Of a stretch of 64,000 nt of DNA, positions 1-64,000 are shown piece after piece. This DNA is from Albibacterium bauzanense (GTDB lineage: Bacteria > Bacteroidota > Bacteroidia > Sphingobacteriales > Sphingobacteriaceae): contig NZ_SMGO01000003.1 in NCBI RefSeq assembly GCF_004339765.1, positions 248,001 to 312,000 of the forward strand. The letters are read 5' to 3'. The position numbers were made by a program, and so were the translations under genes. The notes beneath the pieces are model-generated. The model had not been told where the DNA came from. It searched no databases and saw only the letters and a list, made by a program, of their open reading frames with translations. Every line of letters starts with the position of its first letter. Within the stretch, counting starts at the first letter, position 1.

Positions 1-1
1 T

Positions 2-1924
2 GAAGGATTTAATGTTCCTTGGGGATCTCCTGTTTTAATCTCTGACATGCAAGGTGGTATGGATCAGATCAGAATGCCTGATGGTTCACTTAATAGTGTG
101 ACCGGAGGTGCAGGAAATGATGTATTCAGAGGTACCCGTTTGCCTGAAGAATTAGTAGGTCAATACTTCTACGGTGAACCGGTTGCTCGTATCGTTCGTC
201 AGATCAATCCGGTTGTGACTGAAGGGGTTACTCAACTTCACAACGTTTTCCAAGATCAAAAACAAGAATTTATCCGTTCAACTGACCCATTATTCCGTCC
301 GGTTGATATGACCACTGCCCCAGATGGTACAATGTACATTACCGATATGTACCATGGTATTATTCAAGAAGGTCAATGGACTCCAAAAGGAAGCTATTTA
401 CGTGCTAAAATTGAGCAATATCAATTGGATAAGGCTGTAAATATGGGCCGTATCTGGCGTTTGACTTATAAAGGAATGGACAGAGATAAAACTCAACCAA
501 GAATGTTGGATGAAACTGCTGCTCAATTAGTGGCTCATTTAGACAATCCAAATGGATGGTGGAGAGATATGGCTCAACAATTGATCATCTTAAAAGGTGA
601 TAAATCAATTGTTCCGACTTTAGAGCAAATGGCTCGTACCGATAAAAACTTACTAGCTCGTTTCCATGCAATGTGGACCTTGGAAGGTTTGGGTGCTTTG
701 AAGCCTGAGTTGGTTCGTGAATTAATGAAAGAATCAAACCCTCGTTTACAGATTCAGGCAATCCGTGCCAGCGAATCATTGTACAAAAACGGTGATCATT
801 CATTTGAAAATGACTATAAAGCTTTTGCTAAGAACACCAACACAGACATCGCTCTTCAAGCAATCATGACCTTAAATACATTAGAAGTTCCAAATGCAGA
901 AGTTGCTATTAAAGCAACCGTTGATGCGAATAAAGCTAAGGGTATCCAATTGATTGGTAATCAAATATTGAACCCACCAACTACTGGTGGTAACGCCAAT
1001 GCAATGGCTGCCTTTACTGCTTCTGAACAAGAATCTATGAAACGTGGAGCAGTTATTTTTAATGAGTTATGTTCAGAATGTCATGGTGATAATGGTAAAG
1101 GTACGATTGTTAGTCCAGGTGTTTTAATGGCTCCATCATTTGTTGGAAATCCCCGTGTACAAGGTAATCACGATTACACTCTTAAGGTTCTTTTGAAAGG
1201 CTTAACTGGCTCTATCGAAGGAAAACATTATGCTGGAAGTGTTATGGTACCTATGGCAGAGAACTCAGATGAATGGATTGCAGATATCGTTTCTTATGTT
1301 CGCAATAACTTTGATAACAGCAGTTCTTTTATAACGAAAGAAGATGTTGCAGAAATGAGAACAAAAGTAGCTTCGCAATCGGCTCTTTATAACTATGATG
1401 AACTGATTACAACCATTCCAACCGTTCTACTATCAAATTCAAACTGGAACGTTACAGCCAGCCATGCGCAACCTACGGTAATAGGTGGTAAAGCAACACC
1501 TAGTTCAGCTTTCAATTTTGAAGGATGGACAACTGGTGTTAAGCAAGCACCAAACATGTGGTTCCAAGTAGAAATGCCAACTGAAACAACTTTGGTGGGT
1601 ATAGAATTCGAATCTCCAGCAACAAGAATTCGTGCAGCTGCACCGGCTATGGGAGCTGCAGGAACAACTCCTGCTACCCGACCTGCAGTCACAACTCTTG
1701 AAACTTCCCCTCATAAATACATTGTACAAGTATCTACAGATGGAAAAACATGGTCTCAGGTAGCTGCAGGAGAAGGACAGAGAAAAACATCGATCTCCTT
1801 TAACCCGGTTAAAGCGAAATTCGTAAAAATTACTCAAACAGGATCTTCTAATGACGATAGTCCTTGGAAAATGCAGGGCATGAAGTTTTACCAAGCAGGA
1901 AAAACTGAATTTGCTGCTAACTAA
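2..1924 (+). CDS. PVC-type haem-binding c-type cytochrome, copy 1 (5' end outside window)
   Basis: The frame is open from the first bases and aligns without gaps to the inside of the full paralogue at 2091-4847: the Met codon at 47 matches that protein's residue 307. About 306 N-terminal residues, including the export signal, therefore lie outside the window. Visible in order: the end of the propeller-like dehydrogenase domain, alpha-helical HEAT-like repeats, a class I cytochrome c domain with haem motif CSECH (first Cys codon at 1070) and a downstream Met-rich axial-ligand segment, then a discoidin/F5-8-like C-terminal domain. Compared with copy 2, the C-terminal domain carries an extra Ala/Pro/Thr-rich stretch around 1630-1690. 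The substrate is unknown. The family is inferred to be periplasmic or surface sugar/alcohol-oxidising electron-transfer proteins. Confidence 0.85.
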   Translation, partial: EGFNVPWGSPVLISDMQGGMDQIRMPDGSLNSVTGGAGNDVFRGTRLPEELVGQYFYGEPVARIVRQINPVVTEGVTQLHNVFQDQKQEFIRSTDPLFRPVDMTTAPDGTMYITDMYHGIIQEGQWTPKGSYLRAKIEQYQLDKAVNMGRIWRLTYKGMDRDKTQPRMLDETAAQLVAHLDNPNGWWRDMAQQLIILKGDKSIVPTLEQMARTDKNLLARFHAMWTLEGLGALKPELVRELMKESNPRLQIQAIRASESLYKNGDHSFENDYKAFAKNTNTDIALQAIMTLNTLEVPNAEVAIKATVDANKAKGIQLIGNQILNPPTTGGNANAMAAFTASEQESMKRGAVIFNELCSECHGDNGKGTIVSPGVLMAPSFVGNPRVQGNHDYTLKVLLKGLTGSIEGKHYAGSVMVPMAENSDEWIADIVSYVRNNFDNSSSFITKEDVAEMRTKVASQSALYNYDELITTIPTVLLSNSNWNVTASHAQPTVIGGKATPSSAFNFEGWTTGVKQAPNMWFQVEMPTETTLVGIEFESPATRIRAAAPAMGAAGTTPATRPAVTTLETSPHKYIVQVSTDGKTWSQVAAGEGQRKTSISFNPVKAKFVKITQTGSSNDDSPWKMQGMKFYQAGKTEFAAN

Positions 1925-1957
1925 GAAATAACAAAAACGAGAGTATTCTCTCAAACT

Positions 1958-1997
1958 AAAAAGACTGTCTTACTTAATTGTAGGGCAGTCTTTTTTT
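1958..1997 (+). terminator. rho-independent terminator after cytochrome copy 1
   Basis: The left arm AAAGACTGTC (1960-1969) pairs with GGCAGTCTTT (1984-1993) with one G-U pair, and a seven-T run follows. It separates the two tandem paralogues, so they are probably separate transcripts. Confidence 0.8.
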
Positions 1998-2024
1998 GCA
2001 ATATTAAAAAAAAATCTATCTTTA
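1995..2024 (+). promoter_or_regulatory. candidate Bacteroidota promoter for cytochrome copy 2
   Basis: TTTG at 1995-1998 lies 18 nt before TATCTTTA (2017-2024), one base off the -7 consensus TAnnTTTG. The -33 element sits in the T-tract of the preceding terminator. The same TATCTTTA form occurs with a proper -33 element at 7952. Confidence 0.5.
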
Positions 2025-2090
2025 GCGATTAATCAATTAACCACATTATACAATTTATTAACTAATTATTACTGACAGAAATCTAGACGT

Positions 2091-4847
2091 ATGAAGAAAA
2101 AAATTACTTACAAAAGAAACCCTTTATTACTAGGCGTTTCGCTATTAATTGTCGCGACAAGCTATATGACATGTCGAACTCCTTATAATCCGGGAGCTGA
2201 CAACTATAGCAAAGTTGGACCTGCTGTAGAACTTCCTGAAGGTGCTGACCCTGAAGGACCAGATTGGAAGGGTATCGATTTAGCTCCTAAAGCTCCGGTA
2301 CTTCCATTATCTCCTTCAGATCAGGCTAAAAAATTCGTTTTGCAACCGGGTTATGCAATGGAACCGATCTTAACAGAACCACAAATTGAACAACCAGGTG
2401 CAATTTCGTTTGATGGAAACGGACGTATGTTCGTTCTTGAACTTAGAAGCTACATGTTGGATGCAGATGCAACAGATGAACTGGAGCCAACAAGCAGAAT
2501 ATCAAGATGGGAAGATAAGAATAACGATGGTGTTTACGAAACAGGTACTGTATTCGTTGATAGCCTTGTGTTTGCACGTTTTGTATTGCCTTATGGTAAA
2601 GATGCGATCTTAACCATGGAATCTAATACAGATGATGTTTACAAATATACCGATACAGATGGTGATGGAAAAGCTGACAAAAAAGAACTCTTTACCACAC
2701 GCTTTGGTCGTTCAGGTAATGTAGAGCATCAGCAATCATTCCTTTACTGGGGAATGGACAACTGGCTATATAGTACCTATAATGCATTCCGTGTACGCTA
2801 TGATGGATCAACTCGTGAATCAACCGGAACAAATGGTGCGGCATGGGGTGTTACGCAGGATAATGATGGTAAAATTTGGTTCCAGGGTGGCGCAAGTGGT
2901 GTACCTACCTATTTCCAATTCCCGATTCATTATGGAAGATTCAATGTAGAGGATCAATTGGCAGAAGGTTTTAGAGTTCCTTGGGGATCGCCGGTTTTAA
3001 TCTCTGATATGCAAGGTGGTATGGATCAGATTAGAATGCCTGACGGTTCACTTAACAGTACAACTGGAGGTGCAGGAAATGATGTATTCAGAGGTACTCG
3101 TTTGCCTGAAGAATTAGTAGGACAATATTTCTATGGTGAAGTGGTTGCTCGTATCGTTCGTCAGATCAATCCGGTTGTAACTGAAGGGCTTACACAGGTT
3201 CACAATGTTTTCCAAGATCAAAAACAAGAATTCATCCGTTCAACTGATCCATTATTCCGTCCGGTTGATATGACCACTGCCCCAGATGGTACAATGTACA
3301 TTACTGATATGTATCATGGTATTATTCAACAAGGTCAATGGACTCCAAAAGGAAGCTATTTACGCACGAAAATTGAGCAATATCAATTGGATAAAGCTGT
3401 AAACATGGGCCGTATCTGGCGTTTGACTTACAAAGGAATGGACAGAGATAAAACTCAACCAAGAATGTTGGACGAAACTTCTGCTGAGTTAGTAAAACAC
3501 CTTGATCATCCAAATGGATGGTGGAGAGATATGGCTCAACAATTGATCATTTTAAATGGTGATAAATCAGTTATTCCAACTTTAGAGCAAATGGCTCGTA
3601 CCGATAAAAACTTACTAGCACGTTTCCATGCAATGTGGACTTTGGAAGGTTTGGGTGCTTTGAAACCTGAATTGGTTCGTGAATTGATGAAAGAATCAAA
3701 CCCTCGTTTACAGATTCAAGCAATCCGTGCCAGTGAATCTTTATACAAAAACGGTGATCATTCATTTGAAAATGATTATAAAGCTTTTGCTAAAAACACC
3801 AACACAGACATCGCTCTTCAGGCAATCATGACTTTAAATACGCTTGATGTTCCGGACGCTGCTTCAACTATTAAAACAGTTATAGCTGCAAATAAAGCTA
3901 AAGGAATTCAGCTTATTGGTGAGCAAATACTGAACCCACCAACTACTGGTGGTAATGCCAATGCAATGGCTACCTTTAATGCTTCTGAGCAAGAAGTTAT
4001 GAAGCGTGGAGCAGTGATCTACAATGAATTATGTTCAGAATGCCATGGCGATAATGGTACTGGTACTCTTATTAGTCCGGGTGTTTTAATGGCTCCGTCA
4101 TTTGCTGGAAATCCACGTGTACAAGGTAATCATGAATACATAACCAAGGTTTTATTAAAAGGACTATCAGGCTCAATCGAAGGAAAAGATTATGCTGGTG
4201 GTGTAATGGTTCCAATGGGAGAAAACTCTGACGAATGGGTTGCATCTGTATTATCTTATGTTCGAAATAACTTTGGAAATAGTGGTTCTTTTGTAACTAC
4301 AGAAGATGTTGCAGAGATGAGAACAAAAACAGCTTCGCAACAAGCATTCTATGACTACAATGAGTTAATATCTAGTATTCCTAAAGCTTTGACGATTAAT
4401 TCTAATTGGAATGTTACTGCCAGTCATGCTCAACCTACTTTAGTTGGAGGTAAAGCTGCTGCAAGTGGAGCGTTTAGTTTTGAAGGCTGGACAACCGGTG
4501 TTAAGCAAATACCTGGGATGTGGTTCCAAATAGAGATGCCGGTTGAGACAACAATATCTGGATTAGAATTTGACTCGCCCGGGGCAAGAACTCAAGGAAC
4601 TACTCCTCCTACTACACTTGAAACCTATCCCCGCGAATTTATTATACAAGTTTCGATGGATGGAAATACCTGGACACAGGTGGCCCAAGGAAAAGGTAGC
4701 AGTAGAAAAACCTGGATACCATTTAAACCAGTTAAGGCTAAGTATGTAAAAATTACCCAAACAGCTACCGCCGAGAATGAAAGTCCTTGGAGAATGCAGG
4801 CTATGAAACTTTACCAAGTTGGAAGTATTAGTTTAGCTTCTAACTAA
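2091..4847 (+). CDS. PVC-type haem-binding c-type cytochrome lipoprotein, copy 2
   Basis: This 918-residue protein starts with a hydrophobic signal followed by Cys28 (YMTC, a weak lipobox), so it is probably a lipoprotein. Residues of roughly 80-430 form an NHL/PQQ-like propeller (membrane-bound dehydrogenase type) with an acidic calcium-loop-like motif DTDGDGKAD at 188-196. Helical HEAT-like repeats follow (about 450-600). The cytochrome c domain has CSECH with Cys648, Cys651 and His652 and a MVPM segment that could give the axial Met. The C-terminus (about 760-918) is discoidin-like and ends in a short basic-rich strand. Family members are thought to oxidise sugars or alcohols and pass electrons to haem, but the substrate here cannot be told. 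It is near-identical to copy 1 in the middle and diverged at the C-terminus. Confidence 0.88.
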   Translation: MKKKITYKRNPLLLGVSLLIVATSYMTCRTPYNPGADNYSKVGPAVELPEGADPEGPDWKGIDLAPKAPVLPLSPSDQAKKFVLQPGYAMEPILTEPQIEQPGAISFDGNGRMFVLELRSYMLDADATDELEPTSRISRWEDKNNDGVYETGTVFVDSLVFARFVLPYGKDAILTMESNTDDVYKYTDTDGDGKADKKELFTTRFGRSGNVEHQQSFLYWGMDNWLYSTYNAFRVRYDGSTRESTGTNGAAWGVTQDNDGKIWFQGGASGVPTYFQFPIHYGRFNVEDQLAEGFRVPWGSPVLISDMQGGMDQIRMPDGSLNSTTGGAGNDVFRGTRLPEELVGQYFYGEVVARIVRQINPVVTEGLTQVHNVFQDQKQEFIRSTDPLFRPVDMTTAPDGTMYITDMYHGIIQQGQWTPKGSYLRTKIEQYQLDKAVNMGRIWRLTYKGMDRDKTQPRMLDETSAELVKHLDHPNGWWRDMAQQLIILNGDKSVIPTLEQMARTDKNLLARFHAMWTLEGLGALKPELVRELMKESNPRLQIQAIRASESLYKNGDHSFENDYKAFAKNTNTDIALQAIMTLNTLDVPDAASTIKTVIAANKAKGIQLIGEQILNPPTTGGNANAMATFNASEQEVMKRGAVIYNELCSECHGDNGTGTLISPGVLMAPSFAGNPRVQGNHEYITKVLLKGLSGSIEGKDYAGGVMVPMGENSDEWVASVLSYVRNNFGNSGSFVTTEDVAEMRTKTASQQAFYDYNELISSIPKALTINSNWNVTASHAQPTLVGGKAAASGAFSFEGWTTGVKQIPGMWFQIEMPVETTISGLEFDSPGARTQGTTPPTTLETYPREFIIQVSMDGNTWTQVAQGKGSSRKTWIPFKPVKAKYVKITQTATAENESPWRMQAMKLYQVGSISLASN

Positions 4848-4870
4848 GATATTTGAAAGTTTTATAATCT

Positions 4871-4908
4871 AAAAAAGGCTATCTCAAGATTTGAGATAGC
4901 CTTTTTTA
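4871..4908. terminator. bidirectional terminator between cytochrome copy 2 and nrdA
   Basis: AAAAAAGGCTATCTCAA pairs perfectly with TTGAGATAGCCTTTTTT around a two-base loop. A-tract and T-tract flanks let it serve both converging genes. Confidence 0.9.
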
Positions 4909-4926
4909 TTTAGTCTTTATTAAAAT

Positions 4927-6573
4927 TTATGCTTCACAACTTACACAGGTAACCATATTGGCAATAAACTCCTTTGACACACTCTGACTTCTTTGATAGT
5001 AAAGAGTCTTAACACCAAGCTTCCATGCTTCTATCATCAACATATTGACATCCTTTATAGGAAGATTAGAAGGAATATTCAGATTCAAACTTTGAGCTTG
5101 ATCAATGTATTTTTGACGGATAGAGGCTTGCTGTATAATCTCGAGTTGACTTATTTCTTTAAACGTTTTAAAGACAGCTTTTTCTTCAACAGACAATTCA
5201 TTTAAATGTTGTACGCTACCATGATTAAGCATAATACTTCGCCATATATCTTCATTATCCAACCCTTTCTCAACCAATAACTGCTTTAAATATTTATTCT
5301 TACGCATAAAATTACCTTTAGACAAACCAGCTTTATAGTAATTGCTACTAAAAGGTTCAATACCTGGCGAGGTTTGACCAAGAATTGCAGAAGAAGATGT
5401 AGTAGGTGCAATTGCCATTAAAGTTGTATTCCTTCTGCCGTAGTTTTTCAAGATCTCTGGCTCTCCATAAATACTCGCCAGCTCAACACTCGCTTTATCA
5501 GCTTTCTCGCTAATATCTTTAAAAATAAGACTGGTCAGAGTTTTAGCTTCCATACCTTCAAACGGAATCTTATTCTTTTGCAAATAAGAATGCCACCCCA
5601 TAACTCCTAAACCCAATGCACGATGCCTTTTGGCAAAACGATTAGCGGAAGCCAGGTAATAGTTATCTTCTGTTTTAGCAATGAATTCTTGCAATACTGC
5701 GTCTAGAAAGTAAATAGCGAGCTTTACAGCACCCGTATCTTTCCATTCATCATAAAGCTCTAAATTCATCGAAGAAAGACAGCAAATAAATGACTCATCA
5801 AAATTAGAAGGCAAGGCAATCTCTGAACAGAGGTTGCTTGAATAAATCTTAAGATTTTTATCTTTATAGACTTGTGGTTTATTACGATTGATATTGTCAG
5901 TAAAGAAAATATAAGGCAGCCCTTTCTGCTGCCGGCTTTCTAAAACCTTAGCCCAAACTACCCTTTTATCGGTATCTCCATCAATCATTTCCTGCATCCA
6001 ATAATCAGAAACACAAACTCCATTAAACAGATTTTGTATTGGATTGCCGATATTCTTAATCTCTAGAAACTCTTTAATATCCGGATGATCAATATCAAGG
6101 TAAGCAGCAAATGCACCCCGGCGAACCCCTCCTTGCGATATTGTATCCATCGCTGTATCAAACAGTTTCATGAAACTTACCGCACCACTGCTCTTTCCAT
6201 TATCGGTTACAGCACTTCCGCGTTCACGTAAATGTCCGAAATAACCAGAGGTACCCCCTCCTATTTTGGTCTGCATAATTACCTCTCCAAGCTTATGAGT
6301 AATACCCTCAATATGATCGGGTACATATACATTAAAGCAAGATATTGGCAAGCCTCTTTCTGTACCCATGTTTGCCCAAATTGGTGAACTCAAACTCATC
6401 CAGCCTTTTTCTATCATTTCGATAAAAGCTTCAGCGAGCTCTGGTTTATATAATCGTTTTGCTGCAGCCATGGCTATCCTTTCGATAGCAGTTTTTGTTG
6501 TTTCACCTTTCAACAAGTATCCTCGGTTAAGTACTTGCTGACTTTCTTCATTTAACCACCAAAGTCTTTCCAT
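4927..6573 (-). CDS. nrdA: class I ribonucleoside-diphosphate reductase, alpha subunit
   Basis: This is the large catalytic subunit, reducing ribonucleoside diphosphates to deoxyribonucleotides with NrdB as radical source. The 548 residues keep the core barrel: Cys79 (PISCF) and the Cys264/265 region form the substrate-reducing pair, Asn247-Leu-Cys249-Ser-Glu251 is the NxCxE radical site, a Tyr-Tyr pair near 525 serves radical transfer, and the C-terminal tail has CVSC (Cys543, Cys546) for re-reduction by thioredoxin or glutaredoxin. It is about 200 residues shorter than E. coli NrdA because the N-terminal ATP-cone is absent: the protein begins just before the catalytic domain. It lies 21 nt downstream of nrdB in one operon under a cobalamin riboswitch. 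Confidence 0.95.
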   Translation of the reverse strand: MERLWWLNEESQQVLNRGYLLKGETTKTAIERIAMAAAKRLYKPELAEAFIEMIEKGWMSLSSPIWANMGTERGLPISCFNVYVPDHIEGITHKLGEVIMQTKIGGGTSGYFGHLRERGSAVTDNGKSSGAVSFMKLFDTAMDTISQGGVRRGAFAAYLDIDHPDIKEFLEIKNIGNPIQNLFNGVCVSDYWMQEMIDGDTDKRVVWAKVLESRQQKGLPYIFFTDNINRNKPQVYKDKNLKIYSSNLCSEIALPSNFDESFICCLSSMNLELYDEWKDTGAVKLAIYFLDAVLQEFIAKTEDNYYLASANRFAKRHRALGLGVMGWHSYLQKNKIPFEGMEAKTLTSLIFKDISEKADKASVELASIYGEPEILKNYGRRNTTLMAIAPTTSSSAILGQTSPGIEPFSSNYYKAGLSKGNFMRKNKYLKQLLVEKGLDNEDIWRSIMLNHGSVQHLNELSVEEKAVFKTFKEISQLEIIQQASIRQKYIDQAQSLNLNIPSNLPIKDVNMLMIEAWKLGVKTLYYQRSQSVSKEFIANMVTCVSCEA

Positions 6574-6594
6574 TATATCTTAATTATTAGGAGT

Positions 6595-7569
6595 TTAAAA
6601 CAAATCGTTCGCTGTAATACTTTTATCATGCTTGGTATAGTCTACTGGCCGCTTTGCAAAAAAATCGTCCATACTATTTGCAAAAACCTCTTCTTCAAAC
6701 CAAACCATCGGTTGGTAATCACTCTCAGAAACATTAAATACCTTTTGCAAGCCTATTTTATACATGCTATCATCAACCCGGTACTTCATAAAATTGAGAA
6801 GATTCTTTTTGCTGACAATATCGATCTCGCCTTGTTCAAAGATCCAGTCTAGTATTTCTGATTCAACTTGAATAGAGTGTAAAACGATATCTGAAATTCT
6901 TTTTTTAGTAGCATCATCAAAGAACTCAGGAAACTCTTCTTTAATTTTATTTACAATATACATTCCCGCGTTTGCATGAACTTGCTCATCAACAGAGGTC
7001 CAAGCAATGATATTACTGATATTTTTCATCACTCCTCTAAATCGGGTAAATGAAAGTATAATTGCAAACTGACTAAAAAGGGATACATTTTCTATCAGCA
7101 TAGCAAATAGAACCAGGGAGAAAAGATATTCTTTTTCGTTCTCTGATTTACTATAAGCTAAGGCATCTGAGAGGTAGGCAATTCTCTTCTCTATAACAGG
7201 TACATGAATTAATTGCTCAAATTCATTATTGTAACCCAATACTTCTAAAAGTCGAGAATATGCCTCAGAGTGTCGAAACTCACATTCAGCGAAAGTAGTT
7301 CCTAAGCCATTAAATTCTGGCTTAGGTATATGGGTGTATAGGTTGCCCCAAAAAGACTTTACTGAAACTTCAATCTGCGCAATTGCGAGCAGACTTCTCT
7401 TGATAACTTCCTTATCATTAACACTTAAATGAGAATGGAAATCTTGCACGTCTGCAGTGAAATCTACTTCAGAGTGAACCCAATAAGACTTATTAATTGC
7501 CTCAGTAAAATTTAAAATCTCAGGATATTCAAAGGGCTTATAGTTTATCCTTTTGTCGAAAATGCTCAT
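6595..7569 (-). CDS. nrdB: class Ia-type ribonucleotide reductase, beta (radical) subunit
   Basis: This 324-residue diiron subunit generates the tyrosyl radical for NrdA. Metal ligands are recognisable: Glu67 (in the place of Asp84 of E. coli), Glu97 and His100 (ExxH), Glu160, and Glu195 and His198 (DEQVH). The radical Tyr104 follows the first ExxH at the expected distance, so this is the tyrosyl rather than the tyrosine-less type. No N-terminal ATP-cone is present, so neither subunit of this enzyme carries an overall-activity site. It is the first gene after the riboswitch. The start is preceded by an A/T-rich tract without a Shine-Dalgarno sequence, as elsewhere in the window. Confidence 0.95.
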   Translation of the reverse strand: MSIFDKRINYKPFEYPEILNFTEAINKSYWVHSEVDFTADVQDFHSHLSVNDKEVIKRSLLAIAQIEVSVKSFWGNLYTHIPKPEFNGLGTTFAECEFRHSEAYSRLLEVLGYNNEFEQLIHVPVIEKRIAYLSDALAYSKSENEKEYLFSLVLFAMLIENVSLFSQFAIILSFTRFRGVMKNISNIIAWTSVDEQVHANAGMYIVNKIKEEFPEFFDDATKKRISDIVLHSIQVESEILDWIFEQGEIDIVSKKNLLNFMKYRVDDSMYKIGLQKVFNVSESDYQPMVWFEEEVFANSMDDFFAKRPVDYTKHDKSITANDLF

Positions 7570-7711
7570 ATTAATAATTTTTTATTTTTTGAAATCCAAA
7601 AGCTAAAAAAGTAATATGTACAAACGGATAAACGAAAGCAGGGGATTCTTGTTGAATACCCTTGTATTCATTCGGACATTTACTTTTCTTGCGAAAGCAA
7701 AGTCAAGCAGA

Positions 7712-7820
7712 TAAGGAAGGTAGCCTGGCTTTAGAATTAATTCTCTATTTACAGTTGCGCAACAGCTCGTGAATTACACACGATTCCCCTCTTTTTATTA
7801 CAGGTGCAATACCTTATTGC
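7712..7820 (-). promoter_or_regulatory. cobalamin riboswitch upstream of nrdBA
   Basis: Read on the minus strand, the region holds the conserved parts of the B12 aptamer in order: P1 arm AAGGTA (7815-7810), a GGGGAAT core (around 7788), a GTGTGTAATTCAC hairpin with GAGC, GTTGCGCAACTGTAA (around 7762-7748), and the B12 box AAGCCAGGCTACCTTCC (7731-7715), whose TACCTT closes P1. About 145 nt follow before the nrdB start, with a hairpin GAATAC/GTATTC that may be part of the expression platform. By family knowledge such elements switch the gene off when adenosylcobalamin is abundant. Confidence 0.88.
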
Positions 7821-7836
7821 TATGATTTTACAATAA

Positions 7837-7866
7837 CAAAACTATCGTTTTAAAAATCGAATGCAA
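7837..7866 (-). promoter_or_regulatory. consensus Bacteroidota promoter for the nrdBA leader
   Basis: On the minus strand TTG (7866-7864) is separated by 19 nt from TAGTTTTG (7844-7837), an exact TAnnTTTG -7 element. The predicted start near 7830 places the transcript just upstream of the riboswitch P1 stem. Confidence 0.65.
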
Positions 7867-7929
7867 TATTTATCAGCGAAGTATTTATCAACAACTGAAG
7901 ACTTATCAACGAATGCTTATTCTAACATC

Positions 7930-7959
7930 TTGTTAACTACCAAATTATATTTATCTTTA
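7930..7959 (+). promoter_or_regulatory. candidate promoter of the MG2/plug-domain protein gene
   Basis: TTG at 7930-7932, a 19-nt spacer and TATCTTTA at 7952-7959 resemble the -33/-7 pattern. The element lies 30 nt before the start at 7989. Confidence 0.45.
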
Positions 7960-7988
7960 TCTAAGCCGTAACCTCTAACCAGCAAATA

Positions 7989-10748
7989 ATGACAAAAAAT
8001 ATATTAATCTTTTTTGTTCTCCTTTCAAGTATGGCTTTTGCACAAGAAGCGCCAAAAACAGATATTAATGAAATTATATCCTCTGTTAATACTTTGAATG
8101 ATAGCCTTGCCATAGAGAAGCTATACTTACAAACAGACAAACCTTCTTATTTCAGCGGAGATACTTTATGGTTTAAGGCATATTTATTTAATGCATCATC
8201 TTTTAATGCCAGTACTAAAAGCGGGATCATGTATGTTGAAATTGCGAATGATAGCAATAGAGTAGTAACCCGAATTATGCTGCCAGTTTTTAACGGTCTT
8301 GCCTCTGGTCAGATTGCTCTAAATGAGCAGGAAATACCCCAGGGTGGTTACACCTTAAGAGCCTATACCAATTGGATGCGAAACTTTGGAGAAGATTATA
8401 TAGTCAAGAAACCTATTTATATTGGTAATGCGAATGACAAGGATTGGTTAGTAAATTATAGTATTCAACCTTTAACCAATACCGAGCAAGGAAAGATGCA
8501 GCTTTCTCTAGAGCTTGATCGGATTGATAAGAGTCCTCTGGGTTTAAGAGAACTGCAGGTACAAATTGCAGATGAGAAGAAAACATGGTTCAAGAATAAT
8601 TTAGAAACCAATATTGATGGTTTATTAACGCTAGATTTCGAGCTTCCTCAGCAGGTTAATTCAAAAAACTTGACCTTAAACCTGCAGGATTTACGAAAGA
8701 ATGAGGGCAATCGTAAGCTGTCAATACCCATTTCATTAAATCGTCCGGAGTTTATTGATTTGCAGTTTATGCCTGAAGGTGGTAACCTGGTTGCTGGTCT
8801 TCCCGCACATATAGCTTTTAAAGCAATCAATGAAGATGGCTTGGGAACTGATGTATCTGGAAAAATATTCAATAGTAGCTTGCAAGAAGTTGCTGAATTT
8901 CAATCTACACATAGAGGTATCGGTACTTTTAATTTTACTCCTCTAGAAAGTGAAGTATATTCAGCCAGAATAGAATTACCTAATGGCTTGTATAACAGTT
9001 ATCCCTTACCTACAACAAAAAGCACAGGCATTACGATGGCTGTTAACAATTCGTTTCAAAGCGATTCATGTGAACTTATCATTCATGCAACACCCAATAC
9101 GGTAACCGGTCCTTATTTCTTAGTTGGTCAAGCAAGAGGTATAGCTCTTTATGGCGCTTCTTTCAATCTAGGTAAAGATTCTTTAAAGTTAAAGATCAGT
9201 AAAGATATATTTCCAAGTGGGATTACTAAGTTCACATTAATCGGACCTGACAATAATGTGCTGAACGAACGGATTATATTTATTGACCACGATGACAATC
9301 TACGTATTCAACTTACTAGTAATCAAACATCCTATCAATTAAGAGATAGTGTTTCCTTAGCTATTGAAGTAACAGATAAAAACGGGATGCCTGTACAGGG
9401 AAGCTTTTCTCTTGCAGTAACTGATGATGGCCAGGTGAAAACAGATAGCCTTACTAACGGCTCTATCATCAGTCAAATACTATTAACTGCCGACTTAAAA
9501 GGAACTGTTGAAGACCCAGGATATTATTCACAATCTGCAAAAGACTCTAAGAAATGGCAAGATCTGGACCAACTGCTTCTAGCACAAGGATGGGTATCCT
9601 ATGATTGGGATAAGGTATTCAAAGAAGGCCCTGTTCTTCCTTATGCTGCCGAACCAGAATTTTTAATAAAAGGGAAGGTTGTCAATATGTTTAACAAACC
9701 GGTTGCTAACTCAGGTATTGTGTTATTGTCAAAGAAGCCTTTTTTAACATTGGATACCATCACAAACGAACAAGGTCTTTTTATTTTTAAGGATATCCAG
9801 CCAGTAGACACAGCGGTTTTCTTTATTCAAGCCAGAAATAAAAATGGTAAAAGTTCGAATGTTGGAATAGAAATGGAAGAATTTTCCGCTCCTGACTTTA
9901 CTCCTTTGAACAAACGTATGGTCCCTTGGTATGTCAATACGGATACTGTTAAATTACTGTCTGTAAATAAGCAAATTCAACTTGAAAAAGACCAGGAAGA
10001 GGCAACGTCAGGCACTTTGCTTAAAGCAGTGGTTATTGAAGGAAGGAAAGTAATCAAAGATTCCAAAAATCTAAACGGTCCCGGAGGAGCGGATGTGGTT
10101 ATTGATGAAGAAGTATTGGAAAAAGTAGGCAGGATGACCTTAGGCGATCTGCTTTATAAAAACATTGAAGGCTTTGGTGTAAGAACCAATAGTTCCGGAG
10201 AACGTTATTATACAGTATATACTAAATTCGTTCACCTCATTATAGATGGTACAGATACTGAATTCTTTATGTCCGACTCTGCATCACAATATGAATACTT
10301 CAAAGATTATTTTGATTATTACGATGCTGAAGAAATTAAAGGGATAGAAGTGATGACAAGCACGAGAAATGCCCTTGCGTATGTTCAAAGATTTCTTAAT
10401 CCTTTAGCGAAAATAACTGATCATATCTTTATCGAAGTAACAACACGCTCGGGACACGGACCTTTCTTAAAGAAAAGTATAGGAACTTACTTATTCAAAC
10501 CCATGGCTTTTACCCTGCCGAGAGAATTCTATTCCCCTAAATATAAAGCTAGCAGCACAGTTGATATGACGGATATACGCTCAACTATTTACTGGGAGCC
10601 ATTTATCACCACAGATAAAGATGGCAAAGCGACCGTGTCATTTTATACTGCCGATAACCCTGGTAGTTATTCGATAATAATAGAGGGCAGTGATATGCAA
10701 GGAAACTTGGGAAGCACAAGAAGTAATATTAAGTTAAAGAATAAATAA
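7989..10748 (+). CDS. secreted MG2/alpha-2-macroglobulin-like protein with TonB-plug-like domain
   Basis: The 919 residues begin with a clear signal peptide (cleavage after MAFA, near residue 18). An MG2-type beta domain follows, with the Bacteroidota motif LYLQTDKPSYFSGDTLWFKA. More macroglobulin-like beta domains come next, then a carboxypeptidase-regulatory-like domain (about 555-630), a plug-like segment (about 680-800, with a GDLLYKNIEG motif and a VEGRK-type entry), and a final macroglobulin-like domain ending in GSTRSNIKLK. No outer-membrane beta-barrel is present, so it is not itself a TonB receptor. Such proteins are common in this phylum and their function is not established. It is flanked by its own promoter and divergent from nrdBA. 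Confidence 0.7.
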   Translation: MTKNILIFFVLLSSMAFAQEAPKTDINEIISSVNTLNDSLAIEKLYLQTDKPSYFSGDTLWFKAYLFNASSFNASTKSGIMYVEIANDSNRVVTRIMLPVFNGLASGQIALNEQEIPQGGYTLRAYTNWMRNFGEDYIVKKPIYIGNANDKDWLVNYSIQPLTNTEQGKMQLSLELDRIDKSPLGLRELQVQIADEKKTWFKNNLETNIDGLLTLDFELPQQVNSKNLTLNLQDLRKNEGNRKLSIPISLNRPEFIDLQFMPEGGNLVAGLPAHIAFKAINEDGLGTDVSGKIFNSSLQEVAEFQSTHRGIGTFNFTPLESEVYSARIELPNGLYNSYPLPTTKSTGITMAVNNSFQSDSCELIIHATPNTVTGPYFLVGQARGIALYGASFNLGKDSLKLKISKDIFPSGITKFTLIGPDNNVLNERIIFIDHDDNLRIQLTSNQTSYQLRDSVSLAIEVTDKNGMPVQGSFSLAVTDDGQVKTDSLTNGSIISQILLTADLKGTVEDPGYYSQSAKDSKKWQDLDQLLLAQGWVSYDWDKVFKEGPVLPYAAEPEFLIKGKVVNMFNKPVANSGIVLLSKKPFLTLDTITNEQGLFIFKDIQPVDTAVFFIQARNKNGKSSNVGIEMEEFSAPDFTPLNKRMVPWYVNTDTVKLLSVNKQIQLEKDQEEATSGTLLKAVVIEGRKVIKDSKNLNGPGGADVVIDEEVLEKVGRMTLGDLLYKNIEGFGVRTNSSGERYYTVYTKFVHLIIDGTDTEFFMSDSASQYEYFKDYFDYYDAEEIKGIEVMTSTRNALAYVQRFLNPLAKITDHIFIEVTTRSGHGPFLKKSIGTYLFKPMAFTLPREFYSPKYKASSTVDMTDIRSTIYWEPFITTDKDGKATVSFYTADNPGSYSIIIEGSDMQGNLGSTRSNIKLKNK

Positions 10749-10910
10749 TCCCCCACATTTATTCTCAAGAAAAGCTTTTATTCTAACAAGAGGCTTTGGT
10801 ATGCAAATGATTTCCAAAAAATAAAACTTTTTTTAACCAGGATAGGTTAATTATTTAACGCATAAGTAGATTATGTAAAAAAATAAAATCATTGAATTAA
10901 AACTAAAATT

Positions 10911-11069
10911 ATGGCTCAAATAGATGTAGAACCCAAGAAAAAAAGCAATTGGTGGATATGGCTGATAGTAATTGTAGTAATATTACTTATATGGCTTTTC
11001 TTACGAGGTGGTAATGATATGAATAATACCACTCCAACGACAACAGACTCAATAGCTATGACTCAATAA
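10911..11069 (+). CDS. small single-pass membrane protein, 52 aa
   Basis: Starting at ATG 10911, the frame encodes 52 residues: a short basic N-terminus (EPKKKSNWW), one very hydrophobic segment of about 17 residues rich in Ile/Val/Leu, and a Thr-rich polar tail. The start has the A-rich context AAAATT-ATG typical of this genome. It stands 50 nt before the PRC-barrel gene on the same strand and is probably co-transcribed with it. Similar small proteins often precede stress-associated PRC-barrel genes in this group (inference). Function unknown. Confidence 0.6.
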   Translation: MAQIDVEPKKKSNWWIWLIVIVVILLIWLFLRGGNDMNNTTPTTTDSIAMTQ

Positions 11070-11119
11070 GTTAGTTGAATTATTGTTACCATTTAAAATG
11101 AACATTTAATAATAATATT

Positions 11120-11749
11120 ATGGATAATACAAGATCAAATCATTTAGAAGAACTAAGAGGAAGCGATTATAAAATCGCAGAAGGCGCGCCAGATATTCAG
11201 GGTTGGAGAATAGTAGATTATACAGGCGAAAAAGTAGGTAAAGTACGAGATATGCTATTCGATAAAATAGCTCAAAAAGTCAGGTATATTATTACGCATT
11301 TAAATGATTCAGACTCAGCTTTAGGCAATCGTGATGTATTGATTCCTATTGGGAAAGCACAATTAAATACGAGCACCGAAGAAGTCGTAATCTCAGATTT
11401 AACACTAGCACAATTATCAAATTTACCGACTTATACCGGGGATGAAATTACTCCTGAACAAGAGTATGCAATTCGTAATACATTCTTAGGCACAATTGCT
11501 GGAGGAGTTACATCAGGAATAGCAGATTATAATCGAGATACTTTCTATGATAATAAGGATTTTGACGAAGATCGTTTTTATAACAGGGGTGATTATGCAG
11601 ATAGAACAGCAGGTATAAATACAACTTCTGATCTAAAGGAAACAAGCAATCTGGATGAAGACGAAGATTCGGATATTACAGAAGATGTAAGACGAAGAAA
11701 CGATGAACTATTTGATAATGGCAGTATCGATAATCCTAACAAAGTATAA
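11120..11749 (+). CDS. PRC-barrel domain protein
   Basis: The protein has 209 residues. Residues of about 15-95 match a PRC-barrel: DIQGWRIVDYTGEKVGKVRDMLFDK with a following strand pattern KVRYIITHL and DVLIPIGKAQL. The remainder is polar and acidic, with DNKDFDEDRFYN and a highly charged C-terminal tail, and is probably disordered. There is no signal peptide, so it is cytosolic. PRC-barrels occur in RimM and photosynthetic reaction-centre H subunits. Free-standing versions in soil bacteria are usually linked to envelope or stress responses, but the role here is unknown. It follows the 52-residue membrane protein. Confidence 0.75.
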   Translation: MDNTRSNHLEELRGSDYKIAEGAPDIQGWRIVDYTGEKVGKVRDMLFDKIAQKVRYIITHLNDSDSALGNRDVLIPIGKAQLNTSTEEVVISDLTLAQLSNLPTYTGDEITPEQEYAIRNTFLGTIAGGVTSGIADYNRDTFYDNKDFDEDRFYNRGDYADRTAGINTTSDLKETSNLDEDEDSDITEDVRRRNDELFDNGSIDNPNKV

Positions 11750-11771
11750 AAAAATAGAGTGTTGAATCAAC

Positions 11772-12284
11772 TTAATCACCGTTCAATAAATTTTTAAATA
11801 GCTTCAAAATTTGTTGAGTATAACATTCTTGTATACTGAAAGAGTCATCCTTCACTGCCTCTATATAACCTTCTAATACAATCTCCCGATCCTTGGCGAT
11901 AGCATAATACGCATAAGGGTTTTTAAATTCATGATCAGGAATTTGTTGAGTAAAACCAGTAATAGCAATTGCATATTTACTTAAGAAAAGTTTATTAGCA
12001 CCCAAAGCCATTTGACAAGCTACTTGAGAATTAACAAATTCATTGTGCTCGCCATAAATAGGTTCAACATCAAGAATCCTGGTTTTTTGTCCGCCCTGAT
12101 AAACTGTGATTCCTCCTTGAAAAAACATGGTGGCACCTTCAGCCAAAGAAAAAGCAGTTTGTAAACAGCCTGATGTAACACTTTCGGCCACCGATAACGT
12201 AGCCTTCGATTTAATCAAAAATGAAGCAATACTTTGCAAATCATTTTTATCATAGAGTGATTTCTCTGCGTTTTTCTTAGCCAT
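11772..12284 (-). CDS. CinA C-terminal domain (PncC-like) family protein, divergent
   Basis: The 170 residues match the CinA/PncC nicotinamide-nucleotide amidase fold: LSVAESVTSGCL corresponds to the usual AESCTGG motif, and FQGGITVYQGGQKTRIL to the following GGVVTYSNEAK segment. The motif after TGF lacks the usual GPxGG loop (TGFTQQIPDHEF), so amidase activity is uncertain. Its ATG overlaps the end of the upstream SDR gene by 8 nt (ATGGCTAA), indicating translational coupling. It could be a degenerate amidase or a stress protein of unknown activity. Confidence 0.7.
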   Translation of the reverse strand: MAKKNAEKSLYDKNDLQSIASFLIKSKATLSVAESVTSGCLQTAFSLAEGATMFFQGGITVYQGGQKTRILDVEPIYGEHNEFVNSQVACQMALGANKLFLSKYAIAITGFTQQIPDHEFKNPYAYYAIAKDREIVLEGYIEAVKDDSFSIQECYTQQILKLFKNLLNGD

Positions 12285-13128
12285 TTACTATTTCTCCTCC
12301 ATTTGGATGAATAATCTGACCGGTCATATAACTTGCATCTTCAGATGCCAAAAACACATAAGATGGGGCAACTTCATTGGGCTGACCAGGACGGCCCATA
12401 GGAACATCTTTTCCAAATTCTGCAACCTTCTCTTCACTAAAACTTGCAGGAATCAGAGGTGTCCAAATCGGGCCAGATGCTACTCCATTTACACGAATAT
12501 TCTTTTTTGCAAGATTATTAGCTAAAGAACGCGTAAATCCTACAATTGCGCCTTTAGTTGATGCATAATCAATTAAATGAGCACTGCCGCGATAAGCTGT
12601 TACAGAAGTGGTATTAATAATTGCGGATCCTTCTTTTAAATAAGGCAAGGCAGCTCTTGTTAAATAAAAATAAGCGAATATGTTTGTTTGAAATGTTTTT
12701 TGAAGTTGTTCATTACTAATATCTAACAAAGATTCTTGAGAATATTGGACAGCTGCATTGTTAACTACAATATCCAACTTCCCAAATACGTCAATCGTTT
12801 TGGAAACAATTAATTCACAGTGTTTATCATCTCTAATATCTCCAGCTATCAATAAACAGTTTCCTCCCGCCTCCTTTATTAATTTCTCAGTATCTTCTGC
12901 ATCTCTTTTCTCGTTCAGATAGGTAATACAAACTTTTGCGCCCTCTTTTACAAAAGCTAGAGCAACAGCTCTTCCTATTCCACTATCACCGCCAGAGATA
13001 ATAGCTACTTTACCTTCTAATTTTCTCTTCTGAGCATTATCTGCTTTAGATTCAGGCTTTGGACTCATCTTAAATTGATCGCCTGGTTGCTTGTCTTGTT
13101 TCTGAGCTTTAGGTGCTTGATCTTTCAT
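12277..13128 (-). CDS. SDR family oxidoreductase (YhdF/YdaD general-stress type)
   Basis: This 283-residue classical short-chain dehydrogenase has a charged 40-residue N-terminal extension (Lys/Gln/Pro-rich), the nucleotide-binding motif SGGDSGIGRA, NNAA at the core strand, and the catalytic Ser (TTS) and YASTK tetrad. The C-terminal GQIIHPNGGEIVNG end is typical of the subgroup often found with general-stress genes in Bacilli and Bacteroidota. Its physiological substrate is not known. It forms an overlapping pair with the CinA-like gene and diverges from lpdA. Confidence 0.85.
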   Translation of the reverse strand: MKDQAPKAQKQDKQPGDQFKMSPKPESKADNAQKRKLEGKVAIISGGDSGIGRAVALAFVKEGAKVCITYLNEKRDAEDTEKLIKEAGGNCLLIAGDIRDDKHCELIVSKTIDVFGKLDIVVNNAAVQYSQESLLDISNEQLQKTFQTNIFAYFYLTRAALPYLKEGSAIINTTSVTAYRGSAHLIDYASTKGAIVGFTRSLANNLAKKNIRVNGVASGPIWTPLIPASFSEEKVAEFGKDVPMGRPGQPNEVAPSYVFLASEDASYMTGQIIHPNGGEIVNG

Positions 13129-13230
13129 AAGGTATCATTGTTTGTCAATGAAATAACACATCCTCAGATTTCTTGTTTTAATAATAGTATTATAAACTAA
13201 CTTCGATGAGCCAATGAGGCTGGTTTGCTA

Positions 13231-13271
13231 TATAGGATATCCTATAAAAAGTAAAAAATTATGTAAGTTTG
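13231..13271 (+). promoter_or_regulatory. lpdA promoter region: perfect palindrome in front of a -7 element
   Basis: TATAGGATATCCTATA (13231-13246) is a perfect 16-bp palindrome. An exact -7 element TAAGTTTG lies at 13264-13271, 17 nt further on. No TTG stands where the -33 element should be, because the palindrome occupies that place. It looks like a regulator site controlling lpdA, 74 nt before its start. Confidence 0.45.
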
Positions 13272-13320
13272 CATCTGAAACAACATTATTAAGAAAATCT
13301 TTATACGTTAATATCAAAGC

Positions 13321-14709
13321 ATGAATTACGACATTATTGTTATAGGAAGCGGCCCCGGAGGCTATGTTGCTGCTATCAGAGCTTCTCAATTAGGCTTCAA
13401 GACGGCTATTGTAGAACGTGAATCACTTGGTGGGATTTGTCTCAACTGGGGTTGTATTCCTACAAAAGCATTATTAAAAAGTGCTCAAGTATTTGAGTAC
13501 CTTAACCATGCCGAAGACTATGGGATTAAAGTAAATGGCGGAGAGGCAGATTTCCCTGCTATTGTTAAAAGAAGCCGTGGAGTAGCCGATGGAATGAGTA
13601 AAGGGATTCAATTCTTAATGAAGAAAAATAAGATTGATGTTATTCTAGGAACAGCTACTATTAAAAAAGGTGGTAAAATTGCTGTTAAAGATGCAGATGG
13701 TTCTACCAAAGAATACGCTGCCAAACATACAATCTTAGCTACTGGTGCACGTTCTCGCGAACTTCCTAATTTAAAACAAGATGGTAAGAACATCATCGGT
13801 TACCGTCAGGCTATGAGCCTTGAAAAACAACCTGAATCTATTGTAGTTGTTGGCTCTGGTGCAATTGGTGTTGAATTCGCATATTTCTACAATGCAATTG
13901 GAACGAAGGTTACGATTGTAGAATTCCTGGATAGAATTGTTCCGGTTGAAGATGAAGAAGTTTCTAAGCAATTAGAAAGAAGCTTGAAAAAAGCTGGAAT
14001 AACTGTATTAACCAGCTCTGAAGTTACAGCAGTAACGAAATCAGGCTCGGTTAACAAAGTTTCTGTTAAAAACGCAAAAGGAACGCAAGAGCTGGAAGCA
14101 AGTGTTGTACTTTCTGCTGTAGGCATCACTCCTAATATTGAAAACATTGGCCTTGAAGAAGTAGGTGTTAAAACTGAAAGAGGACATGTTATTGTTGATG
14201 ATTTTTACAAAACAAATATCGAAGGTGTTTATGCTATCGGAGATATTGTAAAAGGACAAGCTTTAGCGCATGTTGCATCTGCAGAGGGAATTACTTGTGT
14301 TGAAAAGATTGCAGGTATGGATGTTAAAGCAATCGATTATGGCAATATACCAGGCTGTACATACTGTACACCAGAGATTGCTTCAGTAGGTTTAACTGAA
14401 AAGGCTGCTAAAGAGGCCGGTTACGAATTAAAGATTGGAAAATTCCCATTCTCTGCTTCAGGTAAAGCGAGTGCTGCTGGTGCAAAAGATGGTTTTGTAA
14501 AAATGATATACGATGCCAAATACGGTGAGCTTTTAGGAGCACATATGATTGGTGCTAATGTTACAGAAATGATAGCGGAAATCGTAGTTGCCCGTAAATT
14601 AGAGACTACCGGACACGAAATCTTAAAAGCTATCCATCCTCACCCAACTATGAGTGAAGCTATAATGGAAGCAACAGCTGATGCTTATGGTGAAGTAATT
14701 CACTTATAA
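13321..14709 (+). CDS. lpdA: dihydrolipoyl dehydrogenase (E3)
   Basis: The 462-residue FAD/NAD disulfide oxidoreductase reoxidises dihydrolipoamide in the 2-oxo-acid dehydrogenase and glycine-cleavage complexes. Seen: N-terminal GSGPGGYVAA (FAD), the redox pair Cys40 and Cys45 in GGICLNWGCIPTKALL, a second Rossmann motif VVGSGAIGVEFA for NAD, AIGDIV for the FAD pyrophosphate, and the C-terminal HPHPTMSE with the catalytic pair His441/Glu446. The length is typical. It stands alone, not with E1/E2 genes, so it probably serves several complexes. Confidence 0.96.
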   Translation: MNYDIIVIGSGPGGYVAAIRASQLGFKTAIVERESLGGICLNWGCIPTKALLKSAQVFEYLNHAEDYGIKVNGGEADFPAIVKRSRGVADGMSKGIQFLMKKNKIDVILGTATIKKGGKIAVKDADGSTKEYAAKHTILATGARSRELPNLKQDGKNIIGYRQAMSLEKQPESIVVVGSGAIGVEFAYFYNAIGTKVTIVEFLDRIVPVEDEEVSKQLERSLKKAGITVLTSSEVTAVTKSGSVNKVSVKNAKGTQELEASVVLSAVGITPNIENIGLEEVGVKTERGHVIVDDFYKTNIEGVYAIGDIVKGQALAHVASAEGITCVEKIAGMDVKAIDYGNIPGCTYCTPEIASVGLTEKAAKEAGYELKIGKFPFSASGKASAAGAKDGFVKMIYDAKYGELLGAHMIGANVTEMIAEIVVARKLETTGHEILKAIHPHPTMSEAIMEATADAYGEVIHL

Positions 14710-14748
14710 AATTAACAGCAGAGTGAGGCATATTCTTTCGCTCAGTAT

Positions 14749-14786
14749 AAAAAAAGGCCTTGGATTTGCATCCAAGGCCTTTTTTT
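14749..14786. terminator. bidirectional terminator after lpdA
   Basis: AAAAAAAGGCCTTGGAT and ATCCAAGGCCTTTTTTT form a perfect stem around the loop TTGC. It serves lpdA and the converging TIGR02757 gene. Confidence 0.92.
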
Positions 14787-14803
14787 ATACTTTTTAATTA
14801 TAT

Positions 14804-15664
14804 TTACATTTCCTTCTCTACTCCCAATCCAAATAAAGCAAAATCATATTTAACAGGATCCTTTGGATCTAAATGACGTAAGTTTTCAGTGAGTTCTATC
14901 GCTGTTAACCAATCAGTTTGCTTTCTTGATATTAAGCCTAATTTACGTGCAACACGATCTACATGAACATCACATGGACAAATCAATGCTGCAGAAGATA
15001 ACTTTGTCCAAATGCCAAAATCAACTCCCTTATCATCCTTTCGAACCATCCATCGCAAAAACATATTCAAGCGTTTGCAGGTTGATTTTTGTAATGGAGA
15101 GCTAACGTGCTTACGTGTACGCAGAGGATAGTCTTCTAAACTGAAGAAATAAGACCGAAAGTGATTTAATGCTTCTTCAATTATCACCGGCTCACGTCTT
15201 AAATCTTGCAAAAGACAAGCAGAAGAACTTAATTCAATACTTTCACCTACTGGAAGAAGATCCAAATACTCTTCTCTAAACTCTGACTGTTTTACCTTTG
15301 GAATAAAAGCTTCCTCCAAGGACGAATAATGACTATAATGATGCTTAAAGAAGCTTACAAAGTAAAGTAGATCAGTATCATTAAAAGTCCGATGCTTAAA
15401 TCCCAGCAACGACTTTAAATCTCCTTCCTGATGGTTTATAATGTAATCGTATGGACTTCCATCCATACGTTCAATAAGATCTGCACATTTATTTAAAATT
15501 GTCTTTCGCTGACCCCACGCTAACATAGCAGCAAAAAAACCTATGATTTCAATATCTTCCTTTTTGGTAAAACGATGCGGAACACTAATCGGATCCAATT
15601 CAATAAAATCAGGTTTATTGAATTGTTCTACCTTATCATCTAGGAAAGCTTTTAAATCAAACAT
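14804..15664 (-). CDS. TIGR02757 family protein (DUF2400)
   Basis: This 286-residue protein has the family signature AAMLAWGQRKTILNKC near residue 48 and a C-terminal half with LICPCDVHVDRVARKLGL, which resembles the helix-hairpin and Cys-containing parts of HhH-GPD DNA glycosylases. The family is widespread in Bacteroidota and has no assigned function. It lies 20 nt downstream of a HAD phosphatase and is probably co-transcribed with it. Confidence 0.85.
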   Translation of the reverse strand: MFDLKAFLDDKVEQFNKPDFIELDPISVPHRFTKKEDIEIIGFFAAMLAWGQRKTILNKCADLIERMDGSPYDYIINHQEGDLKSLLGFKHRTFNDTDLLYFVSFFKHHYSHYSSLEEAFIPKVKQSEFREEYLDLLPVGESIELSSSACLLQDLRREPVIIEEALNHFRSYFFSLEDYPLRTRKHVSSPLQKSTCKRLNMFLRWMVRKDDKGVDFGIWTKLSSAALICPCDVHVDRVARKLGLISRKQTDWLTAIELTENLRHLDPKDPVKYDFALFGLGVEKEM

Positions 15665-15684
15665 TTCAGGGCTATTCCAATCCT

Positions 15685-16299
15685 TTAAATCTCATCTACC
15701 CGTATCCAATCCATCCCTGCTGCTTCAGCAGCTTGAACACCTGGTATACCATCCTCAAAAACCACACAACTTTCTGGCTCTACACCTAAAAGTTCTGCTG
15801 CTTTTAAGAACGGGTCGGCATAGGGTTTCCCTTTGGGTGTTTCACCTGCACAGACTAATACTTCAATATAAGGCAAAATACCTAAAACAGTTAAGGTCTT
15901 TTGCACAGTACTTCTGCTACCACCAGACACTACTGCAATCCGGACTTTCCCAACATGTGCCAATAAGTGATCAACAACAAAAGGCATGGGTTCTGTTTTT
16001 TCAATAAACTCATTTACAAATACAGTAGATTTTTCTTTCCCAAAGACCTTAGGGTCTAAATTCGCAGCATATCTTCTATTGATTTCTTCAGCTACTTTAA
16101 CAGTTGGCAACCCTGCCAATTCATCAACGATATCGGGATCCAAATCAATCCCATATTTAGATGCTGCCTTTACATAAGCTGCTTTATGCAAAAACATATT
16201 ATTAGCTAAGGTTCCATCGCAATCGTATAAAAAGGCTTTATACTTCCCTTCCGTCTTTTGAGTTAATACGGCTAACTTATCAATCGTGTTATTTATCAT
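15685..16299 (-). CDS. HAD family phosphatase (beta-phosphoglucomutase-like)
   Basis: The protein has 204 residues. Motif I is YDCDGTLANN (nucleophile and acid/base Asp), the cap domain begins with HKAAYVKAASKYG, motif II is VVSGGSR, and motif III/IV is KPYADPFLKAA with VFEDGIPGVQAA. This arrangement is of the subfamily I cap type, as in beta-phosphoglucomutase and sugar-phosphate phosphatases. The substrate cannot be told. It is first in a two-gene operon with the TIGR02757 protein. Confidence 0.85.
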   Translation of the reverse strand: MINNTIDKLAVLTQKTEGKYKAFLYDCDGTLANNMFLHKAAYVKAASKYGIDLDPDIVDELAGLPTVKVAEEINRRYAANLDPKVFGKEKSTVFVNEFIEKTEPMPFVVDHLLAHVGKVRIAVVSGGSRSTVQKTLTVLGILPYIEVLVCAGETPKGKPYADPFLKAAELLGVEPESCVVFEDGIPGVQAAEAAGMDWIRVDEI

Positions 16300-16461
16300 C
16301 TCTTTATTTTAAATCATCAAATATACGGAATATTATCGACAGATTAGCTTCAAATAAACCCATAGATTTTATCTATACAATTTTATAATTATTTATCAAT
16401 CAGATACTAATAGAGCTTATATATCGCATTAGTTTACACCATATCTGACTAAAGATTCCCA

Positions 16462-17676
16462 CTAGCCGATCTCTTTGTGCTGATCTAAATTAGGGAGAAA
16501 GCCTGCAATCAAACCCAGTAATGGCAAGAAAGAACATACATAGTACACATAGGATATACTAGTTAAATCAGCTAATTGTCCTAATAATGCAGAACCAATT
16601 CCTCCCATTCCAAAAGCAAATCCAAAAAACAGACCTGATACCATACCTATTTTTCCTGGTAAAAGCTCTTGAGCATACACCAGGATAGCTGAAAACGCAG
16701 AAGCAAGGATAAAACCGATAATTACTGAAAGGATGGTTGTCCAGAATAAATCAGCATAAGGAAGTGCCAATGCAAAAGGAGCAGCGCCTAGTATGGATGC
16801 CCATATTACATATTTTCTTCCTATCCGATCTCCTATCGGACCACCGACCATAGTTCCCGCAGCGACTGCAAATAGAAACATAAATAAATGTATCTGAGAT
16901 GCTTGTACAGACAAATTAAACTTATCTATTAAGTAGAATGTAAAATAGCTTGTGATACTAGAAAGGTAAAAATACTTTGAAAATATTAATAAAAGGAGAA
17001 TAACAACTGACCATATAACTGTCTTTCTGGGATAAGAAGATTTTTCAACTTCCACTTTATGTTTCTTTAAAACATGAGCACGTAAAGCCTTCGGCTTATA
17101 CCATCCTCCAATCCGGTATAATACAATTATTGCAATTAAAGCCGCCAGAGAAAAATAGATTACATTGAACTGTCCAAAGGGAGCAACGATAAGAGCTGCC
17201 AACAAGGGCCCGAAAGAGCTTCCAGCATTTCCTCCTACCTGAAAGATAGATTGTGCTAATCCTCTCTTGCCTCCAGAGGCAGCATGTGCCATCCTTGAAG
17301 CTTCTGGATGAAAAACTGATGAGCCTACACCAATAAGTCCCACAGAAAGCAATACAATAGGAAAACTGCCTGCCACAGAAAGAATAACCAAACCTATTAA
17401 GCTAAAGCCCATTCCAATAGGCAAAGCATAAGGAAAAGGCCTTTTATCAGTAAGATTACCTACAAGCGGCTGAAGAATAGAAGAGGACATCTGGAAAACC
17501 AGAGTTATTAATCCCACTTGTGTAAAGCTTAAAGAGAATGAATCTTTTACAAGTGGGTATATGGCGGGTATTAATGATTGAATAGTATCATTAAGCATAT
17601 GAGAAAAGCTGATCGCAAACAAGATCGGATAGACTGTTTGCGATGCTTTTCTGGAAGATATTGGATCTGATTCCAT
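16462..17676 (-). CDS. MFS transporter, fosmidomycin-resistance (Fsr) family
   Basis: This 404-residue protein has about 12 hydrophobic segments. The first helices HMLNDTIQSLIPAIYP and the loop GNLTDKRP match the Fsr branch of the major facilitator superfamily, as do SSVFHPEASRMAH and GNAGSSFGPLLAA in the following helices. A second half begins at the cytoplasmic loop near residue 205. It lies only 4 nt downstream of thrC and so is transcribed with threonine biosynthesis, which makes amino-acid or metabolite export a reasonable alternative to drug efflux (inference). Confidence 0.85.
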   Translation of the reverse strand: MESDPISSRKASQTVYPILFAISFSHMLNDTIQSLIPAIYPLVKDSFSLSFTQVGLITLVFQMSSSILQPLVGNLTDKRPFPYALPIGMGFSLIGLVILSVAGSFPIVLLSVGLIGVGSSVFHPEASRMAHAASGGKRGLAQSIFQVGGNAGSSFGPLLAALIVAPFGQFNVIYFSLAALIAIIVLYRIGGWYKPKALRAHVLKKHKVEVEKSSYPRKTVIWSVVILLLLIFSKYFYLSSITSYFTFYLIDKFNLSVQASQIHLFMFLFAVAAGTMVGGPIGDRIGRKYVIWASILGAAPFALALPYADLFWTTILSVIIGFILASAFSAILVYAQELLPGKIGMVSGLFFGFAFGMGGIGSALLGQLADLTSISYVYYVCSFLPLLGLIAGFLPNLDQHKEIG

Positions 17677-17680
17677 GACA

Positions 17681-18991
17681 TTAAGCCGGATAGTTCAAAA
17701 GGTAATTCTTAAACTCTGTATAACTAGTACTTAATAATTGTTTTTTCTGCTCTCTCTTTCTTAATTCATTTACGGATTCGGGAACCTTTATATTTTCACC
17801 AATTCCTTTTGGAAAAACGTCGGGGAATTTACAAGGATGCGCCGTAGAAAGAGCAACCAGTGCATAATCTCCAGGATTTTTAGAGCGATAAGCTTGACCA
17901 GCCAGCCAAGCAATCGCTGTATGCGGACAAACAATGTATTGATCTTTATAATAAACCTCTTCAATAGCAGCAGTAGTTTGCTTATCAGAATAAGTATCGG
18001 CTGTTAACTGCTTTTTAAGCGCGCTTATATCTTGATTGAATAAATCCATTATCCGATCCCAGTTACTCGGATTACCAACGTCCATAGCGTTTGACAGAGT
18101 TGCTATGGCAGTACGGGTTTCATAAGCTTCACCGCTTAAGAAACGAGGAACAACATCATTGGCATTTGTAGCTGCAATAAAGTGTTTAACAGGTAAACCC
18201 ATTCTTACTGCAAATAGACCAGCTGTCAGGTTTCCAAAGTTTCCACTAGGTACAGAGAAAACCACATCCTTTATACCTTGTTTTACCAATTGGCTATAAG
18301 CATAAAAGTAGTAGAAAGTTTGCGGAATAAGACGAGAAATATTGATAGAATTAGCAGAAGTTAAGTTAAGCTTTTCATTTAGGTCATCGTCATTAAATGC
18401 CTTTTTAACAAGAGCTTGGCAGTCATCAAAAGTACCGTCAATTTCTAATGCATGAATATTTGAATCATTGGTACATAATTGCAATTCCTGAATAGGACTT
18501 ACTTTCCCCTTTGGGAAAAGAATAGTTACCCTGGTATTAGGAACTCCTGTAAAACCCAATGCAACCGCTCCTCCTGTATCTCCGGATGTTGCAACCAGAA
18601 CATCTAGTGTCTGATTACTTTTTTCAGAGAAGTAAGCCATAACCCTGCTCATAAACCGAGCGCCGAAATCTTTAAAAGCCAATGATGGCCCTTGAAATAA
18701 TTCAAGAATATACGAACCATCCTTCAAAGCAACCAATGGAGCATCGAAGTTAACGGTTTCGTCAATAATTCTTTTAAGATCAGCAGAAGGGATATCATCC
18801 CCTATTATATTTTCAGCAACTTTAAAAGCAATCTCTGAAAAGCTATATTGATCAATATTTTTTATAAACTCTTCATCAAGTGTTGGTATAGATTCAGGCA
18901 TATAAAGCCCTTTATCTTTGGGTAAACTAGCAAATACGGCTTCACGAAAAGGAACAAATGATTGTTTGCTATTGGTACTATAAAATCGCAT
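17681..18991 (-). CDS. thrC: threonine synthase
   Basis: This 436-residue PLP enzyme turns O-phosphohomoserine into threonine. The N-terminus MRFYSTN, the PLP-lysine motif PSLAFKDFGARF, ATSGDTGGAVA for phosphate binding and SVPSGNFGNLTAG are typical of the longer type of threonine synthase. It is the third gene of the thrA-thrB-thrC operon, 26 nt after thrB. Confidence 0.95.
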   Translation of the reverse strand: MRFYSTNSKQSFVPFREAVFASLPKDKGLYMPESIPTLDEEFIKNIDQYSFSEIAFKVAENIIGDDIPSADLKRIIDETVNFDAPLVALKDGSYILELFQGPSLAFKDFGARFMSRVMAYFSEKSNQTLDVLVATSGDTGGAVALGFTGVPNTRVTILFPKGKVSPIQELQLCTNDSNIHALEIDGTFDDCQALVKKAFNDDDLNEKLNLTSANSINISRLIPQTFYYFYAYSQLVKQGIKDVVFSVPSGNFGNLTAGLFAVRMGLPVKHFIAATNANDVVPRFLSGEAYETRTAIATLSNAMDVGNPSNWDRIMDLFNQDISALKKQLTADTYSDKQTTAAIEEVYYKDQYIVCPHTAIAWLAGQAYRSKNPGDYALVALSTAHPCKFPDVFPKGIGENIKVPESVNELRKREQKKQLLSTSYTEFKNYLLNYPA

Positions 18992-19017
18992 AACGAATAT
19001 ATAATTAATGTAGAATA

Positions 19018-19995
19018 TTAAATTTCTTTAGGTCCATCACTATTAATGGACGATACGTAAGTATTACACTCAATGCCATGAGCATTCAAATGTTTGCTGA
19101 TTTTATGGCTAATTTCCTGGGCCAACTCTCTATTGGTTGTAAAAGAAAATACGGAAGGCCCTGATCCTGAAATACCAAAACTAAGAGCTCCGGCAGACAT
19201 CGCTATTTTACGCATTTCATAAAATTCCGGAATTAATATAGCACGAGTAGGTTCAATTAGAACATCTTCCATACTTCGGCTGATTAAGTCATAATCTTCC
19301 ATAAAGAGACCGCTTACCAAACCTGCAATATTTCCCCATTGCTGTACTGCATCTTTCAACAAAACCTTCTTACGGATCATTTCACGAGCAGCCCTTGTAG
19401 GAACATCAACATGAGGAAAGATAACTGAACAATATAGGTTCGCGGGAACCGGCAAATGTATGACATCCAAGGGCTCATAGCTTCTAACTAATGTAAAGCC
19501 TCCTAACAAAGAAGGAGCAACGTTATCTGCATGCGGATAACCACAAGCCAGTTCTTCACCCTTCATAGCCAAAGGCAAAAGTTCTCTTTGAGAAATAGGT
19601 TGCCCTAGCAATTGATTAATAGCATAAAGTCCGGCGACAGTACTTGCAGCGCTTGATCCCAAACCACTACCTATTGGCATATGTTTAAAAAGTTCAATCT
19701 CTACACCAATATCATTTCTCCCAATTAATTCCAAATAGTTCTGAACTGAAGCACTTACTGTATTCTTTTCGGCAGCCCAGGGTAAACGGCCATCGTCGCC
19801 CTGAATATTAACAATTTTAACGCCTGCTTCTTTTGTTCTGCGCATAATTACTTCATCACCCGGTTCATCTAAAGCAAAACCCAGAATATCATAACCGCAA
19901 ATTACATTCGCAACAGTCGCAGGTGCAAATACACGCACCTCCTCTTTTAATTGTTTACCTACATGCGGTAAAGCCTTACTTTCTACAGATTCCAT
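19018..19995 (-). CDS. thrB: homoserine kinase
   Basis: The 325-residue GHMP-family kinase phosphorylates homoserine. The ATP motif PIGSGLGSSAAST lies near residue 107-119, and SFGISGSGPSVFSF is the third GHMP motif. The N-terminus VFAPATVANVICGYDILGFAL is the usual GHMP entry. It lies 12 nt after thrA. Confidence 0.95.
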   Translation of the reverse strand: MESVESKALPHVGKQLKEEVRVFAPATVANVICGYDILGFALDEPGDEVIMRRTKEAGVKIVNIQGDDGRLPWAAEKNTVSASVQNYLELIGRNDIGVEIELFKHMPIGSGLGSSAASTVAGLYAINQLLGQPISQRELLPLAMKGEELACGYPHADNVAPSLLGGFTLVRSYEPLDVIHLPVPANLYCSVIFPHVDVPTRAAREMIRKKVLLKDAVQQWGNIAGLVSGLFMEDYDLISRSMEDVLIEPTRAILIPEFYEMRKIAMSAGALSFGISGSGPSVFSFTTNRELAQEISHKISKHLNAHGIECNTYVSSINSDGPKEI

Positions 19996-20007
19996 TATTT
20001 ATTATCT

Positions 20008-22461
20008 TTATGCATTATGACCTACATTCACTAACTCTGCGAATACGCCCGCAGCTGTAACCTCTGCCCCCGCTCCTGGGCCTTTTACTACCAACGGTCT
20101 GTGGAAGTAGCGTTCAGTTGTAAACGATATTATATTATCACTTCCGGACAAGGTAAAGAACGGATGATTACTATCTACAAGAGCCAAACTAATATTGACT
20201 TTGCCGTTCTCTAACTTACCAATGTAACGAATAGCCTTATTCTCTGCTGCAGCTTTATCTTTCAACGCCTTAAAATGATCTTCAGAAGCTTTCAACTCTG
20301 CATAAAAATCATCTACAGATGATGCATTAAGACAATTATCTGGTAAAATATTTTCCAATTGAACATCTTCAGGCTCTAAAATCAATCCCGAATCACGTGC
20401 CAAAATTAAGAACTTTCTCATAAAATCAGAACCTTTTAAATCATCACGTGGATCAGGTTCAGTAAAGCCTAACTCTTGTGCAGTTTTCACTACTTCATAA
20501 AAAGTTTTATCACCATGATAATTATTGAAGATATAAGAAATTGTGCCCGATAAGATAGCTTCAATACTGATAATCTGATCACCACTTGTCATCAAATCCT
20601 TAAGCGTTCTTACAATAGGAAGTCCGGCACCAACGTTCGTTTCATAAAAGAAATCTACACCGTGTTTTCGTGCGCATTCACGTAGAGAACGATAGCGTTC
20701 ATATTTACCAGAGTTTGCAAGTTTATTGCAAGTAACTAATGAAATATTTGAACTAAAAACATCTTCATAAAAACGAACCGGAGCTTCGCTTGCAGTATTA
20801 TCAAGCAATACACAGTTGGGTAAGTTAAAGTCTTTCATTCTGGAAATAAAGCTTTCTAGATCTGCTTTTTCTCCCTCTCCTTCCAATGTATCTTTCCAAT
20901 TACCCAAGTCTATTCCATCGACATCAAAATACATTTTACGACTATTGCTCATACCTATCATTTTCAATTCTATATCATTATTCTCTTGCAAGAACAAATG
21001 TTGTTTTTGAATTTGATTGAACAATGTCGAACTGATGTTTCCAGTACCTAAACAAAAAACATGAAGTGTAGTTTTTAATACAGAGAAGAATGCATCATGA
21101 ACAGCATTTAAAGCTTTTGACAGATCGGTATGCGATATAATTACCGAGATATTGTATTCAGAAGAACCTTGTGCAATTGCGCGCACATTTATACCATTTC
21201 TTCCCATTGCATAAAACAACTTACCCGATATCCCTGGAGTTTGCTTCATCTTTTCACCAACAATAGCCAAAACAGACAGATTTTCTTCGAGCTCAGGAAC
21301 ATTGATTTTTTCAGCAGCAATCTCTAACTCAAATTCACTCTCTATAATTCTTTTAGCTTGCAAAGCATCCTCAGGATGAACTGCAAAGGTTATACTATGT
21401 TCTGAAGATGACTGCGTAATTAAAATAACATTAATGCTATTCTGAGCCAAGAGTGTAAATAACTTTCCACTAAAGCCCGCTTTCCCAATCATGCCACTTC
21501 CGCTGAGATTCAATATACTAACTCTATCAATAGAAGAGATTCCTTTAATTGGAAATATAGAATGACCACTATCACGCTGAATAACAGTTCCTGCAAAAGC
21601 AGGATTAAAGGAATTCTTGATTATAATAGGGATATCTTTCAGGAACGCAGGCATCATGGTAGGTGGATATATCACCTTAGCACCAAAATAAGATAGCTCC
21701 ATTGCTTCTGTGTAAGATAATATGGGCAATGAAAAAGCTTTCTTAACAATCCGTGGATCGGCAGTCAACATACCATCAACATCTGTCCATATCTCTACTT
21801 GTTCTGCATCTAGTGCGGCACCAAAAATAGCAGCTGTATAATCACTTCCTCCTCTTCCTAATGTAGTTATTTTACCGGCAGCATTAGATCCAATAAAACC
21901 AGTTACAAAAAACATCTTTCCTGGATTATTTTCCCTAAAAGCTCTGATTAGGTTTCCAGATTCCAGGGCCTTTACGCGTGCATTTCCAAAACTACTATCT
22001 GTTTTAATCAAGTCGCTTGCATCTACAACCATCGTATCAGGAAAATATTGTGCAGCAACATGGCTAACCAGAAGTACCGAACAACGTTCTCCATAACTTA
22101 AGATACGATCTTTCGTTTGCAGGCTCAATTCCTGCAAAGTGAATACCCCTTGCAATAAATCTTCAAGTTCGTTGAGATAGATTTTAAGCTGTGTATAAAC
22201 CGGATTCTGACCACGAACCGCGATTAGTTGTTTTACCACGTTGAAATGCAGGTTTTCTAAGGCTGTTAAATCACTTGCAAAATTAATCCCAACTGCAGCA
22301 CCTTCGGCCATCTTTGAAAGTAGATTAGTTACTCCTTGCATGGCTGAAAGAACAATAATCGGTCTTTCTTCCAAGCTATCAATATCCTTCAATATTTTCA
22401 TTAAACGGCTAATACTTTCTACTGAGCCGACAGAACTACCTCCAAATTTCAGTACTTTCAT
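20008..22461 (-). CDS. thrA: bifunctional aspartate kinase / homoserine dehydrogenase I
   Basis: The 817 residues combine an aspartokinase (KFGGSSVGS at the N-terminus, TLGRGGSDYTA for ATP), two ACT-like regulatory segments (about 310-460), and a homoserine dehydrogenase with a Rossmann motif HVFCLGTGNIS and the catalytic region LKGSDFMRKFLILAR. It provides the first and third steps of threonine synthesis. The length and order match E. coli ThrA. It is preceded by a leader with an Ile/Thr codon run and a terminator, so it is probably controlled by attenuation. Confidence 0.96.
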   Translation of the reverse strand: MKVLKFGGSSVGSVESISRLMKILKDIDSLEERPIIVLSAMQGVTNLLSKMAEGAAVGINFASDLTALENLHFNVVKQLIAVRGQNPVYTQLKIYLNELEDLLQGVFTLQELSLQTKDRILSYGERCSVLLVSHVAAQYFPDTMVVDASDLIKTDSSFGNARVKALESGNLIRAFRENNPGKMFFVTGFIGSNAAGKITTLGRGGSDYTAAIFGAALDAEQVEIWTDVDGMLTADPRIVKKAFSLPILSYTEAMELSYFGAKVIYPPTMMPAFLKDIPIIIKNSFNPAFAGTVIQRDSGHSIFPIKGISSIDRVSILNLSGSGMIGKAGFSGKLFTLLAQNSINVILITQSSSEHSITFAVHPEDALQAKRIIESEFELEIAAEKINVPELEENLSVLAIVGEKMKQTPGISGKLFYAMGRNGINVRAIAQGSSEYNISVIISHTDLSKALNAVHDAFFSVLKTTLHVFCLGTGNISSTLFNQIQKQHLFLQENNDIELKMIGMSNSRKMYFDVDGIDLGNWKDTLEGEGEKADLESFISRMKDFNLPNCVLLDNTASEAPVRFYEDVFSSNISLVTCNKLANSGKYERYRSLRECARKHGVDFFYETNVGAGLPIVRTLKDLMTSGDQIISIEAILSGTISYIFNNYHGDKTFYEVVKTAQELGFTEPDPRDDLKGSDFMRKFLILARDSGLILEPEDVQLENILPDNCLNASSVDDFYAELKASEDHFKALKDKAAAENKAIRYIGKLENGKVNISLALVDSNHPFFTLSGSDNIISFTTERYFHRPLVVKGPGAGAEVTAAGVFAELVNVGHNA

Positions 22462-22519
22462 TATTTCTATATTACAAGTGTATTTTGTTTTTTATCCTAA
22501 TCTTAATAATCTAATAAAC

Positions 22520-22553
22520 AAAAAAGCGCCTCCCTGTGTAGAGGAAGGCGCTT
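22520..22553 (-). terminator. attenuator terminator in the thr leader
   Basis: On the minus strand AAGCGCCTTCCT (22553-22542) pairs with AGGGAGGCGCTT (22535-22524) around CTACAC, with one G-U pair, and is followed by a T run. It stands before thrA rather than after a gene, about 58 nt upstream of the ATG, as expected for an attenuator. An upstream GAGGGGG (22598-22592) can pair with CCTTCCTC (22548-22541) and would open it. Confidence 0.8.
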
Positions 22554-22572
22554 CTGTTTATAGTATGCTTTA

Positions 22573-22656
22573 TTACATCACAACATTACTGCCCCCTCGG
22601 TTATTAATAATACCGGTGGTAATAATAATGGATGTGATAATTGAATTAAATCTCAC
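22573..22656 (-). CDS. candidate thr leader peptide, 27 aa, GTG start
   Basis: On the minus strand a frame opening at GTG 22656 and stopping at 22573 encodes 27 residues. It contains the run Ile-Ile-Thr-Ser-Ile-Ile-Ile-Thr-Thr-Gly-Ile-Ile, that is, seven Ile and three Thr codons in twelve. E. coli thrL has the same composition and also ends its run in TTG. The start lies about 13 nt after a predicted transcript start, and the antiterminator segment GAGGGGG follows directly in the mRNA. No ATG precedes the run in frame. The coding claim is therefore by composition and position only. Confidence 0.6.
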   Translation of the reverse strand: MRFNSIITSIIITTGIINNRGGSNVVM

Positions 22657-22675
22657 GTTCTTTTGTAAATTTTAT

Positions 22676-22706
22676 CAAAGTAACTGTATAATTTTTAAAA
22701 TTGCAA
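22676..22706 (-). promoter_or_regulatory. candidate thr operon promoter
   Basis: On the minus strand TTG (22706-22704), a 20-nt spacer and TTACTTTG (22683-22676) form a -33/-7 pair with one mismatch to TAnnTTTG. The start would fall near 22669, just before the leader peptide. Confidence 0.5.
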
Positions 22707-22735
22707 GGAATAAGTTAAAAAAACTATCATTTCAC

Positions 22736-23494
22736 TTAATTATCAGTAAATATTCTTCGTTTCAAAAAATAAAGCTTGTATCGTATCAAATCATAGAACA
22801 AAGTAATAATCAAAAAGAAGGATGCTATAAGCAAAGTCTTCAGTTCATAATATTTGAAAAGGAAACCTCCTACAATACAACCAATAAAGAAAAACAAGAT
22901 GATGGCCACCCTTAAATAGATACTCTGTTTCAGCCTCTTTACTTCAGAAGGAGCCCGATAAAATATAAGTTGAGCCAACTCTATTCCCAAATCTGTAAAC
23001 AAGCCTGTTAAGTGAGTTGTCCTAACAATAGATTTAGACACCTGTGTAACCAATGAATTCTGAACACCCATCGCAAATAAGAGCGCTGATACTATTATAT
23101 GTACATTATTTCCAGTGGTACCGTAAAAATAGCTATATACCCATACTAAAATCAAAACAAGGATCTCCACTATCATTGGTGGTAAGGCAGGCGAAAAATT
23201 TGATTTACTTCGTGAGGTAATTTCCGTTAACAAACCCGACAAAAACGAACCGAACAGAAAACATAGCACATACAATATAAAAACAAAGGCAAGTGTATAG
23301 TTTTCTAAAACCATCTCTTCTGCAAAAAACGCAAAATGGCCCGTAACGTTCGTTGTTAATGTTTTCACAGAAAAAACACCACAGATATTTACCATACCAG
23401 CAACGAAAGATAATAAGGTTGCTAATCGAAGGTTATGAGCAAGAGTTCTTCCCTTTCCATGATGACGAAACATATAACGATGCTTTTTATCCAA
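22736..23494 (-). CDS. DUF1275 (YoaK-like) membrane protein
   Basis: The 252 residues have about six to seven hydrophobic helices. The first contains LLSFVAGMVNICGVFSV and the motif TTNVTGHFAFFAE, which are typical of the YoaK/DUF1275 family; a later NSLVTQVSKSIVRTTHLTGLFTDLGIEL segment is its second signature. The family's function is unknown. It stands alone on the minus strand, upstream of the thr leader, without an obvious terminator between. Confidence 0.8.
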   Translation of the reverse strand: MDKKHRYMFRHHGKGRTLAHNLRLATLLSFVAGMVNICGVFSVKTLTTNVTGHFAFFAEEMVLENYTLAFVFILYVLCFLFGSFLSGLLTEITSRSKSNFSPALPPMIVEILVLILVWVYSYFYGTTGNNVHIIVSALLFAMGVQNSLVTQVSKSIVRTTHLTGLFTDLGIELAQLIFYRAPSEVKRLKQSIYLRVAIILFFFIGCIVGGFLFKYYELKTLLIASFFLIITLFYDLIRYKLYFLKRRIFTDN

Positions 23495-23520
23495 AAATAC
23501 AATTTATTGGCCCGATCTGC

Positions 23521-23603
23521 ATTTAATTATAATTAAATCATTTATGATTCATAATTTCACTTAATATTGAACTTATGAAACCATCATGAGTTCATAAAAC
23601 TCA
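23521..23603. promoter_or_regulatory. two palindromes in the region between the DUF1275 gene and nagA
   Basis: ATTTAATTATAATTAAAT (23521-23538) is a perfect 18-bp palindrome and TGAGTT-N5-AACTCA (23587-23603) a perfect inverted repeat. They lie in the 160-bp gap between divergent genes and may be operators. The first is low-complexity A/T sequence. Confidence 0.3.
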
Positions 23604-23654
23604 CATTAGAGGCAAATGAATATTCATAACTTCGTCTCTTAAGAAATCACTCTG

Positions 23655-24769
23655 ATGAAAACATTATTTATAAACGGAACTATTTTATTTGAAAATAAAT
23701 TCCATAATAATCTGACAGTTGTTGTAGCTAACAATAAGATAGACAGCATTTATCGAACAGAGAAAGGTAAACAGCCCTTAGAGCAATTTAAAGTTATTGA
23801 TTTAGAAGGCGATTACCTGGTTCCAGGTCTTATCGACTTGCAGTTATATGGAACTGGGGATAATTTCTTTGGTGGAGAACCTAGTATTCAAAATCTTGAA
23901 AATTTAGAAAATGATTTAATCCAACAAGGCATTTGTGGCTTTTTAGCAACAATCGCGACCAATACTGATGATATTGTCTTAAAAGCTATTGAAACAGCGA
24001 AGGCCTTTCGTCTTAAAAGTAAAGGAGCCTTTTTAGGTTTACATCTTGAAGGACCTTTTCTGAACCCAATAAAAAAAGGAGCACATCCAGAATCATTAAT
24101 AAGAAAGGCTCAATTAAAGGAAGTAGAACATTGGCTTGAACTTGCTAAGGGAGAGATTAAAATGATGACTATTGCACCAGAACTTCAGGATGAGGAGGTT
24201 TTAAAATTATTACAAGATAACCATGTAACTTTATCAGTTGGACATAGCAATGCTAGTTACCAGGAGGCTAACGGCTTCTTAAATAAACAGGTCACAACTG
24301 CAACTCATTTATTTAACGCAATGCCTTCACTCCATCACAGAGAACCCGGTTTAATTCTATCTATTTTTGAAAAACAATCTTTTGCAAGTATTATTCCAGA
24401 TGGTATTCATGTAAGTTATCCTATGATCGCTTTAGCAAAACGCGAGTTAGGTAAAAAACTTTTTATTATTACAGATGCGGTCGCTTCTTCTACAAGCGGG
24501 ATCTATAAACACCAAAAGAAAATCGATCATTATGAAACTCCAGAAGGCATTCTATCTGGTTCAGCAATAACTTTATTAGAAGGAGTGAGAAACTGCATTA
24601 AAAATGTAGGAATAGAACCTTCAGAAGCGTTTGCGATGGCTTCTCAAATCCCAGCACAAGTTATCGGTATAGAAAATGAGCTAGGCAGTATTGCTATTGA
24701 CAGAAAGGCAAATTTATTAAGGGTCGATAAAAATTTCGAACTGAAAGAAGTTTGGTTTACTTTTACAGC

Positions 24770-24773
<4 letters not shown>
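23655..24773 (+). CDS. nagA: N-acetylglucosamine-6-phosphate deacetylase
   Basis: The amidohydrolase has 372 residues and makes glucosamine-6-phosphate and acetate, in the recycling of peptidoglycan or chitin sugars. Recognised: the entry VPGLIDLQLYG, metal-binding GLHLEGPFLNP, SVGHSNASYQEA, ATHLFNAMPSLHHREPG and the catalytic Asp in FIITDAVASS. No nagB or sugar kinase is adjacent. Its stop overlaps the helicase start in ATGA (24770-24773). Confidence 0.93.
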
Positions 24774-26447
<1,674 letters not shown>

Positions 26448-27314
26448 TTAAGCCATTTTAGGGACTTTAAGATCCAGGTCAAACCTCTTATTAAGTTTCT
26501 CAATGAAATAAGCTGAAAGTAAAGGAGACTCCTTTTCAACGTTCTGGTGCACAAAAAAATGTAATGACTCCAGACCTTCTGCCCTCCACTGTTCTATTCT
26601 TTCTAACCAATCGTCCAATCGAGTATAATCACTCGCATGATTTGCTCCAACATAACGAACAAATGCTTTCGGACTGGTTAAACGCATATGCAATAAGTCT
26701 CTTCTGCCAGCCGTATCTACAATAATAGGAGTTGTATTCTCTGATCTGAACAGCTCAAACACTTTATCAGTTACTGTCAAGTCACTAAACCATTCACTAT
26801 TTCTCAATTCTACTGCCAATGGAATTACTTTAGGATATTCTTTCACAAACTTCTCTAAACGACCATAATCCTGTGGTTTAAAATTATCATGCACCTGAAG
26901 AAAGCTTATCCCTAAACGGTCTTCGAAATTACTGATCGCATCACAAAATTCAGTTACTTTATCTTCAACATTGCTAAGCCTTCCAAAATGACTGATAGCA
27001 TTATTTACCTTTGGATAGAATTTAAAACCTTTCGATGTCTTATCTCTCCAAACCCGCACTTGCTCAGAACTTGGTGTTTTGTAAAATGTAGCATTTAATT
27101 CAATCGAGTTAAACTGCGTAGCATAATAAGTTAATTCATCTTTATTGCCTCGCGGATAAAAACCTTTCAGATCCTGCTTGTTCCACTTTGCACATCCCAC
27201 ATAAACTTCAAAAGATTTCTTATTGCCTGATGCAAGATTCTTCTTAGTATCTGCATGATCCTTCGGTAAGGTAAAATCTATCTCTCCCGGGTTTTCTATT
27301 TGACCAAAATTCAT
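26448..27314 (-). CDS. DUF72 family protein (YecE-like)
   Basis: The protein has 288 residues. The conserved beginning YVGCAKWNKQDLKGFYP and the motifs FNSIELNATFYKTP, KVNNAISH and PLAVELRNSEW mark a DUF72 TIM barrel. The function is unknown. The C-terminal FFVHQNVEKESPLLSAYFIEKLNK end is typical. Its stop codon directly abuts the stop of the converging YccF gene, with no spacer. Confidence 0.88.
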   Translation of the reverse strand: MNFGQIENPGEIDFTLPKDHADTKKNLASGNKKSFEVYVGCAKWNKQDLKGFYPRGNKDELTYYATQFNSIELNATFYKTPSSEQVRVWRDKTSKGFKFYPKVNNAISHFGRLSNVEDKVTEFCDAISNFEDRLGISFLQVHDNFKPQDYGRLEKFVKEYPKVIPLAVELRNSEWFSDLTVTDKVFELFRSENTTPIIVDTAGRRDLLHMRLTSPKAFVRYVGANHASDYTRLDDWLERIEQWRAEGLESLHFFVHQNVEKESPLLSAYFIEKLNKRFDLDLKVPKMA

Positions 27315-27359
27315 ATAAAAACTATTAAATAAGCAACGTTCTATAAAGATTATTCAATC

Positions 27360-28250
27360 CTACAACCATTTCTTTCTCTTAAACCAAAGATAGACTATAA
27401 TAGTAATCGCGATAATTACCATAACAACTATCGGATAAGACCATTTATAATGTAATTCAGGCATAAAAGCGAAATTCATTCCATAAAGCCCTACAATAAA
27501 GGTCGGAGGAAGCAAGAATACTGAAAAGATGGTTAAAACCTTCATTACCTCATTGGAGTTTTTAGAAGATAACGATAAATAAATATCAAGTAAATGAGTG
27601 GAATCCTCATGAGCCTGTTCAAAAAGCGTGTTGAGCTTTAAATGCAGATCTTTCAAGTCTTGCAAAACAACAATGTCATTATTCTCTACCGGTATCTTAT
27701 TAATCACTTCTTTTGTTAATAAAACCAACTTCATACAAACAGAAGCCTTACGTCGAATAAGATATAAATCCTTTAATATTTCCTTAGTCAGCGGTTTCAA
27801 AAAGATCATCTCCTCATAGTCGTCAATATTTTTGGAAAGAGCGGAAACGGTGTTCTCGTACGACTGCAAAATATACCAGTTAATCTTCGTTACTAGTTCA
27901 ATACTGCTATCATAGCTGCTTGCTTCAAATATCTTCTTTAAAAAAGGTTGCTTAATACGATGAACGGTAACAACCAAGTCTGCATTATAGAAAATAGCAA
28001 CCTTGCTACTTATACCCTGTACCGTATGAGACTCAACAGGTATGTCATCTAACAATATACGTGTAATTGCGAATTGCATGTTTCCCAGGTTTTCATTCTT
28101 AGGAAGATGATCAGGCTGCAAACAATCACGTAAAGTATATTTATGCAACTTAAATTGCTTACTTATCTGTTTAATCTCTGCTTCGGATGGATTAGAAACA
28201 TCAACCCATTTAAAACTCTGAGATTCCTTACTTAAATCAACAATTGCCAT
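27360..28250 (-). CDS. CorA-family divalent metal transporter
   Basis: The protein has 296 residues: a large cytosolic N-terminal alpha/beta region, a long helix, and two membrane helices at the C-terminus. The signature GMN stands in LYGMNFAF just after the first membrane helix, and the basic KRKKWL tail ends it. Magnesium transport is likely, though cobalt/nickel or zinc cannot be excluded. Confidence 0.88.
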   Translation of the reverse strand: MAIVDLSKESQSFKWVDVSNPSEAEIKQISKQFKLHKYTLRDCLQPDHLPKNENLGNMQFAITRILLDDIPVESHTVQGISSKVAIFYNADLVVTVHRIKQPFLKKIFEASSYDSSIELVTKINWYILQSYENTVSALSKNIDDYEEMIFLKPLTKEILKDLYLIRRKASVCMKLVLLTKEVINKIPVENNDIVVLQDLKDLHLKLNTLFEQAHEDSTHLLDIYLSLSSKNSNEVMKVLTIFSVFLLPPTFIVGLYGMNFAFMPELHYKWSYPIVVMVIIAITIIVYLWFKRKKWL

Positions 28251-28417
28251 ATCGTTCTTTTCTCAAAGATAAAATATTATTAGAAAGTAAGATTGAACAG
28301 CTTTAAACAATTTACTTCGTTACCCGTATTTATACTGATAACAAATGCGATTTCTACCATAAAATAAAATATGAAAACATAAGACTTCTTCATTAGTTGA
28401 TAATGATAGTATTAATG

Positions 28418-28439
28418 TGAAGTGATATTTATTACTTCA
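28418..28439. repeat. inverted repeat before the first DUF4142 gene
   Basis: TGAAGT (28418-28423) and ACTTCA (28434-28439) form a perfect inverted repeat with a 10-base spacer just before the reading frame. It could be an operator or an mRNA hairpin. Confidence 0.35.
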
Positions 28440-28462
28440 TAAAAATGGTTAAAAAGAATATT

Positions 28463-28996
28463 ATGAAAAAATTAAGATTATTAAGTACTGTAATTATAGC
28501 TTTAATAACTGTACTAGCCTTTCAATCATGTGATGACGATGATGCAGATAACATCAGAATGGATAATCAAACATTTGTAACGAAAGCTTCAGGCAGCAAT
28601 AACTTTGAAATCGCTGCAGGAACGTTAGCAATGTCTAAGGGTGAAAGCGAACTTGTAAGAGACTATGGAAATCATATGGTAGAAGATCATACGGCTGTTG
28701 GTGTTGAATTATCAGCCCTTGCAGAATCAAAAGATTGGATTATATCAACAGAATTACAAGCAGAAGACAAAATTAAAATAGCCACTCTTACCGCCTTAAC
28801 AGGTACAGCTTTCGATAAAGAATATGCTGAAATAATGGTAGAATCTCATGAAGACGCTGTCGACCTCTTTACTAGCGCTTCAGGTTCAAATGGTGTTATG
28901 GATACAGAATTAAAAAGTTTTGCTTCCGGAAAACTACCCACTCTAAAAACACATCTTGAAGAAGCTCAAACTTTGGAGGCTGAAGTGGATAACTAG
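28463..28996 (+). CDS. DUF4142 lipoprotein, copy 1
   Basis: From ATG 28463 the protein is about 177 residues; an in-frame ATG at 28445 would add six. I chose 28463 because AATATT-ATG-AAAAAA fits the start context of the neighbouring paralogue (29024) and gives a short basic n-region. A lipobox (AFQSC) follows the hydrophobic stretch. The remainder is a four-helix, ferritin-like DUF4142 fold with conserved segments GESELVRDYGNHMVEDHTAVG and ESHEDAVDLFTSAS. The function is not established. The following gene is a paralogue. Confidence 0.82.
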   Translation: MKKLRLLSTVIIALITVLAFQSCDDDDADNIRMDNQTFVTKASGSNNFEIAAGTLAMSKGESELVRDYGNHMVEDHTAVGVELSALAESKDWIISTELQAEDKIKIATLTALTGTAFDKEYAEIMVESHEDAVDLFTSASGSNGVMDTELKSFASGKLPTLKTHLEEAQTLEAEVDN

Positions 28997-29023
28997 TATG
29001 ACATTATTTTTAAAAATAAAATT

Positions 29024-29635
29024 ATGAAAAAGTCAAGTTATTTGATCGTCTTTGCAATTCTTTTATGGGGATTACAAGCTTGTAACAACCGTAGTAAAGA
29101 TAGCGTTGATTTAGCTGAAGATGCTAACAACACCAGTCAGGATACATCAGTGTATAGAACTGTTCCTGACTTAGGTGTAGCAACCAATGAGAGTTATAAT
29201 GATGCTGACTTTGCCGTTCAGGCTGCCGATGGTGGAATGACAGAAGAGCAATTAGGAAAAATTGCATTAACCAATGCTCAAGACCAGCGAGTAAAAGATT
29301 TCGGACAAAGAATGATTACCGATCATGGCAAAGCAAATAAAGAGTTAATGACGTTAGCAAAAGAAAAAGGCATCGTCCTGCCAACTACAATTAGTAGAGA
29401 AAACTCCGAACATATGGCAGATTTAAATAACAAGAACGGTACGACCTTCGATAAAGATTATATGGACATGATGGTAAAAGATCATAAAAAAACCGTTCAG
29501 TTATTTGAAACAGCATCTCAGCAAGGAAAAGATGCAGATATAAAAGCTTTTGCTACTAAAACCTTACCAACACTGAAGCAGCATTTAGAATCTGCAGATT
29601 CATTGAATAATAGTTTAAAGGATGTTAATCAATAA
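29024..29635 (+). CDS. DUF4142 lipoprotein, copy 2
   Basis: The 203 residues have a signal with lipobox LQAC and a polar linker of about 45 residues. The DUF4142 domain follows, with conserved NAQDQRVKDFGQRMITDHGKAN and MVKDHKKTVQLFETAS. It is a paralogue of the preceding gene, 27 nt apart, so the two form a pair. Confidence 0.83.
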   Translation: MKKSSYLIVFAILLWGLQACNNRSKDSVDLAEDANNTSQDTSVYRTVPDLGVATNESYNDADFAVQAADGGMTEEQLGKIALTNAQDQRVKDFGQRMITDHGKANKELMTLAKEKGIVLPTTISRENSEHMADLNNKNGTTFDKDYMDMMVKDHKKTVQLFETASQQGKDADIKAFATKTLPTLKQHLESADSLNNSLKDVNQ

Positions 29636-29667
29636 TAAAGGCTTAAGACTAAACATATCATATTTAG

Positions 29668-29699
29668 AAATGGCTCCATAAAATTTTGGGGCCATTTTT
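29668..29699 (+). terminator. terminator after the DUF4142 pair
   Basis: AAATGGCTCC pairs with GGGGCCATTT (one G-U) around a 10-base loop, and T's follow. Confidence 0.82.
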
Positions 29700-29793
29700 C
29701 GTAAAGGGTTATTTTAACAATAAATTCTTTCTTATTTAAATTTTTCCTATTTTCGGTCTAAGCATTCAATGCGTCTAACAGACACTAAAAGCT

Positions 29794-29808
29794 ATAAGCA
29801 TTGCTTAT
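29794..29808. repeat. small inverted repeat upstream of the ECF sigma gene
   Basis: ATAAGC-ATT-GCTTAT (29794-29808) is a perfect inverted repeat 41 nt before the TTG start of the ECF sigma gene. It could be an operator or a 5'-UTR hairpin. Confidence 0.3.
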
Positions 29809-29848
29809 TACACCATATAAACCATTTTAAACTAAAAATCACTAAGAA

Positions 29849-30439
29849 TTGAACATTCATAAAAAAGACGATGCATTTTTATGGAATAAATTGAAGGGAG
29901 GCTGTACCACAGCATTGGGCAATTTATATGATCTTTATATCGAGGAGTTATTTTCTTATGGAATTAAAATACATCAGAACCGAGAATTCGTTAAAGATTG
30001 TATACATGATCTATTCTTAGACCTATACAAGTACCATAATAATTTAGCAAAAACAGACAATGTAAAATATTACTTGCTTCTATCCTTAAAAAGGAAAATC
30101 ATTAAAAACATTCAATTAAACAAAACTCATCTTCCAGAAATAGATATCCTTAATACTTACAATCAAGAATTTTATATAGGTTCTATCGAAGAAGAACTAA
30201 TCAAAGAAGAAAGCTTTGCCGAGCAAGACTTAAAACTTACAAAAGCATTAGATCTTCTTTCGAAAACTCAAAAACAAGGCTTATATCTCCGTTTTAATAA
30301 AAACAAATCATACGAAGAAATAGCTAAAACAATGAACATTACAGTCCAAACCTCGCGAACCACAATTTATAGAGGAATAAAATCTTTAAGAAAAAAGCTG
30401 ACTTTGCTTAGCATCATTATCTCAAGTATTCCTCTCTAG
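29849..30439 (+). CDS. ECF-type RNA polymerase sigma factor (TTG start)
   Basis: The 196 residues contain a sigma region 2 (ALGNLYDLYIEELFSYG with DCIHDLFLDLYKY) and a C-terminal region 4 helix-turn-helix (KSYEEIAKTMNITVQTSRTTIYRGIKSLRKK). No ATG precedes the first conserved segment in frame. The reading frame begins with TTG at 29849, the likely start. It is followed by a FecR gene, so it is probably held inactive until the receptor signals. It is of the Bacteroidota SusC-linked sigma group. Confidence 0.85.
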   Translation: MNIHKKDDAFLWNKLKGGCTTALGNLYDLYIEELFSYGIKIHQNREFVKDCIHDLFLDLYKYHNNLAKTDNVKYYLLLSLKRKIIKNIQLNKTHLPEIDILNTYNQEFYIGSIEEELIKEESFAEQDLKLTKALDLLSKTQKQGLYLRFNKNKSYEEIAKTMNITVQTSRTTIYRGIKSLRKKLTLLSIIISSIPL

Positions 30440-30455
30440 CTCTCAAGTATTCCTC
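30420..30455 (+). repeat. 21-bp tandem duplication at the ECF sigma stop codon
   Basis: TCTCAAGTATTCCTC occurs at 30420-30434 and 30441-30455, with a period of 21 bp. The repeat stays in frame: the protein end SSIPL is followed after TAG by codons for LSSIPP and TAA. It is a likely recent slip that lies across the stop. Confidence 0.6.
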
Positions 30456-30583
30456 CTTAAACTCTTCTTTGAAAAAGAAAAACATTCAGCAATAAAAATT
30501 TATTTTAAAATAACTGTCTATAAAAGCCTACTTCCTTACTTATATATATAAAGACAAAATTCATCACGTCTCTATATAAAATA

Positions 30584-31621
30584 ATGAAAGACAGTAACAC
30601 AAACGAAACACCTTCTCTAACACAAGAAGAAAAAGACAACTTAAAAAAACGTATTACCCATTCTATATTTTCATATAAAAGAAAACTTAGGATCAAATAT
30701 GCCATCGCAGCTAGTCTTATCCTATTTCTTTCTATAGGTTTATTTCTTCATTACAATCATTCAACACCCCTCCAATCAATAGATAATGAAAAATATACAT
30801 CCTTACTTCAAAATTTAAATGCTGATACCCTACAAAATGTGACATTGGTTTTAAATGAGAACCAAAATATTGATATAGCAGATAATAACTCAAGCATCTC
30901 CTACTCCTCCACAGGTGAAAAGATCAAGATCGGCAACTCACAAATCGTAGATGACAATACGCGTGTGACCATGAATACTTTAATCGTTCCCTATGGCAAA
31001 AGAACAAAGCTTCAACTATCTGATGGAAGCACCGTTTGGCTCAATTCAGGTTCAAAACTGGCCTACCCTGCTAGTTTTAATGAAGATAAAAGAAAAGTAT
31101 ACCTAGAAGGGGAAGCTATTTTTGAAGTTACTCATGACAAATCACATCCATTCATGGTTATTGCAAAAGATTTCGAAATTGAAGTACTGGGAACAGTATT
31201 TAATGTAAGTAATTATAGCGATGACCCTTCCATCAACACAGTTCTAAAAAATGGAAGTGTAAAAATCCAATACAAAGGAAATTCAATCAAAGATCAAAGT
31301 CTTATTATTAAGCCGGGTACGTTTGCCTCCTATTCTAAAGACTCACGCAGTATTTCAACAGCTACCGTCGATGTAGATAAATATTTTTCATGGAGAGATG
31401 GTATCATAATCTTCAAAAATGATAACCTAAAAGATATTATGAAACAATTATCGCGCTACTACAATGCATCTATTGAGATTAAAAACAAGCGGCTCGAAAA
31501 TCAGACATTCTCAGGTTCACTGGATTTAAAAGAAACAGTAGAACAGGTTCTGAACATCATTAAAGAAACATCGGATTTCGAATTCGAAAAGACAACAAAT
31601 AACCAATTTATTATTAACTAA
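30584..31621 (+). CDS. FecR-type anti-sigma factor
   Basis: The 345 residues have a cytosolic N-terminus, one membrane helix (about 40-56), a periplasmic FecR domain (VPYGKRTKLQLSDGSTVWLNSGS, then EVTHDKSHPFMV) and a C-terminal DUF4974 with DIMKQLSRYYNASIEI. Such proteins bind the STN domain of a TonB receptor and release the cognate sigma factor when ligand is bound. The adjoining genes are the ECF sigma factor and a SusC with an STN domain, which fits. Confidence 0.93.
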   Translation: MKDSNTNETPSLTQEEKDNLKKRITHSIFSYKRKLRIKYAIAASLILFLSIGLFLHYNHSTPLQSIDNEKYTSLLQNLNADTLQNVTLVLNENQNIDIADNNSSISYSSTGEKIKIGNSQIVDDNTRVTMNTLIVPYGKRTKLQLSDGSTVWLNSGSKLAYPASFNEDKRKVYLEGEAIFEVTHDKSHPFMVIAKDFEIEVLGTVFNVSNYSDDPSINTVLKNGSVKIQYKGNSIKDQSLIIKPGTFASYSKDSRSISTATVDVDKYFSWRDGIIIFKNDNLKDIMKQLSRYYNASIEIKNKRLENQTFSGSLDLKETVEQVLNIIKETSDFEFEKTTNNQFIIN

Positions 31622-31666
31622 AAACCAGGAAATATGAAATAAACATCAACTAACCTAATTAAAAAA

Positions 31667-31723
31667 GTCAGAAGATGCGCTAACATCCTCTGACAGTCGA
31701 TTTAACATCGCTGGAAATCCAGC
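31667..31723 (+). other. two hairpins in the fecR-susC gap
   Basis: GTCAGAAGATG (31667-31677) pairs with CATCCTCTGAC (31684-31694), one mismatch, and GCTGG-AAAT-CCAGC (31710-31723) is a second stem. No long T run follows, so they may be processing or partial-termination structures that set susC levels apart from the regulators. Confidence 0.45.
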
Positions 31724-31751
31724 AATACTAAAATTTTAGAAAAACAAAATT

Positions 31752-34700
31752 ATGAATAAAAATCGTATTGCCCCCAATAATTGGGAGAGGCACCGAATTT
31801 TCAGGTTTAAATTTTTAACCGCTATGAAAATATTTGTACTGTTGACTTGCATCGGACTAAGTTCTGCATATGCAAATGCATCATATTCTCAAACCAAAAT
31901 GGATGTTAAAGTCCAAAGTGTAGGTATTGAGGACTTATTTAAACAAATTCAAAACTCAAGTGAATATATCTTTTTTTATAAAGATGGTATCCTGAATAAA
32001 AACCGGAAAGTATCTCTGAATCTAAAAAATGCAACACTCCCTCAGATTCTTGATGAAGTTTTCCACAACACCAACCTCGATTATAAGATTGATGACAGAC
32101 AGGTAGTTATCAGACAAAAAGCAATGGTTCTCTCAAAAGAAACCCTAGTTGCTAATGTTCAAGCACAGCGGTTTAGAATTTCAGGAACTATAGTCGACCA
32201 ACAAGGGCTAGTATTACCAGGAGCAAATATTACAGAAAAAGGAACCAGCAATGGTGTGGTTTCTGATGTAAATGGCAATTACTCCCTTGAAGTAAGCAAC
32301 CGTAATGCAATCCTTCAAGTCTCTTATATTGGATATACTCTAAAGGAGATCAATGTTAATGGACAAGATAGAATAAACGTTTCATTAAGTGAAGACGCAA
32401 CAGCATTAGAAGATGTTGTTGTTGTTGGTTATGGCGTTCAACGAAAAAGCGACTTAACCGGGTCTATATCACAAGTAAAAGCTGCTGATATAGAAAACCG
32501 TACCGTTACTACAGCACAACAAGCATTACAAGGTAAAGCTGCTGGTATCCAGGTTATACAAACTTCTGGAGCTCCCGGCAAAAATGCCACCGTACGTATC
32601 CGTGGGTATAGTTCTAACTCTGCCTCTGAACCTTTATATGTAGTTGATGGCTTAAGAATAAGTGATATCGGTGCCATTGATCCTAACAACATTGAAAGCA
32701 TGGAAATTCTGAAAGATGCTGCATCTGCTGCGATATACGGCGCTGAAGCAGGAAACGGAGTAGTCTTAATTACTACAAAAAAAGGAAAACAAGGCAACGG
32801 AAAGATAACATATGATTATATGTATTCAGTAAATGAGTTAAACAAGATTCCTAAAATCATGAACTCCAATGAATATATCAATTACATGACCGAAGGAAAC
32901 ATCATCACAGAAAATGAGATATCCTCATTATGGGATGGTAAAACAAGTACTAAATGGACAGACGTAGCTTTTGAAAACTCAGTAATGCAAAGACATAATC
33001 TAGGTTTTCAAGGAGGAAATGACAAAGGTTCTTATTATGTATCCTTATCACACTTAAACCAGAATGGTATCATCAAAGGCGATAACGATGTTTATAAACG
33101 CCTAACCGGAATGATCAATGCTGATTACAAGATAAAGCCTTGGATAAAAATAGGAACAACAAATGTTCTCGAAAAATGGGAAACTAAATCGGTTTCTGAA
33201 AACTCTGAATATGGTAGCTTGCTGGCATCCGTTTTAACGATGGATCCACTAACTCCGGATGTATACGATGCTGACAAATTACCTCCTTTTATGCAAAACC
33301 TTCTCGATAATGGAAGAGTATTGCTCAGAAACCCACAAGGCCAGTACTATGGTTTATCTCAGATCTTTGAATCAGAGCAAGTTCATCCGGGAATTATGCG
33401 CGATAACAGTGTAGGTAACAATGGGGGTTCAAATCTTTTAGGAACTCTATTTGCCGATATTACACCCATCAAAAACCTAACTTTCACATCGAAACTGGGT
33501 TATAGAGGCTCATTTGGCAACGACTATACATTTGCAAAAATATATTATGCAAATGCCGTAACCTATAGAAATGACATCAATGTAAGCCGTACTTCAAGAA
33601 ACAGCATCTATTACCAATGGGAAAATTTCGCGAATTATAATTTTAGCGTAAATGATCACAACTTTACAGCCCTCTTAGGTACCTCCTATCAGCACAGTGA
33701 AAGCACATCTGTAAATGGAGCAGGGAATGCAATTACTAAAGATGATCCTTTATATTGGGATTTAGGCTATCTAACACCTTCAGCTACTAAAACTGTTGGC
33801 GGAGGCTCCAATTACTCTCGTAAGATGTCATACTTCGGGCGTATCAATTACAACTACCTGGATAGGTACTTATTCCAGGCATCAATTCGTAGAGATGCCA
33901 GTGATACATCGGTATTGCCTTATGAAAACAGATGGGGAACTTTCCCGGCCTTTTCTGCAGGTTATGTAATTTCAGAGGAAGATTTCTTTCCAGAAATCAA
34001 TGCCCTTTCATTCCTAAAACTAAGAGCAAGTTGGGGACAAAATGGCAGTACAGGCCCTTTAGGAGGTTACGCATACAGAGCTGCAATAACTTCAGGCGGA
34101 AGCTACCCGTATACAGATGATATTATCTATCAAATTGCATCATCACCTTCACGTTTAAGCAATCCAGAATTAAAATGGGAAACCTCAGAGCAATTAGACT
34201 TTGGTTTTGATCTAAGGGCATTCAAGAATCGTTTATCGTTGTCTTTTGATTATTACGACAAAAAAACCAAAGATCTCCTAGTTGCAATTACACCACCCTA
34301 TGAAACTGGTGTAAGTACCACTACAGTAAACGCAGGTAATGTATCTAACAGAGGGTTAGAATTAGAACTGGGCTGGAATGATCAAATCAATGATTTCTCT
34401 TATGGTATCCGTGGAAATATAGCCACCCTTAAAAACAAAGTAACCTATTTAGATCCTAGTATCTCAAGAATAAGTGGAGCCTCTTACCATACAAACCAAG
34501 GAATAACAGCTTTTGAAGAAGGTTTACCAGTATGGTATTTTAGAGGATATCAAGTAGAAGATATCGACAATGCTACCGGTAATCCAATATTCAGAGATCA
34601 ACTGACTGTAGATAGTAATAAAGATGGCATCAATGATCAAACAGACGGAATAATTAACGATGATGATAAGGTAATGATTGGAAGCGCGATCCCAGACTTT

Positions 34701-35174
34701 ACTTATGGCATTACATTATCAGCTGCTTATAAAGGATTTGATTTAACTGTTTTTGGTGCCGGCTCTAAAGGAAATGATATTTTCAATGCTCTTACAAGAA
34801 CAGACCGTCCTAGAGGAAATAAATTGTCTATATTTTATGATGATCGCTGGACTCCAGAGAACCAAAACGCACAATACCCTCGTCCAAATGCAAATGGAGA
34901 AGATAAATATTGGATTAGCGATGCAGCAATCTTTGATGGTTCTTTCTTCAAGATCAAACAAATTCAAGTAGGCTACAGTCTACCTCAAAAATTCTCAAAA
35001 GGCTTTCTTAGCAATAGCAGAATTTATGTTTCCCTTGACGACTGGTTTACATTTACAAAATATCCAGGCATGGACCCTGAAGCATCAGCAGGTTCAACTT
35101 CTGCATTGGGTGTAGACAAAGGTTCATACCCTATTTCAAGGAAAGCAGTTGTAGGTATAAATTTAACTTTTTAA
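31752..35174 (+). CDS. SusC/RagA-family TonB-dependent receptor with STN domain
   Basis: This 1140-residue outer-membrane receptor starts with a long basic leader and a signal peptide (cleavage near YAQ/ASYS; ATG 31824 would give a shorter, more ordinary signal). An STN secretin/TonB short N-terminal domain (about 50-105) can signal to FecR. It is followed by a carboxypeptidase-like domain (about 145-220, FRISGTIVDQQG), a plug with VVVGYGVQRKSDLTGS and the SusC-type motif DPNNIESMEILKDAAS, then the barrel to an aromatic C-terminal Phe. It imports a ligand, probably an oligosaccharide or another substrate of its neighbours' esterases. Confidence 0.95.
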   Translation: MNKNRIAPNNWERHRIFRFKFLTAMKIFVLLTCIGLSSAYANASYSQTKMDVKVQSVGIEDLFKQIQNSSEYIFFYKDGILNKNRKVSLNLKNATLPQILDEVFHNTNLDYKIDDRQVVIRQKAMVLSKETLVANVQAQRFRISGTIVDQQGLVLPGANITEKGTSNGVVSDVNGNYSLEVSNRNAILQVSYIGYTLKEINVNGQDRINVSLSEDATALEDVVVVGYGVQRKSDLTGSISQVKAADIENRTVTTAQQALQGKAAGIQVIQTSGAPGKNATVRIRGYSSNSASEPLYVVDGLRISDIGAIDPNNIESMEILKDAASAAIYGAEAGNGVVLITTKKGKQGNGKITYDYMYSVNELNKIPKIMNSNEYINYMTEGNIITENEISSLWDGKTSTKWTDVAFENSVMQRHNLGFQGGNDKGSYYVSLSHLNQNGIIKGDNDVYKRLTGMINADYKIKPWIKIGTTNVLEKWETKSVSENSEYGSLLASVLTMDPLTPDVYDADKLPPFMQNLLDNGRVLLRNPQGQYYGLSQIFESEQVHPGIMRDNSVGNNGGSNLLGTLFADITPIKNLTFTSKLGYRGSFGNDYTFAKIYYANAVTYRNDINVSRTSRNSIYYQWENFANYNFSVNDHNFTALLGTSYQHSESTSVNGAGNAITKDDPLYWDLGYLTPSATKTVGGGSNYSRKMSYFGRINYNYLDRYLFQASIRRDASDTSVLPYENRWGTFPAFSAGYVISEEDFFPEINALSFLKLRASWGQNGSTGPLGGYAYRAAITSGGSYPYTDDIIYQIASSPSRLSNPELKWETSEQLDFGFDLRAFKNRLSLSFDYYDKKTKDLLVAITPPYETGVSTTTVNAGNVSNRGLELELGWNDQINDFSYGIRGNIATLKNKVTYLDPSISRISGASYHTNQGITAFEEGLPVWYFRGYQVEDIDNATGNPIFRDQLTVDSNKDGINDQTDGIINDDDKVMIGSAIPDFTYGITLSAAYKGFDLTVFGAGSKGNDIFNALTRTDRPRGNKLSIFYDDRWTPENQNAQYPRPNANGEDKYWISDAAIFDGSFFKIKQIQVGYSLPQKFSKGFLSNSRIYVSLDDWFTFTKYPGMDPEASAGSTSALGVDKGSYPISRKAVVGINLTF

Positions 35175-35186
35175 TTTTTAGAAATT

Positions 35187-36767
35187 ATGAAATCAAAAAT
35201 ATTTTATACAAGCCTGCTATGTATGTTTATTATTCTTAGCAGCTGTAAAGATTCACTAATAGTTCCACAAAAAGGCGCAACCAGTACTGAAGACTTTTAC
35301 AAAACAGATAGCGATGCACAAGAAGCAATTGCGGCTGTATATTCAGCTTGGAGAGGCTCACAATTCAATCAATATTTTCTAAAGAACCTTCTTTCCGACG
35401 ATATAATTACTGGAGGAGGAGCTCGTGGAGATAATGCTCAATTTGAGCAAGTCAATGAATATAACTTCGGGCCTGCAAACACAACAGTAAGCGGTGTTTT
35501 CTCAAGTTACTATAATATCATCTATCTTTCTAACCAGGTAATAAATAATTTAGAAACAGATACAGATATAAAAGCCAGAGCAAATGCAGAAGCAAAAGTC
35601 GTACGCGCAGCAATTTATTTTGATCTGGTTACTCTATGGGGTGCAGTACCATTAGTAACAGCAGAATTAACTCCCAGCGAATATCAGCAACCAAATGGTA
35701 ATATAGCAGACATTTGGAAACAGATCGAAACAGATTATACAGAAGCGATTGCCAGTGGAGCTTTGCCGAAAAAAGGCAGTGCTAAGAATTTAGCTGAACC
35801 TGCGCGCTTAACAGAAGAAGCAGCCATTGCCTTTCTTGGAAAAGCTCAAGTATTTCAAGGTAAAAACGCAGAAGCGGCAACTACCCTGAAGAAAATAATA
35901 AACCCTGGAAAATATAGCTTATATGCAGATTATGAAAACGTATTGCGTGCAGTAGCTGATTTCAATAACGAGTCTATTTTTGAATTTAACTCTATTAATG
36001 ACCCTGATAATGCACTGAATCAAGGCAATACCATCCTTGGAACCATGTTAGGCTATCGTAGTGATAAATTAAATTTAACAGGTTATTATTCTGGTGTCCA
36101 GCCTATCTATCCAGCAGGATGGGGTTTTGCAAGCCCTAGAGTTGGTCTTTATAATGCCTTCGTACAAATGGAAGGTACAAACGGATATCGATTAAATAAC
36201 ACCATAAAAACATATAAAGATTTAATGGCAATGACCATCACCCTTAATCCAGGAACAGGATTATATGGAAATGAGGGTTATTTCAACTGGAAACAACGTT
36301 ACATAGGCTCTGAAGTAATCCCAACTTCTTTTGGATTCACAATAACAGCCAACTATCGTGTAATGCGCTATGCTGAAGTTCTATTATTAGCCGCTGAAGC
36401 GTCTATTAAATCAAATGACCCAGCAAGCGCACTTACTTATGTAAATATGGTTCGTGAACGTGCCCATTTAACAAAACTGGGATCGGTTACCTTAGATGAT
36501 ATCAAGAAAGAAAAACGTTTAGAACTTTGTTTTGAAGGTGTAAGATTTCAAGATCTGGTTCGCTGGGGAGATGCAAAGAGTGCATTAGAAAACCAAGGTA
36601 AAAATGTTCCTGTATTCTTTGGCGTAAAAGGAGACGGTTCATTCGATGTACAATATCCGTATACAAATACTGTCTTTGGTTTTATAACAGGGAAACATGA
36701 ATTACTCCCTTTCCCGGAACATGAAATGAACGTTAACAAACAAATTGATCAAAACAACAATTGGTAG
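35187..36767 (+). CDS. SusD/RagB-family surface lipoprotein
   Basis: The 526 residues have a lipoprotein signal (LSSC at about residue 20). The TPR-like SusD fold follows, with QEAIAAVYSAWRGSQFNQYF, the helix-rich ALTYVNMVRERA and the conserved KEKRLELCFEGVRFQDLVRWG near the C-terminus. It is the binding partner of the SusC upstream, which ends 12 nt before. Confidence 0.93.
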   Translation: MKSKIFYTSLLCMFIILSSCKDSLIVPQKGATSTEDFYKTDSDAQEAIAAVYSAWRGSQFNQYFLKNLLSDDIITGGGARGDNAQFEQVNEYNFGPANTTVSGVFSSYYNIIYLSNQVINNLETDTDIKARANAEAKVVRAAIYFDLVTLWGAVPLVTAELTPSEYQQPNGNIADIWKQIETDYTEAIASGALPKKGSAKNLAEPARLTEEAAIAFLGKAQVFQGKNAEAATTLKKIINPGKYSLYADYENVLRAVADFNNESIFEFNSINDPDNALNQGNTILGTMLGYRSDKLNLTGYYSGVQPIYPAGWGFASPRVGLYNAFVQMEGTNGYRLNNTIKTYKDLMAMTITLNPGTGLYGNEGYFNWKQRYIGSEVIPTSFGFTITANYRVMRYAEVLLLAAEASIKSNDPASALTYVNMVRERAHLTKLGSVTLDDIKKEKRLELCFEGVRFQDLVRWGDAKSALENQGKNVPVFFGVKGDGSFDVQYPYTNTVFGFITGKHELLPFPEHEMNVNKQIDQNNNW

Positions 36768-36776
36768 ATATATTCA

Positions 36777-36806
36777 GGTAGCATATCAAATATAGGTATG
36801 CTACCT
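36777..36806 (+). terminator. hairpin between susD and the first esterase
   Basis: AGGTAGCATA (36777-36786) and TATGCTACCT (36797-36806) form a perfect 10-bp stem, followed by ATTTTA. The T run is weak, so it may allow partial readthrough into the esterases rather than a full stop. Confidence 0.55.
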
Positions 36807-36844
36807 ATTTTAATTCAAATAAATAAATCAAATCAAATCAAACA

Positions 36845-38011
36845 ATGAAAAAACAAATCGTTTTAACAATCTTCTTAGGGCTACTTTGCATTGCCTCTTA
36901 TGCGCAACAGGCATTAGGTGGCGCCACAAACATCATTTCTCCAGAGGTCAATAGCAATCAAACAGTAACCTTCAGATTGCTTGCACCCAATGCAACAGAA
37001 GTAAAAGTATCAGGCGATTGGATGCCGGCGGAAGGCTGGGTACCTGGATCTGTAAATATGACTAAAGGAGAAGGAGGAATCTGGACTTATACAACCTCTG
37101 CTCTGCCATCCGACTTATATATGTACTCATTTCTCGTTGATGGATTTAAAACTACAGACCCTAATAATGTTTATCTAATCAGAGACGTAGCTTCTGTAAC
37201 CAATGTCTTTATCGTTGGGGATGGAAAAGCAGATCTATACCAGGTAAACAATGTACCTCACGGAACTGTAGCTCGCAGATGGTATGATTCACCAGGAAAT
37301 AACAAAAAGAGAAGAGTAACAATCTACACTCCGCCAAACTACGAAAACAGCAATGAAAAATATCCTGTTCTTTACCTTTTGCATGGTATGGGAGGAGATG
37401 AAGAAGCTTGGATAGCATTAGGAAGAACATCACAAATTATGGATAACCTGATTGCCCAAGGAAAAGCAAAACCAATGATCGTGGTAATGACCAATGGAAA
37501 CGTTGCTCAGGAAGCAGCCCCGGGAGAATCAAGCCTCGGTTTCTACAAACCAACCATGCAGCTTGAAAACACAATGGATGGTAAAATGGAAGAAACCTTT
37601 TCTGACGTAATCAAATTCATAGAAAGCAATTACCGTGTAAAGGCTGATAAAGCGAATCGTGCAATCGCAGGTTTATCTATGGGAGGATATCACTCATTAC
37701 ACATATCAAGATACTATCCTAATACTTTCGATTATGTAGGTCTATTTTCTGCTGCTATTATGCCCAGTCAAACAACATCACCTGCATATGCAGACTTCGA
37801 TAACACATTACAAAAGCAAAAAGATAATGGGTATAAACTTTACTGGATAGCTATCGGCAAAACAGATTTTCTTTACAAAACCGTAACCGAGTACAGAGAG
37901 AAACTTGATAAAATAGGTATGAAATATCAATACAGAGAAAGCGAAGGCGGCCATACCTGGACCAATTGGCGCGATTATCTTTCAGAATTTGTACCCTTAT
38001 TATTTAAATAA
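36845..38011 (+). CDS. secreted CE1-like esterase with E-set (CBM48-like) domain, copy 1
   Basis: The 388 residues carry a signal peptide ending in AYAQQ. An E-set domain (about 25-125) has VTFRLLAPNATEVKVSGDW, and an alpha/beta-hydrolase domain follows. The nucleophile Ser278 is in GLSMGG, the acid is probably Asp341 (GKTDF) and the His370 is in EGGHTW. The length and pairing match the carbohydrate esterase family 1 (feruloyl or acetyl esterases) and trehalose-mycolyl-like hydrolases; the former fits a Sus-type operon. It is followed by a near twin. Confidence 0.88.
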   Translation: MKKQIVLTIFLGLLCIASYAQQALGGATNIISPEVNSNQTVTFRLLAPNATEVKVSGDWMPAEGWVPGSVNMTKGEGGIWTYTTSALPSDLYMYSFLVDGFKTTDPNNVYLIRDVASVTNVFIVGDGKADLYQVNNVPHGTVARRWYDSPGNNKKRRVTIYTPPNYENSNEKYPVLYLLHGMGGDEEAWIALGRTSQIMDNLIAQGKAKPMIVVMTNGNVAQEAAPGESSLGFYKPTMQLENTMDGKMEETFSDVIKFIESNYRVKADKANRAIAGLSMGGYHSLHISRYYPNTFDYVGLFSAAIMPSQTTSPAYADFDNTLQKQKDNGYKLYWIAIGKTDFLYKTVTEYREKLDKIGMKYQYRESEGGHTWTNWRDYLSEFVPLLFK

Positions 38012-38022
38012 ACTCAAGAATT

Positions 38023-39159
38023 ATGAAAAAGTCAATTATTCTAACTTTTATTATAGCTTTATGGAGCATAGCTTCTTTCGCCCAACAAGCTTTGGGAGGT
38101 GCAACAAATATTATCTCTCCAGAAGTTCATAATAATCAAACAGTTACTTTCAGGCTTCTGGCGCCCAATGCAAAAGAGGTAAAAATTTCCGGAGATTGGA
38201 TGCCTGCTCCCCGCTCGGCAGATATGACCAAAAATGCAGATGGCATTTGGACTTATACTACCTCTGCTCTGGCATCCGACTTATATATGTACTCCTTCTT
38301 TGTTGATAGGTTTAAAACCACCGATCCTAATAACGTCTATTTGATAAGAGATGTAGCTACCGTAACCAATGTCTTTATTGTTGGAAATGGAAAGGCAGAT
38401 CTATATCAAGTAAATAACGTACCTCATGGAACCGTTGCCCGTAGATGGTATGATTCGCCAGGAAATAATAAAAAAAGAAGAATAACCATCTATACTCCTC
38501 CAAACTATGAAAATACCAACGAGAAATATCCAGTTCTTTATTTATTACATGGTGCCGGTGGTGATGAAGAAGCTTGGATAGCTTTAGGAAGAGCTTCTCA
38601 AATCATGGATAACCTGATTGCCCAAGGAAAAGCAAAACCAATGCTTGTAGTAATGACCAACGGAAACAATGCTCAAGAGGCAGCTCCGGGAGAATCAAGT
38701 ATGGGAATGTATAAACCATCTATGCAGGTAGCAAATACACCAGGAAAAATGGAAGAAACTTTCCCTGATGTAATTAAATTTATTGAGAGCAATTACCGCG
38801 TAAAAGCTGATAAAGCTAACCGTGCAATTGCAGGATTATCTATGGGAGGTGGACATACAATAAATATCTCCAGATTACATCCAAATACATTTGATTATAT
38901 GGGCGTATTTTCTGCTCCGGGTGCTGCAGATGGAAATGCTGAATATGATAAAACATTAGAACAACAAAAAGCAAACGGATTCAAACTTTATTGGATTGCT
39001 GTAGGCAAAACAGATTTTCTATTTGATCGTGTAACAGCCTATCGGGCAAAGCTTGATCAAATGGGCTTTCCATACAAATACAGAGAAAGCGAAGGCGGTC
39101 ATACCTGGACCAATTGGCGTGATTACCTATCAGAATTTGCTCCAATGTTATTCAAATAA
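38023..39159 (+). CDS. secreted CE1-like esterase with E-set domain, copy 2
   Basis: The 378 residues share almost the whole organisation of the preceding gene: signal peptide ending in SFAQQ, E-set domain, and hydrolase with nucleophile Ser273 in GLSMGGG. The same catalytic GKTDF and EGGHTW are present. It has a shorter insert in the E-set domain. The genes are 11 nt apart, a tandem duplication that probably gave two ester specificities. Confidence 0.88.
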   Translation: MKKSIILTFIIALWSIASFAQQALGGATNIISPEVHNNQTVTFRLLAPNAKEVKISGDWMPAPRSADMTKNADGIWTYTTSALASDLYMYSFFVDRFKTTDPNNVYLIRDVATVTNVFIVGNGKADLYQVNNVPHGTVARRWYDSPGNNKKRRITIYTPPNYENTNEKYPVLYLLHGAGGDEEAWIALGRASQIMDNLIAQGKAKPMLVVMTNGNNAQEAAPGESSMGMYKPSMQVANTPGKMEETFPDVIKFIESNYRVKADKANRAIAGLSMGGGHTINISRLHPNTFDYMGVFSAPGAADGNAEYDKTLEQQKANGFKLYWIAVGKTDFLFDRVTAYRAKLDQMGFPYKYRESEGGHTWTNWRDYLSEFAPMLFK

Positions 39160-39161
39160 TA

Positions 39162-39205
39162 AAAAAGCAGGGGCACTCATAAATTTATGAGTACCCCTGC
39201 TTTTT
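39162..39205. terminator. bidirectional terminator after the esterases
   Basis: AAAAAGCAGGGG-C-ACTCATAAA and its complement TTTATGAGT-A-CCCCTGCTTTTT form a long stem with one C/A mismatch, followed by T's on both strands. It serves the esterases and the converging TonB receptor. Confidence 0.9.
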
Positions 39206-39272
39206 ATTATAATTGAGCGTCAGTTCTCTAGAACTAATCTTCTTCCTTTAGTTATAGATAGCAAAAATAATC

Positions 39273-41843
39273 TTAAAAACCATAACGTAAAGTCACTCCG
39301 AAAGTTCTTTGATCTCCAAGTACGCCGGCATAATGACCAGCATTACCACCTGCTGGCAATAGTTGTTCAAAATAATCCTTATCAAGCAAATTACGGCTCC
39401 ATATATAGCCTGAAAGGCCGTAGGGAGCTTTAAAACCAGCTCTGGCATTAAGCACTGTATAACCGTCAATATTTAAATAGGTTGATGGAGATGAACTTGA
39501 CGAGAATGAAGAACGGAAAGAGTCATCCAACGCAATAAAGAATTTCACATCTTTACCGATAGATTTAGCTGCGATAGCAAATTCGCCACCAATTGATCCG
39601 GCCCATTTTGAAACACCGGGAAGTACCCCTCCTGAAATATCTTTAAATGCTACCTGTACCCCATCTACTGTTAAACCTGTTTCTTCCAACGGAAGCGGTG
39701 CATTTGTGAATTTAACATATTTTGCATCCGTATAAGCAGCAGCTCCATAGAAAGAAAAGTATTCATTTACCCTAATGTTAGCATCAAACTCAATACCCTT
39801 TACGTTAACTTTCTCAGCATTTGCAATATAACCACGATTAACACCTAATTCTGCTGATTGAACATTGGTCTGATAATCCTTAATATCCGAATTATGGAAC
39901 GTTAAATTCAATGTCAGGTTATCTGTTGGAGTAGTCTTAATCCCTAACTCATAATGCTTTGTATCTTCAGGTTTGATAACTGCCAGATCTGTTGCCGCTT
40001 CACCATTAATAGTTGGCAAACCAGCCACATTAACTCCTACAGGCTTAAAGCTAGTAGAATAAGTAGCAAAGGCATTAATACGTCTGCTAGGTTTGTAAGC
40101 TACCGTAAGCTGATAAGTGAAGTTGTTTTCATCAGCATCTGCTTTATATTGTTGACTGCTATAAACAGCATTTTTTAATGCAATCAATGCCGGATCAGTA
40201 GTTTCCAAACCACCTTTGGCAATCCGGTTATAATCAACAACCTTCTTATCATAGTTAAAGCGAGCACCCGGCAAAACATGCAAACCTTCTACAATTTCCC
40301 AATCCAGACTAGCAAATACTGCCGCACTTTGAGATTTGATAGAAGCATTTGTGTAGATACCATACCCTTCAAAAAGCCCGGGAGTTTTCCATAATTCACT
40401 GGTTGAGTTCTGTGAAAAACGCCATTGAGCTGAGCCAGATTCTTCAGTACCCGTAGTTTTAACTTCTTGATCCATGTAAAATACACCAACAACACCACTT
40501 AAATTAGAAGATAGCTCACCTGCATAACGAATTTCCTGCGACCAATTTCTATGTTTCGAAGGATTTTGTGATTTTGATAATGCCTGTAAACCTGTAAAAT
40601 CCCGGTCATTAGAAGGATCCCAATTCCAATAACGCCATGCAGTAGTAGAAGTTAAAGTACCCGGTCCTATTTTAGCATCCAAATTCAAAGAAACACCACC
40701 CAATTGATTGCCCGATCTCCAAGGAGTATCATGATCTATTTTACGATCAAAAGCATTTAAGCTTGGCAGCGAATAACCAAGATCTGCAGTTATCGCATCA
40801 AATTGGCGATATGCAGGGCGTAATGTAGGTGCAACTCCTGCAACAACTTGCGCATAACCATCAGGTTTTTGATCAGTAAAATCTCCGGCAAGTGTAATAG
40901 AAAGATTCTCTGAATACTTGTAAAGCAGCTGAGCACGTAAACCCAGGTTATTGATATCATTAACAGAATATCCTGTTTTTACATTTTCAATCAGCCCGTC
41001 GCGTTGTGTTCCTGAAAAAGAAAGACGCGCAGCAAATTTATTGCTCAATGGGCCGGATATGGAGGCTTTTGCTTGAATATACCCATAATTCCCAAAACTG
41101 GTCTCAAAGGTAGCTTCTGGTATAAAACTAGCTTTACGCGTTATGATATTGAACGCCCCCGCACTTGTATTTTTACCAAACAACGTACCCTGCGGACCGC
41201 GCAATACCTCAATACGCTCTACATCAATAAAATCAATGGTTGCAGCCGCCGGACGAGCATAATATACACCGTCTACGTAAAACCCAACACCTGGATCAAG
41301 ACCATCATTCGTAAGTCCGAATGGTGAACCTATTCCACGAATATTGATTCCTGTATTACGAGGATTAGATGTATAAAGCTGAACCGATGGAATAAGCTCT
41401 TTTACTCTATTGACATTAAAGGCGCCTGATTGTTCAATTTGGCTACCTCCTATCACCGAAATCGGGATAGGCACTTCCTGCAGGGCTTCTGAACGTCTTC
41501 TTGAAGTTACAACAATCTCATCCAGCAAAGAACTTTCAAGCAAAACTAACTCGACAGGTGTATCCTGAATTTGCAATATCTGAAAATCCTGGGCTTTGTA
41601 ACCAACAGAACTAACCTGAAGGTAAAATGGAGGCTCTTGCCTTGAAGTAATACTGAAGGCTCCATTTTCATCTGCACTTACAGAAATATTAGTGCCTCTT
41701 ATTACCACAGTCGCATGTGGTACCGGAACTCCATTAGTGCGCTTTATTATACCTGTTACAGGACTTTGCGCATAAGTAAAACCTGTGGAAAGCACGGTGC
41801 TTCCAAGGGTTAAAATAAAAAATAAGGTAATTATAGATTTCAT
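39273..41843 (-). CDS. stand-alone TonB-dependent receptor (no SusD partner)
   Basis: The protein has 856 residues: a signal peptide, a carboxypeptidase-like domain (about 28-110, VTGIIKRTNGVPVPHATVVIRGT), a plug with EIVVTSRRRSEALQEVPIPISVIGG and VERIEVLRGPQGTLFGKNTSAG, and a barrel ending in the usual aromatic C-terminus (LRYGF). No STN domain and no SusD follow. The plug and barrel style resembles proteobacterial type receptors rather than SusC. It is divergent from a LysR-Prx-cysJI operon, and import of a sulfur compound is a possible role (inference). Confidence 0.9.
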   Translation of the reverse strand: MKSIITLFFILTLGSTVLSTGFTYAQSPVTGIIKRTNGVPVPHATVVIRGTNISVSADENGAFSITSRQEPPFYLQVSSVGYKAQDFQILQIQDTPVELVLLESSLLDEIVVTSRRRSEALQEVPIPISVIGGSQIEQSGAFNVNRVKELIPSVQLYTSNPRNTGINIRGIGSPFGLTNDGLDPGVGFYVDGVYYARPAAATIDFIDVERIEVLRGPQGTLFGKNTSAGAFNIITRKASFIPEATFETSFGNYGYIQAKASISGPLSNKFAARLSFSGTQRDGLIENVKTGYSVNDINNLGLRAQLLYKYSENLSITLAGDFTDQKPDGYAQVVAGVAPTLRPAYRQFDAITADLGYSLPSLNAFDRKIDHDTPWRSGNQLGGVSLNLDAKIGPGTLTSTTAWRYWNWDPSNDRDFTGLQALSKSQNPSKHRNWSQEIRYAGELSSNLSGVVGVFYMDQEVKTTGTEESGSAQWRFSQNSTSELWKTPGLFEGYGIYTNASIKSQSAAVFASLDWEIVEGLHVLPGARFNYDKKVVDYNRIAKGGLETTDPALIALKNAVYSSQQYKADADENNFTYQLTVAYKPSRRINAFATYSTSFKPVGVNVAGLPTINGEAATDLAVIKPEDTKHYELGIKTTPTDNLTLNLTFHNSDIKDYQTNVQSAELGVNRGYIANAEKVNVKGIEFDANIRVNEYFSFYGAAAYTDAKYVKFTNAPLPLEETGLTVDGVQVAFKDISGGVLPGVSKWAGSIGGEFAIAAKSIGKDVKFFIALDDSFRSSFSSSSSPSTYLNIDGYTVLNARAGFKAPYGLSGYIWSRNLLDKDYFEQLLPAGGNAGHYAGVLGDQRTFGVTLRYGF

Positions 41844-41987
41844 GACTTGTCTTTGATCTTTAAATAAAAAATTAATTATGATATAAATACTGTGTTTAAA
41901 TTGAATTACAGGGCTGTTTCAACATAAACTATCATAAACGATAAAGACTTTTTCGGGGTTTAAAACTGGATTTCGATTTGTTTTCAT

Positions 41988-42016
41988 ATATTGTCTACTG
42001 AATTAGTCGACAATAT
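41988..42016. promoter_or_regulatory. 29-bp interrupted palindrome upstream of the TonB receptor
   Basis: ATATTGTCTACT (41988-41999) pairs with AGTCGACAATAT (42005-42016), one mismatch in 12, around GAATT. It lies 145 bp before the receptor's ATG and is a strong operator candidate or a stem in its leader. Confidence 0.45.
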
Positions 42017-42311
42017 TAAAACAAGTTTTTCACACCACAAAATAAAATCTACTATTTTTATAGACTTTATAAAAATAAGGGACTTCAAGCAGCTTTAGAT
42101 AATACTTAATCTTACCTTGCTTTACGTCTTAGAAGTATTCATGCACTATCCATGCGCTATATCTCAGCTTTTTTAAAATAAATAACGTAGATGTAGCACT
42201 AGAACGAGAAAGAATGTTTTCAATCATCTAAAGGAAAGTACAAGTGATTTAACAACTTTACTTCATCAAAATGTAATTATTCGATGATTGTTTATAATTA
42301 TCCATTTATAG

Positions 42312-42328
42312 ACTATAATATCTATAGT
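42312..42328. promoter_or_regulatory. candidate LysR box, T-N11-A type
   Basis: ACTATA-ATATC-TATAGT is a 17-bp palindrome containing a T-N11-A core, the general form of LysR-family sites. It lies about 96 bp before the LysR start, in the expected range for autoregulation. Confidence 0.45.
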
Positions 42329-42380
42329 TATTATCAGTAAATTGCATAGTATACATTAAAAACTTTCATGCAAATCTCTC

Positions 42381-42409
42381 TTGATGTTATTTATCAAGAC
42401 CTACATTTG
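42381..42409 (+). promoter_or_regulatory. consensus promoter of the LysR operon
   Basis: TTG (42381-42383), 18-nt spacer, and TACATTTG (42402-42409), an exact TAnnTTTG. The first ATG follows 14 nt later, so the leader is very short. Confidence 0.6.
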
Positions 42410-42423
42410 ATCAATCAACCACA

Positions 42424-43329
42424 ATGGAAATACGATATCTCAGACTAATTAAGGCTATAGTTGAAGAAGGCAGCATCACTAGAGCAATGGATGTACTCCA
42501 CTTATCTCAAAGTGCTTTAAGCTACCAACTCAAAGAAGCAGAATTACAAGTAGGAACCTTAGTCTTCTATCGTAGAAATAAAAAACTAATACTTACTCCT
42601 GTTGGCAAAAAGCTCTATGCAGTTGCTAATAAGGTCATTAAAGAACTAGACTCTGCCGAATCTGAAATAAAAAAGATGATGAATGGCGAGAATGGTGTCA
42701 TCCGCATCAGCACTGAATGTTATACAAGCTATCATTGGCTACCAGCAGTTCTTAAAAAATTCAAGGGAGAATTTCCAAATGTGGAGATCGAAATCGTGTT
42801 TGAAGCAACACACCGTCCGATAGAAAAGCTGATAGAAGGTGAATTGGATTTAGCAATAACCAGCAATCCGGAACAGATTGAGCAGATTGAGTTTGTACAG
42901 CTCTTCTCAGATGAAATGCTTGCTGTAGTTTGTAACCACCACCCTTGGGCAAACAGAGAATATGTAGAGGCCGAAGACTTTCAGGATGTTTCATTGATTA
43001 TTCATTCTTTACCTCTTGATACCGTTTCTATTTTCAGAACGCAATTGACTCCAAAGGGTATTAACCCTAAAAAGCTAATCGTATTGCCTCTTACTGAAGC
43101 ATCGATAGAGTTAGTTAAAGCAAACATGGGTGTTATTGTATTGGCCAACTGGGCCTTACAACCCTATTTAAATGATGAGATTAAAGCCATAAAGATTAAT
43201 CCGGAAGGCTTTTTCCGACAGCAGTATATCGCCAGGATCCGTAATCGGGACTACCCTGTTTACTTCGATTACTTTATCAAATTTCTTCGGGAAGAAATTA
43301 AGTTGGATACACAAACCATCAAGAATTAA
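42424..43329 (+). CDS. LysR-family regulator, MetR-like
   Basis: The 301 residues have an N-terminal winged helix (EIRYLRLIKAIVEEGSITRAMDVLHLSQSALSYQLKEAE) and a periplasmic-binding-like effector domain beginning at about 90. The entry ISTECYTSYHWLPAVLKKFKGEFP is close to the MetR homocysteine-responsive type. It is the first gene of an operon with a peroxiredoxin and sulfite reductase, so a sulfur-related effector is likely, for instance a thiol or an intermediate. Confidence 0.88.
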   Translation: MEIRYLRLIKAIVEEGSITRAMDVLHLSQSALSYQLKEAELQVGTLVFYRRNKKLILTPVGKKLYAVANKVIKELDSAESEIKKMMNGENGVIRISTECYTSYHWLPAVLKKFKGEFPNVEIEIVFEATHRPIEKLIEGELDLAITSNPEQIEQIEFVQLFSDEMLAVVCNHHPWANREYVEAEDFQDVSLIIHSLPLDTVSIFRTQLTPKGINPKKLIVLPLTEASIELVKANMGVIVLANWALQPYLNDEIKAIKINPEGFFRQQYIARIRNRDYPVYFDYFIKFLREEIKLDTQTIKN

Positions 43330-43356
43330 ATGTTTAACCTTAAATAATAAATAAAA

Positions 43357-43992
43357 ATGAGTTTACAAATTGGAGACACTGCTCCTGATTTCAGTGCAAC
43401 AACAACAAGCGGTGAAATTGATTTTCACAAATGGATTGGCAATGGTTGGGCAATCTTATTCTCACACCCTGCAGATTTTACACCTATTTGTACTACAGAG
43501 CTTGGTCGTACAGCACAATTAAAAGCTGAATTTGATAAGAGAAATACCAAAGTAATTTTTGTAAGTGTTAACGACCTTAGTTCACACGAAGGCTGGGTAA
43601 AAGATATCAATGCTACTCAAAACACGACTGTTAATTTTCCTGTAATTGCAGATCCGGATCGCAAAGTGGCTGAATTATATGGCATGATTCATCCAAATGC
43701 ATCTACTACTGCACCGGTAAGATCGGTATTCTTTATTGGCCCTGATAAAAAAATTAAAGCTACCATCACCTACCCTGCTTCTACTGGCAGAAACTATGCT
43801 GAGATTTTACGTGTACTAGACTCTTTACAATTAACCAGCGAATACAGTGTTGGCACTCCGGTTGACTGGGAAGTTGGACAAGATGTTGTTATTTCTACCG
43901 CTATTAAAGATGAAGATATCCCTAAGAATTTTCCAAAGGGCCATCGTGTAGTTAATCCTTATTTACGTTACACCCCTCAACCAAATATCTAA
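43357..43992 (+). CDS. 1-Cys peroxiredoxin (Prx6 type)
   Basis: The 211 residues begin with QIGDTAPDFSA. The peroxidatic site is PADFTPICTTE with Cys45, which is the only cysteine in the whole protein, so it works by the 1-Cys mechanism. A C-terminal extension PKNFPKGHRVVNPYLRY is typical of Prx6. It stands 27 nt after the LysR gene and 3 nt before cysJ, in the same operon. A role in protecting sulfite assimilation from peroxide is an inference. Confidence 0.92.
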   Translation: MSLQIGDTAPDFSATTTSGEIDFHKWIGNGWAILFSHPADFTPICTTELGRTAQLKAEFDKRNTKVIFVSVNDLSSHEGWVKDINATQNTTVNFPVIADPDRKVAELYGMIHPNASTTAPVRSVFFIGPDKKIKATITYPASTGRNYAEILRVLDSLQLTSEYSVGTPVDWEVGQDVVISTAIKDEDIPKNFPKGHRVVNPYLRYTPQPNI

Positions 43993-43995
43993 TTT

Positions 43996-45819
43996 ATGGA
44001 CTGGGAAACAGGCTTTAAAAGAGGGCCGTTTTCTGACGAACAAGCTAAAGAATTTAACAAACTGTTTTCTCAACTCAATGAGAATCAATTTCAATGGCTA
44101 CGCGGTTTCTTAACAGGAATAGACCCTCTTCTACAAAATACGACTTCTTTTACTGATCTAAATCTAGCCGAACCTGAACTAAAGCAAATTAAATCTGTTT
44201 CAGCTGACCCCGTGTGGATACTTTATGGTACCCACACAGGAAACAGCGAAGGTTTAGCTAAGCAATCAGCAAAAGCAATTGGTGAATTAGGTTTCGAAAC
44301 CAAAGTCGCAGATATGGGTTCTTTTAAAGTAAGAGAACTCAAAACGATCAAAAAACTACTCGTGATCGTGAGCACACATGGCTTAGGAGATCCTCCTCCG
44401 GAAGCAGAAGAATTTCATGCATTCTTACATAGTTCGAAAGCTCCTGAATTAAAACATATAGACTATTCTGTATTAGCCTTAGGCGATAGCAGCTATACAG
44501 AATTTTGCCAGGCAGGTATCCAATTTGATGAAATACTTGAAAAATTAGGCGCAAATCGAATCGCAAAAAGAGTAGAATGTGATGTTGATTATGAAGATGG
44601 CCATGCAGCATGGTTACAAGAAGTAATTTCTAAACTGACAGCTGGTAATGGAGGGAGTATACAAGCTACGGTAGTTGAGCAAAAACCTCTTATCAAGTTG
44701 GAGACAGTTTACAACCGTAAGAATCCATTTCCAGCAACGATCTTAAATAAAATAAACCTGAATGGACGTAATTCTGAAAAAGAAACCATCCATTTGGAGT
44801 TAGATTTAAAGGGATCTGAATTGCATTATGAACCAGGCGACGCGCTTGGAATTTATGCAATCAACTCTAAACGATTAACCGATGGAATACTAAATTTATG
44901 CAAGCTCTCCGGAGAAGAAAGAGTTAAAACCCATCATGGAGAGAAAAGCTTATTCGATGCTCTCAGCGACGATTATGAGCTTACTCCATTAACAAGTGTA
45001 TCATTAAAGCATTATGCAGAACTTACTGGAAATGATAGCTTACAGAAAATAATTTCCAACAATAGTTCAATTGCAGAATACATCCACGGCCGCGACATTT
45101 ACGACCTCTTGCAAGAGGTACCTTATAAATTATCTCCTGATGAGTTGATATCTATTTTACGGAAGAATACACCTAGAATGTACTCCATTGCCTCCAGCCA
45201 GGAAGCAGTTGATGATGAAGTTCATATTGCTGTATCCGTAGTTCGATATGAAGGTTATGGCAGATACAAAGAAGGCTTTTGTTCATCGTTTTTATCAGAT
45301 CGTGTTCATACCGATGAGCAAGTGAAGGTTTTTATTGATCCAAATACTCGATTTAAGCTTCCCGCTAATCCGGATTCGCCTATTATCATGGTGGGTGCTG
45401 GTACAGGTATAGCACCATATCGTTCGTTTATGCAACATCGCGAACTGACAGATTCACACGGAAAATCATGGCTATTCTTTGGTGAAAGGAACTTCACAAC
45501 CGATTTCCTTTATCAGTCGGAGTGGCTGCAATATATTAAAGACGGAGTTCTAACAAAAGCAGATGTAGCTTTCTCTCGCGATCAGGAAAGAAAGATTTAT
45601 GTACAGCACAGGATGATGGAGAAGGGCAAAGAACTTTTTAATTGGTTAGAGAATGGTGCTCATTTCTATGTTTGCGGTGATGCACAGCATATGGCAAAAG
45701 ATGTAGATTTTGCTTTAAAAGATATCATCCAAACTCATGGAGGATTGACAAAAGATAAAGCAGATGAATATATAAAAGCCATGCAGCAATCTAATCGCTA
45801 TCAAACAGACATCTACTAA
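43996..45819 (+). CDS. cysJ: NADPH sulfite reductase flavoprotein alpha subunit
   Basis: The 607 residues show a short N-terminal region (NENQFQWLRGFLTG), a flavodoxin domain (GTHTGNSEGLAKQ, about 73-215, FMN), an FAD-binding connecting domain with RMYSIASS, and an NADPH domain with GAGTGIAPYRSFM and the terminal RYQTDIY. It passes electrons from NADPH via FAD and FMN to CysI. Its start lies 3 nt after the peroxiredoxin stop. Confidence 0.95.
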   Translation: MDWETGFKRGPFSDEQAKEFNKLFSQLNENQFQWLRGFLTGIDPLLQNTTSFTDLNLAEPELKQIKSVSADPVWILYGTHTGNSEGLAKQSAKAIGELGFETKVADMGSFKVRELKTIKKLLVIVSTHGLGDPPPEAEEFHAFLHSSKAPELKHIDYSVLALGDSSYTEFCQAGIQFDEILEKLGANRIAKRVECDVDYEDGHAAWLQEVISKLTAGNGGSIQATVVEQKPLIKLETVYNRKNPFPATILNKINLNGRNSEKETIHLELDLKGSELHYEPGDALGIYAINSKRLTDGILNLCKLSGEERVKTHHGEKSLFDALSDDYELTPLTSVSLKHYAELTGNDSLQKIISNNSSIAEYIHGRDIYDLLQEVPYKLSPDELISILRKNTPRMYSIASSQEAVDDEVHIAVSVVRYEGYGRYKEGFCSSFLSDRVHTDEQVKVFIDPNTRFKLPANPDSPIIMVGAGTGIAPYRSFMQHRELTDSHGKSWLFFGERNFTTDFLYQSEWLQYIKDGVLTKADVAFSRDQERKIYVQHRMMEKGKELFNWLENGAHFYVCGDAQHMAKDVDFALKDIIQTHGGLTKDKADEYIKAMQQSNRYQTDIY

Positions 45820-45863
45820 AAGCGTTGGTCTCTAATAATTTATAATACACAGCAAATAAGAAA

Positions 45864-47531
45864 ATGGAGAATATAATTGCCAGCGAAGAAGTTTCGCAGG
45901 AAGAACACTTAAAAGGTGGAAGTAATTATTTACGAGGCACCATTATAGAAAGCCTTAATAATACATTAACAGGATCTGTAACGCCTGAAGATGCAAAGCT
46001 TATCAAATTTCACGGTTCTTATCTGCAATATGATCGGGATCTGGAAAAGGAACGTAAAAGGCAAAAGTTAGAACCGCTTTACCAGTTTATGACTCGGGTT
46101 CGGGCAGCAGGTGGTGTAACAACTCCTGCTCAGTGGCTGGTGCTGGATAAACTTGCAGATAAATATGGCAATGGCACATTAAAACTTACCACAAGGCAGT
46201 CTTTTCAGTTTCATGGCATCTTGAAAAGGAATTTAAAGAGTGTTATTCAGGATGTTAACAAAGCTTTGCTTACTACCATTGCAACCTGTGGAGATGTAAA
46301 CAGGAATGTAATGTGTAATCCCAATCCTTTCCTTTCTTATGTTCATGAGGAGGTATTTGGACTCGCGAAAAAACTAAGCGATTACTTTCAACCCCACACA
46401 AAAGCATATTACGAGATTTGGCTGGATCAGGAAAAAGTTGCTGGTACAGAAGATGTAGAACCATTGTATCATAGCACCTATCTTCCAAGGAAGTTTAAGA
46501 TCGGATTTGCAACTCCCCCACATAACGATATCGATTTTTTTGCCAGTGATCTGGGTTTTATCACTATTGAGGAAAACGGAGAGCTTTTAGGCTTTAACGT
46601 TGGAGTTGGCGGAGGTATGGGAAGTACTTTTGGAGATGCAAAAACCTATCCACGCCTATCTAATGTTATTGGCTTCATTACGCCAGATAAAGTTCAAGAA
46701 GTTGCAGAAACAGTGATCGCTATTCAGCGTGATTTTGGAAACCGGCTTAACCGTAAAAATGCACGATTGAAATATACGATTGATAATCGTGGATTAGATT
46801 GGTTTGTAAATGAGTTGAATTCCAGATTAGGTTACTCATTAGAGCCATCTCGTCCTTTTAATTTCACTACCAATGGCGATACGTATGGCTGGACTGAAGG
46901 CCACAATGGAAAGTTATTTTACACACTTTTTGTTGAAAACGGCAGGGTGAAAGATAAAAAGGGCTATACTTTAAAAACCGCAATTCGTGAAATTGCAAAG
47001 CAGGTTGAATGTGATTTAAGGCTTACCGGAAATCAAAATCTGATTATTGGCAATGTAGATAAAAGTGCTTTATTAACGATTGAAGGCATCCTTACTGAAA
47101 ATGGAGTATTAAACAATCCTGAGAACACAGGTTTACGATTAAACTCCATGGCTTGTGTAGCATTAGGAACCTGCGGATTGGCATTTGCAGAATCAGAACG
47201 TTATTTACCTTCTCTGATTGATAAATTAGACGTAATTATAAAAGAAGTAGGTTTAGAAAACGAGCCTATTACTATACGTATGACCGGTTGTCCGAATGGT
47301 TGTGCACGTTCTGCGCTAGGTGAAATTGGTTTTATCGGAAGGGCAATAGGCACCTATAATTTATACCTGGGTGCCAGTTATAATGGCGATCGCTTAAATA
47401 CTTTATACAAGGAAATGCTCTCTGAAGAAGAGATACTTCAATCTATAAAACCCATACTTAAAAGCTATGCCGATGAGAAGCTGGATGGAGAGCATTTTGG
47501 AGACTTCGTTCACAGAAAAAACATAGTATAA
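45864..47531 (+). CDS. cysI: NADPH sulfite reductase haemoprotein beta subunit
   Basis: The 555-residue sirohaem/4Fe-4S enzyme reduces sulfite to sulfide. The cluster cysteines are Cys431, Cys437, Cys476 and Cys480 in CVALGTC and CPNGC, in the same spacing as E. coli CysI. The sirohaem-binding segment TRQSFQFHGI and TCGDVNRNVMCNPNP are present. It follows cysJ by 44 nt. No cysH, cysD/N or cysG is adjacent, so the sulfite could come from a sulfonate rather than sulfate (inference). Confidence 0.95.
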   Translation: MENIIASEEVSQEEHLKGGSNYLRGTIIESLNNTLTGSVTPEDAKLIKFHGSYLQYDRDLEKERKRQKLEPLYQFMTRVRAAGGVTTPAQWLVLDKLADKYGNGTLKLTTRQSFQFHGILKRNLKSVIQDVNKALLTTIATCGDVNRNVMCNPNPFLSYVHEEVFGLAKKLSDYFQPHTKAYYEIWLDQEKVAGTEDVEPLYHSTYLPRKFKIGFATPPHNDIDFFASDLGFITIEENGELLGFNVGVGGGMGSTFGDAKTYPRLSNVIGFITPDKVQEVAETVIAIQRDFGNRLNRKNARLKYTIDNRGLDWFVNELNSRLGYSLEPSRPFNFTTNGDTYGWTEGHNGKLFYTLFVENGRVKDKKGYTLKTAIREIAKQVECDLRLTGNQNLIIGNVDKSALLTIEGILTENGVLNNPENTGLRLNSMACVALGTCGLAFAESERYLPSLIDKLDVIIKEVGLENEPITIRMTGCPNGCARSALGEIGFIGRAIGTYNLYLGASYNGDRLNTLYKEMLSEEEILQSIKPILKSYADEKLDGEHFGDFVHRKNIV

Positions 47532-47556
47532 TTCACCGTGCCAGGGTTATAGTACC

Positions 47557-48843
47557 TTAATATTCAAATGGAAAAGTCTCAGGTACTTTATGACCATCGG
47601 GGTGAATATGCAATGGATGTAAAGCTTTTGTCTGATCTATATAAATGAATGCATCATAGCGAGAATTCAATTTTGTAGGAACATAATTTCCATACTTTTC
47701 AAAAGCAGGATGGTAAACTACACCGATAGCGCGATGAGGTAGCATTTCATTATACCATTCACTTTCATTAGAAGAATCAAAGATTAGCAGTCTATCTTCA
47801 TCAGACTCCTCATGTAAAATTTCTTCAATACTACCTGGACGAGCTGCTGGAACATACATTCTTTCAATAGCAGCTCCCCAGTTTTTTCCGGCAATTACCG
47901 TTCCTTCATAAGACCCGAATCCTACTAATACGGTATCCTTTTTACCTTTCTGCTGTCGCACCAATTGTCCTACATTAATATCTCCTGAATCTTTCATATC
48001 AGTATAACGTGCATCACCAATATGTGTATTATGTTCCCAAACAATCGCCTTAGCTTCATTACCATAAAATTTCAATATCCGGTTTAATGTATCAACCATA
48101 TGAGTATCTCTGAGATTCCAGGTATTAACATTAAAACCCATCATATTGCGATAATACCTTTCTGCATTGACAGCAATTTCTGCATTCTGTTCTGTATTCA
48201 ATGCAGCTTCGGGGTCATGGTCATATATCGGAGCTTTTTTACGAATTTCCTGTAAAAGGCTGATAACGGCTTCATAACAAGAATTACTGATTGAATGCAG
48301 AGATTTTGCATAGCGATGTTCATCTTCACCATAAGGTTCGAAACATTGAATAGCCTCTTCTGCAAGTTCAGCTGCTTTCGGATCATGCTTAGAAAGATAA
48401 TCCATTAATGCTTCCAGAGATTCCCAAAGGCTATAAACGTCAAGGCCATAAAACCCAACTCTTTCATTTGCCGGAAGGCTAGAATTATATTCCTTAAGCC
48501 AATCTATCAGTGCAACGATTTCCCAGTTTGCCCACATCCATGTAGGCCATCGGTCAAATGCTTTCAATAATTCAACAGCAGTTTTATCCTGATCTGCATA
48601 TCCTTTTATAAAACGGTTGATGCGATAACAATCAGGCCAATCGCCTTCTACAGCAATGAAATTGAATTTTTTCTCTAAGAGTAACCTCTTCGTGATTCGG
48701 GTACGCCAAACATAATATTCATGAGTTCCATGCGAAGCTTCTCCTAATAAAACATGGTGTGCATTATCAATTCGCAACATTAAAGGATCCAAGTCTTGGA
48801 AACCCTTCAAACCGGAAGCTATTTCTTTATAATCATTTAACAT
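47557..48843 (-). CDS. erythromycin esterase family protein
   Basis: The 428 residues match the EreA/B-like hydrolase family: LLGEASHGTHEYYVWR, EGDWPDCYRINRFIKG, and later VWEHNTHIGDARYTD with the second His. Resistance is not shown: most chromosomal family members act on unknown substrates. It lies 26 nt downstream of a phosphoribosyltransferase gene; these two families recur side by side or fused in other genomes. Confidence 0.87.
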   Translation of the reverse strand: MLNDYKEIASGLKGFQDLDPLMLRIDNAHHVLLGEASHGTHEYYVWRTRITKRLLLEKKFNFIAVEGDWPDCYRINRFIKGYADQDKTAVELLKAFDRWPTWMWANWEIVALIDWLKEYNSSLPANERVGFYGLDVYSLWESLEALMDYLSKHDPKAAELAEEAIQCFEPYGEDEHRYAKSLHSISNSCYEAVISLLQEIRKKAPIYDHDPEAALNTEQNAEIAVNAERYYRNMMGFNVNTWNLRDTHMVDTLNRILKFYGNEAKAIVWEHNTHIGDARYTDMKDSGDINVGQLVRQQKGKKDTVLVGFGSYEGTVIAGKNWGAAIERMYVPAARPGSIEEILHEESDEDRLLIFDSSNESEWYNEMLPHRAIGVVYHPAFEKYGNYVPTKLNSRYDAFIYIDQTKALHPLHIHPDGHKVPETFPFEY

Positions 48844-48869
48844 AACTTTATATTTTTATCCCAAAAAGG

Positions 48870-49520
48870 CTAATGCTCTGCCAGATCTAATAATTTCAAA
48901 AGATCATCATCATTAAAATCACCAAATACATCATAGACTTGTCCAACAGCATAGAATGGTTGCGGCTTCACCATTATTTCTATTTCATCAGCTTTATATA
49001 AATTTTCATCAAACCTTGAACCCGAAACAGGAGCCGCTATAATAATTTTAGCAGCCTTTTTCCTTTCACATAGTTCAATAACTGGTACAAGCGTTACGCC
49101 AGTTGCAATGCCATCGTCTACTAAAATCACCACCCTATCTTTCATAGTTGGAAGAGGCTTTCCATGACGATATTCATTAACTCTACGATCAACTTCTTGC
49201 TTTTGTTCTTTAATGATCTGGTTGATAACTTTCTCAGAAACTAATTCTTTACCTGTCTGTGCTATATAAACAGAATCTTCTTCTGCTATTGCACCTATTC
49301 CGTATTCTTTATGATTAGGCAAAGGCAACTTTTTTGAAACGATCAATGATAATTCTGCATTTAATTGTTTCGCTACATAGTACGCTACCTCTACACCTCC
49401 ACGAGGGATACCAATAATTAAAGGGTTTTGAGTCTTATATTTCGCTTCTAAAAATAAACCTAATTGCTCACCTGCATCTTTCCGATCTTTAAAGAATATA
49501 TTCTCATACTGACCAAACAT
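48870..49520 (-). CDS. phosphoribosyltransferase family protein
   Basis: The 216 residues contain the PRPP-binding motif VVILVDDGIATGVTL. An N-terminal segment has FKDRKDAGEQLGLFL and PLIIGIPRGGVEVAYYVA. This is the subgroup usually paired with erythromycin-esterase-like genes rather than a nucleotide-salvage enzyme. The substrate is unknown. Confidence 0.85.
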   Translation of the reverse strand: MFGQYENIFFKDRKDAGEQLGLFLEAKYKTQNPLIIGIPRGGVEVAYYVAKQLNAELSLIVSKKLPLPNHKEYGIGAIAEEDSVYIAQTGKELVSEKVINQIIKEQKQEVDRRVNEYRHGKPLPTMKDRVVILVDDGIATGVTLVPVIELCERKKAAKIIIAAPVSGSRFDENLYKADEIEIMVKPQPFYAVGQVYDVFGDFNDDDLLKLLDLAEH

Positions 49521-49683
49521 CTCTTCTCATTTATCCAACATTCTCTATTATTAAAAACCCAAGAGAAAATAAAATGTTTAGAATAATTGAATATATATTC
49601 TATTAAAATGAAGGTTAGCAAATAGTTACCAACAAACAAGACGTTAAAAGAGCAGTACTATTAGATAGAAATGCATTATAATA

Positions 49684-49863
49684 ATGAAAAGAAATAAAAA
49701 ATTAATACTTGGTGGAATCATCATTTTGATTGGGGGAATGATGATGCGTTTTGCATGGTTTTTTATCTATGAGCAACTCAGTGTAGTCTTAATTTTAATT
49801 GGTGCAGGCCTTTTTATTGGTGGAGTTATTTATTTCGTTAACGCACTTTTTCAAAACAAATAA
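49684..49863 (+). CDS. small two-helix membrane protein, 59 aa
   Basis: From ATG 49684 the 59 residues start with basic MKRNKK, then form two hydrophobic segments (about 8-28 and 33-54) separated by a short polar stretch (YEQL), and end in QNK. No similarity is recognised. It stands alone in the gap between the phosphoribosyltransferase and the HD gene. Confidence 0.5.
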   Translation: MKRNKKLILGGIIILIGGMMMRFAWFFIYEQLSVVLILIGAGLFIGGVIYFVNALFQNK

Positions 49864-49944
49864 TATTACTACTAAACATATATTGGCAATGCAGGTTAAT
49901 ATATTATTAGATATCATAAGAAAACTATAAGGCTAGGAGATACA

Positions 49945-50508
49945 ATGGAAAAGATTTTGGAACAAATAAGAGATTTTGCAGATAAAGCACACAACGATCA
50001 AAAAAGAAAATATACTCCGGACCGATATATTGTACATCCAATTCGAGTAATGTTGATTTGTAAGGAGTACACAGATAATATTAATGTTCTGGCAGCAGCA
50101 CTGCTTCATGATGTTCTGGAAGATACACCTGTGGATAAAGAAGAATTAAAGAAATTCTTGATGCAGATAATGACTCCTGTTGATTCAATTACAACATTAA
50201 ACTACGTAATTGAATTGACAGATGTTTATACAAAAGAAGATTATCCGCAGCTAAACCGTAAGAAAAGAAAGGCAAAAGAAACTGAGCGTTTAGAGAAATC
50301 AAGTAGTGAGGCGCAAACTATAAAATATGCAGATATTATTGACAACAGCATAGAAATTGCAAATTATGATACTGATTTTGCACCAGTGTTTTTATCTGAA
50401 TGCAAAAATACACTAGAAAGGATACCGAAAGGCAATGCTGATCTATATGAAAGAGCAATTAAAGTTGTTGAGGATAGTATTAACAAAGCAAACAATCGCC
50501 TTTCATGA
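49945..50508 (+). CDS. HD-domain phosphohydrolase (small SpoT/MESH1-like)
   Basis: The 187 residues have the metal motifs YIVHPIRVM, LLHDVLED and ADIIDNSI, the ordering of the HD domain in RelA/SpoT hydrolases and the small alarmone hydrolases. No synthetase or TGS/ACT domain is present. It may hydrolyse (p)ppGpp or a similar nucleotide; the substrate is not proven. Confidence 0.75.
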   Translation: MEKILEQIRDFADKAHNDQKRKYTPDRYIVHPIRVMLICKEYTDNINVLAAALLHDVLEDTPVDKEELKKFLMQIMTPVDSITTLNYVIELTDVYTKEDYPQLNRKKRKAKETERLEKSSSEAQTIKYADIIDNSIEIANYDTDFAPVFLSECKNTLERIPKGNADLYERAIKVVEDSINKANNRLS

Positions 50509-50537
50509 ATAAACGGAAACCTATTTGAGGAAGTGCT

Positions 50538-50774
50538 TTATCCTATTTTAAGAATTCTTTTATCGATCGTTTTGCCAATATTTCTAATATCATCTGGCAT
50601 AAGACAAGTTCCTTCATCTCCAAACCACTTATCATTTGCTTTGTGAAGCGCTGCAATTTGTACCCCGTCTTGAAATACTTGAAAATCTGGATGAAGTGGA
50701 TCTAACCGTTTCACTTCTACCTCGTAAAGTGCACCGTCAATTGTTGCCATAATCTTTAATTTTTCCATAATCAA
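50538..50774 (-). CDS. conserved-looking hypothetical protein, 78 aa
   Basis: The 78 residues start at 50774 or at the second ATG (50768) two codons later. They contain EVEVKRLDPLHPDFQVFQDG and a C-terminal DIRNIGKTIDKRILKI, with a mixture of strands and charged helices that looks like a real small domain. No family is recognised. It is transcribed against the flanking genes. Confidence 0.5.
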   Translation of the reverse strand: MIMEKLKIMATIDGALYEVEVKRLDPLHPDFQVFQDGVQIAALHKANDKWFGDEGTCLMPDDIRNIGKTIDKRILKIG

Positions 50775-50836
50775 ACGATTTAATACTAATAAGCTACTTT
50801 TTAATAACTTTCTAAGAAATAAAAAGTTTTAATCGA

Positions 50837-50869
50837 TTGGATGAATGTTTCTTAAAAAATCTTATTTTG
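50837..50869 (+). promoter_or_regulatory. candidate promoter of the 5'-nucleotidase gene
   Basis: TTG (50837-50839), 22-nt spacer and TTATTTTG (50862-50869), one mismatch to TAnnTTTG, 31 nt before ATG 50900. Confidence 0.4.
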
Positions 50870-50899
50870 AACGATACGAATTATTGAATAAACAGTTGT

Positions 50900-51439
50900 A
50901 TGGAAAATATGAAAAAAACAATTGCGATTGACATGGATGGTGTTATTGCTGATGTCGAGGCACAATTTATAAGCTGGTACTTACGAGATTATGGAATAAT
51001 AATAACAAGAGAAGACTTACAAGGTCGTAATGAAGATAATGCCTTTCCTGAAAAAGGCTTAATCAGAAAATTTGCCAGAACGCCTGGCTTTTTTCTTTCC
51101 GCACCAGTAATGGAAGGTGCAGTTGAAGCCCTTAAAATACTAATGGAAGACTTTGAAGTTTATATCGTTTCGGCGGCTATGGAATTCCCACTAAGTCTTT
51201 CTGAAAAACTTACCTGGTTAAATACTCATTTTCCTTTTATAAGCTGGAAGAATATTATTTTCTGTGGAAATAAGAACATCATTAACACCGATTATATGGT
51301 TGATGATCATATAAAGAACCTGGATAATTTTAAAGGTAAAACAATTATGTTTCATGCTTTCCATAATGTTAGCTATAACCATCATACTCGAGCTAATAAC
51401 TGGAACGAAGTGATATCCTTAATAAAGCAAGACTTTTAA
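50900..51439 (+). CDS. 5'(3')-deoxyribonucleotidase-like HAD phosphatase
   Basis: The 179 residues (or 176 from ATG 50909) start with IAIDMDGVIADVEAQF, the motif I of the 5'(3')-deoxyribonucleotidase branch of the HAD superfamily. Motif II is VSAAM and the late acidic pair is DYMVDDH. It dephosphorylates nucleotides or a related phosphate ester. It follows its own candidate promoter. Confidence 0.85.
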   Translation: MENMKKTIAIDMDGVIADVEAQFISWYLRDYGIIITREDLQGRNEDNAFPEKGLIRKFARTPGFFLSAPVMEGAVEALKILMEDFEVYIVSAAMEFPLSLSEKLTWLNTHFPFISWKNIIFCGNKNIINTDYMVDDHIKNLDNFKGKTIMFHAFHNVSYNHHTRANNWNEVISLIKQDF

Positions 51440-51529
51440 ATCTTTCAGATTATTCTTGCAATCCGCTGAATATAATATAACTAAATATTATATTTAGACA
51501 ATCGTCATACGAAAAGCAACCATGTTAGC

Positions 51530-53398
51530 GTGAATGATCAGGAAAAATCACTCCATGATGTACATCATAGTATATCGGTACAAGGCGCAAAATCAAAATT
51601 CAGAAAGGTACTAGGCTTTTTTGGACCTGCTTACTTAATCAGTGTAGGCTATATGGACCCTGGAAATTGGGCTACAGACTTAGCTGGTGGAAGTCAATTT
51701 GGCTATACTTTGATTTGGGTTTTACTGATGAGTAATATTATGGCGCTGCTGTTACAAAGCCATTCTGCTCGCCTGGGTATTGTATGGGGTAAAGATTTAG
51801 CACAATGTAACCGTGAAACATATCCTCGCGGGATGAACTTCATCCTTTATATTTTAGCCGAAATTGCAATTGCTGCCTGCGACCTGGCTGAGATACTTGG
51901 TATGGCTATCGGATTAAATCTCCTATTTGGGCTCGACCTGCTATGGGGTGTAGGGCTAAGCTTTCTCGACACCTTTTTATTGCTGTATTTACAGCGATTA
52001 GGTATGCGTAAAATGGAGATGTTCATTATTAGTCTAATTTTCCTGATTGGGGCCTGCTTTCTTGTCGAAATGGTGATAGCTAAGCCAGATGTCGGAGAAA
52101 TTATGCAGGGTTTTATACCTTCCATACCCAATAAGGCTGCATTATATATCAGTATAGGTATTATTGGTGCTACGGTAATGCCACACAATTTATACTTACA
52201 TTCTGCGCTTGTACAAACGCGTAAAATTAACAGGGATGAGCTTTCAATTCGCAAGGCTTTAAAATATAACTTTTGGGACAGTGCCATTGCTCTTAATCTG
52301 GCTTTTTTAATTAATGCTGCCATATTAATCCTTGCAGCCTCTGCCTTCCATCAAAATGGCATGAACAATATTGCTGACCTAGAGGATGCACATAAATTAT
52401 TAGCACCTACTTTAGGCAGCGAATGGGCACCGCGACTATTTGCTATAGCACTTATTTTAGCTGGCCAAAGCTCTACTGTAACAGGAACTTTAGCCGGACA
52501 AGTAGTTATGGAGGGTTATCTTCGATTAAGGATAAGCCCTGTTCTGAGAAGAATGCTAACACGGCTATTAGCTATTGTTCCAGCTTTATTAGTAATTTAT
52601 ATCGCTGGTGAAGAACAGGTAGGGCCATTACTTATATTCAGCCAAGTGCTTTTAAGTATGCAGCTTGCCTTTGCTGTAATTCCATTAATTCATTTTGTGA
52701 GCGATAAAAACAGAATGGGTATTTTCGTTATTCCACTGCCAGTCAAAATCATTTCCTGGTTAATTGCCGCAATTATTGCTATTCTAAACTTTCGGTTGAT
52801 CTATCAGGAAGTAGTTGATTGGATACAGAATATTCATAATCCATGGGCCGTCTTTGGCTTACTTATTGGAGCTTTTGGTCTGCTTAGTTTGTTAATCATG
52901 ACGATAATTTATCCACTGATGAAAAACAAAAGAAAACCTAACATTGAAGTCCATCCTCCTTTCAGGGAGCCAAAAGAAATTAAAGTACCCGATTTGCAAC
53001 GTATAGCATTGGCATTGGACTACTCTGCTTCTGATACACAAGTGTTAGCGTATGCTTTGATGCTTGCACAAACTAATACCCAGTTTATTTTAATTCATAT
53101 TGTAGAGAGTGCATCATCAAGAATAATAGGTGAAGATACAGATGATTATGAGAAACGACACGATGAAGAAAGAATGGAGAAATATCTAAAAATATTTCAA
53201 GACAAAGGATACGATGCGAGCTATTACTTAAGTCATGAAAGCAGGGTTAGGGCCATCACAAAAATATGTAAAGAGAATAAAGCAGACATCCTGATTGTGG
53301 GTAGCCACGGACACCGGGGAATTAAAGATATGATATACGGAGAAACTGTAAATAGATTAAGACATCGAGTAAATATTCCTGTATTTATAGCTCAATAG
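51530..53398 (+). CDS. Nramp-family metal transporter fused to a UspA domain (GTG start)
   Basis: The 622 residues contain an Nramp membrane part (about 25-460) with the metal motifs DPGNWATDLAGG in helix 1 and MPHNLYLH in helix 6, and a cytosolic UspA domain (about 482-622) with IALALDYSASDTQ and VGSHGHRGIKDMIYGET. The G-2x-G-9x-G spacing for ATP is there, although the residue after the last Gly is Glu in place of Ser/Thr. The start is GTG at 51530; no ATG fits the frame. It imports manganese or iron and may sense nucleotide or stress through UspA. The permease gene follows after 3 nt. Confidence 0.92.
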   Translation: MNDQEKSLHDVHHSISVQGAKSKFRKVLGFFGPAYLISVGYMDPGNWATDLAGGSQFGYTLIWVLLMSNIMALLLQSHSARLGIVWGKDLAQCNRETYPRGMNFILYILAEIAIAACDLAEILGMAIGLNLLFGLDLLWGVGLSFLDTFLLLYLQRLGMRKMEMFIISLIFLIGACFLVEMVIAKPDVGEIMQGFIPSIPNKAALYISIGIIGATVMPHNLYLHSALVQTRKINRDELSIRKALKYNFWDSAIALNLAFLINAAILILAASAFHQNGMNNIADLEDAHKLLAPTLGSEWAPRLFAIALILAGQSSTVTGTLAGQVVMEGYLRLRISPVLRRMLTRLLAIVPALLVIYIAGEEQVGPLLIFSQVLLSMQLAFAVIPLIHFVSDKNRMGIFVIPLPVKIISWLIAAIIAILNFRLIYQEVVDWIQNIHNPWAVFGLLIGAFGLLSLLIMTIIYPLMKNKRKPNIEVHPPFREPKEIKVPDLQRIALALDYSASDTQVLAYALMLAQTNTQFILIHIVESASSRIIGEDTDDYEKRHDEERMEKYLKIFQDKGYDASYYLSHESRVRAITKICKENKADILIVGSHGHRGIKDMIYGETVNRLRHRVNIPVFIAQ

Positions 53399-53401
53399 CA
53401 A

Positions 53402-54838
53402 ATGAAAGACATCGCACAAACCGGCCTACTACGTTCATTCGGATTAAAAATGGCCATTATTATTGTAATGAGTTCCATTATTGGTTCTGGTGTATTTAAG
53501 AAAGTTGCCCCTATGGCAGAAGGCTTATACTCTCCCACCTTGGTAATTGCAGCTTGGATTTCTGCTGGCCTAATTGTGCTCTTCGGCATATTGAGCATTG
53601 CTGAATTAGGGACTTTATTTCCTGATTCCGGAGGCCCCTTCTCCTGGCTTGAAAAGATATACGGCAAAACCATATCTTTTCTATATGGCTGGGCATCCTT
53701 TACGGTCATTCAAACGGCTGCAATATCCTCAATAGCTTTCGTCTTTGCAGGGGCTATTAACACATTTGTCAGTTTACCGCATCTGTCGCCTGCGCTTGAA
53801 TCCATTACTTTCTTCGGTATTATACAACCTTTTGATAATATAGGAGCTAAGTTAGTAGCTTCTATTCTTATTATTATACTAACCTTAATAAATATCAAAG
53901 GAGCTAAGAAAGGAGGCTATGTAAGTCTGGTATTCACATTTATTATTACAGTTTGTATTGTGGTTATTTCCTGCTTAGCATTAAGCAGCAGTATTGGTAG
54001 TATAGAAACCTTTAAGAGAGTATCAATAAACTACCCTCCTGCAGGCTTTACATTTCTTGGCTTTTTTGGTGCAATGGTAATAGCAATGAGAAATGCATTT
54101 TGGGGATATGAAGGATGGATTACTTTAAGTTTTATTGGAGAAGAGCTGGAAGAACCTCATAAAACATTACCCAGAGCAATGATCATAGGCACTATTCTTA
54201 TTATCGCTTTATATGCCATTATTAACTTCAGCTATCTCTATGTAATGCCGATTGATGAGATGCTTGCTGCTGTAAATGCAGATCAAAATAATATTGCAGC
54301 CATCGTAGTGATAAACAAACTATTTGGAGATGGAGGTGCTTTTATAATCGGCGCAATGATTCTTGTTTCTACCTTTGGCTGTACCAATGCTACTATATTG
54401 GTTTCATCCAGAATTTACTATGCAATGGCGCAAAATGGACTATTCTTTAAAGGTGCTGCGAAATGCCATCCTAAAAACAATACTCCTTCTAATGCATTAA
54501 TTTATCAATGTATATGGGCTTGCTTATTAGTATTTTCTGGCTCATTCGATTTACTTACCGATCTGATCGTTATCGCAGCGTTTGTTTTTTATGGCCTTAT
54601 TGTATTTGGAGTAATCTTATTACGCAATAAAAACAAGAATGTACACCGGCCATATAAAACTTTAGGCTATCCTTTTGTTCCAATCATATTTGTTGTTTTC
54701 TGCCTGATCTTATTAGTTGTTTCCTTTTTCGAATCACCCAACAAATCCATTATTGGAATTGGGTTGATCTTATCGGGGTTACCTTTTTATTATTATTGGA
54801 GAAAGCAAGCCAGTAATGGCCCTTATAAAGATTTATGA
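53402..54838 (+). CDS. APC-family amino-acid permease
   Basis: The 478 residues form about 12 membrane helices. The first has the substrate-loop motif MSSIIGSGVFK, and EGWITLSFIGEELEEPHKTLPRAM is the mid-loop motif of the LAT/y+LAT-like branch. The substrate is an amino acid, not further identifiable. It follows the Nramp-UspA gene by 3 nt and is probably cotranslated with it. Confidence 0.9.
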   Translation: MKDIAQTGLLRSFGLKMAIIIVMSSIIGSGVFKKVAPMAEGLYSPTLVIAAWISAGLIVLFGILSIAELGTLFPDSGGPFSWLEKIYGKTISFLYGWASFTVIQTAAISSIAFVFAGAINTFVSLPHLSPALESITFFGIIQPFDNIGAKLVASILIIILTLINIKGAKKGGYVSLVFTFIITVCIVVISCLALSSSIGSIETFKRVSINYPPAGFTFLGFFGAMVIAMRNAFWGYEGWITLSFIGEELEEPHKTLPRAMIIGTILIIALYAIINFSYLYVMPIDEMLAAVNADQNNIAAIVVINKLFGDGGAFIIGAMILVSTFGCTNATILVSSRIYYAMAQNGLFFKGAAKCHPKNNTPSNALIYQCIWACLLVFSGSFDLLTDLIVIAAFVFYGLIVFGVILLRNKNKNVHRPYKTLGYPFVPIIFVVFCLILLVVSFFESPNKSIIGIGLILSGLPFYYYWRKQASNGPYKDL

Positions 54839-54871
54839 GGATGAATATAGGTCATAATCTTAATCTTTTCA

Positions 54872-55945
54872 TTACTTTAACCCCTTTATTTCTTTTAGAA
54901 ATTCTACAAGGTCTTGTACGAAACTTTGAGGATGTTCGTAATGGATATTATGCTCGGTATTATCATACTGAATTCGTCTAACCAGGTTAGGAAACTTCTT
55001 CTGAAGCTCCATATTTTCTTTTTCAAAAGGCAAGGGATCATTACTGGATACAGGATCTAAAATCAACATGGGAACTTGTAAGTTCCTGAATATAATCTTC
55101 GGCTGAACCATGGTTATGGATGCTCCATAAAGAGAAGCCTTATTAGGTTTCAATATAACATTACTATATTGAACACTATCACGCATTTGAAAGAAATCTA
55201 ACAAACCAGCATAAGTAATCCATTTGTTATTTTTTTGCTTAACTACAGATAGTATTTCAAACTGAGTTCCGCCTTCTACAGGATCATAAAGACTATTATA
55301 TGCCTCAAATTCAGTATTATACGATGAATTATATAACTCATCTAGCTCCTTGGGGAGAGCCAGATGACTAATCTTAGCTTGAAGACTATCATTACTCATT
55401 GTGTGGTTATAAGTATTAAAAGCAACGGAGCCGCCGTCTTCTAATATCAGAGCTAAAACTCTTTCAGGGTAACTATCATAAAAAGCACTGGCAATATATC
55501 CACCTCTTGAAAAGCCTCCTAAAATAGCTTTTCCAATTTTAAGAGAATCCATTAATACAAGAATATCATCAGCCGAATGATAAATAGAAACTTCATGGTC
55601 TGGTATCGGAGTCTTACCATGTCCGTAATAATCAATCGCAATGACATAATACCCTCCTTCAACTAAGCTTTCAGCAATGTTAGCAAGTTCGTAACTGTGA
55701 GTAAGACTCCCATGCGACCATATAAGAGGTGTATCTGATGAATTTCCCCATGTTAAATAATGCATTAATACATTATCTGTTTGAATAAAATCACCATGTT
55801 TCTTTTCAAAAGCTGAATATTCGATTTTCGCCCGATTATACGCTTCCTCTATTTTAAGATTATCTTTATTTGAGGAAGTCTGACTTAACACAGTCAGACT
55901 TATTAAGACGAATGAAACACTAAAAATAGTTCTTACAATATTCAT
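54872..55945 (-). CDS. secreted alpha/beta hydrolase
   Basis: The 357 residues begin with a signal peptide (cleavage near VLSQ). The fold elements are DTPLIWSHGSLTHS (oxyanion), VIAIDYYGHGKTP, and the nucleophile in GGFSRGGYIA. An acid-His pair is in LILDPVSSND and NTEHNIHYEHPQ. The lid region near 170-230 is unusual. It is the last gene of the minus-strand electrophile cluster, 21 nt after the VOC gene, and is probably a hydrolase of a released ester or lactone. Confidence 0.82.
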   Translation of the reverse strand: MNIVRTIFSVSFVLISLTVLSQTSSNKDNLKIEEAYNRAKIEYSAFEKKHGDFIQTDNVLMHYLTWGNSSDTPLIWSHGSLTHSYELANIAESLVEGGYYVIAIDYYGHGKTPIPDHEVSIYHSADDILVLMDSLKIGKAILGGFSRGGYIASAFYDSYPERVLALILEDGGSVAFNTYNHTMSNDSLQAKISHLALPKELDELYNSSYNTEFEAYNSLYDPVEGGTQFEILSVVKQKNNKWITYAGLLDFFQMRDSVQYSNVILKPNKASLYGASITMVQPKIIFRNLQVPMLILDPVSSNDPLPFEKENMELQKKFPNLVRRIQYDNTEHNIHYEHPQSFVQDLVEFLKEIKGLK

Positions 55946-55966
55946 GCACTACAAAGAACCGAATTA

Positions 55967-56470
55967 TTAATCAAGTTCTGACAAAAGATTACGCAAATCC
56001 AATGACTTAGTATACATAATAACTGAACCATCCGGATTATGAGGCCATTCCTCTCTTGGTCTATCCCAATATAATTCCACACCATTCCCATCAGGGTCAT
56101 TTAAATAAAGTGCTTCAGATACACCGTGATCACTTGCTCCAGATAATGGGTACCCTGCTTCAATCAATCGACTCAAAATTGCAGCCAAATCTTTCCTGGT
56201 CGGATAAACGATAGCGGTATGATATAGCCCTACATTATGTAAAGGAGCTGGTCCGGACCCTTTACTATGCCAGGTATTTAAACCAATATGGTGATGATAG
56301 CCTCCTGCTGAAATAAATGCAGCCTGATCACCATACATTGTAGTAAGCTCAAAACCCAATAGGTCACGGTAAAAACCAAGAGCTCGTTCAATATCAGATA
56401 CTTTTAAATGTACATGACCGATATGTGTTTGCGCAGGCATTACATAACCCTGCTCTATTTTAGATGTCAT
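55967..56470 (-). CDS. VOC-family ring-cleaving dioxygenase (CatE-like)
   Basis: The 167 residues start MTSKIEQGYVMPAQTHIGHVHLKVSD (an internal Met10 gives MPAQ as alternative start). The metal ligands of a vicinal-oxygen-chelate enzyme are seen as His in GHVHLKV, His in GLYHTAI and Glu in NGVELYW. This is the catechol-2,3-dioxygenase-like CatE branch, which in Bacilli acts in quinone detoxification. It is 24 nt after the DsbA-like gene. Confidence 0.85.
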   Translation of the reverse strand: MTSKIEQGYVMPAQTHIGHVHLKVSDIERALGFYRDLLGFELTTMYGDQAAFISAGGYHHHIGLNTWHSKGSGPAPLHNVGLYHTAIVYPTRKDLAAILSRLIEAGYPLSGASDHGVSEALYLNDPDGNGVELYWDRPREEWPHNPDGSVIMYTKSLDLRNLLSELD

Positions 56471-56494
56471 CTTTTTATATTTTAATATTAAGGA

Positions 56495-57418
56495 TTAAGA
56501 AACAGTCCACAATACGCCATTCTTCGAAACGTATTTACCTATTTTGTTTTGTTTATATAGTTCATTCAAAAACTCTTCAGTTTCATCCTTGCTTCTACTT
56601 GTCAATACTCCAAATTCCTTTGATGTAAGCGTTGGATAATGGCTAAATATGTTTTCAAAATCCGTATCAATAGCTTGCTTAACAGCTTCAGGATAAAGCT
56701 TTAACAATGCTTGTTCATAACTCTCATAAGGTTTTGAACCGTACACCTTAAACCTGTTATCATCTTCATCGGTAAAGAAAATTGTAGGGAAACCCCGTAC
56801 ACCCAACTGACCTTTTAATACTAAATCCTGATCGAACATTTCTTTTCCTCTGCCTTCAAAATCAACCTTAAACTGTTCTAGATCTAATCCAACCTGAGAG
56901 GCAGCAGCTTCCAAGTTCTCCCATTTCTCAATGTTCTTCTTTTCAAGAAATATCATTTCCTTAATTCTCCTTAAGAAATCTAAAGCCTTATCATTTCCTT
57001 GTAGTTGTGCAGCTTTAAAAGCAATGGATGGAGGATAAGATGACGATAAAGGGTCTTCAATCCAAACATCTCCATCGATAGGCATTTCATAATGAGCACC
57101 TGCTTCTTCCCAATGTACAGCAACATCTTTAGGATTACTAACATCACTTCCGCCATAAGTATTCCACCCTGCAAGCAAGCCCCCCATTCTATATTCTATA
57201 TCAAAATACTCGCCGTATTCTAATTTCAATTTACGTAATTGAGGCTCTATTCCCCAACAAGAAGAACAAATAGGATCCGTAAAATAAAGAACATGTACTG
57301 GTTTTATTTTAGAGGAAATATCGGTTGCTTCATTTATAGATTGTGTCTCTGGAACTTCACAAATCCCTGTTTCTATATCGCAGAACAGCGCATTATTCTT
57401 TTCTTCGTTCATATTCAT
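56495..57418 (-). CDS. DsbA-family protein, FrnE/SpxH-like
   Basis: The 307 residues have a thioredoxin fold with the active site Cys51-Ser-Ser-Cys54 in DPICSSCWG, and the cis-Pro loop RGFPTIFF. Two extra cysteines (Cys13, Cys20) stand near the N-terminus. No signal peptide is present, so it works in the cytosol. The SpxH/YjbH-like motif DPxCxxCWG suggests either a disulfide isomerase or a ClpXP adaptor in a thiol-stress response. It is part of the minus-strand electrophile cluster. Confidence 0.85.
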   Translation of the reverse strand: MNMNEEKNNALFCDIETGICEVPETQSINEATDISSKIKPVHVLYFTDPICSSCWGIEPQLRKLKLEYGEYFDIEYRMGGLLAGWNTYGGSDVSNPKDVAVHWEEAGAHYEMPIDGDVWIEDPLSSSYPPSIAFKAAQLQGNDKALDFLRRIKEMIFLEKKNIEKWENLEAAASQVGLDLEQFKVDFEGRGKEMFDQDLVLKGQLGVRGFPTIFFTDEDDNRFKVYGSKPYESYEQALLKLYPEAVKQAIDTDFENIFSHYPTLTSKEFGVLTSRSKDETEEFLNELYKQNKIGKYVSKNGVLWTVS

Positions 57419-57527
57419 ATATTTTAATTACAGAGGGAATTTCCCCTCTATTTCAATACCTTGGTTAAATCAAAAACTAAGCTTAATAAGTTATTATTCT
57501 TACCAGGCAATTCTCATTCAACAAATT

Positions 57528-58031
57528 TTAAACCTTCTCTGTTATTATAAAGCCCGCATTCTCAAATATCTCTGAAACGAGCTCTATTGCTTCCTGATCG
57601 GCTCCTGAAACCAAGAGTTCTAATCCGGATATGTCATGAAACACTTGAATAACTTTTGAATTTGGCAACATTGATTGCAAATCCTTTGTTTGAATTGAAG
57701 ATAAATTGTGATTATCTGATGTGGAAATGCAAATCACTATCTTTTGAGTAGCAACAGCGCTTATTCTTTCGATAAGCTCTTTTTCAAGTGTTGTGTTATC
57801 AAAAAGGGCAATAATATCTGCCTCCCAACAAGCTTCTTTTGCACAATCAGTAGTTTCTATATCGGCATTGGGAATGTCACTTTTTATCTGATCTGTTAAT
57901 TGCTGATATCGATATCCATCATTAGATATAAATAATAATGGGTAATTTGCTTGTGCAAGTTTCTTTACTAAAACTGTATACAGTTCATCTGCGGCACCAA
58001 TAAATGCAATTGTTTGTTTAACTGCCATCAT
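57528..58031 (-). CDS. Rossmann-fold NAD(P)-binding protein (F420/ProC-like)
   Basis: The start is taken at ATG 58031 (MAVK two codons on), because the -7 element at 58057-58050 lies just upstream and the longer frame to 58052 would begin before the transcript. The 167 residues have TIAFIGAADELYTVLVKKL with a degenerate dinucleotide motif, ADIIALFD and a C-terminal SEIFENAGFIITEKV, as in short F420-dependent or NADP-reductase-like proteins. The function is unclear; it is expected to bind NAD(P). Confidence 0.7.
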   Translation of the reverse strand: MMAVKQTIAFIGAADELYTVLVKKLAQANYPLLFISNDGYRYQQLTDQIKSDIPNADIETTDCAKEACWEADIIALFDNTTLEKELIERISAVATQKIVICISTSDNHNLSSIQTKDLQSMLPNSKVIQVFHDISGLELLVSGADQEAIELVSEIFENAGFIITEKV

Positions 58032-58049
58032 CTCTATTATTTTATAATA

Positions 58050-58116
58050 CAAAAGTACGCCGACTTTTGGCTCGATTCGATGACTTAGGCTACAAAATGG
58101 TATTGATCTATGTCAC
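58050..58116 (-). promoter_or_regulatory. Crp/Fnr-type box and -7 element for the Rossmann-protein gene
   Basis: On the minus strand an exact -7 element TACTTTTG (58057-58050) has no -33 TTG. A Crp-like site GTGACATAGATCAA (58116-58103) lies 56 bp upstream, centre to centre. The same arrangement recurs at 60960-61027. Confidence 0.55.
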
Positions 58117-58118
58117 TA

Positions 58119-58700
58119 TTATCTACGAATAGCCATTTGTCCGCGAATGCGACTCAATGTTTCTCGTGAAATACCAATATAGGAAGCAATCATATGTTGT
58201 GGAACCCGTTGAAGGATATCTGGAAAAGCATGAATTAAATTATTATACTTTTCTTCAGCGGTTTCACTAAAAGATCCCATAAGTCGTCTCTGGGTAACAA
58301 TAAGATTATTTTGAATTAAAATACGAAAATAACGTTCTAAAGCTGGAACTCTTTCCAGCAATAAATCCCAAGAAGGCTTAGTAATCAATAAGAGTTCAGA
58401 GTCCTCCAATGCTTCTATATTATAATTGGATGGCTCGCCGGTAAAGAAGCTATATAAATCGGCACACCACCATCCCTCTAAAGAAAACTGAAGAACATGC
58501 TCTGCCCCTTTCTCATCCACTTTAAATGAACGTAATAAACCTTTCTCTAAGAATATTGTGTATTTGCAAACATCACCCTCACCGAGTATGAACCTTTTTT
58601 TACGAAGCTTCTTCGGTTGAAAAAGAGTTTTACAAAACTCAAAATCTTCGTCACTTATGGAAACGGTTTCTGTTATTTTCTGATGTAGTAATTCAAACAT
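58119..58700 (-). CDS. Crp/Fnr-family transcriptional regulator
   Basis: The 193 residues comprise a cyclic-nucleotide-binding-like domain (about 20-120) and a winged helix with the recognition helix ISRETLSRIRGQM. The helix motif SRETLSR is of the CRP type, which favours TGA-N6-TCA sites. No cysteines are placed for an FNR Fe-S cluster. It sits among the genes of the electrophile cluster, and two matching sites are found upstream of the genes on both sides of it. Confidence 0.9.
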   Translation of the reverse strand: MFELLHQKITETVSISDEDFEFCKTLFQPKKLRKKRFILGEGDVCKYTIFLEKGLLRSFKVDEKGAEHVLQFSLEGWWCADLYSFFTGEPSNYNIEALEDSELLLITKPSWDLLLERVPALERYFRILIQNNLIVTQRRLMGSFSETAEEKYNNLIHAFPDILQRVPQHMIASYIGISRETLSRIRGQMAIRR

Positions 58701-58777
58701 ACTATAAACGGTGGTTCTATATCTTTCAATGAAAAATAAAGATACTGAATTTCCGATTATGGTTATGTATTACCAGA

Positions 58778-59395
58778 TCAGATAAAAATTATTCTATTGG
58801 CTCTGTCAATCTCATCCTGACTAATAAAATGGCCTTTATTATCATAAATCTTTTCACTAACATCTGCTTGCATATCCTTTAATATATCGATGGTTGTATA
58901 CACTCTCTCTAATGGGATATGTGGATCGGGATTACTACTGCTAATAAATATGGGCGTTTTGTTAAAATTACCTTGATAGTTTTCCATATAAATTTTATCA
59001 CCGATAAGCCCCCCGGAAAAAGCTGCTGCCCCGCCCCATTTCGCAGCATTGCGTGCAAGGAATTCTAATGTTAAACAAGCTCCCTGTGAGAAGCCTGTAA
59101 AATAAATATTCTCCATGTCAATTCCTTCTTTAATTACTCCGTCAACTACATCTTTCAGTATTTTAAGCGCAGATGACAACCAAGGCTCATTTCGGGATGG
59201 CGACATCATAAAAGAATAAGGATACCAAGTATTGTGAGTAGCTTGTGGTGCAAGCAAAGCATAATCTTCAACATGAAGGGATTGAGCAAGCGAAAGCATA
59301 TCTTCCGCACTTCCTCCACGACCATGTATCATTATCAAAACTTTCTTTGCCTTGCTCAGCTCTGTTCCTGCACTAAATGAATGTTGAATATGCAT
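58778..59395 (-). CDS. phospholipase/carboxylesterase-like hydrolase (MhqD-like)
   Basis: The 205 residues start MHIQHSFSAG with MIHGRGGSAEDML (oxyanion), the nucleophile motif GFSQGACLTLEF, an acidic SSNPDPHIP and the late His in DNKGHFIS. This is the small carboxylesterase type that includes MhqD of Bacillus subtilis in the quinone response. It lies between the Crp regulator and the dioxygenase. Confidence 0.85.
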   Translation of the reverse strand: MHIQHSFSAGTELSKAKKVLIMIHGRGGSAEDMLSLAQSLHVEDYALLAPQATHNTWYPYSFMMSPSRNEPWLSSALKILKDVVDGVIKEGIDMENIYFTGFSQGACLTLEFLARNAAKWGGAAAFSGGLIGDKIYMENYQGNFNKTPIFISSSNPDPHIPLERVYTTIDILKDMQADVSEKIYDNKGHFISQDEIDRANRIIFI

Positions 59396-59431
59396 ATTTA
59401 TCTGTTAAAGGATCAATCTTTACTCTTTAAT

Positions 59432-60367
59432 CTATCTCAATATAGGCAATGCTTTTTCTATTCTTGCTCTATAACCTTCATATTGTTTTGGTAGCTTTAA
59501 ACCGCTTCCAAGTTGATCGATAGACTCGTCAGTTCCAAAACCAGGATTATCTGTTGCCAATTCAAACAGCACTCCACCCGGTTCTCTGAAATATAAAGAA
59601 TAGAAATAATCCCGGTCAATTTTCTGTGTAATTTGCAAACCTCTGCTCAAAATCTTTTCTCTGTACTCCATTAAGATGTTATCATCTTTAACACGGAAAG
59701 CAACATGATGGTTAGTCCCGCCAGCATTGACTCCTGAACCTGCTTGTGGATCTTCCAATAAATCTACAATAGCAGCATTTTCAACAGCATCCGTTACAAA
59801 ACGATAGCGATTACCTTCTTGCTTAAATAACCTGTAGCCGAACACTTCTGTCAAAATTTTAGCAGTAGCTTCTATATCTCTCAAGGTCAATGTAACACTG
59901 TGAAAGCCTTTTATAGCTGTTGCAGTCTTAACTTCCTCAGTCTGCCAAGATTTTCTGCTATCTTCCTTATCAGGAACTATAAGCTCAATATTTAACCCGT
60001 CCGGATCTTGAAAAGGCAAATACAATTCACCAAACCTCTCAGCTATTTCACCTGCTGATACGCTAAACTTAGTAAACCGGTCTTTCCAGAAATCTAAACT
60101 TTCTTCGGGAACAGAATAACCGATATTAGTAGCCATTCCAGCACCGTTTCTACCTTGTTGTATTCCTTCCCATGGAAAGAATGTAATGATGGTTCCCGGG
60201 GTTCCGGTTTCATTACCAAAGTAGAAGTGATAGGTTTCAGGATCATCGAAATTGACAGTCTTCTTTACTAATCGCTGACCCAATACCTTGGTGTAAAAAT
60301 CATAATTCCGTTGTGCATTTCCAGCAATTGCTGTAATATGATGCAATCCTAAAACTCTATCTTCCAT
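59432..60367 (-). CDS. VOC-family ring-cleaving dioxygenase (MhqO/MhqE-like)
   Basis: The 311 residues consist of two VOC modules. Metal ligands are likely in LHHITAIAG, FHSVTLTL, THHVAFRV and GVLFELAT. This is the MhqO/MhqE branch, which opens hydroquinone or catechol-type rings in B. subtilis. It is 36 nt before the MhqD-like hydrolase, the same pairing as mhqED in that organism. Confidence 0.9.
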   Translation of the reverse strand: MEDRVLGLHHITAIAGNAQRNYDFYTKVLGQRLVKKTVNFDDPETYHFYFGNETGTPGTIITFFPWEGIQQGRNGAGMATNIGYSVPEESLDFWKDRFTKFSVSAGEIAERFGELYLPFQDPDGLNIELIVPDKEDSRKSWQTEEVKTATAIKGFHSVTLTLRDIEATAKILTEVFGYRLFKQEGNRYRFVTDAVENAAIVDLLEDPQAGSGVNAGGTNHHVAFRVKDDNILMEYREKILSRGLQITQKIDRDYFYSLYFREPGGVLFELATDNPGFGTDESIDQLGSGLKLPKQYEGYRARIEKALPILR

Positions 60368-60380
60368 TACTACTAAATAT

Positions 60381-60914
60381 TTATGCTTGTTTTATTAATT
60401 GTACTTCAATGTTTAATTTAACTTCATCGCTAACTACCACACTACCAGCTTCTGTTACAGCACTCCATGTTAAACCAAATTCTTTACGGCTTAATTTACC
60501 TGCAAGCGTAAAACCTGCTTTTGTTTGTCCATAAGGATCAACAATTGTTCCACCATATTCTACCTTCAGAGTGATAGGCTTAGTAATGTTTCTGATAGTT
60601 AAATCGCCAGAAAGCTCACCTTCATCACCACTTACTTTATAGCTTTTTCCGATGAAAGATATATGTGCCTCTTCTTCACTATCAAAGAAATCAGCCGATT
60701 TCAAATGTGCATCACGTTGTTCGTTACCGGTATCGATGGAGTTAATATCTGCTGAAAATTGAATTTTCTTAGCAGTATTGAAATCATCTGTTTCAGTTTC
60801 TACTTCAAGATCAAATTTTCTAAAATAACCTGTTACAGTAGTGATCATAAGATGTTTTACTTTAAAAGTAATTTCACTGTGCGTTGGGTCAATTGCCCAT
60901 TTAATGTTTGACAT
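60381..60914 (-). CDS. YceI family protein
   Basis: The 177 residues have the lipocalin-like fold typical of YceI: IDPTHSEITFKVKHL, then the RNITKPITLKVEYGG strand and the GRKEFGLTW-like KLSRKEFGLTWSAVTEAG motif. No signal peptide is present, as in cytosolic members. It probably binds an isoprenoid or a quinone in its hydrophobic pocket. It is the first gene of the minus-strand cluster under the 60960-61027 promoter. Confidence 0.9.
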   Translation of the reverse strand: MSNIKWAIDPTHSEITFKVKHLMITTVTGYFRKFDLEVETETDDFNTAKKIQFSADINSIDTGNEQRDAHLKSADFFDSEEEAHISFIGKSYKVSGDEGELSGDLTIRNITKPITLKVEYGGTIVDPYGQTKAGFTLAGKLSRKEFGLTWSAVTEAGSVVVSDEVKLNIEVQLIKQA

Positions 60915-60959
60915 AATTTTTTGTTTTTATTTGTTAATATTTTTTTCTCTAATACAATA

Positions 60960-61027
60960 CAAATGTAGGTTGAAAAGGTTATCAGCTCCAATGACATAAA
61001 ATAATTAATGCCATTGATATAGATCAC
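60960..61027 (-). promoter_or_regulatory. YceI-operon promoter with a 28-bp inverted repeat and a Crp-type box
   Basis: Minus strand: TTG (60991-60989) and exact TACATTTG (60967-60960), with a 21-nt spacer. The -33 TTG lies inside CAATGACAT, the left arm of an inverted repeat (60989-60997 with 61008-61016, one mismatch in nine). Next to it, GTGATCTATATCAA (61027-61014) resembles a Crp/Fnr site, 57 bp from the -7 element. Confidence 0.6.
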
Positions 61028-61105
61028 ACAAAAGATTAAGAGAAAGTACACTCCCTATGAAATAAAAGATCAAATATATTTTGCATGCTAAGAATATCAA
61101 TCGTA

Positions 61106-61117
61106 ATATTGCAATAT
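61106..61117. promoter_or_regulatory. candidate ArsR operator
   Basis: ATATTGCAATAT is a perfect 12-bp palindrome that ends 3 nt before the ArsR ATG (61121). It is a likely autoregulatory site. An upstream in-frame ATG at 61085 would place it inside the gene, which is less likely. Confidence 0.5.
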
Positions 61118-61120
61118 AAT

Positions 61121-61450
61121 ATGGGACTTACAAAAACTGAAATATTTACAGAAGACCAGAACAAGCTTGCCCAAGTACTGAAGGCATTAGCACATCCAGC
61201 ACGGATTGCTATTTTGCAACATATCATTGCTTCTAATACCTGTATATGCGGTGACTTAGTTAATGAGCTAGGTTTAGCTCAGGCTACTATATCACAACAT
61301 TTAAAGGAATTAAAGAATGCCAGATTAATTCAAGGCACAATTGAGGGTGTAAGTGTTTGTTACTGCATTCATCCTGAAAATTGGGAAGCACTAAAGCATA
61401 ACTTAAACGATTTCTTAAGCACATTTAAAGGTAGCACACAATGCTGCTAG
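61121..61450 (+). CDS. arsR: ArsR-family metalloregulator
   Basis: The start is at ATG 61121 (109 residues). A longer frame from 61085 would read through the operator palindrome. The winged helix has ATISQHLKELKNARLI, and Cys41 and Cys43 in NTCICGDL are the CxC arsenite-binding pair; a Cys-Cys end (STQCC) may add ligands. It represses itself and the arsC-acr3 genes until arsenite binds. Confidence 0.9.
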   Translation: MGLTKTEIFTEDQNKLAQVLKALAHPARIAILQHIIASNTCICGDLVNELGLAQATISQHLKELKNARLIQGTIEGVSVCYCIHPENWEALKHNLNDFLSTFKGSTQCC

Positions 61451-61482
61451 AATTAAAGAACCGCTAAATACCTACTAATAAC

Positions 61483-61899
61483 ATGAAGAAAATTTTAGTT
61501 CTATGCACAGGAAATAGCTGCCGCAGTCAAATTGCAGAAGGTTATTTAAGATATTACGCTAAAGATAAAGCACTAATCTATAGTGCAGGCATCGAAACAC
61601 ATGGTGTAAATCCGAAAGCTATCCAGATCATGAAAGAAGATGGAATTGATATTTCAGCCCATACATCCAACCACATTGATGAATATAGTGATATTGATTT
61701 CGACTTTGTTATAACCGTTTGCGACAATGCAAAAGAAAACTGTCCGTTCTTTCCAACCAAGGCAAAGAAGTTCCATTACAATTTCCCTGACCCTGCAAAA
61801 GCAATAGGAAACGAAGATGAGGTAAGCCATCAATTTAGATTAGTGAGAGACCAGATTAAACAATATGCTCAAAACTTCATCTCTGAAAATTTAAGCTAA
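61483..61899 (+). CDS. arsC: thioredoxin-coupled arsenate reductase
   Basis: The 138-residue low-molecular-weight phosphatase type has the nucleophile Cys8 in CTGNSCRS with Cys13. The relay pair Cys80 and Cys87 stands in [16 protein letters not shown], in the spacing of S. aureus ArsC (10, 82, 89). It reduces arsenate to arsenite with thioredoxin. It lies 32 nt after arsR. Confidence 0.95.
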
Positions 61900-61906
61900 A
61901 CACCTT

Positions 61907-62980
61907 ATGTCAGCAAATAATTGCGCACCTGCCCATGAAAGGAAAAGGCTTGGATTCTTAGAACGAAACTTAACCTTATGGATTTTCCTTGCAATGGCTT
62001 TTGGAGTTGCTTTAGGATATTTTATTCCATCAAGTTCAATATTCATTAACTCCTTTAATAGTGGTACTACCAATGTTCCTCTAGCTATCGGTTTAATACT
62101 TATGATGTATCCTCCCTTAGCAAAAGTTAAGTACGAAAACTTAGGAAAGGTTTTTAAGGATACTAAAGTATTAGGCGTTTCGCTTTTCCTAAACTGGATA
62201 GTGGGCCCTATCTTAATGTTTTTTCTGGCTATTATTTTTCTCAAAGATTATCCGGAATATATGGTCGGTTTAATCCTGATAGGATTAGCGCGCTGCATCG
62301 CAATGGTTGTAGTATGGAATGAGCTTGCAGAAGGAAACAGGGAATATGCTGCCGGATTAATTGCATTAAACAGTATATTTCAGGTTATTTTCTATAGTTT
62401 ATTCGCCTATCTATTTATTACAGTATTACCCCCTCTATTTGGTATTGAAGGCTCTGAAATACACATTACCATTATACAGATCGCAGAAAGTGTTGGTATT
62501 TATTTAGGAATTCCTTTTGCTTTGGGTATTATCAGCAGGTATGCGCTTATTAAATTAAAAGGAGAAAACTGGTTCAATACAAAATACATCCCTTTCATCT
62601 CTCCCATTACACTCATTGCTTTATTATTCACAATTATTATTATGTTTAGCCTTAAGGGTGAATTAATCGTACAAATTCCGATGGATGTTCTACGTATTGC
62701 CATACCCTTGGTTATTTACTTCCTTTGTATGTTTATTTTCAGCTTCTTTATTGCAAAACGCTTTGGAGCTGATTACTCGAAAAATGCCTCCATTTCATTT
62801 ACGGCTACAGGAAACAATTTTGAATTAGCAATCGCAGTGGCCATTGGTGTATTTGGTATCAACTCTGGCCAGGCCTTTGCCGGTGTTATTGGTCCTTTAG
62901 TAGAAGTACCAGCCTTAATTGCCTTAGTTAATCTTGCATTTTGGTTCAAGAAAAAATACTACGCAAAGCATCCCTTATAG
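61907..62980 (+). CDS. arsB: ACR3-family arsenite efflux permease
   Basis: The 357 residues form about 10 membrane helices. Signature parts are [24 protein letters not shown] with the catalytic Cys, [12 protein letters not shown], and [21 protein letters not shown]. It exports arsenite made by ArsC. It starts 7 nt after arsC. Its last 35 nt overlap the converging epimerase gene. The symbol acr3 is equally used. Confidence 0.93.
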
Positions 62981-63848
62981 TTGTATATCTAAAACTATAA
63001 CCCTGCTTCTCGATCTTTTTTGAGCTCGTATTTGTACTCATCAAAACCAAACTGCTTTTCTCACCTAAAACAATATTTAATATAACCTTATTAATCTTTA
63101 TTGGCCAAAGAGGACGGTGAAGAGCCTTAGCTACCTCCTGCGTAAATTCATGATTTCTTACCGAAGAAGGAGAACAAGCATTATAAGTTCCTTGATAAGT
63201 TGAATCACTAACTGCTTTTGCAAACATCCCTACCAGGTCATCGATATGAATCCATGGATACCATTGCTTACCATTTCCCAGATCTGATCCCATATAATTA
63301 CGAACTATCTTGCGGAATTCCATTAAAGCACCCCCATCTTTACTAAGCAACAGGCCAATTCTAAACTTAACGACTCTAAATCCCATCTCTGCACCTTTAT
63401 CAACTGCCTCTTCCCATTCCTGGCAGCAGTCTGCTAAAAAGCCCGTTCCTTTATTACTGTCCTCAGTTAATAATTCCTCACCCCGATCTCCATAATAGCC
63501 TACAGCAGAAGCTGAAATAACAGAACCTACAGACATCTTTGTTTCCTGCAGCACCTTATACAATAAAGCTATAGACAATGTCCTGCTCTCTACAATCTCC
63601 TTTTTACGCTCGCTTGTCCACCATTTATCTGCAATACTTTCTCCTGCTAAATGAATAATCGTGTTGATGCCTAACAAACAATACCGATCTATTTCCTGCT
63701 TTTGAGGATTCCAATAAAAAGCTTTTACTCCTTTCACATTCTCCGGATTTCTAGATAAAATAGAAACCTGATGACCCTCAGCCTGCAATCTTTCTATTAG
63801 ATGCTTGCCAATTAGACCACTGCCGCCTGTAATCAAAATATTTTTCAT
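62946..63848 (-). CDS. TIGR01777 family NAD-dependent epimerase (YfcH-like)
   Basis: The 300 residues have an extended-SDR start [19 protein letters not shown], the motif [19 protein letters not shown] typical of TIGR01777, SASAVGYYG for the catalytic region and a C-terminal DUF1731-like half. The substrate is unknown. The gene ends inside the 3' end of the ACR3 gene, overlapping by 35 nt on the opposite strand. Confidence 0.92.
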
Positions 63849-63962
63849 TGTATCAATTGAGTTTTCACCGCAATATACTTGATTCTCTGCACCTCATTCA
63901 ATCTTAATATTTATATAAATATAACAAAATTGAAGGTTAAAACCACAATACATAGCACAAAC

Positions 63963-63994
63963 ACTATAAGTTAGTATAATCTAACAATTATAGT
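63963..63994. promoter_or_regulatory. strong inverted repeat at the window end
   Basis: ACTATAAGTTAG (63963-63974) is complementary to CTAAC (63981-63985) and TTATAGT (63988-63994), with a two-base bulge. The central loop is TATAAT. It lies upstream of the epimerase gene and may be an operator or a hairpin for a gene beyond the window. Confidence 0.4.
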
Positions 63995-64000
63995 TTGTAT

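Follow-up and report, generated by a model that had tools for sequence, protein, structure and literature searches.

A predicted short cobalamin riboswitch precedes class Id ribonucleotide reductase genes in Bacteroidota and tracks nrdJ

We have analysed a stretch of 64,000 nucleotides from Albibacterium bauzanense (the window, whose numbering is used throughout) in which one strand carries a cobalamin riboswitch aptamer, then nrdB, then nrdA. The features used below are as follows.

7837-7866, minus strand: promoter, presumably of the Bacteroidota type, with a -33 TTG (7866-7864), a 19-nt spacer and a -7 TAGTTTTG (7844-7837); the -7 motif recurs in leaders
7698-7830, minus strand: predicted cobalamin riboswitch aptamer, short form, 133 nt (RF00174 match, P1, compensatory changes in helices)
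7758-7762, minus strand: L5 kissing loop UUGCG, complementary to L13 CGCAA
7758-7752, minus strand: conserved core GCAACTG, read from the sequence
7719-7730, minus strand: B12 box AGCCAGGCTACC (RF00174 match and sequence inspection)
7675-7704, minus strand: P13 hairpin, a conserved stem, with arm a GACTTTGCTTT (7704-7694), loop L13 CGCAAGA (7693-7687) and arm b AAAGTAAATGTC (7686-7675)
7602-7619, minus strand: segment c ACATATTACTTTTTTAGC, the putative antisequestor, complementary to the P13 loop and arm b; 7618-7612 complementary to the start region
7567-7573, minus strand: segment d UAAUAUG, which includes the nrdB AUG (7569-7567) and pairs with CAUAUUA of segment c
6595-7569, minus strand: nrdB, class Id beta subunit, 324 aa (domain search, structure match, residues)
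4927-6573, minus strand: nrdA, class Id alpha subunit of 548 aa that lacks an ATP cone (TIGR02510, 718 bits; 6dqw, 1055 bits)

An earlier note on this DNA had placed a cobalamin riboswitch at 7712-7866, before nrdB-nrdA, and the genes do follow on the same strand, nrdB at 7569-6595 and nrdA at 6573-4927. That extent takes in the promoter and the greater part of the aptamer; because the aptamer ends at about 7698, it leaves out the conserved expression platform (7704-7567). The note is also incomplete on three points developed below: the short form of the aptamer, the translational look of the leader, and the recurrence of the arrangement across Bacteroidota with its tracking of nrdJ.

The reductase had been labelled class Ia, and here our analysis leads elsewhere. 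The solved structure nearest to NrdB is 6cwo, from the class Id enzyme of Flavobacterium johnsoniae (537 bits, E. coli NrdB being far below at about 34 bits), and the one nearest to NrdA is 6dqw (1055 bits, residues 3-548). A Tyr/Glu pairing and a lysine in the beta subunit mark class Id (PMC8463856). Among the NrdB residues Glu67, Lys71, Glu97, His100, Tyr104, Glu160, Glu195 and His198, both marks are found (Glu67 with Tyr104, plus Lys71), with Glu67 at the position that an aspartate occupies in the Tyr/Asp pairing of class Ia. Furthermore, NrdA consists of the Ribonuc_red_lgN and lgC domains only, as in the small alpha subunits of class Id, and, also in keeping with this class, inspection of the frames flanking nrdBA (DUF7133 and MG2-domain proteins) found no nrdI beside the pair. 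Since the nearest structures are of class Id, Glu67, Lys71 and Tyr104 are in place and the ATP cone is missing, "class Ia" is wrong; judged by its nearest structures and diagnostic residues, NrdBA is a class Id reductase with a predicted dimanganese cofactor. Class Id enzymes use a Mn2(III/IV) cofactor that is made with superoxide. The F. johnsoniae enzyme (PDB 6cwo/6cwp/6cwq, 6dqw) is the nearest solved relative for both subunits and shares the Lys71/Tyr104 numbering and the Tyr/Glu pairing; it differs in that many Flavobacterium loci belong to another class Id branch, with no riboswitch in front. Adjoining nrdBA, on the plus strand, lie two tandem, very similar genes (47-1924 and 2091-4847) with DUF7133, HEAT repeats, an F5/8 type C domain and a CxxCH cytochrome-like motif.

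The identity of the leader was assessed with cmscan against Rfam 15. The RF00174 match at 7830-7698 (minus strand) reaches 45.9 bits, over a gathering threshold of 31.5 (E 2.4e-08), spans the full model (1-189) and is the sole match above gathering in the whole window. The riboswitch claimed earlier is thereby recovered, and with it the B12 box (7730-7719) and the closing P1 stem (AGCAATAAGG : CCTTATCTGCT). P1 is found in 21/21 homologous leaders with sequences unrelated among them, and its mean pairing energy is -9.7 kcal/mol with its own partners versus -5.5 kcal/mol with partners swapped between species; RNAalifold on 20 leaders finds compensatory changes in P4 and P6 as well. Based on its score, core, B12 box, closing helix and L5-L13 kissing loop with P13, the nrdB leader holds a cobalamin riboswitch as far as sequence can tell, and cobalamin binding is predicted. 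Directly 5' of the aptamer, TAnnTTTG occurs in 14 of the 21 homologous leaders (shuffled sequence would give 1.05), which upholds the promoter also claimed there; we take TTG-N19-TAGTTTTG to be the Bacteroidota promoter type and predict a transcript start close to 7830.

The aptamer is of the short (Cbl-II-like) form, without the peripheral extension: in the RF00174 alignment 5 nt replace 57 model positions, and the 133 nt compare with 201 and 193 nt for the other two of the three RF00174 sites in this genome. These two score 115 and 101 bits, beside which 45.9 bits is modest, as would befit a decayed relic with nrdBA expressed constitutively. We consider such decay very improbable, as the five-pair kissing loops are perfect, P1 and P13 are intact, and a covariance model of the subtype, for which the window and 19 among 80 related loci supplied the 20 leaders, gives the window 113.4 bits, third best of all loci, with the window itself included in the model. 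The modest Rfam score is thus explained by the short subtype.

Downstream of the aptamer core, P13 was found unaided by RNAalifold in the 20 leaders, with compensatory changes; its stem shows C-G/U-A and G-U/A-U/G-C exchanges among homologues and reads, by eye and alignment, GGCUUUACUUU-CGCAUCA-AAAGUAAAUGUC in L049. The kissing loop is supported by the fact that L5 and L13 differ in step across the three sites of this one genome, UUGCG/CGCAA before nrdB, UCGCG/CGCGA before metE and UCCCG/CGGGGA before a TonB-dependent receptor gene. In the window L5 and L13 match perfectly over five pairs, in many relatives over fewer. L4 (UGUAAUU) was dropped as a candidate for the kissing loop: the UCCCG position is L5 (PMC10653944), which here reads UUGCG and fits L13. 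An apparent bistable pair in the window at about 7667-7641 (GAATAC-AAGG-GTATTC / GGGTATTC-AACAA-GAATCCC) was likewise dropped, having no recurrence in homologues.

Arm b of P13 has an alternative partner in segment c. The b:c duplex of the window has an energy of -15.0 kcal/mol, reached by 3/200 shuffles, and across leaders own partners give -12.8 versus -9.7 kcal/mol for swapped ones, with clear co-variation in L013, L016, L049 and L055; shuffled sequences pair just as well in L011 and L012, and b:c is A+U-rich over much of its length. Segment d is paired in the minimum-energy fold of the window, where the AUG is largely paired whether P13 is formed (unpaired 0.04) or not (0.12). When P13 was enforced in the 21 leaders, the start region from -12 to +6 became more paired (Wilcoxon p = 0.001), and the AUG itself was more buried in 15/21 (p = 0.04), a weak effect and thermodynamically modest.

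In the leader no intrinsic terminator-like hairpin with a T run was found. Together with the conserved alternative pairing that involves the start region, this makes the switch look translational on sequence grounds. Control of transcription, through termination or RNA decay and with the pairing near the AUG incidental, has known parallels: the Streptomyces nrdABS riboswitch acts on transcription (Borovok et al., 2006, as reported in PMC4991794), and in Priestia megaterium metE the P13 3' arm pairs with the next hairpin as an antiterminator (PMC10653944). For the present leader we judge it unlikely, given the missing terminator and the position of segment c, which ends 31 nt before the nrdB AUG in the window and 19-41 nt before it in 20/21 leaders (74 nt in L017).

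Based on these results, we think it likely that the riboswitch turns off translation of the class Id nrdBA in corrinoid-rich conditions, and that dNTP synthesis then falls to the B12-dependent NrdJ. The ligand would bind the aptamer; L5 (UUGCG) would then kiss L13 (CGCAA) and stabilise P13 (a:b), so that arm b could no longer pair with segment c, and the freed segment c would pair with the start region of nrdB (d) and hide the AUG (OFF). With no ligand, the loop and arm b would pair with c as an antisequestor, the AUG would be opened and the B12-free enzyme made (ON). The model builds on features demonstrated by sequence comparison, namely the aptamer identity, the conserved and co-varying P1, P4, P6 and P13, the in-step kissing loops, the b:c complementarity, the class Id assignment, the presence of nrdJ in the genome and the tracking of nrdJ; we infer ligand binding, the OFF direction, the translational mode and the block by c:d pairing. 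An OFF switch had been proposed before, and OFF is the best-supported reading, with the direction predicted from sequence.

Bacteroidota rarely use Shine-Dalgarno sites, and the nrdB leader offers a well-defined, testable riboswitch case in such a phylum. In env8 and E. coli btuB, translation is repressed through an L5-L13 kissing loop that lends stability to P13 (PMC10907184, PMC10653944); the four-way-junction aptamer and the L5-L13 kissing loop are the same here. Unlike in these two, no ribosome-binding (SD) motif is involved in the nrdB leader, the P13 3' arm competes for a segment that could cover the AUG, and L5 reads UUGCG where the consensus is UCCCG. The logic of P13 and antisequestor would match the one established for other corrinoid riboswitches, namely btuB, env8 and P. 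megaterium metE (PMC10653944, PMC10907184), the start codon being the final target here.

The rest of the genome (3.08 Mb, 99% complete) fits this picture. The B12-dependent class II enzyme, whose presence had been predicted, was found: NrdJ is encoded at C2:998992-1000848 (555.9 bits, cut-off 399.95), and the genome also encodes MetH and a cobalamin adenosyltransferase. A search of the genome for CbiC found none. None of the genome's RF00174 sites lies at nrdJ. One, in the stretch L007:10220-13343 (G000:C3), precedes the TonB-dependent receptor gene, which is followed by a DUF5074 lipoprotein-like gene, a pair resembling BtuB/BtuG by position and family; the remaining one lies 5' of metE and is 193 nt long. 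Methionine and dNTP synthesis thus each have a B12-dependent and a B12-independent enzyme, and it is the B12-independent ones that are led by a riboswitch. This gene set has the pattern of a B12 salvager, and the three RF00174 sites together with MetH, NrdJ and the adenosyltransferase suggest one coherent regulon, which we count in favour of the model.

That cobalamin riboswitches can control B12-independent isozymes is well established (PMC3766115). The metE switches of this genome and of P. megaterium resemble the nrdB switch, as predicted here, in that they govern an isozyme that does without the B12 its counterpart needs, and the P13 3' arm of P. megaterium likewise has a second possible partner. 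They differ in the full-length aptamer (193 nt in this genome) and another kissing-loop sequence, the P. megaterium case being transcriptional.

The natural ligand deserves separate consideration. The short aptamer could prefer methyl-, hydroxo- or another corrinoid over AdoCbl and so report total or light-exposed corrinoid, a proposal that concerns the ligand only and is compatible with a translational OFF mechanism. It draws on the lack of an extension (5 nt for 57 positions) that the 201- and 193-nt switches of the genome do have, on the short env8, which was solved with hydroxocobalamin, and on the varying selectivity of riboswitches for methyl or adenosyl forms (PMC10907184, PMC9600662). 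However, length alone gives no reading of selectivity, and the genome encodes an adenosyltransferase. NrdJ, for its part, uses AdoCbl. We give this proposal the smaller share of probability, though an appreciable one.

The direct precedent is the B12 riboswitch of Streptomyces nrdABS (Borovok et al., 2006). According to PMC4991794, a cobalamin riboswitch there leads a class I reductase that needs no B12, in an organism that has NrdJ as well. By that account the Streptomyces enzyme is class Ia and control is at transcription, whereas here we find class Id, a short aptamer, a translational-looking leader and nrdB before nrdA. The class Id target, the short aptamer, whose loop pair is its own, and the putatively translational platform are what is new relative to Streptomyces nrdABS; in the open-access literature searched, no description of B12 control or of a cobalamin riboswitch on a class Id reductase was found.

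Among the 80 related loci, the short switch lies 5' of class Id nrdB in 19, with a degenerate version in L032 and a longer one in L070. The subtype model recovers its own 20 leaders at 96-116 bits, as expected since they built it, adds L032 (56.7 bits) and L070 (68.7 bits) before nrdB, and finds nothing 5' of nrdB in the other 59 loci; on the switches of the same genome it gives 63.5 bits (metE) and 44.8 bits (receptor). Of 50 genomes, a selection that covers all loci with a switch plus a range of others, 20 have both switch and NrdJ, one the switch alone, five NrdJ alone and 24 neither (Fisher p = 4e-8). The lone exception with a switch is L032, where a partial NrdJ stands at a contig end; the five NrdJ-positive genomes keep a class Id nrdB without the short switch. 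Because the rows are related to each other, the tree weighs more than this count. The switch sits in a 27-member clade (support 99/95), of whose six switch-less members five have no NrdJ (L019, L021, L024, L027, L028), the sixth being L029. The arrangement of riboswitch and nrdB thus recurs across Bacteroidota and, in the genomes compared, tracks nrdJ. The loss of the switch in nrdJ-less lineages provides a natural experiment on riboswitch retention. In L070 (4588-4758), from a Crocinitomicaceae MAG with NrdJ, the longer cobalamin riboswitch before class Id nrdB lies outside the main clade and is apparently an independent gain.

The nearest relatives of this class Id NrdB are in Saprospiraceae, Flavobacteriaceae, Crocinitomicaceae and others. 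Within its own order, NrdB of this kind was found in 0/200 other genomes (at E 1e-40) although 99/101 have some NrdB (NrdJ 31/101), for which reason the class Id nrdBA cassette was probably acquired laterally. Compared with these 200 genomes, the source genome is without the NrdB type usual in its family, which the class Id nrdBA seems to have replaced.

The arrangement would tie the choice between two DNA-precursor routes to vitamin B12 supply in Bacteroidota, for class Id enzymes. If the model holds, a B12 salvager would give up a cobalt cofactor in favour of a superoxide-requiring manganese cluster, and how much manganese and oxygen it needs would be set by the B12 that its neighbours share. 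More speculatively, and with doubts of our own, the short aptamer with its own kissing-loop pair could be a dedicated, transferable cobalt-to-manganese switch of a widespread Bacteroidota class Id lineage, choosing between NrdJ and a superoxide-activated dimanganese enzyme, perhaps responding to a corrinoid form other than that of the cell's uptake and metE switches, and kept only while nrdJ is kept.

Some loci have features of their own. Several Paenimyroides genomes and that of Flavobacterium sp. xlx-214 have nrdJ and nrdBA as divergent neighbours. This order holds for the riboswitch-led nrdBA of L018, L011, L012, L014 and L022 (G208, G201, G202, G204, G212), so that a single locus houses two reductases that differ in cofactor. 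The class Id nrdA frame is 885 aa long in G219 (L029) and 953 aa in G215 (L025), against about 550 aa, possibly through an intein-like insertion or a fusion. Finally, the L049 contig (PBYL01000286.1) is labelled Thalassovita (Alphaproteobacteria), yet carries a Bacteroidota-type nrdB with the switch, and is probably mis-binned.
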